Shown: positions 1-43,362 of the stretch, in pieces
Layout of the letters: every line of letters starts with the position of its first letter
Position numbering within the stretch: position 1 is the first letter of the stretch
From: a virus
Virus record (IMG/VR): IMGVR_UViG_3300046535_000982
Location: 1-43,362 of that record
DNA: 43,362 nucleotides
Strand: one strand, 5' to 3'
Notes under the pieces: generated by a model
What the model was told of the DNA's origin: nothing
Database searches by the model: none
The model's input: the letters and a program-made list of their open reading frames with translations, nothing else
Position numbers and translations under genes: made by a program

Positions 1-153
1 CAGGGCACGACAACCGGCGCTGGAATATGGAACGACGGTGCCAGCTTTGTATATACGAGCGACAACTACATATACGACGACCAGACGACGCACACGATGT
101 CCAATGCCACGATCGGAGGCGCTGGGACGAATAACGTCTATATCAATGATCAC
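1..153. repeat. terminal direct repeat (circular overlap), left copy
   Basis: Bases 1-153 match 43210-43362 with one difference (A at 27, G at 43236). The spike reading frame passes through the repeat in the same phase at both ends, so the window is a circular or circularly permuted genome opened at an arbitrary point. A true short terminal repeat is less likely, because the ends would then split a gene. Confidence 0.9.
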
Positions 154-570
154 TCCGATCTACCATTCAGTGTCACTCCGGCATCTGATACCGTTGCCAC
201 TTACGCTAGCAGCGCAGGGATGTCCTTTACACATGGCAGGCTTAACGTCGGGGCCTCCCCGGTAGGATATACGAATACCGCTGGATTGCCGCGTTGGTAT
301 GCTGGGAACAGTGGCAGTGCAGAGGGCACGCCAGGTACCAATATCGGAGCAGATTTCACAATAGTTGGTGTAAACGACGCTGGCTCTGCCCTGATAGCAC
401 CACCAGCGTTTACCATCAAACGATCATCCGGTGCGGTGACACTCGCAGTCGCGCCCACGATTGCCACGCTGCCCACCAACGCTGCCACCGATGCGGCGGC
501 GGCGGCAGCGGGCGTACTGGTCGGCGGCATGTATCGATCGGGCTCAACCCTAATGATCAGAGCGATCTAG
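1..570 (+). CDS. tail spike, C-terminal part (continues from 42085-43209)
   Basis: This frame is open from base 1 and is the continuation of the gene starting at 42085; joined across the overlap the protein is about 564 residues. This part holds the last 189 residues: the end of the beta-helix, a glycine- and serine-rich stretch, and the terminal pattern TDAAAAAAGVLVGGMYRSGS followed by LMIRAI. That pattern is a common C-terminus of phage fibres and spikes. The join changes one residue (Ile at base 27, Met at 43236). The stop overlaps the end of the convergent HNH gene by four bases. Confidence 0.85.
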   Translation, partial: QGTTTGAGIWNDGASFVYTSDNYIYDDQTTHTMSNATIGGAGTNNVYINDHSDLPFSVTPASDTVATYASSAGMSFTHGRLNVGASPVGYTNTAGLPRWYAGNSGSAEGTPGTNIGADFTIVGVNDAGSALIAPPAFTIKRSSGAVTLAVAPTIATLPTNAATDAAAAAAGVLVGGMYRSGSTLMIRAI

Positions 571-1004
571 ATGTCGCGCCAGGTATCACGATGAATAATG
601 CGGAAGACCGTCGCTACGTTAATGCCGTATGCGCGGGCGACGGTGTGCATGTTCCGCAGATCGGCGCGGATCGCCTTGGCCTGTTCTGCGGTCAAACGAA
701 AGCCAGCACCAGTCCGGCGATGACGACGATTGTTGCTCTGCTCTCTCCGGGTGGCCCAACGACAATTGTCGGGCGCGTAGCCCTTGTCGTTGTCAATCCG
801 GTCAAGAGTGAGGCCGGCGGGCCTTTCACCAACATCAGCCAGAAAGTTCTCAAAGTTATTCCATCTCTCGCAAATCTTTATCCCTCGACCACCATAGTAC
901 GCGTAATGCTTAAATCTGGGGTTGTTGCAGCGCTTACGCATTTCCTTCCACGTAAGATAGGTCTTGGACCTTTGGCCGGACATTCCATGTGTGCGAGTGG
1001 GCAT
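567..1004 (-). CDS. HNH homing endonuclease (GGRGI/DRIDND type)
   Basis: A 145-residue HNH nuclease of the free-standing phage type. The visible core is RCNNPRFKHYAYYGGRGIKI, then ERWNNFENFLADVGERP, DRIDNDKGYAPDNCRWATR and a C-terminal helix-turn-helix-like tail (TVARAYGINVATVFRII) that probably gives site specificity. It lies antisense directly after the tail spike and before the next tail gene. A possible leftover spike 3' end lies just beyond its start (1033-1074). Start at 1004 is the first ATG; an ATG at 983 is possible. Family is clear; target site is not known. Confidence 0.85.
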   Translation of the reverse strand: MPTRTHGMSGQRSKTYLTWKEMRKRCNNPRFKHYAYYGGRGIKICERWNNFENFLADVGERPAGLTLDRIDNDKGYAPDNCRWATRREQSNNRRHRRTGAGFRLTAEQAKAIRADLRNMHTVARAYGINVATVFRIIHRDTWRDI

Positions 1005-1032
1005 GTCGTCTCTCCAGAAGATGGCGGGTCAA

Positions 1033-1074
1033 GTGGCGGGCTGGTGCGTCAACACTGGCCCGCTGCGACTTTAG
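1033..1074 (+). pseudogene. possible remnant of a displaced spike/fibre 3' end
   Basis: The short frame reads VAGWCVNTGPLRL then stop. This resembles the usual fibre ending of the form VGG-Y-N-G-L, also seen at the end of the spike at 570 (VGGMYRSGSTLMIRAI). It has no start codon or ribosome site. It sits just beyond the HNH gene, where a displaced target 3' end would be expected after homing. The stretch is short and chance similarity is possible. Confidence 0.3.
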
Positions 1075-1090
1075 CACGGGAGACGATGTA

Positions 1091-1636
1091 GTGCCCAGCT
1101 TCGCCATGACGGTGCCCTACATGCGCACCAGCCCTGTACATATCCCCCGCCGCGACCTGGTGCTTGGCCGCGCCGACTCGCTGTTCCTGCGCGTTACCGT
1201 GGTCAGTGATGATAGCGTCTGCGCGCAGGGCATCGAGCTGAGCGGCGGCATTGGCGGCCCGGTGCTGCAGATGCTGGTGTGGCCGGATCAGCACCACCGA
1301 GGGGCGTGGGACTATGGGGCATATTGGCACTGGCCGCAGTGCCCGCAGACGGTGCTGTGGGTCGGCACGGGCGTGATCAGCGATGCGCTCGGCGCGTTCG
1401 ACATCAGCTTCCCGACGGCGACGATGGCGGGTTGGCCACGGCGCTGCGCCTACGCGCTGCAGCTCGACTATGACGGTGGTGGTGGGACTGATCTGCTTGC
1501 CGAAGGGCGGTTGCATCTGAGCCACTCGGTGCCGCGCTCGACCGGCGCGCCTGTCATCATGCTGACCGATCCGACGCCGCCCGTGCTGACCGACGATGAG
1601 GAGAGCGTGATTGTCCTCGAGGGCCGCATTCCATGA
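1091..1636 (+). CDS. tail-region protein of unknown function
   Basis: A 181-residue protein starting at GTG 1091, chosen because GGGAG lies eight bases upstream; an in-frame ATG at 1106 ([10 protein letters not shown]) is the alternative. It shows no membrane segment or signal peptide. It carries several aromatic and GG-rich stretches ([17 protein letters not shown]) and a C-terminal [13 protein letters not shown] segment. Its stop overlaps the start of the collagen-like fibre gene (ATGA), so the two are translated together, and its place among fibre genes suggests a virion or assembly role. I do not recognise the family. Confidence 0.7.
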
Positions 1637-2571
1637 CCGTCATCACGCCGGTATTGCTGCCGCCAGGAGCCACGATAGCGCTCAGGACGCCGACCAGCAT
1701 CTCGGTCAGCACCACGAACAGCAGCGATGCTCCGTTCGGCGGGGTGAGGATCGCTGACATGCCGGACCTCGGCGCGGTGAACGATGCCACTTCGCTGGTG
1801 GGTGAGAAGGCGGGGTCCGGACGCTTCGCCGCGAGCGCGCTGCTCAGTTATATCTCGAACGGCCTGCCTGACACGCTGCAGGGGCCGCCAGGGCCACAGG
1901 GACCAGTCGGGCCAGCAGGGGGGCCGCCAGGTCCGACAGGGCCTACCGGTGCCACAGGACCAGCAGGACCAGCAGGACCAGCAGGACCGACAGGGCCAGC
2001 AGGACCAACTGGAGCGACGGGTACCGCCGGAGCCGCAGGTGCGACCGGCGCGACAGGCGCCACTGGCCCACAGGGTCCGCAAGGCGTGCCAGGAACGACG
2101 GGAGCGACCGGATCTGTTGGCGCTACAGGCCCCACAGGCGCAACCGGCCCAACCGGTCCAGCAGGAACTACGACATTCAGCGGCCTAACCGGCTCAGCCA
2201 CGTACGCGCAGCTACCGACTGAAGTTCAGCAAGTTCCGGTGCCTCTCGTGTTCAGCGGTAAGCCGGCCTCCGGCGCCACGATCAACGTGCCGATGCCGTG
2301 GGCGCTGACGATCCCAGCATCGCTCACTGGCACAGTGGTCTATGACGTGACGCAGGCAACCAGTTCCGCCGTGTTCACGCTCAACAAGATCAGCGGCGGC
2401 AGCACAACCGCACTCGGCACCATCACTATCACAAGCACGTCGCACACCAGTGCCACGCTGTCGGGTGCAGGCGGCAGCCTTGCGATCGGCGACGTGTTGC
2501 AATTGTTGGCGCCAACGCAGGACGCGACTTTGAGCGATCTGGGAATAACCGTGTTGGCGGCTCGCGTCTGA
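1633..2571 (+). CDS. collagen-like tail fibre
   Basis: A 312-residue fibre. Residues 36-79 are a compact module ([16 protein letters not shown], then VGE-AGSGRF and SY-GLP) shared with the N-terminus of the spike at 3217, so it probably attaches either protein to the tail. Residues about 83-180 are an uninterrupted Gly-X-Y collagen repeat ([24 protein letters not shown]), which should form a trimeric stalk. The C-terminal 130 residues are a beta-rich head, probably the exposed tip. It is translationally coupled at both ends (ATGA upstream, TGATG downstream). Confidence 0.85.
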
Positions 2572-3197
2572 TGGCGGTTGATGTCACCACGACGCTCAAC
2601 CCTGCCGACAAGGGCGCTGACATAACGCTGTCGGGCGGCAATCTCACGGCATCCGGCACCGCTGTTACCAACTCGGAACTATGCCGCGCCACCGGCAGCG
2701 CCTCGGTAAAGTTCTATTTCGAGGTGAACTGTACTACGTTCGCATCCGGCGGCAACAGTGGCATCGGGCTATGCACCGCCTCCGCAATCGGCTCGACGCT
2801 TGGCAGCGGGCCTGTGCAGGGCGCTCTGGTGTATTCCGGCGGTGCCTTGTTTGCCACTTCGACGAACTCAGGCAAGCAGATCGCAGCGCTGCAAGGGCAC
2901 ACGGTTCAGATCGCTGTTGACGGCGCCGCGAAGACATTCTGGGCACGCAATGTCGGCACCGGCACATGGAACAGCGCATCGACGGGGACCGACGACCCAG
3001 GGACCGGCAGCGGCGGCGTGTCGTTCGCAACACTGACAGCCCCGTTCTTTCCAGTCGTCTGCTTCAAGGCGGCGTCACTATGCACCGTCACGGCTAACTT
3101 CGGCGCAACGCCATTCGCTGGGATCATTCCGGCTGGCTATACGCCGGCGGGCTACGTGGCTGGTGGCTTGACTGTTCGCGCCATCGTGTTGGCTTAA
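2571..3197 (+). CDS. SPRY-like tail protein
   Basis: A 208-residue protein whose pattern fits the SPRY/B30.2-like beta-sandwich found on phage tails: YFEV near residue 48, IGLCTASA, VQIAVDGAAKTFWARN, then GGVSFATL, FPVVCF and the terminal TANFGATPFAGIIPAGYTPA. Such domains probably bind surface carbohydrate or protein, which is inferred here. The start overlaps the previous stop (TGATG). Four cysteines are present, unusual for a virion surface protein. Confidence 0.7.
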   Translation: MAVDVTTTLNPADKGADITLSGGNLTASGTAVTNSELCRATGSASVKFYFEVNCTTFASGGNSGIGLCTASAIGSTLGSGPVQGALVYSGGALFATSTNSGKQIAALQGHTVQIAVDGAAKTFWARNVGTGTWNSASTGTDDPGTGSGGVSFATLTAPFFPVVCFKAASLCTVTANFGATPFAGIIPAGYTPAGYVAGGLTVRAIVLA

Positions 3198-3216
3198 CCA
3201 TGGGAGCACTATCGGT

Positions 3217-4782
3217 ATGAGCACCACGATCGGCGGCGTCCGCATTGTCGATATGCCCGACCTGGGCGCGGTCAACGACAGCAGCTCGGTGGTTGGCGAG
3301 CGTGCGGGATCAGGGCGTTTCTCCGCCCCGGCATTCAAGAGCTACGCTACCACTGGACTGCCGACCTTCGCCGCCATCCCAGGGCTGTCAGCCGCCTCCT
3401 ACGGCGTGGTAGGCGACGGCGTGGCGGACGATACCGCAGCACTCCAGGCCGCCATCAACGCCGCTGTGGCCGCCCAGCAGGCGCTCTACATCCCCGGCGG
3501 GCGCTATCGCATTACATCCCCGCTGCTGCTGTACCGCGGCGTGCGCATCTTCGGCGCCTATGCCGAGCCTCAGGTCGCGATGTTCACCGCCGCACCGAAT
3601 ACCCCCGGCAACGGCACGTGGATCATGCTGGATAGTGCGCATCTCATCACCGCGTTCTTTATCAACCCAGCAGGCACGCCATCGGCCAATAATCAGGCGT
3701 GTGGGGTCGAGATCGCCTACCTTGGGATCTATCACCAGCAACCCACGCCAGGGTCAGGATGGGCGCCCGCCGCCTATCCGCCGGCGATCGACATTCCGGC
3801 CGGGTCCGATGTGAACCTGCACGACATCTGCCTGTTCAATCCCACGGTCGGCATTCGTGCCGCAGTGCAATCGGCAGGGCGGTTGACCATCGAGCGCATC
3901 ACCGGCCAGCCGCTCTATATCGGCATCGTCCTCGACAACCAGACCGACACGGTCACCATCCGGGACGTGCATTTCTGGGTCAACTGGTCGCTCGACAGCA
4001 CGGTGCTGGACTGGATGCGGGCGAACGCCATTGGCATTCAGCTCGGTCGCATCGACAACCCGGTGATCGATAACTTTCTCTGCATCTGGTGCTATATCGG
4101 CTGCCAGATTGCAGCAACGGCCAACGGCAGCGCGAGCGCCGTGAGGCTCACCAACTGCGATTTTGACGAGTGTGTTAATCCGTTCGTCATCAACGACACT
4201 GTGGGCGGCCATACGGTTTATGCCACCGGGTGCGTCTTCGGCGGCGATACTTACGTTGCCCACACCGGCAACAACGGGATCAGCATTCTCGGCAGCGGCA
4301 GCGGCTCGCAGGTGTTCCTCTCCGCATGCACCGTCTCGAGCTTCGGTGCGCATTGTATCTACAACATTGCAACCGGCGGCTCTAATCATGTGCGTATAGC
4401 GGCCTGCCAGCTATTCCAATGGGATATGGCGAATGCCGGGCATTACTGCATGAACACCGTGCATACCAACAGCATCCGCTCTGACGCCGGGACGCTCACC
4501 TTCTCGACCCACAGCGTCACCAACCTGGTATCGGGCGGGCAGTGCATCAAAGACCCGATAACGTGGATCACGCATGGCACCATGGGGGCAGCCGCGACCT
4601 CTATGGTGCTGCCCCATTTGCTCGATGTGACGCCCGACATGATCCTGGTCTCGCCCGAGGGTGGGCCGAGCGCTGCCACCGAGTGGTGGGGCACAGCGGA
4701 CGCATCGAACGTTACAATCCAGGTCAACATAGCACCAGGCTCCAACGTCAATTTCGCCGTGCTGCTGGGTGTCGAGAACTGA
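3217..4782 (+). CDS. tail spike with pectate-lyase-like beta-helix
   Basis: A 521-residue spike. Residues 6-49 are the [16 protein letters not shown] module shared with the collagen-like fibre at 1633. From about residue 62 comes the classic entry to a right-handed beta-helix (YGVVGDGVADDTAALQAAIN, then LYIPGGRYRITSPL) of the pectate lyase superfamily. Phage spikes of this fold often cut or bind capsule or O-antigen. Catalytic residues cannot be assigned by eye. The C-terminal 100 residues leave the helix and are probably the trimer tip. Its TGA overlaps the ATG of the gp10-like gene. Confidence 0.85.
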   Translation: MSTTIGGVRIVDMPDLGAVNDSSSVVGERAGSGRFSAPAFKSYATTGLPTFAAIPGLSAASYGVVGDGVADDTAALQAAINAAVAAQQALYIPGGRYRITSPLLLYRGVRIFGAYAEPQVAMFTAAPNTPGNGTWIMLDSAHLITAFFINPAGTPSANNQACGVEIAYLGIYHQQPTPGSGWAPAAYPPAIDIPAGSDVNLHDICLFNPTVGIRAAVQSAGRLTIERITGQPLYIGIVLDNQTDTVTIRDVHFWVNWSLDSTVLDWMRANAIGIQLGRIDNPVIDNFLCIWCYIGCQIAATANGSASAVRLTNCDFDECVNPFVINDTVGGHTVYATGCVFGGDTYVAHTGNNGISILGSGSGSQVFLSACTVSSFGAHCIYNIATGGSNHVRIAACQLFQWDMANAGHYCMNTVHTNSIRSDAGTLTFSTHSVTNLVSGGQCIKDPITWITHGTMGAAATSMVLPHLLDVTPDMILVSPEGGPSAATEWWGTADASNVTIQVNIAPGSNVNFAVLLGVEN

Positions 4783-6293
4783 TGTCCGGAGCCGCACCAC
4801 AGCAAGCACCGGCCGGCGGTATGCGGCGCATTCCGTTTCCGCTGGAAAGCTACCAGCATCCGTCGAAGCCGCTGTCGTCCAAGGCGCTCCTGAACATGAT
4901 GGCGGAGCAGGCGCCGGCCGATGCCAGGACGCAGGCAGCGCTGGTCTCGACACCAGGACTGCAGGTAGAGCAGGTCATCGGCACCGGGCCGATCTACGCG
5001 ATGAACGACGATCTACCCGGGCGCGTCTACGTCGTCAGCGGCACGCGGTTCTACCGCCTCCGGCCGGGGACGGACGGCTACACGGCTTTAGTTGACGATC
5101 TGGGAGACATCGGCACGCCCTCCGGCACTGTCGGCGGAGCGGACCTTCCCGACTATGTCCTGATGTACACCATCGCATGCACCGACACCGCTGCTGTGGT
5201 ATGCGTGCCGCCGAATGCGTTCACATGCGGCCACGCCGAGACCGACGCGCTCAATCCGATCGGCGGCGATACCTGGCCTGGCGCGCAATCCGTGGCAGCG
5301 CACGACGGCTACCACATTTTCGTTTCATACGAGAACAGCGCTAAGTTCTTCATCTCGCATCTGCTCGACCCGACGATGTTCGATGCGCTCGACTTCGCCT
5401 ATTCCGATGGCCTGCCAAACGTGCTGCGCCGGGTTTTCCCTTATCGCACCGACCTATGGATGATGGGTGAGGGTGGCGTTGAGATTTGGTATGACGCCGG
5501 CTCGTCAGGGCTGGAGACAACCCCCGGCTTCTCGTTCTTCCCGTATCGGCGTCGGTCTGGTGGGGTGTTCGCCTACTCGGTCGCCTCGCCGCAATCGGTC
5601 GCAGCCGGCGATGGCTCGGTGTTCTGGGTCAGTCTCAACGGCGTGGTGTTCCGCACCAAAGGCTACCAAGCGGAACGCATCTCCACCCACGCCACCGAGG
5701 CGATCGTGCGCGATCTCAACCCCTACACGGTCGTCTCGGCGTTCACCTACACCCAGCTAGGTCATGTGTTCTATGTGCTCAACTGGGCAACGCGCACGCT
5801 GGTCTATGACTGTGCGACCAAGGTCTGGCACGACCGGGCCTCGCCCGATACCGGACGGTGGCGGTGCAATGCCACCGCGATGTATGGCACGCAGTTGCTG
5901 TTTGGCGACATTGACGGCGGCAGCATCTTCCGGCCGATGGCTGAAACGCCATACGCCGGCCTCGAGATTGGTGATGCGATCACCCGGCAGATCGTGTTCC
6001 CGCCGATCTGGGCTGGCACCAACCGGGCGTTCTGCTCGCGGTTCGAGGTCGAGATGGAGAGCGGCGACGACCGCATCGTCGGGCAGCAGGTCACGCTGGA
6101 TTGGAGTGACGACGGCGGCCACACGTTCAATGGCGGGCCGCGGGTGATGCTGGCCGGCACGGCGACGCAAAAGCGCAAGCGGCTCTATACGACGAGGCTC
6201 GGCAGCTTCCGCCAGCGGGTGTTCCGCCTGACGCTACAAGGCGCTTGCACGGTCTACGCGGCCGACTGCGACATCACCGGCGGTGCGAGCTGA
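4782..6293 (+). CDS. P22 gp10-like tail hub / DNA stabilisation protein
   Basis: A 503-residue protein beginning MSGAAPQQAPAGGMRRIPFP. The N-terminal pattern, with NMMAEQAPADARTQAALVST then PGL, followed by IYAMNDDLPGRVYVVSGTRF and later WMMGEGGVEIWYDAG, is that of the packaged-DNA stabilisation family of P22 gp10 (472 residues). In P22, gp10 joins the gp4 ring to the rest of the tail and plugs DNA in the head. The start overlaps the previous stop (TGATG); a longer in-frame extension upstream would overlap the spike and is rejected. It lies far from gp4 with several spike genes between. Confidence 0.85.
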   Translation: MSGAAPQQAPAGGMRRIPFPLESYQHPSKPLSSKALLNMMAEQAPADARTQAALVSTPGLQVEQVIGTGPIYAMNDDLPGRVYVVSGTRFYRLRPGTDGYTALVDDLGDIGTPSGTVGGADLPDYVLMYTIACTDTAAVVCVPPNAFTCGHAETDALNPIGGDTWPGAQSVAAHDGYHIFVSYENSAKFFISHLLDPTMFDALDFAYSDGLPNVLRRVFPYRTDLWMMGEGGVEIWYDAGSSGLETTPGFSFFPYRRRSGGVFAYSVASPQSVAAGDGSVFWVSLNGVVFRTKGYQAERISTHATEAIVRDLNPYTVVSAFTYTQLGHVFYVLNWATRTLVYDCATKVWHDRASPDTGRWRCNATAMYGTQLLFGDIDGGSIFRPMAETPYAGLEIGDAITRQIVFPPIWAGTNRAFCSRFEVEMESGDDRIVGQQVTLDWSDDGGHTFNGGPRVMLAGTATQKRKRLYTTRLGSFRQRVFRLTLQGACTVYAADCDITGGAS

Positions 6294-6805
6294 TGGCGCT
6301 GGTGCCACTGTCGCCGCCGTTCAACACGCAGGCGCTGAATGCGGACGGGCTGCACAGCGATCTGTGGGAGGCGCACCACCAGGACGTGGTGGATCAGCTC
6401 AATATCATCAGCTCGACGATGCAACGGGGCGTGACAGACGGCAGCGATGCCGCGGCTGGCCAGATCGGGGAATACCTGACCGCGACAGCCAGCAGCATCG
6501 GCCTGACGAGCAATGTAGCTGCCAACATCGTGTCGCTGGATTTGCCGGCTGGTGACTGGGATGTCTCGGGCACTGTGGCATTCGGCGCTGGTGCAGGCAC
6601 GCATACCCTGTTCGCCGCCGGCATCGACAGCCTCGATACGCAGACCCAGGCGACGTTTCCAACAGGGGCCGTGACGCAGGGCATCAGCACCTCGACGCGG
6701 CGCTACAACGGCACATCGACTGTGACTGTGTGGCTGGTGGGGCTGGCGAGCTTCAGCGGCACGGTGACGGCCAGCGGGGTCATCAGGGCGAGGCGGGTAC
6801 GCTAG
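6293..6805 (+). CDS. virion protein with beta-sandwich (GDWDVSG) domain
   Basis: A 170-residue protein translationally coupled to the gp10-like gene (TGATG). Residues about 60-170 hold a pattern often seen in phage tail or head-fibre proteins: SLDLPAGDWDVSGTVAF, ISTSTRRYNGTSTVTVWLVG, ending GVIRARRVR. This probably folds as a trimeric jelly-roll. The N-terminal 55 residues (HSDLWEAHHQDVVDQLNIIS) look helical and may dock on gp10. It is the last gene before a hairpin, a micro-ORF and a terminator. Confidence 0.7.
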   Translation: MALVPLSPPFNTQALNADGLHSDLWEAHHQDVVDQLNIISSTMQRGVTDGSDAAAGQIGEYLTATASSIGLTSNVAANIVSLDLPAGDWDVSGTVAFGAGAGTHTLFAAGIDSLDTQTQATFPTGAVTQGISTSTRRYNGTSTVTVWLVGLASFSGTVTASGVIRARRVR

Positions 6806-6825
6806 TCGTGTGCTAGATACGGAAA

Positions 6826-6852
6826 CGCCAGGGTGGATTGGCCGCCCTGGCG
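6826..6852 (+). promoter_or_regulatory. 8-bp stem-loop upstream of micro-ORF
   Basis: CGCCAGGG (6826-6833) pairs with CCCTGGCG (6845-6852) across an 11-nt loop. No T-run follows, so it is more likely an RNA-stability or regulatory element ahead of the 25-codon frame at 6874 than a terminator. Confidence 0.45.
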
Positions 6853-6873
6853 CTCACCGTGGAGGGAGAAGCG

Positions 6874-6951
6874 ATGAAGCGCTTCAAGCTCCTGCCGTGG
6901 ATAGTAGTGCGGGTCTTGATCACGATCAAGATCAGCATACGCCGCAGGTAG
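6874..6951 (+). CDS. 25-residue cationic membrane-active-like peptide
   Basis: ATG at 6874 follows a strong site, GGAGGGAGAA, three bases upstream. The product begins MKRFKLLPWIVVRVL and ends KISIRRR. It has a hydrophobic helix flanked by basic residues, as in small membrane-inserting phage peptides. It sits at the end of the late tail operon between two hairpins. The strong ribosome site is the main evidence for expression. A role in lysis or membrane perturbation is speculation; no homologue is recognised. Confidence 0.45.
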   Translation: MKRFKLLPWIVVRVLITIKISIRRR

Positions 6952-6955
6952 GGTT

Positions 6956-6979
6956 GGGGCTAGCTTCGGCTAGCCCCTT
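6956..6979 (+). terminator. terminator-like hairpin with UUCG loop
   Basis: GGGGCTAGC (6956-6964), loop TTCG, GCTAGCCCC (6969-6977), then TTC: a perfect 9-bp stem closed by the very stable C(UUCG)G tetraloop. The trailing T-run is short. It probably ends transcription of the tail operon before the HNH gene at 7044. Confidence 0.65.
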
Positions 6980-7043
6980 CCCAGGAGGGGTGATGCAGCG
7001 TTTCCAATGTAGATAATTAATGCGATATGCGCTATGATGGGGG

Positions 7044-7679
7044 ATGCGCAAATCCAGAAGCGATCGAGGCATTCCGAAGAGCCACGGATACTCTCTGACC
7101 CACCGGAAGCTGTACTGCTTATATTTCTCAATGCGGTCTAGGTGCCGCAACCCAAGAAACCCAGCTTACGCTTCGTATGGGGCAAGAGGTATTACTCTTG
7201 CTGCTGAGTGGGATACACCAGAGGCGTTTTGCGCCTGGGCCGTGACGCATGGCTATGCCGTGGGACTTACCATAGAGCGGATAGACAACGACAAAGGCTA
7301 TTCTCCAGCCAATTGCTGTTGGGCGACGCGCAAAGAGCAGGCCAGAAACAGGCGATCAAGCAGAATTGTGGAAATTGGTGAGACGACCAAGACGATCGCT
7401 GAGTTAGCCGAGGCGTCCGGTATCAAGCAAGGCACTCTGCGGCGAAGGATAGAAGCTGGCGAAGTCGAGCGAGCGCGAATTTTCGCGCAAGGGCGAAATC
7501 ACCCTGCCCACCGTATCATCACTATCAATGGTGTTGGCAGGACGCTTCTTGAATGGGCCTCGCTTGCCGGCGTGCATTATACCACGATTTGCAGGCGCGT
7601 AGCCGAGGGCTGGTCCATGGAGGATGCATATACGCGCAAGAACGATACTGGCTGGAGGCGGCATAAAAAGGGTTATTGA
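7044..7679 (+). CDS. HNH homing endonuclease with C-terminal DNA-binding repeats
   Basis: A 211-residue HNH nuclease. The core reads RCRNPRNPAYASYGARGITL, EWDTPEAFCAWA and ERIDNDKGYSPANCCWATR. The C-terminal 90 residues have two helix-turn-helix-like segments (TIAELAEASGIKQGTLRRRI; LLEWASLAGVHYTTICRRV), typical of the binding half of homing enzymes. A possible -10 hexamer, TATGAT at 7033-7038, lies five bases before the ATG, so the mRNA could be nearly leaderless and independent of the tail operon. The stop overlaps the dioxygenase ATG. Confidence 0.85.
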   Translation: MRKSRSDRGIPKSHGYSLTHRKLYCLYFSMRSRCRNPRNPAYASYGARGITLAAEWDTPEAFCAWAVTHGYAVGLTIERIDNDKGYSPANCCWATRKEQARNRRSSRIVEIGETTKTIAELAEASGIKQGTLRRRIEAGEVERARIFAQGRNHPAHRIITINGVGRTLLEWASLAGVHYTTICRRVAEGWSMEDAYTRKNDTGWRRHKKGY

Positions 7680-8233
7680 TGCGCAACTTTCTGAAGATAG
7701 CATCTGGAGTTGAGGTGCTACCCCTTGCCATGGCGCTCTACCGGCAGCCGGAATTGTGGAACCAGCACACGGCGCGCACGGGCGGCGCTGGCTCGTTTGT
7801 CGGGACGGATGACATCTGGTTGCGCTTCAGGGCGCCTGATCAACTAAACGACGCGGAGGCATATGCTGAGCCGCATGTGCCGGTGTTCTATCCAGCATGG
7901 CATGCTCTGCCGCATCTCCGTCCGATCGTGTTCGGTCTGATGTCTCGCGTCGAGGCTGTGCAGCTCGGCGGCATCCTCATAACCCGCGTGCCAGCAGGAG
8001 GCCAGGTAGCGCCGCACGACGATCGCGGCCGATGGCACAGCGAATGGTTCCAAACGAAAGCATATCTTCCGCTCGCCAGTAATCCTGGGTGCTTCAACAC
8101 ATGCGGGGATGAGCGCGTGGTGATGAACGTCGGAGAAGCGTGGTTGTTCGACAACCTTCAGGTCCATAGCACCGTGAACGAGGGTGCCAGTGACAGGATC
8201 ACGCTCATAGTTTCCATGCGGTGCGAGACATGA
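7679..8233 (+). CDS. Fe(II)/2-oxoglutarate dioxygenase, aspartyl/asparaginyl hydroxylase-like
   Basis: A 184-residue protein with the beta-hydroxylase signature: ITRVPAGGQVAPHDDRG, TKAYLPLASNPGCF, VGEAWLFDNLQVHSTVNEG, DRITLIV. The facial triad is readable as H113, D115 and H163, with R173 as the 2-oxoglutarate-binding arginine, so all key residues are present. Substrate unknown; the family hydroxylates proteins or amino acids. It is coupled to the HNH gene upstream (TGATG) and the cupin gene downstream (ATGA), just before the ejection genes. It may modify a virion or host protein, which is inference. Confidence 0.75.
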   Translation: MRNFLKIASGVEVLPLAMALYRQPELWNQHTARTGGAGSFVGTDDIWLRFRAPDQLNDAEAYAEPHVPVFYPAWHALPHLRPIVFGLMSRVEAVQLGGILITRVPAGGQVAPHDDRGRWHSEWFQTKAYLPLASNPGCFNTCGDERVVMNVGEAWLFDNLQVHSTVNEGASDRITLIVSMRCET

Positions 8234-8571
8234 AGCGCGCCCCAAATCAGCCTGAGACAATCAGCCTGACGATCTATGCGGGCGTGTATTACAAGCTCTA
8301 TCGCGTGCCGGACGCCAACACAGTCCTCCCGCAACATGCACACGAGTTCGGGCATCTGACGGCCCTTCTCCAGGGTGCGGTCATGGTGTGGTGCGATGAT
8401 GAGTTGCTGGGCCACTACCGCGCGCCGGCAACGATCCGGATCGCGCCCCACGTCAAGCATCGTTTCCTGACGCTTGAGCCGGAAACGACACTCGCATGCA
8501 TCCACAACGCGGACCACCTCGAGGCCGACGAGCCTGCGGTGGCCGAGGAACATCACCTCGAGCTTGAATAA
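8230..8571 (+). CDS. small cupin-fold protein
   Basis: A 113-residue single-domain cupin. Motif 1 is QHAHEFGHLTALLQG (H36, H38, H42 available for metal) and motif 2 is IRIAPHVKHRFLTLE (H74, H77). ATG at 8230 overlaps the dioxygenase stop, so the two are made together and may act on the same substrate. Cupins of this size can be enzymes or ligand binders; the sequence does not say which. The C-terminus is acidic. Confidence 0.65.
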   Translation: MKRAPNQPETISLTIYAGVYYKLYRVPDANTVLPQHAHEFGHLTALLQGAVMVWCDDELLGHYRAPATIRIAPHVKHRFLTLEPETTLACIHNADHLEADEPAVAEEHHLELE

Positions 8572-8583
8572 GGAGTACGTGCC

Positions 8584-9249
8584 ATTCCTTTCGCGGTCGC
8601 AGCGGCTGGGATCGGTGCTGTTGGCGCAGTTGCCGGCGGCATCATGCAATCTCAGGCCATCAAGAGCGGACAGTCGGCGGCCAACGCTGCGATCCAGCAG
8701 GGTGTTTCTACCGCAACGAACCAGCTTAGTCCTTGGACGACAACTGGCGCCCCAGCTAATGCGGATCAAGCCGACTTGCTCGGTTTGAACGGGCAAGACG
8801 CAGCCAATGCCGCAATGGCAAAATACCAACAGAGTCCAGGGTATAATTTCCAGATGCAGGAGGGCCTTCGTGCGGTGGATGCGGGCGCCGCGGCGAACGG
8901 GTTGCTGCGCAGTGGTGCCGATCTGAAAGCGGAGCAGACGTTCGGACAGGGCCTCGCCAACACCGACTTCGGCAACTACTGGAACCGGTTGCAGCAACTC
9001 AGCTCGGGCGGCCTGTCGGCGGCTGGCGGCATTGCCGGTGCGGCCACCGGAGGCGCTGCGAACATTGCGCAGACCGACACCAGCGCGGCGAACGCGCAGT
9101 CCAGCATCTACGGCAATATGGCGAAGGGCGTCAGCACGGGCGCCAACCAACTGATGAGCAACACGGCGTTTCAGAACTACATCGGGGGCGGCGGCGGGGG
9201 CGCATCGAGCTACGCGGGTATGGCTGGCGCCGATCTGGGGTGGATCTGA
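8584..9249 (+). CDS. P22 gp7-like ejection protein (apparent ATT start)
   Basis: The frame starting at ATT 8584 gives 221 residues. It opens with a glycine/alanine-rich hydrophobic segment (PFAVAAAGIGAVGAVAGG), then QSQAIKSGQSAANAAIQQG, and the region ALQ-rich to LRSGADLKAEQTFGQGLAN and FGNYWNRLQQLSSGG, as in gp7-type DNA transfer proteins. No ATG, GTG or TTG lies in frame between the stop at 8569 and ATG 8644. AAGGAG (8570-8575) stands eight bases before ATT, and starting at 8644 would remove the conserved hydrophobic N-terminus. Gp7 homologues are ejected early and may form part of the channel across the envelope. Confidence 0.75.
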   Translation: MPFAVAAAGIGAVGAVAGGIMQSQAIKSGQSAANAAIQQGVSTATNQLSPWTTTGAPANADQADLLGLNGQDAANAAMAKYQQSPGYNFQMQEGLRAVDAGAAANGLLRSGADLKAEQTFGQGLANTDFGNYWNRLQQLSSGGLSAAGGIAGAATGGAANIAQTDTSAANAQSSIYGNMAKGVSTGANQLMSNTAFQNYIGGGGGGASSYAGMAGADLGWI

Positions 9250-11573
9250 TGGCCGAGTTCACATCAAGCCAGCAGGTCTCGCCGTTTCCCGATCAGAACG
9301 CGCTGTACGACGCCTCGAAGGTGGCGAATGCGGCGCAGACGTATCAGAGCAACCAACTTGGGCTGCAAGGCCAGCAGATGCAACTGACCGCTGCGGACCA
9401 CGAGCAGGTGGGGCGGCTCGCGGCTGGGCTGCTGAATGAGCCGGACCTTAGCAAGCGGGCGCAGTATTATGCGCAGGGGGTCGGGGTGCTGCAGTCGCAA
9501 GGCTTGGCCAAGTACGCACCCCCGACGTTGCCAGATGAGGGTGTGTTGCGCTCGCTGGTCAGCCAGAGCATTCCGGCAGCCGACCAATACAAGCTGGGGC
9601 TGGGGCAGAGCGCAGTGCAGGGCGCCATCACGGCGCTGTCGCCCACCGCCTCCACGGCAGCGCCTGCGAGCACGACAGGGACGGCTCCAGCTGCGACAAC
9701 TCCTGGCAGTGGCGCGACAATCGGCCAGCGGCAGAACAACCCCGGCAACCTGACATTCGCTGGCCAGCCAGGCGCATCTCCAGGTCAAGGCAACCGCTTT
9801 GCTTCGTTCCCGGATATGCCGACTGGCGTAGCAGCTACTGCCAACCAGCTTGCGCTCTATCAGGAACAGCACGGCATTAATACCGTGCGCGGCGCAGTGA
9901 CGCGCTGGGTCAGTGACCCGAAGGCGGATCTGACCAGCTACACCGCAGATGTTGCGAAGGCCCTCGGCGTCGGGCCGGACGATCCGATCGACCTCACCAA
10001 CCCTGACGTGCAGGCAAAGTTCATCCAGGCGCAGTTTCCGCACGAGAGTGCCGGCGGCGGCTATGTCCTTAATCCGGCCGACGTGGCGAAGGGCGTGCAG
10101 ATGGCGGCGGCCAATCGTGGCCGCACGGTGCAGGCGCCAGGCACGGCCATTGCCGCCACAGCGCAGCTTGGCGCCACGCCCCCACCGACGCAGTATGCTG
10201 GGCCAGGCGCGCCCGGGGCGGCCACGCTACCACCAGCCGCCACAGAGACGCCTCCTGGGCCTGCACAGCCTCCAGGGGCTACCGCAGCGCCAGCACAGCC
10301 AGGTCAGCCCCAAGGGCCAGCGGCGACAGCGCAGGCGCCTCCCACGCCAGCATCCGTGCAGCCAACCGCAGCGCCTCCAGCCGTGCCGCACCTCGTGACA
10401 CCGACCGGGCAGGCCGTGCCGCCGCCGCCTGGTGGTGTGGAGGTGCTATCGAACGGCCTGACGCCGCAGCAGTGGGGCCTGGTGCAATCGGAGCTTAGGG
10501 CGGCCAGCGTGGGTGGCCCGGCAGCAATCGCCGGCGTGCTGGAGAAGGTGCCCGCACTGGTGGCCGCCAATCGCGCGCTCAACATGCAGGCGTGGCAGGC
10601 GGCTAATCCTGAACTGAAGACCCAGGAGACGAGCACCGGCTCGATACTCATCAACCCAAGGACGGGCCAGGTCGTCGGGAGCATTGCTTATCAGCCCAAC
10701 ATGCAGTCGCGTGCCGTCGAAGGATCAGCGACCTGGGACGGCTCGAAATGGGTGCCTGCTGTACCGGGCCAGCCAAGCGTGCCTGGCAAGTGGGTTTATG
10801 CCGGGGCCAGCCGTGGAGATTTCCAGCCGGCGGCGTCACAGCCAGCGACCGCTTCTTTCGACCTGCAGAAGGAACTCTACAAGCGGGACACCGAACAACT
10901 TCCCGAATACAACACACAAAACCAGCAGGCCTCGGCTAATCAGATACGCATACAGCAGATGCGCGAGTTGGTGGATCAGGTTGCATCAGGCGCTGGCGGT
11001 GCCGAGCGTGCCAACTGGGCCAATATCGCCGACACCCTCGGATGGCACGACCTGGCGAAGCAGCTAACCGGCATGGGCGGCGCGGCTGCCGCGCAGGAGT
11101 TCGCTAAATATGGTCTGGCAACCGCGGGCGCTCAGGAGCGTGGTGATCTCGGCGCACGCGGCAGCCTTGGCGCCATCAGTCTCTACAAGTCGGCAAATCC
11201 AGGGCTCGAACTGCAGCCAGACGCCAACAAAAAGATGCTGACGGCGCAGTTGGTCGCGGCGCAGGCGAACCGCGACTACACCCAGCAGGCGATGGACTAC
11301 GTCAACAGCAACGCCGGTCAGTTCCTGCATGGCGGGACCTACACCCCGCTCAGTCACTTCGATGCCGAATGGGCTGCGGCGCGCAACCCACAAATCTATG
11401 CCGCGGCGATGGGCGCCATCAACGGAGACCCATGGGACAAGTGGACCAAGGCGCTTAACATGAAGAGCCCTGATGACGTGCAACGGGTGATCGGTATCGT
11501 GCGTCGGGCTGACCCGACCTCAACGGTTATGTGGAACAACGGCCAGCCGCACGCCGTGGGCACGGGGCAGTAA
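9249..11573 (+). CDS. large ejection protein with lytic-transglycosylase-like domain
   Basis: A 774-residue protein. Residues about 155-290 carry NNPGNLTFAGQPG, FASFPDMPTGVAATANQLAL, YQEQHGINTVRGAVTRW and LGVGPDDPIDLTNPDV, the pattern of virion-borne murein-degrading domains that open peptidoglycan during entry. A Pro/Ala/Gln-rich linker follows (about 295-395), then a helical C-terminal half with coiled-coil character. Start at 9249 overlaps the previous stop (TGATG). It corresponds by position to P22 gp20 or gp16, but sequence does not decide which. Confidence 0.75.
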   Translation: MAEFTSSQQVSPFPDQNALYDASKVANAAQTYQSNQLGLQGQQMQLTAADHEQVGRLAAGLLNEPDLSKRAQYYAQGVGVLQSQGLAKYAPPTLPDEGVLRSLVSQSIPAADQYKLGLGQSAVQGAITALSPTASTAAPASTTGTAPAATTPGSGATIGQRQNNPGNLTFAGQPGASPGQGNRFASFPDMPTGVAATANQLALYQEQHGINTVRGAVTRWVSDPKADLTSYTADVAKALGVGPDDPIDLTNPDVQAKFIQAQFPHESAGGGYVLNPADVAKGVQMAAANRGRTVQAPGTAIAATAQLGATPPPTQYAGPGAPGAATLPPAATETPPGPAQPPGATAAPAQPGQPQGPAATAQAPPTPASVQPTAAPPAVPHLVTPTGQAVPPPPGGVEVLSNGLTPQQWGLVQSELRAASVGGPAAIAGVLEKVPALVAANRALNMQAWQAANPELKTQETSTGSILINPRTGQVVGSIAYQPNMQSRAVEGSATWDGSKWVPAVPGQPSVPGKWVYAGASRGDFQPAASQPATASFDLQKELYKRDTEQLPEYNTQNQQASANQIRIQQMRELVDQVASGAGGAERANWANIADTLGWHDLAKQLTGMGGAAAAQEFAKYGLATAGAQERGDLGARGSLGAISLYKSANPGLELQPDANKKMLTAQLVAAQANRDYTQQAMDYVNSNAGQFLHGGTYTPLSHFDAEWAAARNPQIYAAAMGAINGDPWDKWTKALNMKSPDDVQRVIGIVRRADPTSTVMWNNGQPHAVGTGQ

Positions 11574-11574
11574 T

Positions 11575-13623
11575 ATGGCGGACGACAATAGCCCGACTAA
11601 ACCCGGCGTCTTCGATGATCCGGCTGCGTTCGGACTAACCCCTGCCGCCCCAGCTGCGGGCACTGCGAACCAGCCGGCGCCAGCGGCCTCGGCGCCCGCA
11701 GATTTCAGTGATCCCGGCAAATTTGGTCTGACGCCAGCGCAACCGCCGCCCCCCGCAGCGGCGCCGCCCAGCACGACATGGCGCGGTGTCGCGCGCAATG
11801 CTGCAGCGGGAGTGACGGACGCCGCCGGTAACTTCATCAACGTGCTGTCGAACCCAGTCGCCAACCTGGTAGAGCGACCGTTATTGACTGCTGGAGCGTT
11901 CGGCTACGACGCGATTTCCCGGCTGTTCGGCGGCACTGGAGTACCGCCCGAGCTGCGTGATGCGATGCTGCACGACGATGCGCCACAACCCGGCACAGCG
12001 CTAATGTCGGGTATCGGTAAGGTCGTGGGGGCCGATCCGGCTACGGAGCCAGCCACGACAGTCGAACATGCGGTGCGCACGGCAGTTGGAGGCGGCCTCA
12101 CTACCGCTGCGCTGGGGCCCGGAGGCGTAGCAGCGCCCATCATGGGAGCGACGGGCGCCGTCGCGGGAGACGTAGCTGGCCAAGCTGTCCCGGCGTGGGC
12201 GCGGCCCGCAGCCGAGTTGGCGGGCAATATCGTCGGCGCGAAGGTAGGGGGCGCGGCAGCAGCGTTGCCTGTCAAGGCCGTCAATGCTGCTGCTGGCGTG
12301 ACTTCGCCCACTGTTGACGCTTACACACGCCTGAATATAGACCCTACGCTACTCGGCGACGTTACGGGCAACCCTGCGGCAAAGACGTTGCAAGCGTATA
12401 CTTCGCAGGCACCCGGCGGCTCTGGCCGCGTACTTCCGGTCGAGCAGACTGCGGTTAATCAGTTTGGGCAGGCTGTCGACGACACCGCCGGAAGGATGGG
12501 TCAGTCCACGACAGCTCAAGCGGCCGGCGACGTGCTCCAGAACGAGGCCCGTAATTGGAAGGATACCACCTTCCCTCAGCAACAGGCCGCGGCTTGGGCG
12601 CCCGTCGATCAGGCGATGGCCGGCGCCACCGTCGATCCATCGGGATATCGCGCTGCACTGACATCTCTGACCGGCAAACTCGCAGCGTTGCCAGAGACCC
12701 AAAAGGCCCTCCTGCCGCCGCGCATCCAGACCATGCTCGACGCAATCAACACTGATGTGCCGCCCGGTTCGACGATGCCGTGGCAACAGGCGCAACAGTT
12801 GCGATCGGCAATCGGTAGCATCATGGGCGTTCCTGAGATCGTCCAGTCGGTCGGAAAGGATCAGTTGAACGCCGCCTATGGTGGCATCGCGAGAGATATG
12901 CAAGCGTCGGCCAACGCGAACGGTGCTGGCGCATTATTCTCTGCTGCGAACAAAGTTTCTACGGATGGCCACGCTTTCATCGACAACACGCTTTCGAAGA
13001 TCATCCGGTCAAACAACCCGGCGCAGGAGTCGATTGCGCCTGAGCAGGCTGTCAAAACTGTGCTCGGGAGCGGCGATACCACGCTCCAGGCGATCCGCCA
13101 GAACTTGCCAAAAGGCGCCGATGAGCTTGGCGCCTACAAGCTACGCGATATGCTGCAGGCCACGCCTGGCCAGGCTGGGGTGAGCGGCACAGAGCCTTCG
13201 GTTGGCTCGTTCCTGACAGACCTCAATCGTTTTCGGCAAGCGGCGCCGAACGGCTCTGCGGCGCTGTTCTCCGACCCGGCCGTGGCGCAACGTCTGTCTG
13301 ACCTATCGACCGTCGCTGACACCATGAAGGACACAGCCAAGCGGCTGAACGTCTCCCGCACCGGCCCGTTCAGCAGTATTGCGCAATCGCTGTCGTCTGC
13401 CGGGACGATGTATGCCCTGACAGGGCGCCCCCTGGCCACGGCAGCCGCGCTCACGCTGCCCTTCGCTGCCAACAATCTATTGAGCCGCGCAGTAACCAGT
13501 CCGGCCCTTACGCAATTTGCAGCAGCGCCGGGGCCACGAGTTACGATGAACCCACTGGCGGCCGGGGTAATGGCCAATCTGCAAAACCAGCGTCCACCGC
13601 AGAACCAGATGATGCCTCAGTGA
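11575..13623 (+). CDS. second large ejection protein
   Basis: A 682-residue protein, the last of the rightward ejection genes. Its N-terminus has a short tandem motif (DDPAAFGLTPA, then SDPGKFGLTPA). A long Gly/Ala-rich hydrophobic region (about 170-265) could span a membrane. The C-terminal half is helical, with QNLPKGADELGAYKLRDMLQ and a final hydrophobic stretch near 615. Size, place and low cysteine fit the P22 gp16/gp20 class. It overlaps the convergent small membrane gene by seven bases. Family assignment is by context. Confidence 0.7.
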   Translation: MADDNSPTKPGVFDDPAAFGLTPAAPAAGTANQPAPAASAPADFSDPGKFGLTPAQPPPPAAAPPSTTWRGVARNAAAGVTDAAGNFINVLSNPVANLVERPLLTAGAFGYDAISRLFGGTGVPPELRDAMLHDDAPQPGTALMSGIGKVVGADPATEPATTVEHAVRTAVGGGLTTAALGPGGVAAPIMGATGAVAGDVAGQAVPAWARPAAELAGNIVGAKVGGAAAALPVKAVNAAAGVTSPTVDAYTRLNIDPTLLGDVTGNPAAKTLQAYTSQAPGGSGRVLPVEQTAVNQFGQAVDDTAGRMGQSTTAQAAGDVLQNEARNWKDTTFPQQQAAAWAPVDQAMAGATVDPSGYRAALTSLTGKLAALPETQKALLPPRIQTMLDAINTDVPPGSTMPWQQAQQLRSAIGSIMGVPEIVQSVGKDQLNAAYGGIARDMQASANANGAGALFSAANKVSTDGHAFIDNTLSKIIRSNNPAQESIAPEQAVKTVLGSGDTTLQAIRQNLPKGADELGAYKLRDMLQATPGQAGVSGTEPSVGSFLTDLNRFRQAAPNGSAALFSDPAVAQRLSDLSTVADTMKDTAKRLNVSRTGPFSSIAQSLSSAGTMYALTGRPLATAAALTLPFAANNLLSRAVTSPALTQFAAAPGPRVTMNPLAAGVMANLQNQRPPQNQMMPQ

Positions 13624-13733
13624 AGCAGCGCGGCGACAATGATCGCACTGAGCACCGGCACGCCGATCCATAGGAGGCCCTCGCTAAAGCCGACGAGCCA
13701 GAGGCAGAGCACAATGATGATGAGAGCCAGCAT
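13617..13733 (-). CDS. 38-residue membrane protein
   Basis: Starts MLALIIIVLCLWLVGFSEGL and ends with a second hydrophobic run (VPVLSAIIVAALLH), so nearly all of it lies in the membrane. ATG overlaps the previous stop (ATGA). It is the last gene of the leftward operon, convergent with the ejection gene. A lysis or membrane role is possible but not shown. Confidence 0.55.
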   Translation of the reverse strand: MLALIIIVLCLWLVGFSEGLLWIGVPVLSAIIVAALLH

Positions 13734-13954
13734 CACTGCACCTTTGGAAGCGGCTGCTGAAACTGCACGACGATCGTCTGGGGCTTGGCGGGCCACAGCC
13801 AGGTGGACAGGCCACCGGCTGCTGAAATCGCGGCGGCGGCCAGCAGGATCATCGCCAGAGCACGAGGCACTTCCCATCTGCTTTGGCGGGTCTTCAGCAG
13901 CAGATCGGCCTTCATTAGTGCCAGCTTGAGTTCGTTCTCGGTGAGGTCGCTCAT
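13733..13954 (-). CDS. 73-residue single-pass membrane protein
   Basis: The N-terminal 30 residues are charged and helical (LTENELKLALMKADLLLKTR). They are followed by a hydrophobic segment (ALAMILLAAAAISAAGGLST), then WLWPAKPQTIVVQF. The layout fits a small holin/spanin-like or phage accessory membrane protein. ATG at 13954 overlaps the previous stop; a GTG three bases earlier is also possible. Its partners on both sides are coiled-coil and membrane peptides, so the three may form one complex. Confidence 0.6.
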   Translation of the reverse strand: MSDLTENELKLALMKADLLLKTRQSRWEVPRALAMILLAAAAISAAGGLSTWLWPAKPQTIVVQFQQPLPKVQ

Positions 13955-14199
13955 CACGCCCCGCCCTCCAGCTTGTCGAGCCGGTCCTCGGTGGTGCGGA
14001 TGCGTTTCAGCAGGGGCGCCTCGATCGCACCTAGCACGGTCCCTGGCAGCTTCAGCACCATATCGCGCGTGACGCTGTGCTCAGAGCGTAGATCGCGGAC
14101 CTCGCCCTCTATCCTGGTCAGCCGGTTAAGAATGCGCTCGTTGCCGTCGTTGATCTGCTTCATCATATCGGCCAGATAGCGCTTTAATTCGTCATCCAT
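13954..14199 (-). CDS. 81-residue coiled-coil protein
   Basis: Start MDDELKRYLADMMKQINDGN is chosen for the GGAG site upstream. Residues 15-45 (ILNRLTRIEGEVRDLRSEHS) and 65-80 (RIRTTEDRLDKLEGG) are heptad-patterned, so it is probably an oligomeric coiled coil. It is followed in the operon by two small membrane proteins. It resembles unnamed small phage proteins that sit beside holin-like genes. Function unknown. Confidence 0.6.
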   Translation of the reverse strand: MDDELKRYLADMMKQINDGNERILNRLTRIEGEVRDLRSEHSVTRDMVLKLPGTVLGAIEAPLLKRIRTTEDRLDKLEGGA

Positions 14200-14278
14200 G
14201 TCGTAGCTCCATTCTGCGGCATTGGCAGGGCCGGCGCGGCTTCCGAGGGCTGCGTCGGCCCGAATTGTATCAGGCGCG

Positions 14279-15169
14279 TCAGCCCGCCGCGAGGTTATGC
14301 TCCCCAGCGATCGCGACCTCGTCCAGGTCGTCTCCAGGATCGGCTGGGAAGCGTTCAAAGGCCTCGGCTAGGATAGCGTCGATATCGCGCTTGAACCGAT
14401 CTGGCGCATCCCTGATGGCGTCTCTCACTGAGTCCTTGCCGCCGATCTCCACCACCTCCTGGCGGTGCTTCAGCACGGCGCACGCTGCCCGCAGTTTGGC
14501 GACCCACACCTCCCATTGCTCGTCGGTGCGCTGCGGCTTCTCGGCTGGCGGGGTGTCCCAGACTTCCGGATCCGCCTTGCGGGGCGCGCGCGGTGTGGCA
14601 GCCGCGGCGGAGCGCAGGGGTATGCTATCGTTCAGCGCGTCCCTCGCGGTGCGGATCGGGGCAACGGGAACGTCGTCCTCGGCGTCGAACACCCGAGCGC
14701 CTGGCATCGTGTCCAGCTCGCTCTCATCGGTCTGTCCGAGCCCGCAGATGCTGAGCGTCACGCGCCGTTTCGCTTTCGTGATTGCTTTCATCAGCGCATT
14801 GGCGCGGCTATCGCCCGAAGCAGGCAGGACGACTGCGCCGATATCCTCGTCCTCACGCCCATCCTTGGTTCTTGCCCGCACCGTGACCGATAACACCCCG
14901 GCATCTATCGACTTATCGACAACGTGCAACGTGATGTTGCGCGATGAGCGAAGCTGGTCGGTGCCGTCGCGTGTGAAGTAAATCTGGATCTGACCATTCA
15001 GCGACAGGAACCTGATAGGCCGCGTCAATGGATTGAGGCCGAGCGATTTGCAGGTTGCGACCAGATATTCGACGCGCTGCTGCGTGGTCAGCTTCGACAG
15101 GTCGCCGGTGCCGAGCACATGCTCTAGCGCCTGCGCGGATACCGGCTCGGTGGTGGTGACTGCGTTCAT
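14279..15169 (-). CDS. probable RecT/Bet-like single-strand annealing protein
   Basis: A 296-residue protein. Residues about 33-75 (YLVATCKSLGLNPLTRPIRF, then LNGQIQIYFTRDGTDQLRSS) follow the pattern of the RecT/Redbeta superfamily. Residues 120-145 (SRANALMKAITKAKRRVTLS) resemble the conserved segment of the same phage family. It would anneal single-stranded DNA during recombination. The acidic C-terminus fits SSB or nuclease contact. Start at 15169 overlaps the HNH stop (ATGA). No exonuclease partner lies next to it. RecT-like assignment is by pattern only. Confidence 0.55.
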   Translation of the reverse strand: MNAVTTTEPVSAQALEHVLGTGDLSKLTTQQRVEYLVATCKSLGLNPLTRPIRFLSLNGQIQIYFTRDGTDQLRSSRNITLHVVDKSIDAGVLSVTVRARTKDGREDEDIGAVVLPASGDSRANALMKAITKAKRRVTLSICGLGQTDESELDTMPGARVFDAEDDVPVAPIRTARDALNDSIPLRSAAAATPRAPRKADPEVWDTPPAEKPQRTDEQWEVWVAKLRAACAVLKHRQEVVEIGGKDSVRDAIRDAPDRFKRDIDAILAEAFERFPADPGDDLDEVAIAGEHNLAAG

Positions 15170-15927
15170 GGTTGTGTGGTCCTCTCTTTGCGCCTTTGGC
15201 GATACTCGGCATCTCTCTGGCGCTGGCATGTTGGGCAGATCTGGCCGCCGCGCTTGTTGTGCTTTCCGTCGTACTCATGCCCCTTGCGACAGCGGGCCAG
15301 TGGCGCTTTGGAATGGAAGCGACGTGCTCTTGTCGGGTTTGCCACATCGGTCCAGCCGGAAGAGCGGCTGCGTGACCTAATGGTGTGGATGCGACTGAGC
15401 GACACGCCGTATCTTTCTGCAAGCAGGGCGGCCAGCTCATCACTGGTTCTGATCTCAGATACCTGCGTCGCTGTGAGTTTGGCGCGCGGGCTTTGCTCCC
15501 CTCTTAGTGGGGTGCATACGGCGCGGCCTTTCGCGTGCTTGTCGTGCTGGTTCTGTCGGTGTGTTCCGCGCCAAAGATGGGATGGATTGCAGCAAGGAGG
15601 ATTGTCGCAACCGTGACACACCAGAAGCTTATTGTTCCAGTCACCATCAGTCAGGGACATTGCGATGCGGTGTGTCAGCCTTAGCCTCCCCATCCATGCC
15701 ATTTGACCGTATCCGGCAGGGCCGCGATAACCAGTCCATTCCCAGCATTCATCCGGTTCACCGACAGCAACGCGCGACCAGAATTGCTCTGCCGTCTGGT
15801 TCATCCTCTCCCGCGCTTGAAATTGCGCCCTACATCGGCGAGTGCAGAACGTGGTCTCAGATCGCGCTCCAGAGGGCGGCCGAGCGGCGATCTTGCCGCA
15901 GTTGAAGCAAACGATCTCGACTGGCAT
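15166..15927 (-). CDS. HNH endonuclease (HNH_3 type) with zinc ribbons
   Basis: A 253-residue protein. An N-terminal zinc ribbon (CFNCGK, FCTRRC) is followed by the nuclease core: WSRVAVGEPDECWEWTG, GYGQMAWMGRLRLTHRIAM, LLVCHGCDNPPCCNPSHLW and GTHRQNQHDKHAKGR. Next comes a helix-turn-helix-like part (LTATQVSEIRTSDELAALLA), and a C-terminal zinc ribbon (CRKGHEYD, CPTCQRQRD). It lies between Gp157 and the annealing-protein candidate, coupled to both (TAAATG upstream, ATGA downstream), which suggests insertion into an older operon. Confidence 0.85.
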   Translation of the reverse strand: MPVEIVCFNCGKIAARPPSGARSETTFCTRRCRAQFQARERMNQTAEQFWSRVAVGEPDECWEWTGYRGPAGYGQMAWMGRLRLTHRIAMSLTDGDWNNKLLVCHGCDNPPCCNPSHLWRGTHRQNQHDKHAKGRAVCTPLRGEQSPRAKLTATQVSEIRTSDELAALLAERYGVSLSRIHTIRSRSRSSGWTDVANPTRARRFHSKAPLARCRKGHEYDGKHNKRGGQICPTCQRQRDAEYRQRRKERTTQP

Positions 15928-16401
15928 TTAGAGAGTTCTCAGCACCAAGTGGGTTTCCCCGTTGTCCAATGTGGCTCCAGGGATCTGTTGCCCCGCGTTC
16001 AGTGCCTTCTTGATGGCGACTTTATCTGGCGCTCGCCTCCACCACTCGTCAGGTAACGCCGCCTCATCGAGCGCTGCCAGTTCGCGGCGCGTGGCGATGG
16101 TCGCGGTGTAAAGTGGGCGATCGGCACCCGTTAGGTCAACGCCCTCCAGCATGCGCTTCATCACGTCGCGGCTTTTGGAGGCACGCGCCTCAATGCGTTT
16201 GAGACGCTCCTTCCCAATCTCGACGAGTTTCGCGTCAGCGATCGCCAACTCAGCCACGTCATCGAGTGCGGCGAAGAAACGTGAGTTTCCTTCGAGCGTG
16301 TCATAGCGGAGGAGCGGATCGCTGCCGAGGCGTGGATCGCTGCTGATAAGCTGCATCGCTTCGCTCATGACTTCTTCAAGTCTGTGCGGGCTAATCGGCA
16401 T
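15928..16401 (-). CDS. Siphovirus Gp157-family protein
   Basis: A 157-residue protein with the Gp157 pattern: a helical middle (AKLVEIGKERLKRIEARASK, then SRDVMKRMLEGVDL), TATIATRRELAALDEAALPD, EWWRRAPDKVAIKKALNAGQ, and PGATLDNGETHLVLRTL. The family is common in early phage operons near annealing and SSB genes. Exact role unknown; in Streptococcus thermophilus a member has been linked to phage resistance. It overlaps the gene at 16391 by 11 bases. Confidence 0.75.
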   Translation of the reverse strand: MPISPHRLEEVMSEAMQLISSDPRLGSDPLLRYDTLEGNSRFFAALDDVAELAIADAKLVEIGKERLKRIEARASKSRDVMKRMLEGVDLTGADRPLYTATIATRRELAALDEAALPDEWWRRAPDKVAIKKALNAGQQIPGATLDNGETHLVLRTL

Positions 16402-16609
16402 CGTGGCGCTCCCGGCGTAGCTCGTGGAACCCCAGCCGCACCTCGGGCGAGTCCAGCCGCAGCGGCACGTTCTCCAGGTGCTTCACCTGGTCGGCCAGGG
16501 CCAGCAGATTGGCGGCGATGTGCTTTGCGACGCTCGGCATGATGGGCTCGAGGCGGTTGGCGTATCCGGCGATGCGGTCAGCCAGGTTCTGGTAGTCGTC
16601 GGAAATCAT
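16391..16609 (-). CDS. 72-residue early protein, unknown
   Basis: Starts MISDDYQNLADRIAGYANRL after an AGGGAG site. Mostly helical; its second half (ALADQVKHLENVPLRLDSPE, then VRLGFHELRRERH) is amphipathic. It overlaps the Gp157 gene downstream. No family recognised; place in the leftward operon implies early expression. Confidence 0.6.
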   Translation of the reverse strand: MISDDYQNLADRIAGYANRLEPIMPSVAKHIAANLLALADQVKHLENVPLRLDSPEVRLGFHELRRERHDAD

Positions 16610-16624
16610 GGTGTGGTCTCCCTG

Positions 16625-16867
16625 TTACGCGCCGGGGGCGTTGGATTGCAGCGGCAGCTCGTCGTCCGGTGGCTGGTGGATGGCGCCTGGGACGTGCTGG
16701 GGCGGCTCTGCGGGCTCGGTCCTGCGCCTGCGCCGGCGCTGCGGCTGCTCGATTAGCTCGATGATGTCCTGCAACTCGGAGAGGCGCGCCCGGACGGTCC
16801 CGAGTTCAAGCGCCAAGTCTTTCTCCCGCAGCTTCAACGCCGCGAGCAGATCGGGGCAGGCATTCAT
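16625..16867 (-). CDS. 80-residue coiled-coil early protein
   Basis: Start MNACPDLLAALKLREKDLAL follows AAAGGAG at ideal spacing and overlaps the upstream stop (ATGA). Residues 10-40 are a coiled coil (ELGTVRARLSELQDIIELIE). A basic run (RRRRRR) and a Pro-rich tail come next. The basic run may bind nucleic acid. No family recognised. Confidence 0.65.
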   Translation of the reverse strand: MNACPDLLAALKLREKDLALELGTVRARLSELQDIIELIEQPQRRRRRRTEPAEPPQHVPGAIHQPPDDELPLQSNAPGA

Positions 16868-17322
16868 GCGGCTCTCCTTTGGCTGCGTCGCACAGCCGCC
16901 TCGAACGCGGCGCGCTCGGGGGCGAGAAACAGACGCCTGAACTGGCGGATCTCGTAGCGCGCGCAGGTGCGCCAGAACGCGCGGAACTCGGGGATGGCGG
17001 TGCGGGCCTCGTGGATGCAGCGGAGCATCTCGGCTAGGCATTGGGCGCGGTAACTCTCTGTTATAGAGGCAGCGCGATCCGGCAATTCCCGCAGGAACAA
17101 AGAGTTATTCGCGTGTGATTTGGTGTGCCAATCGCTGTAGCACGGTGCAGTTGCGGAACTCTCGCTGGCAACACTTGCATGACACGCCGGTGACAGGCTT
17201 AGACTGCCTGCGGGCGCGCCTATCCCGCCAGCCGTGCCGTCACTGGACATTCCACGCGCGCTATCGGTTCGTCCCCCTGAGCAGGGACACCGACGATGCC
17301 AGGGGAGAATACTATGCCGCAC
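16864..17322 (-). CDS. first leftward early gene, unknown; start uncertain
   Basis: The frame is open from GTG 17322 (152 residues), but only the C-terminal part looks like protein: MLRCIHEARTAIPEFRAFWR, ARYEIRQFRRLFLAPERAAF, ending RRSQRRAA. Possible starts are ATG 17250 and ATG 17028; none has a clear ribosome site. It is the first gene after the probable left promoter, the slot used by lambda N and similar early regulators. Highly basic C-terminus. Function unknown. Confidence 0.4.
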   Translation of the reverse strand: MRHSILPWHRRCPCSGGRTDSARGMSSDGTAGGIGAPAGSLSLSPACHASVASESSATAPCYSDWHTKSHANNSLFLRELPDRAASITESYRAQCLAEMLRCIHEARTAIPEFRAFWRTCARYEIRQFRRLFLAPERAAFEAAVRRSQRRAA

Positions 17323-17328
17323 GTTCGA

Positions 17329-17346
17329 GCCTCCATCGCTGGAGGC
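17329..17346 (-). promoter_or_regulatory. 5'-leader hairpin of leftward early transcript
   Basis: On the minus strand GCCTCCA, loop GCGA, TGGAGGC: a perfect 7-bp stem closed by a GNRA tetraloop. It lies just downstream of the predicted left promoter, so the early mRNA would begin with it. GNRA-type loops are used by boxB antitermination sites and as 5' stabilisers; which applies is not known. Confidence 0.45.
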
Positions 17347-17389
17347 ACTATAGCAGCGTTTCTTTCAGATGCTACAGAAAATCTGTCGT
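17347..17389 (-). promoter_or_regulatory. probable left operator and early promoter (OL/PL-like)
   Basis: The sequence at 17371-17389 matches the inverted operator at 17877-17895 (read on its other strand) at 15 of 19 positions, sharing ACAGAAAA and TGTCGT. A minus-strand -10, TATAGT (17352-17347), lies 18-19 bases downstream of it; the -35 is weak. Repressor bound here would cover the -35 and block the leftward operon. Confidence 0.5.
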
Positions 17390-17416
17390 GGGCAGTCTTT
17401 TTTCGGGGGCGGCCCT

Positions 17417-17800
17417 CTAGCCGCTGGCGCGAGCCAACTTCTTTAAAGCAGGCCGCGACTCTGAAGAAGCCAGCCGCCGCGTCGTCTTCAAAACCACCTG
17501 TCCCGGTGAAGCAGCCTTCTCCCTGACGAGTTCCACGAACACGGCAAGTTCGCGCGCCATCTTGGCAGGGACCATCCTGTCGTCCCCGAAAAACACCCAC
17601 TGCACGGTCACGCCTGGCAGGATTTTTTCGAGTTCGTAGGCGACGCCGTGGCTGGGTAGCTGATAGCCGTTGAGGACGTTCGATAGGTTCTGCCGGGACT
17701 CGCCAAGCTCGTTCGCGGCCTCTTCCATGCTGACGCCGAGCTTGAGCAGAACTGCTCTGACGCGGATGCCGACTTCTTTTGGGTCTGGTTTCTGAGCCAC
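17417..17800 (-). CDS. CI-like XRE-family repressor
   Basis: A 127-residue protein with an N-terminal helix-turn-helix (VRAVLLKLGVSMEEAANELG, ESRQNLSNVLNGYQLPSHGV). No peptidase domain follows, so it is not a LexA-type, self-cleaving CI. The tail (KMARELAVFVELVREKAA) may mediate dimers. It is divergent from the Cro-like gene, with a shared operator between, and a second related operator lies beyond its 3' end. This layout defines a lambda-like immunity region. Confidence 0.8.
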   Translation of the reverse strand: MAQKPDPKEVGIRVRAVLLKLGVSMEEAANELGESRQNLSNVLNGYQLPSHGVAYELEKILPGVTVQWVFFGDDRMVPAKMARELAVFVELVREKAASPGQVVLKTTRRLASSESRPALKKLARASG

Positions 17801-17854
17801 AGCTACGCCTCTTGCGTGTTGCTGACGGCCCGACGCCGCCAGCGTTGGGGGACT

Positions 17855-17883
17855 ATTCTCGCCACCTTACACCCTCACGACAA
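17855..17883 (-). promoter_or_regulatory. probable repressor promoter
   Basis: On the minus strand TTGTCG (17883-17878) and GAGAAT (17860-17855) are spaced by 17 bases, each four of six matches to sigma-70 consensus. The -35 lies inside the operator at 17877-17895, so the repressor could control itself. Confidence 0.45.
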
Positions 17884-17895
17884 CTTTTCTGTCGT
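17877..17895. promoter_or_regulatory. right operator (OR-like) palindrome
   Basis: ACGACAACTTTTCTGTCGT: 6-bp inverted arms (ACGACA, TGTCGT) around a 7-nt centre, in the 149-base gap between the divergent repressor and Cro-like genes. A possible rightward -10, TATAGA, is at 17923-17928, with no good -35. A related site is at 17371-17389. Confidence 0.65.
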
Positions 17896-17949
17896 CATAT
17901 TTCAGCCCACTGTTGCCTTGCTTATAGACTTCCTGTCAACTACCGTCTT

Positions 17950-18174
17950 ATGACCACGGACAAACTCTTCCGGGTTTTCGGGGGGCGGGAAATTCTCATG
18001 GACGTGACGGGCGTCAGCCGCAACGCGATCAATCACTGGGTCAGGAACGGGGTTCCGTTCCGGCACTGGCCGGTGATCCGCGCGGCGGCGCGAGAGGCCG
18101 GGATACCTGGCGTCACGGACGCTGCGCTGGCCTCGACGCGGCCCCGTGGCACGCGGCGTGAGGCGGCCGAATGA
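17950..18174 (+). CDS. Cro-like repressor
   Basis: A 74-residue protein: MTTDKLFRVFGGREILMDVT, GVSRNAINHWVRNGVPFRHW, PVIRAAAREAG. The helix-turn-helix (residues about 13-40) resembles small Cro/YdaS-type regulators that act against CI. It is the first gene of the rightward early operon and overlaps the nuclease gene by four bases (ATGA). The start was chosen as the only ATG that leaves the operator region free. Confidence 0.75.
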   Translation: MTTDKLFRVFGGREILMDVTGVSRNAINHWVRNGVPFRHWPVIRAAAREAGIPGVTDAALASTRPRGTRREAAE

Positions 18175-18635
18175 CCGCCCCCGCCGAGGACGTCCGGCCC
18201 ATGCGCGTTGGTGGCGCGGCGAGCGTGGCCGAGGTGCGGGTCAGCGTGCCAGCCAAGTTCCGGCTCACCGCGCCGATCGCGCCGGAGGACGAACTGGCGG
18301 CCTCTGTGGCGTCTGCCATGGCCTACCTGCTGCCATCAGACGCGATCTTCACCGCCTGGGATCTGAGCAATGCCAGATCCGCGATGGAAGGCGCGCGCAA
18401 GAAACGCCTCGGATGTGTTGCTGGCTGGGCGGATTGCGGCGTGTTCTGGCGTGGCCGCGTCGTCCTCCTGGAGCTGAAGCGCAGCCGCGGCGGGCAGCTC
18501 TCGCCGGCGCAGCGTGCGCTGCATCCCCGGCTGGAGGCTGCCGGCTTCCCGGTCTGCGTCGTGCGCTCGGTGCCCGAGGCGCTCGATGCGGTGGCTGCTG
18601 CGGGCGTACCTCTTCGCGGCCGGGTGGCAGCTTAG
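18171..18635 (+). CDS. VRR-NUC family nuclease
   Basis: A 154-residue protein whose C-terminal part matches the VRR-NUC fold: GCVAGWADCGVFWRGRVVLL, ELKRSRGGQLSPAQRALHPR, LEAAGFPVCVVRSVPEALDA. Catalytic residues are visible as D88, E101 and K103, with Q114. The family includes Holliday-junction and structure-specific nucleases. Coupled to the Cro-like gene (ATGA). It may serve replication or recombination, replacing RusA-type resolvases seen in similar phages. Confidence 0.8.
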   Translation: MTAPAEDVRPMRVGGAASVAEVRVSVPAKFRLTAPIAPEDELAASVASAMAYLLPSDAIFTAWDLSNARSAMEGARKKRLGCVAGWADCGVFWRGRVVLLELKRSRGGQLSPAQRALHPRLEAAGFPVCVVRSVPEALDAVAAAGVPLRGRVAA

Positions 18636-18737
18636 GTGACGTTGCTCCGCGCCCTTGCCCTGACGGCCTGCGCCTGGGCGCTGAGCGCTGCGGCAACGTG
18701 GCTGGCGGTGGTGGCATTTGCTGAGCGGGGGATGTGA
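18636..18737 (+). CDS. 33-residue membrane micro-protein
   Basis: GTG at 18636 directly follows the nuclease stop (TAGGTG), and the stop overlaps the next ATG (TGATG). The product MTLLRALALTACAWALSAAA plus TWLAVVAFAERGM is one hydrophobic helix. It is supported by its fit in the coupled operon. Function unknown. Confidence 0.5.
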   Translation: MTLLRALALTACAWALSAAATWLAVVAFAERGM

Positions 18738-19534
18738 TGAGCGGTCGAGCGCGGCAAGGCCAGAGCATCGCCACCATCGACAAGGAGCGCCGCATTGCGG
18801 CCGCCATGTCGGTCAGCATGCGCATCGCCAACGCTCGTTTCGGCGGCAAGGGCTATCGGTTCTGGTGTTTCGATGCCAATGCCGGCAGCGGCTGGAACCA
18901 CGAAGTCGGTGTACCTGGCAGTCCTGCGGTATTCTGGCACGTTGCACAGATCTGTCTGACGCGGATGCAGCCGGCGCCGTTCTTCTGTGATCGTGACTTG
19001 GTCGCAATGGAGCAACTGCGCGCGCGCCTGGGACATTTACCGGAGGCGGCTGGATCGATCCTGCTGCCGGGTGATAACGAGGACGGCCTGGCCGCATTCG
19101 CCGAAGCCATCCGTCGCAGCGAGACGCCTCGCTTCGCAGTTGGTGCTGTGATCATTGACCCGAACGGCTATTTCTACAGGAACGCGAAGGGCATCGGCGC
19201 TCCGGTCAAGACCTTGATGTGGTTCGTGCAGGAGTTTCCGCGCATCGACATCATTCTGAACCTGTGCCTCAGGACCTTTCATCTGCAGCGTGGCGTTGGC
19301 CATGATGTGATGCCGCCGGTCGACGTGCTCGCATCACTGAACAAGCAGCATTGGCTGGTGGCGCGTGCCGGCGGTCAGTCGCGTCACCTGCTGGCCATTG
19401 GCCGGAACATGGCAACCGGTGATCACAAGGCACTCGGGCTGTACGACGCTGACAGCGAGATGGGGCGAAAACTCCTGAACGTCGATGCGCCGCACATCGA
19501 GGAGGATGATCTGTTCGCGGGAGCAGTGGCATGA
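18737..19534 (+). CDS. three-Cys-motif partner (TcmP)-like protein
   Basis: A 265-residue protein. The N-terminal part reads FWCFDANAGSGWNHEVGVPG then SPAVFW, which resembles the nucleotide- or SAM-binding loop of the TcmP family. Later parts include AVGAVIIDPNGYFYRN and LMWFVQEFPRIDIILNLCLR. TcmP proteins are normally encoded beside a CxxxCxxC Gp37/Gp68-family protein, and exactly that gene follows, overlapping by four bases. The pair probably forms one nucleic-acid or protein modification unit; the reaction is not established. Confidence 0.6.
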   Translation: MSGRARQGQSIATIDKERRIAAAMSVSMRIANARFGGKGYRFWCFDANAGSGWNHEVGVPGSPAVFWHVAQICLTRMQPAPFFCDRDLVAMEQLRARLGHLPEAAGSILLPGDNEDGLAAFAEAIRRSETPRFAVGAVIIDPNGYFYRNAKGIGAPVKTLMWFVQEFPRIDIILNLCLRTFHLQRGVGHDVMPPVDVLASLNKQHWLVARAGGQSRHLLAIGRNMATGDHKALGLYDADSEMGRKLLNVDAPHIEEDDLFAGAVA

Positions 19535-20988
19535 CTGAGTATAAACAGCATCCGCTATCAGCCGCGTTTCCCGGCATGAGCGGCGCGGAGTTCGCTGAAC
19601 TGCGCTCTGACATTGCAGCGAACGGGCTGCATCACGCGATCACGCTCTATGAAGATGCTGTGCTGGACGGCTGGCATCGGTACTGCGCGTGTACCCAAGC
19701 CGGTTGCGAGCCTAGGTTCGATGTATTCAACGGAACCTGGCGAGAGGCGATTGCGTTTGTCAAATCTGCCAACGTCTCACGACGTCACTTGACACCTGGC
19801 GAGCGGGCGATGGTGGCGGCGACGATCGCGAACCTACCAGCGAGTAGACCTAATAAGTCGGCGCCAGTGCCTACTTCTGGCGTATCTGCCACAGAGGCTG
19901 GTGAGCTGTTTGGTGTCAGCGGACGGCAGGTAACCGACGCGCGGACGGTAATTGAGTCTCGCGATGAAGCGCTGCAGGCTGACGTTAAGGCGGGTAAGAC
20001 GTCAGTGAAGGCGGCTGCTAAGCAAGTTCGCGCCAGCAAGCAGAAGGTAAAGGCGGCGCAGCAGCGGATAACACCAGAGCCGCAACCACGACCGCAATCC
20101 GACAATGTCACCTACCTGCCCAATGCAAGTATGCAGATCACGGTTAAGCAATGGGAGCGAGCCAGCGCTGAGCAGCGCGCGATGGTGCTTGGCTATCGCA
20201 ATCCCAAGGCAGCGCTGAACGAGCAGAACAAAGGCGAGGACAGCAATCTGATCGACTGGGCCAAATGGTCGTGGAACCCGGTTGTCGGATGTCTGCACGA
20301 TTGCCCCTATTGCTACGCCCGTGACATTGCTGAGCGATTCCAGAAGGAAGGCTCCGCGCCGTTCGCTAACGGTTTCGTGCCGACGTTGCATCCAGGGCGT
20401 TTGTCGGCACCATTGAACCGGTTACCCTATCAAAGCGATGACCCGCGAGATGCGCGGATCTTCACTGGGTCGATGTCGGACACCTTCGGGCGCTGGGTTC
20501 CCGAGGCGTGGATCGAGGCGGTTCTTGGGATCGCGGCCGAGGCGCGTCAGTGGGAATTTCTGATGCTGACGAAGTTTCCCAAACGCATGGCCGAGTTCAA
20601 CATCCCGGAGAATGTCTGGATGGGGACGACGGTCGATTGCCAGGCGCGGGTAGCAGGTGCGGAGGCGGCGTTTGAGCGTGTGAGGTCGCGGGTCAAGTGG
20701 CTGTCGGTCGAGCCGATGCTGGAGCCACTCAAGTTCAGCCATCTCGACCGCTTTAATCTGCTGGTGATCGGGGGAGCCTCACGATCGAGCAAGACGCCAC
20801 GCTGGATACCGCCGTTTGAGTGGCTGGCTGATCTGATGCGGCAGGCGGATGAGGCTGGCTGTGCAGTGTTCCTGAAGTCCAACCTGTACCGGAAGGAGCA
20901 GCCGTTTGGGCCTCGCTACCGGTTCACCGAGCAGTTGCCGAAGGTGTTCAACTACCTGGGCAAAGCAAAAGGGGAAGACGTTGCATGA
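19531..20988 (+). CDS. ParB-like domain fused to phage Gp37/Gp68 three-Cys (radical-SAM-like) protein
   Basis: A 485-residue fusion. Residues 1-90 are ParB/sulfiredoxin-like (FPGMSGAEFAELRSDIAANG, VLDGWHRY); about 100-200 hold a helix-turn-helix and basic linker (VSATEAGELFGVSGRQVTDA, KTSVKAAAKQVRASKQKVKA). From 235 on it is the Gp37/Gp68 family: WAKWSWNPVVGCLHDCPYCY with C254, C258 and C261 as a CxxxCxxC cluster motif, then TGSMSDTFGRWVP, WEFLMLTKFPKRM, WMGTTVDCQARVAG, WLSVEPMLEPL and CAVFLKSNLY. A radical-SAM-type reaction is likely but unproven. Overlaps the TcmP gene by four bases. Confidence 0.75.
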   Translation: MTEYKQHPLSAAFPGMSGAEFAELRSDIAANGLHHAITLYEDAVLDGWHRYCACTQAGCEPRFDVFNGTWREAIAFVKSANVSRRHLTPGERAMVAATIANLPASRPNKSAPVPTSGVSATEAGELFGVSGRQVTDARTVIESRDEALQADVKAGKTSVKAAAKQVRASKQKVKAAQQRITPEPQPRPQSDNVTYLPNASMQITVKQWERASAEQRAMVLGYRNPKAALNEQNKGEDSNLIDWAKWSWNPVVGCLHDCPYCYARDIAERFQKEGSAPFANGFVPTLHPGRLSAPLNRLPYQSDDPRDARIFTGSMSDTFGRWVPEAWIEAVLGIAAEARQWEFLMLTKFPKRMAEFNIPENVWMGTTVDCQARVAGAEAAFERVRSRVKWLSVEPMLEPLKFSHLDRFNLLVIGGASRSSKTPRWIPPFEWLADLMRQADEAGCAVFLKSNLYRKEQPFGPRYRFTEQLPKVFNYLGKAKGEDVA

Positions 20989-21162
20989 CGGCCTTCCGAC
21001 TCAATCAATCATGGGGTAGAAACGAGACGAGCCCCGGCGGGAACCGAGGCTCGACTGTAACTGAACCAGGCTGGCGGCCTGGGGCTCGTGCGATCCAAGG
21101 GGACCAACTGACAGCCCCTTTTCGCACAAGCCCTCGGCCTCGGCAAGAGGAGGCTTGTGCCC
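20989..21162 (+). other. noncoding gap with stem-loops
   Basis: No convincing gene in 174 bases. CGAGCC (21028-21033) pairs with GGCTCG (21048-21053). A second hairpin is CCAGGC/GCCTGG near 21066-21083, and a T-run (CCCCTTTTC) follows at 21116. This may be an attenuator or mRNA processing site between the modification genes and the replication genes. Confidence 0.45.
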
Positions 21163-21417
21163 ATGACATATTCACATTCCAGGCCCGAGGGCCGCGCCCA
21201 CCGCGCCAAGATCGAGCGTTGGATCGTGCCCCGGCTGCGTCCTGGGTGCCGAATTCCATCGGCTGCTTGGATGGGGCGATTTTTGCACATCAGCGCCGGC
21301 GAAGGCGCGCGGCATATGCGCCGGGTGCTGGCCGAGGCGGGAATTCAAACCGAGACGCGGGGGGCCTGGCGCGATCGCCGGACCTACGTCGTGGCCGTGG
21401 GGAGGGTTGAGATATGA
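21163..21417 (+). CDS. 84-residue early protein, unknown
   Basis: ATG at 21163 stands nine bases after GAGGAGG. The protein (MTYSHSRPEGRAHRAKIERW, HISAGEGARHMRRVLAEAGI, GAWRDRRTYVVAVGRVEI) is small and basic. Its central part could be a winged or helix-turn-helix nucleic-acid binder. The stop overlaps the next ATG. An overlapping frame starting at 20985 looks low-complexity and is rejected. Confidence 0.6.
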   Translation: MTYSHSRPEGRAHRAKIERWIVPRLRPGCRIPSAAWMGRFLHISAGEGARHMRRVLAEAGIQTETRGAWRDRRTYVVAVGRVEI

Positions 21418-21998
21418 GTGGCTACACCATTGCGGCGATCCCCACGCTGTACCGGGGCCGGATGTACCGTAGCCGCCTGGAGGCGCGCTGGGCCGCGTTC
21501 TTCGATCGACTCGGGTGGGCGCACGAATACGAGCCGTTCGACCTCGGGCCATGGTCTCCAGACTTCCTGCTCACCGACATGAGCGTATTGGTCGAAGTGA
21601 AACCAGCGACTCAATTCGACCCGGAGACTTCCAGAAAAGTCATTGGGGCGCTGCGCCGTTCCGGGCATGAAAGGGCACTTATGACGTTTGTCGCCCCGAA
21701 ATTGGAAGGCAACGTAGCTATGATCGGCATCTACGTTGAGGGGTTTGAAGAAGAACCTGAGACGGCGTTCAGACCAGATGTGGCCATGGTTGGGTGGTTG
21801 CAGCATCCCGATCTGCCTCGATTTAGCGCTGAGATAGTCTCTCCATGTGGTGCTGACTTCGGCAAAGGATGGGCTACGGCGAACGGGCATGCTGGGGGGT
21901 GGGGAGACGATTGCGCGGCGCCCTGGCCGTACGGGGCATACACAATGGGACTTTGGGCGGACGCCTCCAACGCGGTGCAGTGGGAGCCGAAGTCATGA
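21414..21998 (+). CDS. PD-(D/E)XK phage nuclease
   Basis: A 194-residue protein. TLYRGRMYRSRLEARWAAFF, LGWAHEYEPFDLGPWSPDF and VLVEVKPATQFDP show the restriction-endonuclease fold, with E23, D50 and E61-x-K63 as the catalytic set. Similar small nucleases are frequent in early phage operons. The C-terminal third (WGDDCAAPWPYGAYTMGLWA) is aromatic-rich and unassigned. It is coupled to neighbours on both sides by ATGA overlaps. Substrate unknown. Confidence 0.7.
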   Translation: MSGYTIAAIPTLYRGRMYRSRLEARWAAFFDRLGWAHEYEPFDLGPWSPDFLLTDMSVLVEVKPATQFDPETSRKVIGALRRSGHERALMTFVAPKLEGNVAMIGIYVEGFEEEPETAFRPDVAMVGWLQHPDLPRFSAEIVSPCGADFGKGWATANGHAGGWGDDCAAPWPYGAYTMGLWADASNAVQWEPKS

Positions 21999-22858
21999 GC
22001 GCGCCTGCATTTGCGTGGGCGTTGGAGCGTGGCGCGACGCTGGCGCTCCGACCATCCGACCGGCTGGTGCTGCTCTACCTCGCTGACATGGCGAACGGCC
22101 TCAAGGTGTGCTGGCCGGGGCAGCCGCTGATCGAGCGCTACACCGGGCTGAAGAACAACACCGTGCGGGCCGCAATCAACCGGCTGGCAGCGCTGCAACT
22201 CATACGTGTTGAAGGAACGCCAGGGAAGCTGACCCGTTACCACATCCTGCGGCCCGATACCCCCGCAAACGGGGATGGGGGCACCCCCGCAAAAGAGCAC
22301 ATGGTCACCCCCGCAAACGGGACTAGGGCACCCCCTCAAAGCGGCACAGGGCACCCCCTCAATTGCGGGGGTGGACCCCCTCAAAAAGGTGCCCTGACCC
22401 CCGCAAACGGGCACACCGACCCTTTAAGTACCCAAGAAGAAGACCCTAAGAGGCGCGCGAGCGCGCCCGAAGCAGGGAAGATTTTAAGTTTCCCGGAAAA
22501 GGACGGCACACCGCAGCCGACGACCCGGCCCGTTGAGTTCGGAAGCTACCTCGAACAGCTACGGGCAAGGCGGGCTCAACCTTTGGTTGTGGGACAGGAG
22601 GTGGTGCGGGGTGAGCCGGTGCCCGAGGACGACAACCCCCCGGTTGATCCGGGCGTAGCGCTGGCCGTGCTGGACGACCTCAAGCGTTCGCTGCGGATGA
22701 GGGCCTATCCGCCACGAGCGGCTGCTCTGTCCGCTGACGAGCAGATCGCGGAGATTGCGCCGCGCCGCCCAAAGCCGAGCTACCTGCCCGACGCCCAATT
22801 GCGCGCCGCACGCGCCGAACTGGCAGCCCGAGCAGCCGCCCGAGGCGTCGTGCCGTGA
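21995..22858 (+). CDS. lambda O-like replication initiator with embedded iterons
   Basis: A 287-residue protein. Residues 1-90 form a winged helix (FAWALERGATLALRPSDRLV, YTGLKNNTVRAAINRLAALQ, LIRVEGTPGKLTRYHILRPD). Residues about 90-145 are low-complexity (DTPANGDGG, VTPANGTRAPPQSG, LTPANGHTDP) because the DNA here is an array of seven iterons. The C-terminal region is charged and helical and may recruit the helicase. The design is that of lambda O. Start at 21995 overlaps the previous stop (ATGA). No helicase-loader gene is recognised next to it. Confidence 0.7.
   Translation: MSAPAFAWALERGATLALRPSDRLVLLYLADMANGLKVCWPGQPLIERYTGLKNNTVRAAINRLAALQLIRVEGTPGKLTRYHILRPDTPANGDGGTPAKEHMVTPANGTRAPPQSGTGHPLNCGGGPPQKGALTPANGHTDPLSTQEEDPKRRASAPEAGKILSFPEKDGTPQPTTRPVEFGSYLEQLRARRAQPLVVGQEVVRGEPVPEDDNPPVDPGVALAVLDDLKRSLRMRAYPPRAAALSADEQIAEIAPRRPKPSYLPDAQLRAARAELAARAAARGVVP
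22259..22411 (+). repeat. seven iterons, probable replication origin
   Basis: Direct repeats of ACCCCCGCAAACGGG and variants ACCCCCTCAAAG/A start at 22259, 22283, 22307, 22330, 22353, 22375 and 22397, spaced 24, 24, 23, 23, 22 and 22 bases. The spacing is not a multiple of three throughout, so DNA rather than protein sequence is being kept. AT-richer DNA follows (22418-22450 and 22479-22502), as at the lambda origin. A perfect 7-bp inverted repeat lies at 22452-22467. Confidence 0.75.
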
Positions 22859-23067
22859 CCCCCCAGCAGCTCGCCCAGCACGAACTCGCCAACCTCATGG
22901 CCCAGGTTGGTGAGAACCTGCTCGAGTGCCACCCCCACGACGTTTTGGTGTTGGCAGGCTTCCTCGCCACCAACGCGCTGCGCTGCTGGTCCCCCGAGGA
23001 GCGCATCCCGCTCGCCTGCGAATGGACCGACCACGTCATCTCAACCGTCCGCGAGTCCCTGGATTGA
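22855..23067 (+). CDS. 70-residue early protein, unknown
   Basis: GTG at 22855 overlaps the initiator stop (GTGA). The product is helical (MTPQQLAQHELANLMAQVGE, VLVLAGFLATNALRCWSPEE). It sits between the initiator and the antiterminator and is probably co-translated with the initiator. No family recognised. Confidence 0.6.
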   Translation: MTPQQLAQHELANLMAQVGENLLECHPHDVLVLAGFLATNALRCWSPEERIPLACEWTDHVISTVRESLD

Positions 23068-23069
23068 CC

Positions 23070-23642
23070 ATGCCGCTTGACGCATCCGTGATGGCAGCCG
23101 TAGATACCGACAGCCGCTCACAGCGCGTCGAGGAGCGGTGCGGTAGCCGTTGGGGCGTCGTGCATACCCACCCACAGGCCGAGCGCTGGGCCGCACAGAA
23201 CCTCCAGCGCCAGGGCTACGCAGCCTACCTGCCAACCCACACCGTCCGCATCCGCGATCGCACCCTCCCGACACTCACACGCCCCGTCGAGCGCCCGCTG
23301 TTCACCAGCTACCTGTTCGTGGCAGTGCCACTGACCCTTTGGGGGCCAATCCGCCACACACTCGGCGTCCGCAGCCTGCTGATGAGCGGGGAAAAGCCGT
23401 ATCTACTGCCAGACGCCGTCTGGAACGCGCTACAGGCCGGTGAGGCACTTCGCCGCACCCCAACCACTCCCGGAAGCCTCTGGCGCCCTGGCGCCCCCTG
23501 CCAGCCCCGCGACGGGCCGTTCCAAGGGCTACCGGCAGTCGTCATCGAGGTGGAACGCCAAATCGCCAAGGTCGCCATCGTGATGTTCGGGGAACTGCGC
23601 CAAGTCTCGGTCGATGTGAACAGTCTCGTGGCGCGGGAATAG
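23070..23642 (+). CDS. NusG/RfaH-like transcription antiterminator
   Basis: A 190-residue protein with an N-terminal NGN domain (WGVVHTHPQAERWAAQNLQR, GYAAYLPTHTVRIRD, RPLFTSYLFVAVPL, GVRSLLMSGEKPYLLPDAVW). A C-terminal KOW-like domain follows (APCQPRDGPFQGLPAVVIEV, AKVAIVMFGELRQVSVDVNS). This is the length and layout of NusG paralogues. As the last rightward early gene it could modify RNA polymerase for late transcription, doing the job of lambda Q by another route; that is inference. Start ATG 23070 lies after a two-base gap. Confidence 0.8.
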   Translation: MPLDASVMAAVDTDSRSQRVEERCGSRWGVVHTHPQAERWAAQNLQRQGYAAYLPTHTVRIRDRTLPTLTRPVERPLFTSYLFVAVPLTLWGPIRHTLGVRSLLMSGEKPYLLPDAVWNALQAGEALRRTPTTPGSLWRPGAPCQPRDGPFQGLPAVVIEVERQIAKVAIVMFGELRQVSVDVNSLVARE

Positions 23643-23644
23643 GG

Positions 23645-23851
23645 CTACCCAGCCTCCAACGCCTCAACCCGGCGCGTGATCGCATCCAGCGCGTGCTGAA
23701 TGTCCGTGTCAGTCTCCGTCCGGTCCAGCAACAAACGCTGCCCCGCCAGCAACGCTCGCTCAACCCGCTCCAGCCGATCCACCACCTGTCGCTGCTCGAC
23801 AATCAACCGCTCGATCAGCGTCTGCAGCAGCGCCAGCGACGGCTCGGTCAT
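23645..23851 (-). CDS. 68-residue coiled-coil protein
   Basis: MTEPSLALLQTLIERLIVEQ, then heptad-patterned RQVVDRLERVERALLAGQRL and TRRVEALEAG. Mostly one long coiled coil. ATG overlaps the RHH gene stop (ATGA). It ends two bases from the convergent NusG-like gene. Function unknown. Confidence 0.6.
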   Translation of the reverse strand: MTEPSLALLQTLIERLIVEQRQVVDRLERVERALLAGQRLLLDRTETDTDIQHALDAITRRVEALEAG

Positions 23852-24030
23852 TCCTCGTTCTCCAGCCGGTCCATCACCGCAGCGTGCTCCTCACGCAACG
23901 CCGCCTCAGCCGCTCGCTGCAGCCACATGCTCAGGCTCTGCCCCTTCGCATCCGCATCCCGCCGTATCCGCTCATCAAGCTGCGTCGGCACATAGATCGT
24001 GATCCGCACGTTGGTCGTCGCCTCGCTCAT
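23848..24030 (-). CDS. ribbon-helix-helix regulator
   Basis: A 60-residue protein: VRITIYVPTQLDERIRRDAD, AKGQSLSMWLQRAAEAAL. The beta-strand followed by two helices is the MetJ/Arc/CopG fold; the strand VRITIYV would sit in the DNA groove. Start at 24030 overlaps the upstream stop. It may bind the palindrome in the promoter at 24319-24348, giving autoregulation, which is inferred. Confidence 0.75.
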   Translation of the reverse strand: MSEATTNVRITIYVPTQLDERIRRDADAKGQSLSMWLQRAAEAALREEHAAVMDRLENEE

Positions 24031-24293
24031 CACGCCGCCTCGCACATGAAGGCGCCAGCGCCGTGGTTCTTGCCACCGCAGCTGCACTCGCACTTGAAGC
24101 CAGTCGCGTTCAGGCACCGCGCATCGCACTTGTGGTTGGAGGGGTTGCTCTTCCGCTCGATCGCCCGCTCCACCACCACCCGGCGACCGTCCACCGTCAG
24201 CCCGGTGAAGTGCTTCGCGCTGGTGTAGATCGAACCATCATGATGCACTGCGGTGAGCTGCTGGTCGGCGGTGAAGTAGAGGATGCGGGCCAT
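24030..24293 (-). CDS. Cys-rich small phage protein
   Basis: An 87-residue protein starting MARILYFTADQQLTAVHHDG. The C-terminal half holds HKCDARCLNATGFKCECSCG and GKNHGAG: five closely spaced cysteines plus histidines, probably binding zinc. This C-x-C-GG-HG signature recurs in unnamed phage proteins. It is the first gene behind the leftward promoter at 24319-24348. Function unknown. Confidence 0.65.
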   Translation of the reverse strand: MARILYFTADQQLTAVHHDGSIYTSAKHFTGLTVDGRRVVVERAIERKSNPSNHKCDARCLNATGFKCECSCGGKNHGAGAFMCEAA

Positions 24294-24318
24294 CTGGTGT
24301 CTCCGGTTTCGATGACCA

Positions 24319-24348
24319 CATATAACCACAGGTGTGGATTGGTGTCAA
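24319..24348 (-). promoter_or_regulatory. strong leftward promoter with internal operator palindrome
   Basis: On the minus strand TTGACA (24348-24343, full consensus) is followed after 17 bases by TTATAT, or after 18 by TATATG. Between them lies the palindrome CCACACCTGTGG (24337-24326), with further ACCACA/TGTGG half-sites nearby at 24315 and 24363. A regulator binding there would block RNA polymerase. Confidence 0.6.
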
Positions 24349-24406
24349 CAACTATCTGCGTGTGTGGATGGGAATTGTCGTTCACAGCAATCGGAGATCA
24401 ACCTAG

Positions 24407-24721
24407 TTGCCGTTCGTGAAAGGCCAATCCGGCAACCCAGGCGGTCGACCCAAGGGCGTCGAGGCGTTGGCCCGCGAGCACACGCCGGCCGCCATCGCAA
24501 CGCTCGTCAAAGCGCTGGCCGACCCGAAGCAATGTGTCGCGGCAGCCGTCGCGCTGCTCAATCGCGGATGGGGCAACCCAACTCAATCCCATGACCTACG
24601 ACATAACTTCCCTGCTGCCACCGCCGCAGACGCCGATCTCGTCGCTATCGCGCTCGCAGGCAGCGGCATTGCTGCTGCATCGCAGGACGATCAGAGCCAG
24701 TCTGAAGACGTGGTGCATTGA
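24407..24721 (+). CDS. probable small terminase subunit
   Basis: A 104-residue protein beginning at TTG 24407 (GTG 24416 also possible): FVKGQSGNPGGRPKGVEALA, REHTPAAIATLVKALADPKQ, ALLNRGWGNPTQ, ending ADADLVAIALAGSGIAAASQ. The GQSGNPGGRPKG opening is that of a family often found directly before large terminases and thought to recognise packaging sites. It overlaps the large subunit gene by about 131 bases in another frame, and both reading frames look conserved. Confidence 0.65.
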   Translation: MPFVKGQSGNPGGRPKGVEALAREHTPAAIATLVKALADPKQCVAAAVALLNRGWGNPTQSHDLRHNFPAATAADADLVAIALAGSGIAAASQDDQSQSEDVVH

Positions 24722-26108
24722 AGCGCTCGCACGCGTCGATCTAAAGCCCGCGCGCCACCACGAACTACTCATCGACCGTTTAGAAGCCATCGAGCGCGGC
24801 GACATCACACGCCTCATGGTTCTAATGCCACCAGGCAGCGCTAAATCTACATACGTATCTACGCTGTTCCCGCCGTGGTATCTCGCTCGTCACCCAGACC
24901 ACGCCATAGTTGCGGCATCGCATACTTCAGAACTCTCAGAGCGCTTCGGCCGCCGTGTCCGCAACATCATCAACGAGCATGCAGCCACGCTGAACATCGC
25001 GCTTGCACCCGACATCCAGGCCGCCAACCAATGGGAGACAACGCAAGGCGGTGAATACTTCGCAGTCGGTGTGCTCGGTGCGGTCACCGGTCGCCGTGCG
25101 GATTGCGTCATCATCGATGATCCAGTGAAATCGCGATTAGAAGCCGACAGCGAAACCATCCGTGAACGCGTCTGGGAATGGTGGAAGGCAGACTTGCTCA
25201 CTCGTCTCAAGCCCGGTGCCAAGATAGTGCTCGTCATGACACGCTGGCATGAGGACGATCTCGGCGGCCGATTGCTCGCTGAAATGGGCGACGGTGGCCG
25301 CAACTGGGAACTGCTCAAACTTCCAATGGAAGCCGAGTTGCACGATCCGATGGGGCGCGCACCAGGCGAGCCGTTGTGGCCTGAGTGGTTCACCACCGAG
25401 ATGCGTACCGACGCCAAGCGCGACAGCCGCACATGGTCCGCGCTCTATCAGCAGTCGCCCGCACCAGCCACCGGCATCTATTTCGAGCGCGACTGGCTTC
25501 GCCCAGCTCACTCAATGCCACGCCGCGAAGACCTGCAGGTGTATGGCGGCAGCGACTACGCGGTGACAGCCGATGGTGGCGACTGGACCGTCCATGTCGT
25601 CGTCGGCATGGACCCAGACAACCGGCTGTGGCTGCTCGACCTCTGGCGCGGCCAGACTGCATCCGATGCGTGGATCGAGGCGCTGTGCGACATGGTGATC
25701 CAATGGAAGCCAGTCGGCTGGGCTGAAGAACAGGGCCAGATCAAGGCGGGCGTCGGGCCGTTCCTCGATCGCCGCCAGCGTGAGCGTCGTGCATTCGTTG
25801 CGCGTCGTCAGTTCCCCACCCGCGGCGACAAGGCAGTGCGCGCACAGTCCATTCGCGGGCGTATTGCGCTCGATGGGCTGCACTATCTCGCATCCGCGCC
25901 ATGGCGTGCAGCATTCGAGGCTGAGCTGATGACGTTCCCGGCGGGCAAGCACGACGACCAGGTTGATGCGCTGGGGCTGGTGGGACAATTGCTCGATGTG
26001 ATGGTCGCTGGCCGTCCGCCGCCACCGCCAGAGCAGGCAGCGGACAGTTGGGACCGCGCCTTCGCCCGCGCAGCGCAGAGCACAGTTGAGTCGTGGCGCG
26101 TAGCATGA
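24591..26108 (+). CDS. terminase large subunit
   Basis: A 505-residue packaging motor. Walker A is MPPGSAKST (about 79-87), Walker B CVIIDDP (about 172-178), then MTRWHEDD as the coupling region. The C-terminal nuclease shows YGGSDYAVTADGGDWTVHVV and FPAGKHDDQVDALG, with aspartates for metal. Start at ATG 24591 (MTYDITSLLP) keeps the usual N-terminal helices; an upstream ATG at 24534 is less likely. Coupled to the next gene (ATGA). Whether it cuts by headful, as in P22, is not visible. Confidence 0.9.
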   Translation: MTYDITSLLPPPQTPISSLSRSQAAALLLHRRTIRASLKTWCIEALARVDLKPARHHELLIDRLEAIERGDITRLMVLMPPGSAKSTYVSTLFPPWYLARHPDHAIVAASHTSELSERFGRRVRNIINEHAATLNIALAPDIQAANQWETTQGGEYFAVGVLGAVTGRRADCVIIDDPVKSRLEADSETIRERVWEWWKADLLTRLKPGAKIVLVMTRWHEDDLGGRLLAEMGDGGRNWELLKLPMEAELHDPMGRAPGEPLWPEWFTTEMRTDAKRDSRTWSALYQQSPAPATGIYFERDWLRPAHSMPRREDLQVYGGSDYAVTADGGDWTVHVVVGMDPDNRLWLLDLWRGQTASDAWIEALCDMVIQWKPVGWAEEQGQIKAGVGPFLDRRQRERRAFVARRQFPTRGDKAVRAQSIRGRIALDGLHYLASAPWRAAFEAELMTFPAGKHDDQVDALGLVGQLLDVMVAGRPPPPPEQAADSWDRAFARAAQSTVESWRVA

Positions 26109-26416
26109 GCGACGATGATAGGGTCGTGCTTATTTCCTGCCATAAGTGCTGGACTCGCCGCCGTTGGCCTGTGTCTGTGCCAAGGGAGAGCCCTGATGTG
26201 TTCTGTCGCAGCCTCAAATGCGAGTGCGGCGCAGACTATCGCAGTTTAGCCATTGGTCGCGGTGATGTGGCGCGTCTGCGCGCGATGATGGAGGAATGGT
26301 GGAATGAGGAGGCGTCGTCGCGTAAGCCTCATGCCCGCAAAGCCGCTCCGCGTGCGGCTGACCAAGGCCGACTGGCAGCAAGTCATACGAGCCAGGGCGT
26401 CGATGGCGGCGTTTGA
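26105..26416 (+). CDS. 103-residue zinc-finger-like protein
   Basis: Starts MSDDDRVVLISCHKCWTRRR, overlapping the terminase stop. Two cysteine pairs (CHKC, and CRSLKCECG) suggest a zinc ribbon, followed by a basic low-complexity tail. The tail overlaps the next gene by over 100 bases, so the real C-terminus may matter little. Function unknown; small zinc proteins near terminase are common. Confidence 0.55.
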   Translation: MSDDDRVVLISCHKCWTRRRWPVSVPRESPDVFCRSLKCECGADYRSLAIGRGDVARLRAMMEEWWNEEASSRKPHARKAAPRAADQGRLAASHTSQGVDGGV

Positions 26417-26567
26417 CGGCATGCCTGAGGCGTGGCGCCGGTTCTGTGCCGACTACCCACGCACGGCGCGCGGCTCCTCACTGGCCGGTGTTCTGGATGC
26501 GGCCGGGGGAAACGTGCAGAGCGCCCAGCAGTCGCTGCGATACCTGCTGCCGGTGAGGGACGCATGA
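26304..26567 (+). CDS. 87-residue protein, unknown
   Basis: ATG 26304 follows GGAGG at nine bases; ATG 26331 (MPAKPLRVRLTKADWQQVIR) is the alternative and is where the non-basic sequence begins. Contains MPEAWRRFCADYPRTARGSS and DAAGGNVQSAQQSLRYLLPV. It overlaps the gene before it in another frame and the gene after it by four bases. No family recognised. Confidence 0.5.
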   Translation: MRRRRRVSLMPAKPLRVRLTKADWQQVIRARASMAAFDGMPEAWRRFCADYPRTARGSSLAGVLDAAGGNVQSAQQSLRYLLPVRDA

Positions 26568-26749
26568 CGGACGACAAGCCAGATACCACCGTCCCCATTC
26601 CTGGCGGCGCGACAATCACGCTGAGGGTTCCAAGGCGTCCACCGCTGCCCGTTGAAAAAGCATCGATCATTGCGGACTATGGGCATCCGACACGCTGGGA
26701 GTACGAGGGCGAGGACAACATCCTGCTGCACTGGGATTATCTGCGGTGA
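26564..26749 (+). CDS. 61-residue protein, unknown
   Basis: MTDDKPDTTVPIPGGATITL, then RPPLPVEKASIIADYGHPTR and WEYEGEDNILLHWDYLR. Small, acidic and beta-rich. ATGA overlap upstream and GTGA overlap downstream place it in the terminase operon. No family recognised. Confidence 0.6.
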   Translation: MTDDKPDTTVPIPGGATITLRVPRRPPLPVEKASIIADYGHPTRWEYEGEDNILLHWDYLR

Positions 26750-26997
26750 CGACTGACACCACCACGCTGAGCGGCGCCGAGTTCCAGCGCCACGTCGGGA
26801 CCGATCCGCAGAAGTGGGCCGAGGCGTTCCTCGCTGCCGCTGACGTTGAGACGGGGTGCAAGAGCAACGCTGAGCGCGCTGCGTTCACTGCCAAGTGGTT
26901 CCGCGACGCGATGGATGCCGCTGCCGCTCGGGCCAAGTGGGACATGCAGGGCGATTGCCTGAAGCTCATCGACAATCTGGTGCGGCATGACGAGTGA
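26746..26997 (+). CDS. 83-residue helical protein, unknown
   Basis: GTG start at 26746 overlaps the previous stop. The product (MTTDTTTLSGAEFQRHVGTD, PQKWAEAFLAAADVETGCKS, KWDMQGDCLKLIDNLV) is helical and acidic, like many small proteins between terminase and portal. It is the last gene before the HNH gene and mini-array B. Function unknown. Confidence 0.6.
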   Translation: MTTDTTTLSGAEFQRHVGTDPQKWAEAFLAAADVETGCKSNAERAAFTAKWFRDAMDAAAARAKWDMQGDCLKLIDNLVRHDE

Positions 26998-27176
26998 GGC
27001 GCATGAGGGTCTACGAGACCGAGTAGTGTCCACAAAGGGATATTATCGGACCGTAACCAGTAGTTGCATCGGCGCAACCATAGCGCGCTCAGGCCGCAGC
27101 GTCGGAAAAACCAAATAGCTACGAACCCAGTACTAAAAATTAGGCTCATATCGACAGATTGTGCTATTCTTTTCAG
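26998..27176 (+). other. noncoding gap before HNH gene
   Basis: I see no gene in 179 bases. The last 60 bases are AT-richer than their surroundings. A weak promoter-like TATTCT at 27165-27170, seven bases before the HNH ATG, recalls the TATGAT just before the HNH gene at 7044, so both may use near-leaderless transcripts. Confidence 0.3.
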
Positions 27177-27557
27177 ATGGGTAAGACGCGCAGAGTAGGT
27201 TACTGGAGAGCCTTGGAAGGCCACGTAAGAGCACCCCATAGAGGGCGCTGGGAAACGCGGGACCAGCAACTCTACAATGTGTGGTATATGATGCTAAGGC
27301 GCTGCCACAACCCCAGCCATCCACAATACAAACATTATGGCGGACGTGGAATTACCGTGTGCCCTGAATGGGTACAGAGCTTTGATGCTTTCGCTCGGCA
27401 CATGGGCACTAGGCCGTTTTCGTCGGCGAGTATCGACCGCATAGACAACGACGGTAATTACGAGCCGGGAAACGTGCGCTGGGCAACCAGAGTGCAGCAA
27501 CGACTAAACCAAACCCGTGGGACGGCAGGGCTTCTTTCCAGTTTAGCTTGGGGCTGA
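27177..27557 (+). CDS. HNH homing endonuclease
   Basis: A 126-residue nuclease: NVWYMMLRRCHNPSHPQYKH, YGGRGITVCPEWVQSFDAFA, SIDRIDNDGNYEPGNVRWAT. This is the compact form without the C-terminal DNA-binding tail of the copies at 567 and 7044. ATG 27177 is preferred over TTG 27159; no ribosome site is visible. It lies between the terminase-side small genes and CRISPR mini-array B. Confidence 0.8.
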   Translation: MGKTRRVGYWRALEGHVRAPHRGRWETRDQQLYNVWYMMLRRCHNPSHPQYKHYGGRGITVCPEWVQSFDAFARHMGTRPFSSASIDRIDNDGNYEPGNVRWATRVQQRLNQTRGTAGLLSSLAWG

Positions 27558-27655
27558 CCCACGATCGACGCGGATCGAGACGAGTGCACCAGCGAAACCA
27601 ACGGATTAGCTCTGAAACAGAGACGCCGACCAGGGGATGCCTAGCCGGCGTTCCG
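27558..27655 (+). other. noncoding gap between HNH gene and mini-array B
   Basis: No gene or further repeat copy is seen. A third CRISPR repeat would fall near 27595-27623 at the array's period, and nothing there resembles one. Confidence 0.4.
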
Positions 27656-27744
27656 TAGATCATCCCCGCACGGCGGGGAACACCCTAGGGGGCTGTTGGG
27701 CTGCCACAGCCACGGCGGGTCATCCCCGCGAGTGCAGGGAACGA
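27656..27744 (-). CRISPR. mini-CRISPR array B: two type I-E-like repeats, one 32-nt spacer
   Basis: Read on the minus strand. Repeat 1 (27744-27716, 29 nt) runs TCGTTCCCTGC, ACTC, GCGGGGATGACCCG. The spacer is 27715-27684, exactly 32 nt. Repeat 2 (27683-27656, 28 nt) runs GTGTTCCCCGC, CGT, GCGGGGATGA and then decays (TCTA for CCCG), as end repeats often do. The Escherichia coli type I-E repeat is GAGTTCCCCGC, GCCA, GCGGGGATAAACCG, so stem, length and handle agree. Repeat-to-repeat period is 61. No cas gene is nearby. I found no spacer match in this window. Confidence 0.8.
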
Positions 27745-27767
27745 GGCGGTGCATACACGCGACACCC

Positions 27768-27911
27768 ATGGCTGACAACACTCTCATGGCGCTCGACCGG
27801 CTGGAGTGGTGGGACGTGGCGCGCCGTATCAACCCGTGCATCACCTGGGCCGAGTTCCTGCGCCAGTGGGACGAGTTCCTGCGCCTCAAGGCCGCACACA
27901 AGGCGAACTGA
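27768..27911 (+). CDS. 47-residue protein, unknown
   Basis: MADNTLMALDRLEWWDVARR, INPCITWAEFLRQWDEFLRL, KAAHKAN: helical, tryptophan-rich and acidic. Starts 23 bases beyond mini-array B with only a weak ribosome site. An in-frame upstream extension would run through the array and is not used. No family recognised. Confidence 0.45.
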   Translation: MADNTLMALDRLEWWDVARRINPCITWAEFLRQWDEFLRLKAAHKAN

Positions 27912-27916
27912 CGGCA

Positions 27917-28171
27917 CTAGCGCCGTGGCTCGAACGCCTGCAACAACTTGTGCGCCAGGTCAGCCGCAATGTGCCGCGCCAGGCTCTCGGCTCGCTCGCG
28001 GCGCATGTTCCAGTCGCTCATCGCTGCCAGATCGAAGGCCGGTGGTGCGCGGCCGATGTGGAGATCAAGCGCCTGCTCACGGCCTATCTGGTAGCGCAGC
28101 ATCATCGGTTCGCCGCTTGAGGCGAACGGCGACTGATCGATCCTGATCGATATGGTTACAGCGTCTTCCAT
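27917..28171 (-). CDS. 84-residue protein, unknown
   Basis: MEDAVTISIRIDQSPFASSG, PMMLRYQIGREQALDLHIGR, DWNMRRERAESLARHIAADL. ATG follows a strong AGGAGGG site. Beta-strands come first, then a helix. It pairs with the zinc-ribbon gene upstream (28184), both on the strand opposite to terminase and portal. Function unknown. Confidence 0.6.
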   Translation of the reverse strand: MEDAVTISIRIDQSPFASSGEPMMLRYQIGREQALDLHIGRAPPAFDLAAMSDWNMRRERAESLARHIAADLAHKLLQAFEPRR

Positions 28172-28183
28172 GCTCTCACCCTC

Positions 28184-28378
28184 CTATTCGGCCAGCGGAT
28201 CGCCCAGACACGTCTCGCAGTAGATCAGCAAGTTCTCACCGTTCTCGCTCCAGAGCATCAGTGGCACTTCATCCTCTGGCACCAGCGACCGGCACCGCGA
28301 GCACGTTCCGTCATTCGTCCCGCGATGCCAATGATCGTTCGGTAGGACGCCCCCTGGCACGATCTGAGCAATTTCCAT
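28184..28378 (-). CDS. 64-residue zinc-ribbon protein
   Basis: Start MEIAQIVPGGVLPNDHWHRG is chosen because GAGGAGG lies five bases before it; ATG 28399 would put that site inside the gene. CSRC and CETC, 28 residues apart, form a four-cysteine zinc ribbon (TCSRCRSLVPEDEVPLMLWS, LIYCETCLGD). It is antisense and just upstream of the portal gene. Function unknown. Confidence 0.6.
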   Translation of the reverse strand: MEIAQIVPGGVLPNDHWHRGTNDGTCSRCRSLVPEDEVPLMLWSENGENLLIYCETCLGDPLAE

Positions 28379-28397
28379 CGGAACCTCCTCGCGATCC

Positions 28398-30614
28398 ATG
28401 AGCGATACCGCAATCCATCTTCATGTCCATACCGGCGACCGCGGCCCCGACACGCCGCCGGCGATCCGTGACCTGACGGGCGGCGACCCGGACGCCTACC
28501 CGAAGGACCTCGACGACCTCCACGCCCGCCTGATCCGCTGGTTCGAGGAGAGCGAGCTGGCGCGCATGGACGAGATCGACCTCGCACAGCGCGACCGCGA
28601 CTACGTCGACCACAACCAATACACCAGGGACGAGCTGAAGGTTCTGCGGGACCGAGGCCAGCCGATCATTACGATCAACAAGATCAAGGACAAGCTGGAG
28701 TTGCTCTGCGGCATGGAGCGCAAGGCGCGCACCGACCCCAAGGCATTCGCACGCACGCCAGCCGAGGAAGACCGCGCCGATGCGGCGACGCAGTGCTTGC
28801 GCTACATCGCAGACGACAATTCGTTCTCGCTGCTTCGTAGCCTGGTATTCGAGAACATGCTGACGGAAGGCGCCGGTGGCGTTGACCTGGGCCTCGAGGA
28901 CGACGGCCAGGGTAGCTGCAACGTGACCATGACGCACATACCGTGGGATCGCGTCTGGTACGATCCGCACAGCCGATCGCTGGACTTCGGTGATGCGCGG
29001 TACAAGGGCCTCGTCATCTGGACCGATCGTGACACGTTGGAGGAGCTGTACCCAGGCGAGGATGTGCAGGACGTAATCGAGAGCAGCTTCAGCAGCGCCG
29101 ACTATCAATACAACGATCGACCCGAAACGGCGTTCTGGACCGACAACAACCGCACGCGCATCCGCCTCGTCCAGTGCGACTGGTCCGAGCGTGGCACATG
29201 GTGGAGGGCGACCTACACCAAGAGCGGGCTGCTGGCCGCGCCGCAGCGCTCCAAGTTCAAGGACCGCAAGGGCAAGTCGTGCAGTGGGCTGCTGCTGCAA
29301 AGCAGCTACATCAATCGCGAGAACCAGCGCTACGGCATGGTGCGCGGGCTGATCTCGCTCCAGGACGAGATCAACAAGCGCCGCTCCAAGGCGATGCACC
29401 TGCTCAACGTGCATCAGGTCGTGGCCGAGCAGGGCGCGGTGCCGGATGTCGACAAGGCGAGGCGCGAGGTGGCCAAGCCGGATGGATATGTGGAAGTCAT
29501 GCCTGGGTTGAAATTTGAGATCCAGCAAACAACCGACTTGGCGGCCGGCCAGTTCCAACTGCTGCAGCACGCCACCGCCGAGATGCAGCTCAGCGGCCCC
29601 AACGCAGCCATGAGCGGCACCGATCCGCGCGAGCTGAGCGGCAGGGCCGTGCTGGCGATGCAGGCGGGGGGTGCAGCCCAGAACGAGCCATTGGCCGACG
29701 CGCTCAGGTTCTGGTCACGCCGCGTCTATGAGACCGCGTGGCAAGCAGCTCGGGAGTTCTGGTCTGGCGGAAAATGGGTCAGAGTGACGGACGACCTGAA
29801 CGAAACGCGCTGGGTCGGGATCAATCGGCCGGTGCGGCTGATGGACAAGCTGGCTGACATGGATCCGCAGCACCGCGCCATGATCATGCAGCAGATGCAG
29901 CTACAGCCAGGAGACCCAAGACTACAGCAAGTGGTTGGTATAGAGAATGATATAACCGATTTGGACGTTGATATTACTATTGAAGAGGGGATTGATATCC
30001 CATCGCTACAGGCCGAGGAGTTCCAATCGCTGGTGCAGCTCGCGAGCGTTCAGCCGGGATTGATCCCTGGTGACGTTCTGATCGCTGCCTCGGGGCTGCG
30101 AGATAAAGATATGATATTGGAACGGATGAAGGCCCATCAACAACAGCAACAGCAGGCCCAGCAGCAAGCAGGACAGATCGCAGCGCAGCACGGGCAGGCA
30201 CAGATTGCGGATCTACAGTCCAAGGCCGCAGCCAACATGGCGCTGGCGAAAGAGCGCACCGTCAACGCGGCATCCACGATCCACGATGCGCACCGCACAT
30301 TCCAGGGCTTGCCGGACGACAACGCAACGCAGGTGAACCCGGCGCAGCCGCCGCCTGACCCCGAGCAAATGACACCGGATTTAGCGATGGCGCATCATGT
30401 CGCTGACTTGCAGCAGAAGCATCTGGATCTTCAGAAAACCGGCGCCGACATCAGCAAGACGCGGGCCGATACGCTGCTGACGGCTGCCAAGATACCGCAA
30501 GCCGCGCAGCAGACGCTGCACACCGCGCACCAGACGCATCAGACAGCCATCACGACGAACAGGCTGATGCGCACGCCCATTCCACAGCCACAACCGCCGG
30601 GGAGCGCGCCATGA
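28398..30614 (+). CDS. P22-like portal protein
   Basis: A 738-residue protein (P22 gp1 has 725). Residues 40-110 give IRWFEESELARMDEIDLAQR, DYVDHNQYTRDELKVLRDRG and QPIITINKIKDKLELLCGME, then IPWDRVWYDPHSRSLDFGDA and GRAVLAMQAGGAAQ, matching the P22 portal family. The last 140 residues are Gln-rich and helical (HQQQQQQAQQQAGQIAAQHG), like the portal barrel that reaches into the head. Twelve copies would form the DNA gate and bind gp4. Bases 29930-30000 are clearly AT-richer than the rest. Confidence 0.9.
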   Translation: MSDTAIHLHVHTGDRGPDTPPAIRDLTGGDPDAYPKDLDDLHARLIRWFEESELARMDEIDLAQRDRDYVDHNQYTRDELKVLRDRGQPIITINKIKDKLELLCGMERKARTDPKAFARTPAEEDRADAATQCLRYIADDNSFSLLRSLVFENMLTEGAGGVDLGLEDDGQGSCNVTMTHIPWDRVWYDPHSRSLDFGDARYKGLVIWTDRDTLEELYPGEDVQDVIESSFSSADYQYNDRPETAFWTDNNRTRIRLVQCDWSERGTWWRATYTKSGLLAAPQRSKFKDRKGKSCSGLLLQSSYINRENQRYGMVRGLISLQDEINKRRSKAMHLLNVHQVVAEQGAVPDVDKARREVAKPDGYVEVMPGLKFEIQQTTDLAAGQFQLLQHATAEMQLSGPNAAMSGTDPRELSGRAVLAMQAGGAAQNEPLADALRFWSRRVYETAWQAAREFWSGGKWVRVTDDLNETRWVGINRPVRLMDKLADMDPQHRAMIMQQMQLQPGDPRLQQVVGIENDITDLDVDITIEEGIDIPSLQAEEFQSLVQLASVQPGLIPGDVLIAASGLRDKDMILERMKAHQQQQQQAQQQAGQIAAQHGQAQIADLQSKAAANMALAKERTVNAASTIHDAHRTFQGLPDDNATQVNPAQPPPDPEQMTPDLAMAHHVADLQQKHLDLQKTGADISKTRADTLLTAAKIPQAAQQTLHTAHQTHQTAITTNRLMRTPIPQPQPPGSAP

Positions 30615-30793
30615 GCCTCGTGCTGATCATCCTGGTCGTGCTGATCCTCGTGGGAGGTCTGGGCGGCGGCTACTACGGCTACCGTGGCGGCTACTACGGT
30701 CCCGGCATGTATGGCGGTGTCGGCCTCGTGGTCGTGTTGCTCATCATCTTGTTGCTCTTCAGCGGCATCGGCGGCTGGCGGGGACCGTGGTGA
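30611..30793 (+). CDS. 60-residue two-segment membrane protein
   Basis: MSLVLIILVVLILVGGLGGG, YYGYRGGYYGPGMYGGVGLV, VVLLIILLLFSGIGGWRGPW: two hydrophobic segments around a Gly/Tyr-rich loop, similar in design to DUF3309-type proteins. Overlaps the portal stop (ATGA) and the next gene (GTGA). Could serve as a holin but nothing proves it. Confidence 0.6.
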   Translation: MSLVLIILVVLILVGGLGGGYYGYRGGYYGPGMYGGVGLVVVLLIILLLFSGIGGWRGPW

Positions 30794-30861
30794 GCCACGG
30801 GGCGCTGCTCGGCATCATGGTGCTGGCGCTGGTTGTGCTGCTGATCACCGCTGTCACGTGA
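30790..30861 (+). CDS. 23-residue membrane micro-protein
   Basis: GTG at 30790 overlaps the previous stop. Product MSHGALLGIMVLALVVLLIT then AVT: a single transmembrane helix. Supported by its exact coupling to the 60-residue membrane protein; the two may act together. Function unknown. Confidence 0.45.
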   Translation: MSHGALLGIMVLALVVLLITAVT

Positions 30862-30863
30862 GC

Positions 30864-30899
30864 GAGTAGGGGCGGCACTGGCGGGACCGCCCGCTACTC
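30864..30899 (+). terminator. strong hairpin without T-run
   Basis: GAGTAGGGGCGG (30864-30875) pairs with CCGCCCGCTACTC (30887-30899), 12 bp with one bulged base. No T-run follows, so it may act as an attenuator or Rho-linked end between the portal operon and the accessory block. Confidence 0.45.
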
Positions 30900-30977
30900 T
30901 CCCGCGAGCCTTGCACGGACGCGGTCCGCCATCACAGCACGGTCGAGTCCAACCCGCAACGACATACTGAGGGGCCA

Positions 30978-32081
30978 ATGGCCACACTGATTGTCAGCAA
31001 CGGCCAGAGCATTCAGGACGCGATCAACGCGGCCGCGTCCGGCGACACGATCGACGTGGCGGCGGGGACGTATAACGACCAGTTCCTGAGCATCGAGAAA
31101 AGCATCACGCTCCAGGCAGTGGGTGGCGAGGTTGTCATGACGACGGACACCAGCCCACCTGACGGCAAAGCAATGATAACCGAGGGCCAGCCTGGACTCA
31201 GCGTTGCCATCAGCGGCTTTGACATCAGTGGTGTCGCGGTGGGTGATCACAACGGCGCGGCAATTCGCTACGAGGGCGGCGCGCTGGCGTTATCGAACGA
31301 CTTTTTCCACGATAACCAAGAGGGCCTGCTCGGCGCGGCTGATCCGAATGGCAGCATCACCATAGACCACAGTGAATTTGCATCGAATGGCGATGGATCA
31401 GGCTCGACGCACAACATCTACGTCGGAGCAATTGCGAGCTTCACGCTTACGAACTCGTACATCCACGATGCAATCGTCGGGCACGAGATCAAATCCCGCG
31501 CCGCCAGCAACACCATCACCGGCAACCGCATCTTCGACAACGCAGGCAGCGCGAGCTACTCGATCGATCTGCCCAACGGCGGCAACGCCACGATCAGCGG
31601 TAACACGATCGAGCAGGGGCCCAACACCCAGAACCCGTTCATCGTGGCCTACGGTGAGGAGGGGGCCAGCAACCCCGGCACCAGCTTCGCCATCACCGGC
31701 AATACCGTGGTCAACGACGATCCGTCCGGGCGGTTCCTGCTCGACACCGCAACACAGCCGGCTCTGAGCGGCAACAGCGTCTGGGGGCTGCCCGCGACCG
31801 GTGACACTGTGCTGCTGGCCACCAGGCCGAGCCTCGACACGTCATCGCTCAGCTTCATCAGCAATCCGGGTGGTGATCCGCCACCGGCCCCACCGCCGGT
31901 CTCTGAGCCGCCCCCGGCGCCACCGCCGCCTGAACCGCCGCCATTGCCACCACCCGAGCCACCGCCGCTGCCGCCCCCGCCAGAGCCGCCGCCTGTGCCG
32001 CCCCCCGTGCAGCACGGGCATATGGGGCATCACCATCAGCTCGCTGCTGCGCTGCGGGACTTTCTGGCGCCACACACGTAA
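30978..32081 (+). CDS. parallel beta-helix protein with Pro-rich tail
   Basis: A 367-residue protein. Residues 1-290 are a right-handed beta-helix (VSNGQSIQDAINAAASGDTI, DVAAGTYNDQFLSIEKSITL, then turns such as SNTITGNRIFDNAGS and NATISGNTIEQGP). Then comes a proline stretch (PPPAPPPVSEPPPAPPPPEP repeated) and a His-rich end (VQHGHMGHHHQL). No signal peptide is seen. The proline stretch is a rigid spacer of the sort used in surface proteins. GAGGGG precedes the ATG. It opens an accessory block not needed for a P22-type particle; role unknown. Confidence 0.7.
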   Translation: MATLIVSNGQSIQDAINAAASGDTIDVAAGTYNDQFLSIEKSITLQAVGGEVVMTTDTSPPDGKAMITEGQPGLSVAISGFDISGVAVGDHNGAAIRYEGGALALSNDFFHDNQEGLLGAADPNGSITIDHSEFASNGDGSGSTHNIYVGAIASFTLTNSYIHDAIVGHEIKSRAASNTITGNRIFDNAGSASYSIDLPNGGNATISGNTIEQGPNTQNPFIVAYGEEGASNPGTSFAITGNTVVNDDPSGRFLLDTATQPALSGNSVWGLPATGDTVLLATRPSLDTSSLSFISNPGGDPPPAPPPVSEPPPAPPPPEPPPLPPPEPPPLPPPPEPPPVPPPVQHGHMGHHHQLAAALRDFLAPHT

Positions 32082-32113
32082 CGACGCAACGACGCAACGA
32101 CACATGGAGAATT

Positions 32114-32686
32114 ATGATGGCCAGAGTTCACGTCATGGGCGGGTATTTGAACGTCGAGGGGATGAGCGGCGGATATCCGGATCAAGGGCTCCCTGGATCG
32201 CCAGCCTATCCGGATCAGGGGTTGCCGGGCGACCAACCTGGGATCGACAACGCGCTGCCGGAGCCACCGCCTGGCATCTGGCCGCCGCCGAGCCTTGGCA
32301 ATCCCATCGTGCCAATTGGCCCGGACAACACGCTGCCAGTGCAGCCTGGGACGATCTGGCCGTCGCCCGGACGCCCGAACCGCCCCGACCAGGGACTGCC
32401 AGGAGGCGGTGGACACCCTGGTGGTGGCCCCATGCCTGGGAACCCGCCGCGACCCGACCAGGGACTGCCTGGCCGTCCACCGCATGCCAGCGGTCAGCCG
32501 GTGCCGGGCGGTGAGCGACCCGATCAGGGGCTTCCTGGCGGCCAGGGCGGGCAGATCGACAACGCGCTGCCCAGCAAGACGTATTGGATGCTTTGCTACA
32601 GCCCATCGCTGGGGTGGAAGTATGTGAGCGTCGATCCGTCGCTGCGCCCTGGGCACGCGCTCCCGCCGCACGCACAGCCGAAGTAA
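32114..32686 (+). CDS. PDQGLPG-repeat protein
   Basis: A 190-residue Pro/Gly-rich protein. The motif PDQGLPG occurs six times, with variants IDNALP and PDNTLP. An ordered C-terminal part follows (KTYWMLCYSPSLGWKYVSVD, then PSLRPGHALPP). GGAGA precedes tandem ATGs at 32114 and 32117. The repeats suggest an extended, perhaps surface or fibre-like chain with a small terminal fold. It lies between the beta-helix and PEP-CTERM genes, on the same strand. Function unknown. Confidence 0.65.
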   Translation: MMARVHVMGGYLNVEGMSGGYPDQGLPGSPAYPDQGLPGDQPGIDNALPEPPPGIWPPPSLGNPIVPIGPDNTLPVQPGTIWPSPGRPNRPDQGLPGGGGHPGGGPMPGNPPRPDQGLPGRPPHASGQPVPGGERPDQGLPGGQGGQIDNALPSKTYWMLCYSPSLGWKYVSVDPSLRPGHALPPHAQPK

Positions 32687-32714
32687 CCAACAAAACCCAC
32701 AGGGGCTTCACGTC

Positions 32715-33371
32715 ATGAAACACGCACTGCTCGCTACTGCCGCGGTCGTGGCTGGCGCCATGTTCTTCGCGCTTCCTGCCTATGCCACGCAAATTATCGC
32801 GTTCGGCCAGGTCTCCGGCTCCAATACGCTGACGGCCACTGCCAACGGCGCCGGCACTGCAACGGCGCTCAGCACCGATACGGCGATCAGCATCACGCAA
32901 CTGTTCGGGAACGCGCCCACGTCGGGCTTCCTTGACCTCAACGCATCCTCGATCGACGCGGCGGTGGGTGTTGGTCCCGCCCTCTTGCAGCACTATTCGG
33001 GCACCTTCGCGATCACCAGCCTTGCTGGCGGTCTCGGCACCAACTTCCTCTCGGGCACCTTCTCGGATGCGGCGTTTGGATTGGCGACTGGTGAGCAACT
33101 GTCCATCAACGTCGCGTCGCCGCCCGACACCCTCGCGCTCACCTCGGGTGTGATTGCGGCGGCCGATCTGGTGGCGCCGTCCTCGTTCACCCTGTCGCTG
33201 TCCAACGTCCTCCCGGCGCTCAGCCTCGACAACGCCACCCTTGCCAGCTTCACCGCCTCGTATTCGGGCGTGGCCAGCGCGACCACGGAGGCCGTGCCGG
33301 AGCCTGCCACGCTGGCGCTGCTGGGCGTGGGGCTGCTCGGGCTTGGGTTGGTGCGTCAGCGGCGTGCGTGA
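32715..33371 (+). CDS. PEP-CTERM sorting-signal protein
   Basis: A 218-residue secreted protein. The signal peptide is MKHALLATAAVVAGAMFFAL, with probable cleavage after AYA (residue 24). The mature part is a Thr/Ser/Ala-rich beta domain. The end is VPEPATLALLGVGLLGLGLV then RQRRA: the VPEP motif, one membrane helix and a basic tail that define PEP-CTERM substrates of exosortase. No exosortase is encoded here, so the host must supply it. Expressed by a prophage or infected cell, it would place a phage protein on the host surface. It is coupled to the next gene (TGATG). Confidence 0.85.
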   Translation: MKHALLATAAVVAGAMFFALPAYATQIIAFGQVSGSNTLTATANGAGTATALSTDTAISITQLFGNAPTSGFLDLNASSIDAAVGVGPALLQHYSGTFAITSLAGGLGTNFLSGTFSDAAFGLATGEQLSINVASPPDTLALTSGVIAAADLVAPSSFTLSLSNVLPALSLDNATLASFTASYSGVASATTEAVPEPATLALLGVGLLGLGLVRQRRA

Positions 33372-33559
33372 TGAGCGAGGAACCGACCAGGCTGTGGCTA
33401 TGGAAGAACGGCGACCACTACCTCGCATTCGACAATCCGTGCCCGACGTATGGTGGCGGTGACCCGATGACGTTGGGAGAGCCGGTGGCGATCGCCATTC
33501 TCACGGCATCAACGCCTGGTTGGCAGAAATGGGATGACCAGGGGCGTTACGTGGCCTGA
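33371..33559 (+). CDS. 62-residue protein, unknown
   Basis: MSEEPTRLWLWKNGDHYLAF, DNPCPTYGGGDPMTLGEPVA, IAILTASTPGWQKWDDQGRY. Small, soluble and tryptophan-rich. TGATG overlaps on both sides tie it to the PEP-CTERM gene and the holin-like gene. No family recognised. Confidence 0.6.
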   Translation: MSEEPTRLWLWKNGDHYLAFDNPCPTYGGGDPMTLGEPVAIAILTASTPGWQKWDDQGRYVA

Positions 33560-33789
33560 TGGTCGAGGCACCTCCGAACGGCAACGGGGGCGGCCACACC
33601 ACGGTCGTCCAGGCGGCGATCAAGCTGGGGCAATCAGTCACCCACGGGCTGGGGCCGCAGTTCTTAGCGTTGGTGCTGGTGAACATCGTCTTTATGGGGG
33701 CGTTTGTATGGTACGTAGATGCTAGGGCGCGCCACTCGGTGGTGATCATCGAGCGCTTGCTAGCTTCATGTCTTCAGCAGTCCCGTTGA
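33559..33789 (+). CDS. holin-like single-pass membrane protein, altered 3' end
   Basis: A 76-residue protein: MVEAPPNGNGGGHTTVVQAA, one membrane segment (FLALVLVNIVFMGAFVWYV), then a short C-terminal helix (DARARHSVVIIERLLASCLQ). It resembles small phage membrane proteins of holin type; function unproven. Its last 26 codons have a second, diverged version at 34480-34560 (FWFVDARARHTADVLNQLLH), on the far side of the HNH gene, so the 3' end appears to have been replaced when that gene arrived. Confidence 0.6.
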   Translation: MVEAPPNGNGGGHTTVVQAAIKLGQSVTHGLGPQFLALVLVNIVFMGAFVWYVDARARHSVVIIERLLASCLQQSR

Positions 33790-34436
33790 GACCATAGACG
33801 AGAGACGCGATTGCGATGCTGTCGCGGGGTGGGGGCGATAAACAGCTTATCAGCCGGCCAACCGCGGTCGAGACGTACTTGAAGGGTGCTTCTTCTAAGC
33901 CCAGCATCCTTCGCTGCATCTGTCACAGTCTTTGGTCCTGACGGTGTCTCGATAATGACCGTATCTTGCCTATTGCGGCTTTGTTGAGCGCGGGTTGCCC
34001 ACCGCACGTTGCCGGGTTCGTAGCCCTGATCATTGTCGATCCGATCAATTTCAAGACCGGGCGCGTAGCCTTCCGCTATGTCGCTCCAGAAGTCAGAAAA
34101 GGACGCACGCCACCTCTCGCAAACAGCGATGCCGCGAGCGCCATAATGTTTCCATCCAGGATCGCTGGGGCTATGGCAGCGTCGTATGAGCGATCCCCAC
34201 ACTTTGTAGATAGGATGCTGACACATTCCATGCTGGGTGACCCTGTCCTTGAAAAGACAGCCGCACGACCCCGAGCGTCCTCTGACGACGTTAGAAACTG
34301 ATATCGGTTTGATTGTGCCGCAGTCGCACACGAACAGCCACCAGGTGCCTTCGCGTCGCGGCGGGAGTGCCTTAAGCGCCACCAGCCGCTGGAACCTGTC
34401 GCCGGGACTGAGGTGATGTTTCTTTGGGGCAGGCAT
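33774..34436 (-). CDS. HNH homing endonuclease inserted in holin-like gene
   Basis: A 220-residue protein starting MPAPKKHHLSPGDRFQRLVA. An N-terminal zinc-type region (WWLFVCDCGTIKPISVSNVV, GSCGCLFKDR) precedes the HNH core: RRCHSPSDPGWKHYGARGIA, VCERWRASFSDFWSDIAEG, EIDRIDNDQGYEPGNVRWAT. A C-terminal helix-turn-helix-like part follows (TVTDAAKDAGLRRSTLQVRL). A longer frame to 34526 runs into the leftover target and is not the likely start. It overlaps the target's 3' end by 16 bases and is antisense to it. Confidence 0.85.
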   Translation of the reverse strand: MPAPKKHHLSPGDRFQRLVALKALPPRREGTWWLFVCDCGTIKPISVSNVVRGRSGSCGCLFKDRVTQHGMCQHPIYKVWGSLIRRCHSPSDPGWKHYGARGIAVCERWRASFSDFWSDIAEGYAPGLEIDRIDNDQGYEPGNVRWATRAQQSRNRQDTVIIETPSGPKTVTDAAKDAGLRRSTLQVRLDRGWPADKLFIAPTPRQHRNRVSRLWSQRDC

Positions 34437-34479
34437 CGATGCTATGTGCTGGATTACAACATAATCGTCAATCACCCTG

Positions 34480-34560
34480 TTCTGGTTCGTTGATGCGAGG
34501 GCGCGACACACTGCCGACGTGCTCAATCAGTTGCTGCACGCTTGTCTTACGAAACCGTGA
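34480..34560 (+). pseudogene. orphan 3' end of the holin-like gene
   Basis: The frame gives FWFVDARARHTADVLNQLLH, then ACLTKP and stop, aligning with VWYVDARARHSVVIIERLLA at the end of the gene at 33559. DNA is similar too (TGGTTCGTTGATGCGAGGGC versus TGGTACGTAGATGCTAGGGC). A stop lies just upstream, so it is not expressed as a protein. It marks where the target gene ended before the HNH gene came in. Confidence 0.65.
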
Positions 34561-34564
34561 GGCT

Positions 34565-34846
34565 TCACAGCCATACTTCCTCTATCTCAGGCACGTCCTG
34601 CGGGTTGCGTTCCATCCAGGTCAGGTCCGGCGGCAGCAACGAGCGCAGCTCGCCCAGGCTGTCGTGGGTCATGACGAACCGGGTGGGGCGTGTTTCCGGC
34701 AGGGTGACGTGCATCCGCGCCACCCATCTGCCGGGATACTCTCGTGTTACCGGCCGGTAGACCACCCACATCGGCAACCGGGCGCGCAGCCGCCAATGCA
34801 GCCGGGCCATGTAGTCAGCGCTCGGGACACGAACCACGGGCAACAT
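34565..34846 (-). CDS. 93-residue protein, unknown
   Basis: MLPVVRVPSADYMARLHWRL, RMHVTLPETRPTRFVMTHDS, LGELRSLLPPDLTWMERNPQ, ending IEEVWL. ATG follows TAGGAGGCGGC, a site identical in its core to that of the next gene upstream. Beta-strands and a terminal acidic helix are likely. Function unknown. Confidence 0.6.
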   Translation of the reverse strand: MLPVVRVPSADYMARLHWRLRARLPMWVVYRPVTREYPGRWVARMHVTLPETRPTRFVMTHDSLGELRSLLPPDLTWMERNPQDVPEIEEVWL

Positions 34847-34854
34847 GCCGCCTC

Positions 34855-35094
34855 CTACTCATCAACCTGCCCCTCACGCTCATTGAGCTTAGCGGCTATC
34901 TTGGCAGCCCATGTCAGCGCGTCCTCCAGCTTATCGAACTCCCACCCGAACAGCTCCCTCTCGGCGCTGTAGACTGTGACCTGGGGCTTGACCGTCAAAG
35001 TCTCGCTCAACTTGTTCTCGCGGTAGGCAACCACAGCAGTGACCTGCTCAGGCCGCACCCAGGCTCCGGGCCGAAGCTCGATCAGCGCGCCCAT
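34855..35094 (-). CDS. 79-residue protein, unknown
   Basis: MGALIELRPGAWVRPEQVTA, VVAYRENKLSETLTVKPQVT, VYSAERELFGWEFDKLEDAL: a beta-rich part then a helix. ATG follows TAGGAGGCGGT. The pair 34565/34855 is antisense to the structural operon and sits in the accessory block. Function unknown. Confidence 0.6.
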   Translation of the reverse strand: MGALIELRPGAWVRPEQVTAVVAYRENKLSETLTVKPQVTVYSAERELFGWEFDKLEDALTWAAKIAAKLNEREGQVDE

Positions 35095-35152
35095 ACCGCC
35101 TCCTACTCTTCAAAATGCCCCTTTCCGATAGCTACCCCCAGAGAAGTGCCAG

Positions 35153-35365
35153 ATGCCACAATTAAGCGCCCCGGAAGCTGTCAGAACACCCCAGGAATGG
35201 CTCGACGGCCACGCGTCAGGCGTGGCATCGCGCGATGGCGAAGTGTCGCTGCTCAATGCGGTAATCCGGGAATTAGCGGCAGAGAAGATGGCGACATTGG
35301 CGGCTATGCGCGAGTTGCTGAGTGGCCACGACAAGGCCGCCCGCCGGATACTGGATGAGGCATAG
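35153..35365 (+). CDS. 70-residue helical protein, unknown
   Basis: MPQLSAPEAVRTPQEWLDGH, SLLNAVIRELAAEKMATLAA, MRELLSGHDKAARRILDEA. Mostly helical, no membrane segment, weak ribosome site. A GCCCCG/CGGGGC hairpin (35376-35403) follows the gene. The antisense frame over the same bases is less protein-like. Function unknown. Confidence 0.5.
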   Translation: MPQLSAPEAVRTPQEWLDGHASGVASRDGEVSLLNAVIRELAAEKMATLAAMRELLSGHDKAARRILDEA

Positions 35366-35375
35366 GTAAAGAAAG

Positions 35376-35403
35376 GCCCCGCACTCACAGGGAGATACGG
35401 GGC
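35376..35403 (+). promoter_or_regulatory. GCCCCG/CGGGGC stem-loop
   Basis: A 6-bp GC stem with a 16-nt loop between the genes at 35153 and 35457. No T-run follows; it may be an mRNA processing or attenuation element. Confidence 0.3.
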
Positions 35404-35456
35404 GCTGAAGTTCTCGGACTTATCGCGGAGCCACCCTAGCACAGCGGAGCGCCGCC

Positions 35457-35762
35457 ATGCCAGCCAGGGCGAACATGAAGCACGTCATCTCCGTTCCCTG
35501 GACGGACGAGGAGCGCACGACGCTGCGCCGGATGTGGGAGAACGGCATGGGGCCGACCCTCATAGGGCGCATGCTGGGGCGCTCCAAATACAGCGTCACC
35601 AAGCAGACGCAGGCGTTGCATCTGCCACGACACCGGCTGCCGCCCGGTCTGGCGCCGATGCCGGAACCCCGCCAGCGACCACCACAACCGCTGCGACCTG
35701 GCGCGCGCACGCTGCCGCCGCTGCCGAGTGAACTGACGGCCGAGAACTCCTCCCACGGGTGA
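35457..35762 (+). CDS. GcrA/SANT-like DNA-binding protein
   Basis: A 101-residue protein. Residues 12-58 (VPWTDEERTTLRRMWENGMG, PTLIGRMLGRSKYSVTKQTQ, ALHLPRH) match the W-T-D-E-E start and helix pattern of GcrA-like regulators of alphaproteobacteria. The rest is Pro/Arg-rich. It may bind DNA to time late genes or touch host cell-cycle control; both are inference. It lies just before the scaffold gene. Confidence 0.6.
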   Translation: MPARANMKHVISVPWTDEERTTLRRMWENGMGPTLIGRMLGRSKYSVTKQTQALHLPRHRLPPGLAPMPEPRQRPPQPLRPGARTLPPLPSELTAENSSHG

Positions 35763-35843
35763 GGCCGAAGGGCGGCGCTCCGTGCTTGCTGACGAACCAA
35801 GCACGGAGTCGATCGCCACCAACACGCATCTCCGAGGACCATT

Positions 35844-36725
35844 ATGGCTAACGAACAACTCGAGCAGTTCCTCGCGGGCGAGACCGCGACCGTCACAGAT
35901 GCCCCCGCACCAGCCCCGCAGGCAGCGCCAGAGCCGCCGGCGCCGAAGCCCGAGGCAAAGCCCGAGCCGGCCGCCAAGCCCGCCACAGCCAAGCCGGAGC
36001 CCGAGGACGAGGCCGATGCAGAGCCGTCTGAGCGGCTCGAGCAGGACGGCAAGTCGTACATCCCGCAGCAAGTGCTGGAACGTGAACGCCAACGCCGTCA
36101 GGACTGGAAAGCCAGAGCCGTTGAGGCCGAGACCAAGCACAAGGAGCTGATGCGGCAGCTCGAAGACGCCCAGCGCCGCGCGACAGCCCCGCCACCGCAG
36201 CCACAGGCGCCCCCACAGCCGCCGCCGGACCCGGCCACCAACCCGCAGGGCTGGGCGCAGCACGTCGTCCAGCAGCAGCAGGCCGCGCTGCTCAATGAGC
36301 GGCTCAACAACTCCGAGATGATGCTGAGCGATAAGATCGGGGCGGAGAAGCTGTCGGAATACGTCAACGAGTTTCGCCAAATGGCCAACGCCGATCCGAC
36401 GCTGTTCGGCAAGCTGTATTCCCAGCCTCACCCCTATGCGTGGCTAACCCGCGAGGTCGACCGGCTGCGCCTGGTGCGCGATGTCGGTGACGACCCGGCC
36501 GCATACCGCGAGAAGATACTGGCCGAGGAGCGCGTGAAGTGGGAGGCCGAGGCTAAGGCCGCACCAGCCGTCTCACCAGCCGCCGGGATGCAGCCAAGCC
36601 TCGGCACCGCTCGCAGCGTCGCAGGACGCACGGCGGGGGCGTGGTCCGGCGAGCCGAGCCTCGAGGACGTGTTGATGCCTATTCAAAACAGAAAGAACTC
36701 TAATGGCCAGACGACACGGTTTTAA
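35844..36725 (+). CDS. scaffold-like protein
   Basis: A 293-residue protein with an acidic, Pro/Ala-rich N-terminus (PAPAPQAAPEPPAPKPEAKP), a long coiled coil (QQVLERERQRRQDWKARAVE, ETKHKELMRQLEDAQRRA), and a helical middle. Its C-terminal end (EPSLEDVLMPIQNRKNSNGQ) is basic, as expected for coat binding. Its place, portal before and capsid after, supports a scaffold role. The four last bases overlap the convergent HNH gene. Confidence 0.75.
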   Translation: MANEQLEQFLAGETATVTDAPAPAPQAAPEPPAPKPEAKPEPAAKPATAKPEPEDEADAEPSERLEQDGKSYIPQQVLERERQRRQDWKARAVEAETKHKELMRQLEDAQRRATAPPPQPQAPPQPPPDPATNPQGWAQHVVQQQQAALLNERLNNSEMMLSDKIGAEKLSEYVNEFRQMANADPTLFGKLYSQPHPYAWLTREVDRLRLVRDVGDDPAAYREKILAEERVKWEAEAKAAPAVSPAAGMQPSLGTARSVAGRTAGAWSGEPSLEDVLMPIQNRKNSNGQTTRF

Positions 36726-37252
36726 TCGACGCGCGAGAACTCACCATAAGATCGACGCACTTCCTCGTCTCTGACAGCTTTGGCCTCATCGATGGAAGCG
36801 AACGTGCCGAGATGCTTCGTTTTCCCGTCGCGCGTCACCGAAACATACCATTTGCCTTTCGTGGGGGATCGGAACACGCCAAGGATGCCGCTAGAATTGT
36901 TCCTCATAGGACGGGCACGAACGTTGTTTTGGCTGTGGGTGGCCTCGCGCAGGTTGGCAATTCGGTTGTCCGAAGTGATCCTGTTGATGTGGTCAATTTG
37001 CTCATTTGGCCAATGTCCATAGATGTAGAGCCACGCAAGGCGATGCGCGAGATAGTGCCTACTGTTCAGCATGATCCGGATATAGCCGTATTTGGAGACT
37101 TCACCGCTCACCTTCCCCGCATTCCTGGCATTGCTGGATCCGCGAAGACCGGTTCGCCATTTCCAGGTGAAGATGCCAGTCGCCGGGTCGTAGTCGAGGG
37201 CCGCGCGCAGTTCGTCAGCCGTCAGAGGATCGTCTAAACGTGGGGCAACCAT
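36722..37252 (-). CDS. HNH endonuclease with AP2 domain
   Basis: A 176-residue protein. The HNH_3 core reads LRAALDYDPATGIFTWKWRT, YGYIRIMLNSRHYLAHRLAW, YGHWPNEQIDHINRITSDNR, IANLREATHSQNNVRARP. The C-terminal 55 residues are an AP2-type DNA-binding domain (SGILGVFRSPTKGKWYVSVT, KTKHLGTFASIDEAKAVRDE). It lies antisense between scaffold and capsid. Homing to this highly conserved structural block is the likely reason for its place. Confidence 0.9.
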   Translation of the reverse strand: MVAPRLDDPLTADELRAALDYDPATGIFTWKWRTGLRGSSNARNAGKVSGEVSKYGYIRIMLNSRHYLAHRLAWLYIYGHWPNEQIDHINRITSDNRIANLREATHSQNNVRARPMRNNSSGILGVFRSPTKGKWYVSVTRDGKTKHLGTFASIDEAKAVRDEEVRRSYGEFSRVD

Positions 37253-37280
37253 GAACTGTCCCTTCCACAGTGATTGGCCA

Positions 37281-37320
37281 GAGCCCTGGAGACCGCAGCA
37301 ACGGTCCAGGGCTCGCCTTT
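37281..37320 (+). terminator. intrinsic terminator before capsid leader
   Basis: GAGCCCTGGA (37281-37290) and TCCAGGGCTC (37305-37314) form a 10-bp stem, extendable with a small bulge, followed by GCCTTT. It would stop scaffold-operon transcripts, leaving the capsid gene to use its own promoter or antitermination. Confidence 0.65.
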
Positions 37321-37362
37321 CCTAGCACAGAATTCGCGGTTCCCAAGGGGCGCCGCGCATAC

Positions 37363-37512
37363 CCGTAGCCGGGGTCAATCGGGCGTTTCGACCAGTCCCA
37401 GGTCGTCGAAGTGGGGCTAACCGTCGCCGGGTGAACTCAGCGGGTGTCCGACCGTAGCCGGGTCGTAACAAGCGGGCGGTTCGACCTATCGAGTCCGGGT
37501 CGTCGAAGCGGG
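37363..37512 (+). repeat. imperfect tandem repeats in capsid leader
   Basis: Units built on CCGGGTCG, GCGGG and CGACC recur at about 37368, 37427, 37457 and 37495. Two larger copies are visible (CCGTAGCCGGG at 37363 and 37453; GGTCGTCGAAG at 37401 and 37498). GGTC/GACC arms allow several alternative hairpins. No gene is seen from 37253 to 37540 apart from a 9-codon frame (37524) overlapping the capsid start. Confidence 0.6.
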
Positions 37513-37540
37513 CCGCAATCCCAATGCGGAACCCCAAACA

Positions 37541-38650
37541 ATGGCTGACATGAATGTAACCCCGGCAAGACCGGGTCTGACCCCAATAATCTGGCAATCA
37601 GACTTTTGGGTTGAGTATCTCAGGGAAAACCAGTTCACACCTTATTTCGGCACCACAATGGACGCGATGATCCAACTACAGACGGATCTGACGCGCAAAC
37701 GTGGCGACACCGTCGTGTTCCCCACCGTCCGCAATCTGGTCGGAGCCGGCGTAACGGGCAACACGGTGCTCGAGGGCAATGAGGAGATACTGAACGCCCG
37801 CAGCCTGAACGTCGTTGTCGGCGTCATCCGGCACGCCGTGGCTGTGTCGGAATGGGACGAGCAGAAGAGCATCATCGATCTGCTCCAGGCCGGTCGCCAG
37901 GTGCTGAAGAACTGGGCGGCGAACAAGTTGCGGGCCGACATCATCACCAGCCTTGGCGCCATCACAGCTGATGGCAATGTGCAGCTCACCTACGCGGTGG
38001 CAACGGCGGCACAGCGCAACACCTGGCTGGTGAACAACTCGGATCGCGTGCTGTTCGGTGCCAGCAAATCCAACAACACGGGCGTCTACGCCACCTCACT
38101 GACCAACGTCGACAATACCGCCGACAAACTCACCGCCGCCCAGGTCACGCTGGCCAAGCGCATCGCGCGCACCGCCACGCCCAAGATCCGTCCCATCCGG
38201 GTCAACCGTGACGAGGAGTGGTACGTGATGTTCGTGCCCAGCATGGCGTTCCGCGATCTGATGCTCGATCCGGTGATTATCAACGCCCTGCAATATGCCT
38301 GGAACCGCGGCTCCGACAATCCGTTGTTCACCGCTGGTGACATCCTCTACGACGGCGTGATTATCAGGGAAATCCCTGAACTGCCGGTGCTGGCCGGCGC
38401 TGGCTCGGGGGGCACCACCGATGTCGCTGCATCGTATCTTTGCGGCGCGCAGGCGATCGGCATCGCCTGGGCTCAGCGCACCAAAGTGATCGAAAACCGA
38501 CGCGACTACGGGTTCTTCAACGGCGTTGGTGTTGAGGAAATCCGCGGCGTGCAGAAGCTGCGTTTCGGCGTTGATCCCACTGTTGACACAACAAAACCAG
38601 TGGACAACGGGATAGTTACGGTTTGGAGTGCGGCTGTAGCTGACGCATAA
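37541..38650 (+). CDS. major capsid protein, N4-gp56-like
   Basis: A 369-residue protein. The segment FTPYFGTTMDAMIQLQTDLT, RKRGDTVVFPTVRNLVGAGV, TGNTVLEGNEEILNARSLNV, then RHAVAVSEWDEQKSIIDLLQ matches the N4-gp56/DUF4043 capsid family, with an HK97-type fold expected. EEWYVMFVPSMAFRDLMLDP lies later in the same fold. The ATG lacks a strong ribosome site, surprising for the most abundant protein; the repeat-rich leader may help. It is followed by the Ig-domain gene. Confidence 0.85.
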   Translation: MADMNVTPARPGLTPIIWQSDFWVEYLRENQFTPYFGTTMDAMIQLQTDLTRKRGDTVVFPTVRNLVGAGVTGNTVLEGNEEILNARSLNVVVGVIRHAVAVSEWDEQKSIIDLLQAGRQVLKNWAANKLRADIITSLGAITADGNVQLTYAVATAAQRNTWLVNNSDRVLFGASKSNNTGVYATSLTNVDNTADKLTAAQVTLAKRIARTATPKIRPIRVNRDEEWYVMFVPSMAFRDLMLDPVIINALQYAWNRGSDNPLFTAGDILYDGVIIREIPELPVLAGAGSGGTTDVAASYLCGAQAIGIAWAQRTKVIENRRDYGFFNGVGVEEIRGVQKLRFGVDPTVDTTKPVDNGIVTVWSAAVADA

Positions 38651-38699
38651 CTGGGTGATCATCAGCTATTTCTTGCGCTATACTTCTAGGAGACCAGAC

Positions 38700-39485
38700 A
38701 TGCCGAGTGACAAGAACCAGCACGGCGAGATGCACGGCGCGCATCCCAGCCAGCAGTCGCAACTCCCACCGCCAGGGCCTGGCGAGCAGCGGGCAGGGTA
38801 TCCGGCAGGACCGCCGGAGCCAGGTCAGCCGGGTTGGCGCCCACCGTCGGAGGCGCGCGCCGCACCGGCCGTCGATCAGAAGATGGAGGCCGAGCGCAAG
38901 GAGGCGCAGGCGGTTTCCAGCATCGGCGCGCAGATCATCCTCGACTACAACTCCGAGGCCGGTCTGGGAGCCCGTGGCGGTGCCGCCGGTACCATCGAGG
39001 AGAACCAGATGGTCCGCGACGAGGGCCTGGCCGCGGTGGGTCTTGATCCGCAGAACCCGAGCGGGCCGCCGCCGATGGCACCGCTGGAGCCGCCGCCGGA
39101 GGCTGCCAGAAGCAACGCGCCGCCGATCTCCAGCAAGGCCACCAGGATGACCTCGCTGGCCGCCGGCATCATCACCGACGCGCCAGGGACGCCTCCAGGC
39201 GGCGGCAATGGGGGCGGCGGTGGTGCCACGGCGCCTGCCAACACCACGGTGCCGCAGGTCACGCAGAGCGGCCAGACGCTGAACTGCACCCAAGGCGAAT
39301 GGTCGGGCGAGCCCACCAGCTACAGCTACGCCTGGCAGGTCAACAGCGTGGGCGTCGGCACTGACGCAGCGACCTACGACGTGCAGCCGGCTGACGTGGG
39401 GCAGAGCGCTACCTGCACCGTGACTGCGACCAACGCAGCAGGCTCAGCGGCCGCGCCTCCGTCAGTCGGCGTCGTGGTGACCTGA
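38700..39485 (+). CDS. capsid-associated protein with C-terminal Ig-like domain
   Basis: A 261-residue protein; ATG 38700 follows AGGAG. The N-terminus is Pro/Gln-rich (HPSQQSQLPPPGPGEQRAGY), then a helical segment (VDQKMEAERKEAQAVSSIGA). After a Gly-rich linker residues about 180-261 form an Ig-like fold: TTVPQVTQSGQTLNCTQGEW, SYAWQVNSVGVGTDAATYDV, DVGQSATCTVTATNAAGSAA. Ig domains often decorate capsids. Bases 39405-39436 encode SATCTVTATNA, the same peptide as the spacer of mini-array A. Confidence 0.75.
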   Translation: MPSDKNQHGEMHGAHPSQQSQLPPPGPGEQRAGYPAGPPEPGQPGWRPPSEARAAPAVDQKMEAERKEAQAVSSIGAQIILDYNSEAGLGARGGAAGTIEENQMVRDEGLAAVGLDPQNPSGPPPMAPLEPPPEAARSNAPPISSKATRMTSLAAGIITDAPGTPPGGGNGGGGGATAPANTTVPQVTQSGQTLNCTQGEWSGEPTSYSYAWQVNSVGVGTDAATYDVQPADVGQSATCTVTATNAAGSAAAPPSVGVVVT

Positions 39486-39551
39486 GATGACGACGTCCAT
39501 CGGCGCCGTGTTTTTATGTGACTGTCGGGGGATGGACGATGTATAGCAGTG
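39486..39551 (+). promoter_or_regulatory. leader-like region before mini-array A
   Basis: Between the Ig-domain gene stop and the first repeat. It contains an 8-bp inverted repeat (CGTCCATC 39494-39501, GATGGACG 39531-39538), a T5 run, and a weak promoter-like pair (TGTGAC about 39517, TATAGC 39542-39547) that would start RNA at the first repeat. No leader consensus can be confirmed by eye. Confidence 0.35.
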
Positions 39552-39640
39552 ACGTTCCCCGCTATGCGGGGATGACCCGTCCGCTACCTGCACGGTCACA
39601 GCCACCAACGCCTGTTCCCTGCGTCAGCGGGGATAAACCG
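39552..39640 (+). CRISPR. mini-CRISPR array A: two type I-E-like repeats, one 32-nt spacer
   Basis: Repeat 1 (39552-39579, 28 nt) is ACGTTCCCCGC, TAT, GCGGGGATGACCCG. The spacer is 39580-39611, exactly 32 nt. Repeat 2 (39612-39640, 29 nt) is CTGTTCCCTGC, GTCA, GCGGGGATAAACCG, whose last eight bases equal the Escherichia coli crRNA handle ATAAACCG. The palindromic stem, 28/29-nt length and 32-nt spacer fit type I-E. The spacer aligns with 39405-39436 of the preceding gene at 26 of 32 bases, and similarity stops at the spacer edges. No cas genes are present, so host Cas proteins would be needed. The final base of repeat 2 is the first base of the next gene's GTG. Confidence 0.85.
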
Positions 39641-40284
39641 TGACCGTCTCTATCGGAACCATCGCCCAGGTAGCCTTGCGCCGCCTGGGCGTTCGGATCG
39701 TACCTCTGGACGACTCTCCGACATTAACGGAGATGGTTTCATTTGACACCATCGCCGTTGGGGCGTTGATAGAACTCGGGGTAATTGCCTCGGATGAGAC
39801 ACCGATCAACGCCGACATGGACTTCATGCGCGACAAGGTCAGCTCGGTACATGCCGCGCTCGATGCTCAGGGCGTGGTGTGGTGGCCGGTCGGCTCCGTG
39901 CCGCGCGCGTTCACCGAGGAATACACGAAGTTAAGCGCCGCTATGGGCGGCAGCAGCTTCGGCAAATCCATCGACCCAGCGATCGTGGCGATGCTCGAGG
40001 CGCGCATCCGCAAGGGTGCCATGGTGCTGAGCGCGGACACCAACGCGCAGCAGGCAGTGCAGGCAGTCCACGACGACCTCGTCATGCGCGGCATCGCTCG
40101 GTGGACTTCGCTCGATATTCCCGATCCGCTGTCCGACCCATACGCCACGCTGGCGGCCGATGCGCTGGCACCGCTGTTCGGTGGCGACACCGATCCGAAC
40201 GACACGCGGGACGCGATGGTGGCGATCTACCGCTACATCGCACTGCCCAGCAGCGGCGAGACGGTGTCGACCGCGTATTTCTAA
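39640..40284 (+). CDS. P22 gp4-like tail accessory protein
   Basis: A 214-residue protein starting at GTG 39640: MTVSIGTIAQVALRRLGVRI, TEMVSFDTIAVGALIELGVI, VVWWPVGSVPRAFTEEYTKL. It resembles gp4-family head-tail connectors that bind the portal (P22 gp4 has 166 residues); in P22, gp4 also cuts peptidoglycan, and no such site can be named here. The only upstream GGGGAT available as ribosome site lies inside CRISPR repeat 2, with an in-frame TAA just before the start, so array and gene are physically linked. Confidence 0.7.
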   Translation: MTVSIGTIAQVALRRLGVRIVPLDDSPTLTEMVSFDTIAVGALIELGVIASDETPINADMDFMRDKVSSVHAALDAQGVVWWPVGSVPRAFTEEYTKLSAAMGGSSFGKSIDPAIVAMLEARIRKGAMVLSADTNAQQAVQAVHDDLVMRGIARWTSLDIPDPLSDPYATLAADALAPLFGGDTDPNDTRDAMVAIYRYIALPSSGETVSTAYF

Positions 40285-40301
40285 ATCCCACGAGGTGCGC
40301 C

Positions 40302-41888
40302 ATGGCCTATCGGCTCAATTATAGTGACTACTCGACGGCCTCTGGGCCGCCTGATCCGGCTGCGTGGGTCGGACCTCCGGGCCCCATGGGTCCGCAGGGC
40401 GAGCAGGGCATCCCAGGCCCATTGCCAGCAGGCGGCCCGTTCCTGCCGCTGAGCGGTGTCACGCCCATGACGGGGCCACTGGTCGTTGGCACTGGCACCA
40501 GCACGCCCGCGCTGTGGCTGAATGGCGCTGCTGGACCCGATAAGGGCATCAACTGGCAGAACGCAGGCGTCGTTCGGTGGCGGCTGATAACTGACGCATC
40601 CGAAAATATGGCACTGTATGCCTACGATGCTGGCGGCAATTATATCAATGCTGCGTTCACTGCGCAGCAGTCCGACATGGCCTTGTGGCTTAATTTCAAG
40701 CTGGCAGCCGATATCAGAAACGCCACCGCGCCGAACAGCTACACGGGTATGCTTTTCAACGCCACCAACACCGGGCCTAATCCGGCCAGCGGCAATAAGC
40801 TCACCTATACCAGCGCGGCCGGTGGCGGTGGTTTTGACTGTGGCCTGGTCAATCTGGCGGTATTCAATACCAACTTTGCCGCTGGCGCACCAAATCCGGC
40901 GCAGCAAGGCCAGTGGTCAATTGCGGTGTCGCCTAACGATGCAACGCACTTCTTTGGGACCAACTGCGCTGAATGGAACATCGTAAATCGCGGCCCCGAT
41001 GTAGGCTGGATGCGAGACCGTGCCAGTGGCCGCAACCCAACCGGCGGTCTGCTCATTGCACCAGAAACCGCAAGTTTCGATCCGGTAAACGGTGGCGAGG
41101 GCACTAATGCTAGCTATGGGTTCAGCACAGCAGGCTCCGGGACAGCCAACAGCCATGGTGTGTACCCACGGTTTTATAACAACTATCTCGTGGAGCCGAA
41201 CAGCACGGTCGGGCAAACCGGGCGCGCTATGTATATCACCGGTGACATCACGGGCACGGCAGCGAACTACCCCTACGGTCCGCTACAGATCGAGGGAACG
41301 TGGCTGCATGGGATCGATCATACGCTCGCCACCTATACCGATAGCTACGCCAACACTATGAAGCTCGGCCAGGCGCTGCGGTGGATCAGTGGCGGCACTA
41401 CCGCATCGCCTGCCGCCGCAGCGACAATCGCGGCATCTGGTTCGCCAGGGAATGCAACGCTGACCCTGACGCCAGCAGGCACCGGGACGCTGATCCTGAA
41501 CGGGCCGGTGGCGCCGTTCGTGATAGGTGCTGGCACAGGCACGCAACAGCTAACCATCAATGGTGCCTCTGCCCAAAGCAACGGCGCGGTGTGGCAGGTT
41601 GCTGGTGTCACCAGATGGACCCTGACGACTGACGCCTCGGACGATATGAACCTATTTGCATACACGAGCGGCGGAACCTTTGAAGGGGCCGCCATTACCT
41701 GCACCCATGTGTCCAAGATTTGTTATCTGTCGTTCGATCTAGCGTGTCTCGGAAAGGCCGGTTTCAACGGCACCGCGCCGATCGCCAAGCCGACCATGAC
41801 CGGCGCCAAGGGTGGCAACACCGCGTTGGCCTCTGTGATCGCACTGCTCGCGGCATACGGCCTCGGCGCTGACAGCACCACCGCTTAA
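40302..41888 (+). CDS. tail fibre with short collagen-like stalk
   Basis: A 528-residue fibre. The N-terminus MAYRLNYSDYSTASGPPDPA leads to a short Gly-X-Y run (GPPGPMGPQGEQGIPGPLPA). Two related modules follow: LWLNGAAGPDKGINWQNAGV with RWRLITDASENMALYAYDAG near residues 66-115, and LTINGASAQSNGAVWQVAGV with RWTLTTDASDDMNLFAYTSG near 425-475. The C-terminus (APIAKPTMTGAKGGNTALAS, LLAAYGLGADSTTA) is a widespread fibre ending. The repeated module may bind receptor or trimerise. ATG follows GAGGTG. Confidence 0.8.
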   Translation: MAYRLNYSDYSTASGPPDPAAWVGPPGPMGPQGEQGIPGPLPAGGPFLPLSGVTPMTGPLVVGTGTSTPALWLNGAAGPDKGINWQNAGVVRWRLITDASENMALYAYDAGGNYINAAFTAQQSDMALWLNFKLAADIRNATAPNSYTGMLFNATNTGPNPASGNKLTYTSAAGGGGFDCGLVNLAVFNTNFAAGAPNPAQQGQWSIAVSPNDATHFFGTNCAEWNIVNRGPDVGWMRDRASGRNPTGGLLIAPETASFDPVNGGEGTNASYGFSTAGSGTANSHGVYPRFYNNYLVEPNSTVGQTGRAMYITGDITGTAANYPYGPLQIEGTWLHGIDHTLATYTDSYANTMKLGQALRWISGGTTASPAAAATIAASGSPGNATLTLTPAGTGTLILNGPVAPFVIGAGTGTQQLTINGASAQSNGAVWQVAGVTRWTLTTDASDDMNLFAYTSGGTFEGAAITCTHVSKICYLSFDLACLGKAGFNGTAPIAKPTMTGAKGGNTALASVIALLAAYGLGADSTTA

Positions 41889-41897
41889 GGACCGCAA

Positions 41898-42092
41898 ATG
41901 GACATGCAGCAGCCGATCGAGCGGCACCGACCGATGACCGTGCAACTCACCGCCGAGCAGTGGGAGATCGTGCTGCGGCATCTGAACTCGGGGCAGCACG
42001 GGGTGGTGCGACCCATCTTCGACAGCCTTGTGGCGCAACTCCAGCAGCAGTCGCAGCCACGGTTCGCCACGGAGGACGCTGACAATGCCTGA
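41898..42092 (+). CDS. 64-residue protein between fibre genes
   Basis: MDMQQPIERHRPMTVQLTAE, QWEIVLRHLNSGQHGVVRPI, FDSLVAQLQQQ. Resembles small phage proteins with the phrase L-T-EQW-IV found near fibre genes; role unknown, perhaps assembly. AAGGACC precedes the ATG. It overlaps the spike start by eight bases. Confidence 0.6.
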   Translation: MDMQQPIERHRPMTVQLTAEQWEIVLRHLNSGQHGVVRPIFDSLVAQLQQQSQPRFATEDADNA

Positions 42093-43362
42093 CGGTATCA
42101 GCATCCCCGGCGGCCCGGTGTTCATCGGCTTCCCGCAGCCGCCTGACGTGCCGTGCGATCCCACGGGCGACGGCTGGCGCGGACCTCCCGGACCGGCTGG
42201 GCCTCAGGGCGTCTCGGGAATGGACGGCGGCGCGCTATCGGGGCTGGTCAACGTCCTCGAGCATGGCGCCGCAGGCGATGGTGTGACCGATGATACCGCC
42301 GCGATCCAGAGCGCGCTAAACACCTACGCGGGCAAGGCGACGGTGTTCGTGCCGGACACGGGCCAGCCTTATATGTGCAACCAGCTAAATCTGCCGAGCA
42401 ACACAGACCTATTGCTCTACGGAACGCTCAAAGCGGTTCCCGGAATGACCTCCAGCTTTGTCACCCTTACCAACGTATCGAATGTAGTGATCCGTGGTTA
42501 CGGCACAATCGATGGAAACAAGGCTGCGCAGACACATTCGGAAGCTGGGCTGTCTGGGCTTGGCACTATAAACGCCAGCCGTGTTCGAATATCCGGCATC
42601 ACATTGACGAACGCATTTTACTGGAACCTCAACGTGACAGTTTCCGATGACGTTGTGGTGGACGGCGTTACCATCACAGGGGGCGGGGCTGCCAACGAAT
42701 TCGCTGCCGGGTCCAGCAATTGTTGGCTGACAAACTGCATGATCGATGGCACGAACATGGGGGATTATGCTTTCTGCTTCTACGGTGGAGTGACGAGCAG
42801 CGGGGCTATCGGTAACGTCGTGAAGAATGCTGGGGTCGGCACCGGGCAACAACCGCCGGGGATTGGCATTCTTAGCGATGAAGGCCAATCCGCGCCGTGC
42901 AGCAATATCGTGATTGCCAATAATATCATCCATGATTGCGGCGCAGGGGGCGTTTCGTGCATCAATGTCGCCGGCGGCATTCAGAAGGGTATTATCATCT
43001 CGAATAACCGCAGTTACAATAACTGTAATACCGGCTATGTTGCTGGGAATGTGGGCGACATTTATCTTGACCAGTCTACCGACGTGACGATTATCGGCAA
43101 TCAAATTTCTGCAAACGGCAATAGTTCTGGGCACCCATTTGCCGGTATATTCCTTGGCCCTACTGCCAGTCATGTCCGGGTCCACGCCAACCAGATATAT
43201 AATATCGGCCAGGGCACGACAACCGGCGCTGGAATGTGGAACGACGGTGCCAGCTTTGTATATACGAGCGACAACTACATATACGACGACCAGACGACGC
43301 ACACGATGTCCAATGCCACGATCGGAGGCGCTGGGACGAATAACGTCTATATCAATGATCAC
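42085..43362 (+). CDS. tail spike, N-terminal part (continues at 1-570)
   Basis: The gene starts MPDGISIPGGPVFIGFPQPP, has a short collagen-like run (GPPGPAGPQGVSG), then the beta-helix entry VLEHGAAGDGVTDDTAAIQS, ALNTYAGKATVFVPDTGQPY. Helical rungs follow with Asn/Gly turns (VIRGYGTIDGNKAAQ, NIVIANNIIHDCGA, VTIIGNQISANGNSSG). Without the duplicated end it has 375 residues here and 189 at the start, about 564 in all. It is a pectate-lyase-like spike, second of its kind in this genome and without the [15 protein letters not shown] anchor of the one at 3217. Confidence 0.85.
   Translation, partial: MPDGISIPGGPVFIGFPQPPDVPCDPTGDGWRGPPGPAGPQGVSGMDGGALSGLVNVLEHGAAGDGVTDDTAAIQSALNTYAGKATVFVPDTGQPYMCNQLNLPSNTDLLLYGTLKAVPGMTSSFVTLTNVSNVVIRGYGTIDGNKAAQTHSEAGLSGLGTINASRVRISGITLTNAFYWNLNVTVSDDVVVDGVTITGGGAANEFAAGSSNCWLTNCMIDGTNMGDYAFCFYGGVTSSGAIGNVVKNAGVGTGQQPPGIGILSDEGQSAPCSNIVIANNIIHDCGAGGVSCINVAGGIQKGIIISNNRSYNNCNTGYVAGNVGDIYLDQSTDVTIIGNQISANGNSSGHPFAGIFLGPTASHVRVHANQIYNIGQGTTTGAGMWNDGASFVYTSDNYIYDDQTTHTMSNATIGGAGTNNVYINDH
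43210..43362. repeat. terminal direct repeat (circular overlap), right copy
   Basis: Second copy of bases 1-153. The single difference (G43236 against A27) changes Met to Ile in the spike, and may be a population variant or sequencing error. Confidence 0.9.

Follow-up and report, generated by a model that had tools for sequence, protein, structure and literature searches.

Across a clade of uncultured phages, CRISPR mini-arrays, mostly with a single spacer, were found normally to adjoin the carrier's own homolog of the gene targeted by the spacer, and this own homolog is predicted to be resistant. This general pattern had been missed by an earlier note on the same DNA. We give a probability of about 0.75 to the reading that the arrays borrow the type I-E system of the host against co-infecting relatives while being linked to a resistant allele. 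The reading builds on the observed anatomy of the arrays, the spacer matches with their PAMs, the linkage between array and target homolog, the empty sites in relatives and two near-identical tracts centred on arrays.

The window, i.e., the whole stretch of DNA that was analysed (43,362 nucleotides), is a 43-kb virus record from a clade of uncultured phages that have genes for portal, terminase and major head protein. Relatives were collected with the following gene.

37541-38650, plus strand: major head protein gene (PHROG 334)

A search with the head protein gave 191 relatives in IMG/VR. Among annotated phages, any relatives were distant ones. Neither Cse1 nor Cas1, the cas families checked, was present in the window record, which may be incomplete. 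HNH endonuclease genes were assigned by PHROGs at 7044-7679 (plus strand) and 15166-15927 (minus strand) of the window. The region of the first array, array A, contains the following features.

38700-39485, plus strand: Ig-like-domain gene, the target gene of spacer A (from its translation; 45 relatives in IMG/VR)
39405-39436, plus strand: own copy of target A, predicted to be resistant (CAG upstream; 6 silent mismatches, two of them at spacer positions 1-2)
39487-39507, plus strand: remnant of the start of the downstream gene, before array A (from alignment with the empty sites in L004, L010 and L011)
39551-39579, plus strand: array A repeat 1 (29 nt, type I-E-like hairpin)
39580-39611, plus strand: spacer A (32 nt; S0), matching the own gene at 26/32 and relatives with AAG upstream at 28/32
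39612-39640, plus strand: array A repeat 2, the terminal repeat (hairpin)
39640-40284, plus strand: downstream gene, with a GTG restart at the last base of array A repeat 2

Spacer A, at 39580-39611, reads TCCGCTACCTGCACGGTCACAGCCACCAACGC and is flanked by the 29-nt repeats 39551-39579 and 39612-39640, the first of which ends with the 8 nt ATGACCCG, the predicted 5' handle of the crRNA. Bases 39405-39436 of the Ig-domain gene, 115 bp upstream, read AGCGCTACCTGCACCGTGACTGCGACCAACGC, with CAG directly before them. The two stretches are identical at 26/32 positions, and the 6 mismatches, at spacer positions 1, 2, 15, 18, 21 and 24, change five codons, all of them synonymously (S, T, V, T, A). The earlier note had stated that both stretches encode the same peptide with silent differences and that the similarity stops at the spacer borders; both statements were confirmed, the flanks beyond the 32 nt being unrelated. 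When spacer A was shuffled 300 times by base and 300 times by codon, the best match in the window had at least 9 and at least 7 mismatches, respectively, compared with 6 for the real spacer. RNA folding yielded stem-loops for the repeats of both arrays, and the repeat pattern had no match in 100 shuffled windows. A consensus scan detected no promoter at array A.

The earlier note had further derived spacer A from a homologous gene in a related phage. This origin agrees with the existence of relatives closer to the spacer than the window's own gene: the closest matches, in L025/L165 and L171, have 4 mismatches (28/32) and AAG upstream. The exact match with an AAG-like PAM for which the note had proposed a search was not obtained, as exact and degenerate searches of IMG/VR and of the phage collection gave no exact protospacer of spacer A. 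The nearest AAG-bearing relatives also carry the mismatches at spacer positions 1-2. Rctr41k was considered as a donor and rejected; it matches over 23 nt with one mismatch, within an unnamed gene, but has 8 mismatches across the full spacer. A match running past the spacer in array-less relatives was looked for and not seen, and these relatives have an empty site. The expectation that the window's own copy would escape its own crRNA also held at the level of sequence, with 6 mismatches and CAG in the own copy and 4 mismatches and AAG in the relatives.

The second one-spacer array of the window, array B, occupies 27655-27744 on the minus strand.

27558-28184, no strand assigned: 627-bp tract around array B, 99.4% identical to G001
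27655-27683, minus strand: array B repeat 2, the terminal repeat (hairpin fold)
27684-27715, minus strand: spacer B (32 nt; S4), matching L076 at 31/32 with ATG upstream
27716-27744, minus strand: array B repeat 1 (29-nt repeat, hairpin fold)
28398-30614, plus strand: portal gene (PHROG 156); relatives keep the spacer B target gene just upstream of it

The window lacks the gene that spacer B targets, and array B occupies the syntenic site of this gene, next to the portal gene on its upstream side. Among the relatives, the gene was seen at L103:19200-17400 (minus strand). Outside the 627-bp tract, most of the segments that could be aligned between the window and G001 were about 70-93% identical. 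One part of the tract (27919-28184) reaches about 96% identity in array-less relatives as well.

For the comparison across the clade, 80 related loci were read and IMG/VR was scanned for the repeat, the collections being fragmentary. This yielded 23 distinct spacers (S0-S22, including the two of the window) in about a dozen carriers, mostly in one-spacer arrays, and a later scan added one further array, in L220. The targets that were found are homologous genes in other phages of the clade. Exact targets were obtained for S2 (in L037 and L050), S9 (in G034) and S21 (in G033/G038), and the 13 best targets had 0-6 mismatches, all in homologous genes of relatives. AAG or ATG stood directly upstream in 12 of these 13, for which the chance is 1e-17 at an expected frequency of 1/32 and 2e-10 at a lenient 1/8. 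The sole exception was S15, whose targets at L023:1222 and L037:4602 have 1 mismatch and ATC upstream. No target was found for S22, and the arrays of other phage groups (L221, L223, L224 and L226) had no matches in the loci compared. Between G034 and G033/G038, exact spacer matches run in both directions.

Arrays of two and three spacers with near-perfect repeats were seen at the same site in L127:17986-18139 and L137:17737-17950 (G034 and G038/G033). One 41-kb phage, G029 (L121-L123), contains at least four mini-arrays and a lone repeat near position 25866; in its double array, spacers S16 and S17 are alike and seem to be related to the beginning of the gene next to it. Some solitary repeats were also present in relatives. 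In the single-spacer arrays, the 8 nt directly preceding the spacer have CCG as their last three bases in 16/16 cases, compared with 3/16 for the equivalent part of the terminal repeat, which is the pattern expected if there is selection for one processed crRNA.

For 14 of the 16 distinct single-spacer arrays, the distance to the carrier's own target homolog was 0-1117 bp, with a median of 88 bp. Compared with uniform placement, the 14 distances gave a Fisher's combined P of about 1e-14, a statistic that assumes uniform placement and independent arrays. Eleven of the arrays were fixed starting from the target, i.e., from the relative's gene to its homolog in the carrier by tblastn, and under the same assumptions these cases alone gave P 8e-11. 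The placements of S5, S18 and S19 are weaker, as they are supported chiefly by similarity of DNA and peptides close by, and short contigs weaken the single cases L094, L097 and L091. For S4 and S9, the top match of the homolog search was the array itself; S4 was therefore settled by synteny, and array B is thereby the fifteenth array to obey the proximity rule. L220, found after the rule was set, has an own match with 7 mismatches 213 bp from its spacer. Among the multi-spacer arrays, the own homolog of S21 lies 308 bp away and that of S20, in a two-spacer array, about 15 kb away. In L094, L127 and L130, different spacers are directed against the same gene start from one array site, which suggests spacer turnover at a fixed site. 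The arrays concerned, at L094:5912-6001, L127:10395-10484 and L130:8050-8139, occupy about the same intergenic position.

Array-less relatives have short junctions at the array sites, and the arrays of the carriers are clean insertions there. The gap at the site of array A was -3 in the relative and 155 in the carrier; the corresponding values were 48 and 152 for S1, 2 and 92 for S7, 20 and 108 for S8, 11 and 125 for S12, and 13 and 109 for S13. Near-identical tracts centred on an array were observed between divergent phages in two cases, of about 230 bp and 627 bp. The shorter one belongs to the S2 array, which is common to L076 and L094: the spacer and repeats are identical at 89/90 positions and lie within about 230 near-identical bases that include the recoded target, while the remaining aligned stretch is 83% identical. 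When the carriers of S14 were compared, no clear array-centred tract was seen.

The own copies of the targets differ from the spacers by 3-13 bases. In 13/14 of them, the seed is mismatched or the upstream trinucleotide is non-canonical; S19 is the lone case in which the own copy has kept both the seed and a canonical upstream trinucleotide (AGG). From the PAM, the seed or the number of mismatches, the carrier's own site is predicted to be resistant. The mismatches of the own copies were not enriched in the seed (0.26 versus 0.27 per site), and escape therefore seems to reflect general divergence or allele replacement rather than seed mutations. The own allele of the S2 target in L076 differs from that of L037 by a 67-nt patch with 24 base changes and one amino-acid change. 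The patch has a GC content of 42% versus 66%, and the adjoining 29 bases contain a single change.

In the search for a host, the exact 29-nt repeat gave no match, and a shorter repeat matched three genomes. One of them, Sabulicella rubraurantiaca, carries similar variable I-E-type repeats together with Cse1. Its chromosomal I-E-type array, at L203:1-1750, contains repeat copies that vary in loop and stem and resemble the phage repeats. The spacers of S. rubraurantiaca had no match to the phages of the clade, no further copy of the repeat was found in 299 genomes of the Sabulicella family (S. rubraurantiaca included), and the head protein had only distant matches, of at most 43% identity, in 385 genomes of the Sabulicella class. 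An apparent one-spacer array with the repeat of the phage arrays was seen at L204:6676-6750, on a 10-kb contig of an alphaproteobacterial MAG, which may be a phage contig.

Arrays A and B may be viewed as type I-E CRISPR units of one spacer each, carried by a phage that brings no cas genes of its own, one such unit being about 90 bp long and having no reading frame for a nuclease. The array transcript would be cut by the Cas6 of the host into one crRNA. Guided by it, host Cascade and Cas3 would attack a co-infecting relative at its sensitive version of the neighbouring gene. The window itself would escape spacer A because its own copy has diverged synonymously and lost the PAM, and spacer B because the target gene is absent. 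As the array lies beside its own target locus or replaces it, array and resistant allele would be inherited together as a poison-antidote pair.

Two explanations of the linkage share this scheme and differ in what cutting would lead to. The arrays may home under RNA guidance, the host cutting the array-less allele and repair copying the array with its resistant flank, which would make a guide-only gene drive of about 90 bp; we regard this tentatively, at somewhat below even odds. The proximity rule, the clean insertions at the junctions, the near-identical tracts centred on arrays between divergent phages and the recoded 67-nt patch that moves together with the S2 array all point in this direction. 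However, the shared-array cases number only two and mosaic phages swap such tracts anyway, a portion of the tract around array B is also conserved, at about 96% identity, in array-less relatives, and the S14 carriers have no clear tract. Furthermore, Cas3 is a processive degrader, and such degradation favours loss over repair. Spread by cut-and-repair is accordingly plausible, the tracts fitting it while ordinary phage recombination could also make them. The other possibility, to which we would likewise give a little less than an even chance, is that the arrays kill or restrict relatives and that cutting drives no copying; proximity would then persist because recombinants that separate the array from the resistant allele destroy themselves. 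The linkage data serve this explanation identically, and it agrees with own targets that are diverged or absent and with the use of a common array site, in L094, L127 and L130, for differing spacers directed at a single gene start. By itself it does not explain why insertion occurred at the target locus, and not anywhere within a few kb, nor does it explain the near-identical tracts, although neither point is decisive.

The remaining explanations are far less probable than the reading as linked exclusion of relatives. Autoregulation of the CreA type, in which a guide partly matching the adjacent own gene represses it through Cascade, would account for the position of the guides, often at the start codon of such a gene, and for S19 with its retained seed and AGG, but it is very unlikely, since the seed is broken or the upstream trinucleotide is non-canonical in all the other own copies and relatives match better. 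We consider it similarly improbable that the repeats are decoys of the RNA anti-CRISPR (Racr) kind, which disable host Cas proteins and make the spacer incidental: phage repeats without cas genes and the solitary repeats of some relatives would fit, yet the spacers have their full 32-33 nt, match protospacers with PAMs, and in the case of L076 and L094 are conserved. The probability that spacer A arose by chance similarity or as a degraded duplicate of the Ig domain is practically negligible. The Ig-like motif is common in phages of the clade; nevertheless, the match covers exactly 32 nt between two I-E-like repeats, shuffled spacers never reached 6 mismatches, relatives have an empty site, and over a dozen unrelated spacers show the same behaviour.

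The arrangement that we favour, in which an array is linked to a resistant allele, is similar in effect to the localized exclusion of markers that free-standing homing endonucleases bring about. Such enzymes, as in intronless homing of the T4 SegF type, are encoded beside their target locus, have a diverged own site and exclude the alleles of relatives. The mini-arrays share the position beside the target locus, the predicted resistance of the own site and the empty allele in relatives. Homing endonucleases encode a nuclease, whereas the mini-arrays would provide a guide RNA for host nucleases, and copying by repair is here only proposed. In CreTA guards, the CRISPR-like guide CreA lies beside a partly matching gene, which is also the arrangement of the mini-arrays; CreTA keeps the match of seed and PAM in its neighbour, whereas the mini-arrays have lost it in 13/14 cases.

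With Racr (PMC10651486), the arrays have in common that a phage encodes CRISPR repeats with which the Cas proteins of the host would interact. Racr consists of solitary repeats that block Cas, whereas the arrays described here possess a complete spacer, matched by protospacers with PAMs, and a second hairpin repeat. Closest in kind are the mini-arrays of archaeal viruses, for which Medvedeva et al. (2019; PMC6858448) reported targets near the arrays and described origins and consequences as unclear. They also have one or two spacers and no cas genes, their spacers are directed against close relatives, the own loci are mutated or deleted, and the targets lie near the arrays. The archaeal arrays have host-like leaders, whereas those described here belong to bacterial tailed phages and have type I-E-like repeats and no evident leader. 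According to PMC6858448 and PMC7099407, Faure et al. (2019) described leaderless phage mini-arrays, some of which target adjacent genes in relatives and not in the carrier; as cited there, the pattern concerns some spacers only, and the citing texts mention no homing model. No homing proposal for mini-arrays was found in the literature searched, subscription papers such as Faure et al. (2019) lying outside its scope. Mini-arrays were thus already known, with nearby targets noted once, as unexplained (PMC6858448). Beyond that report, the present comparison adds proximity across a phage clade with strong statistics over many arrays. It further adds the empty sites, the recoding of own alleles and the array-centred tracts that divergent phages share. 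The question of why arrays adjoin their targets thereby comes down to a choice that can be tested, between a poison-antidote pair held together by linkage and RNA-guided homing; if the latter were true, a natural guide-only gene drive would exist.
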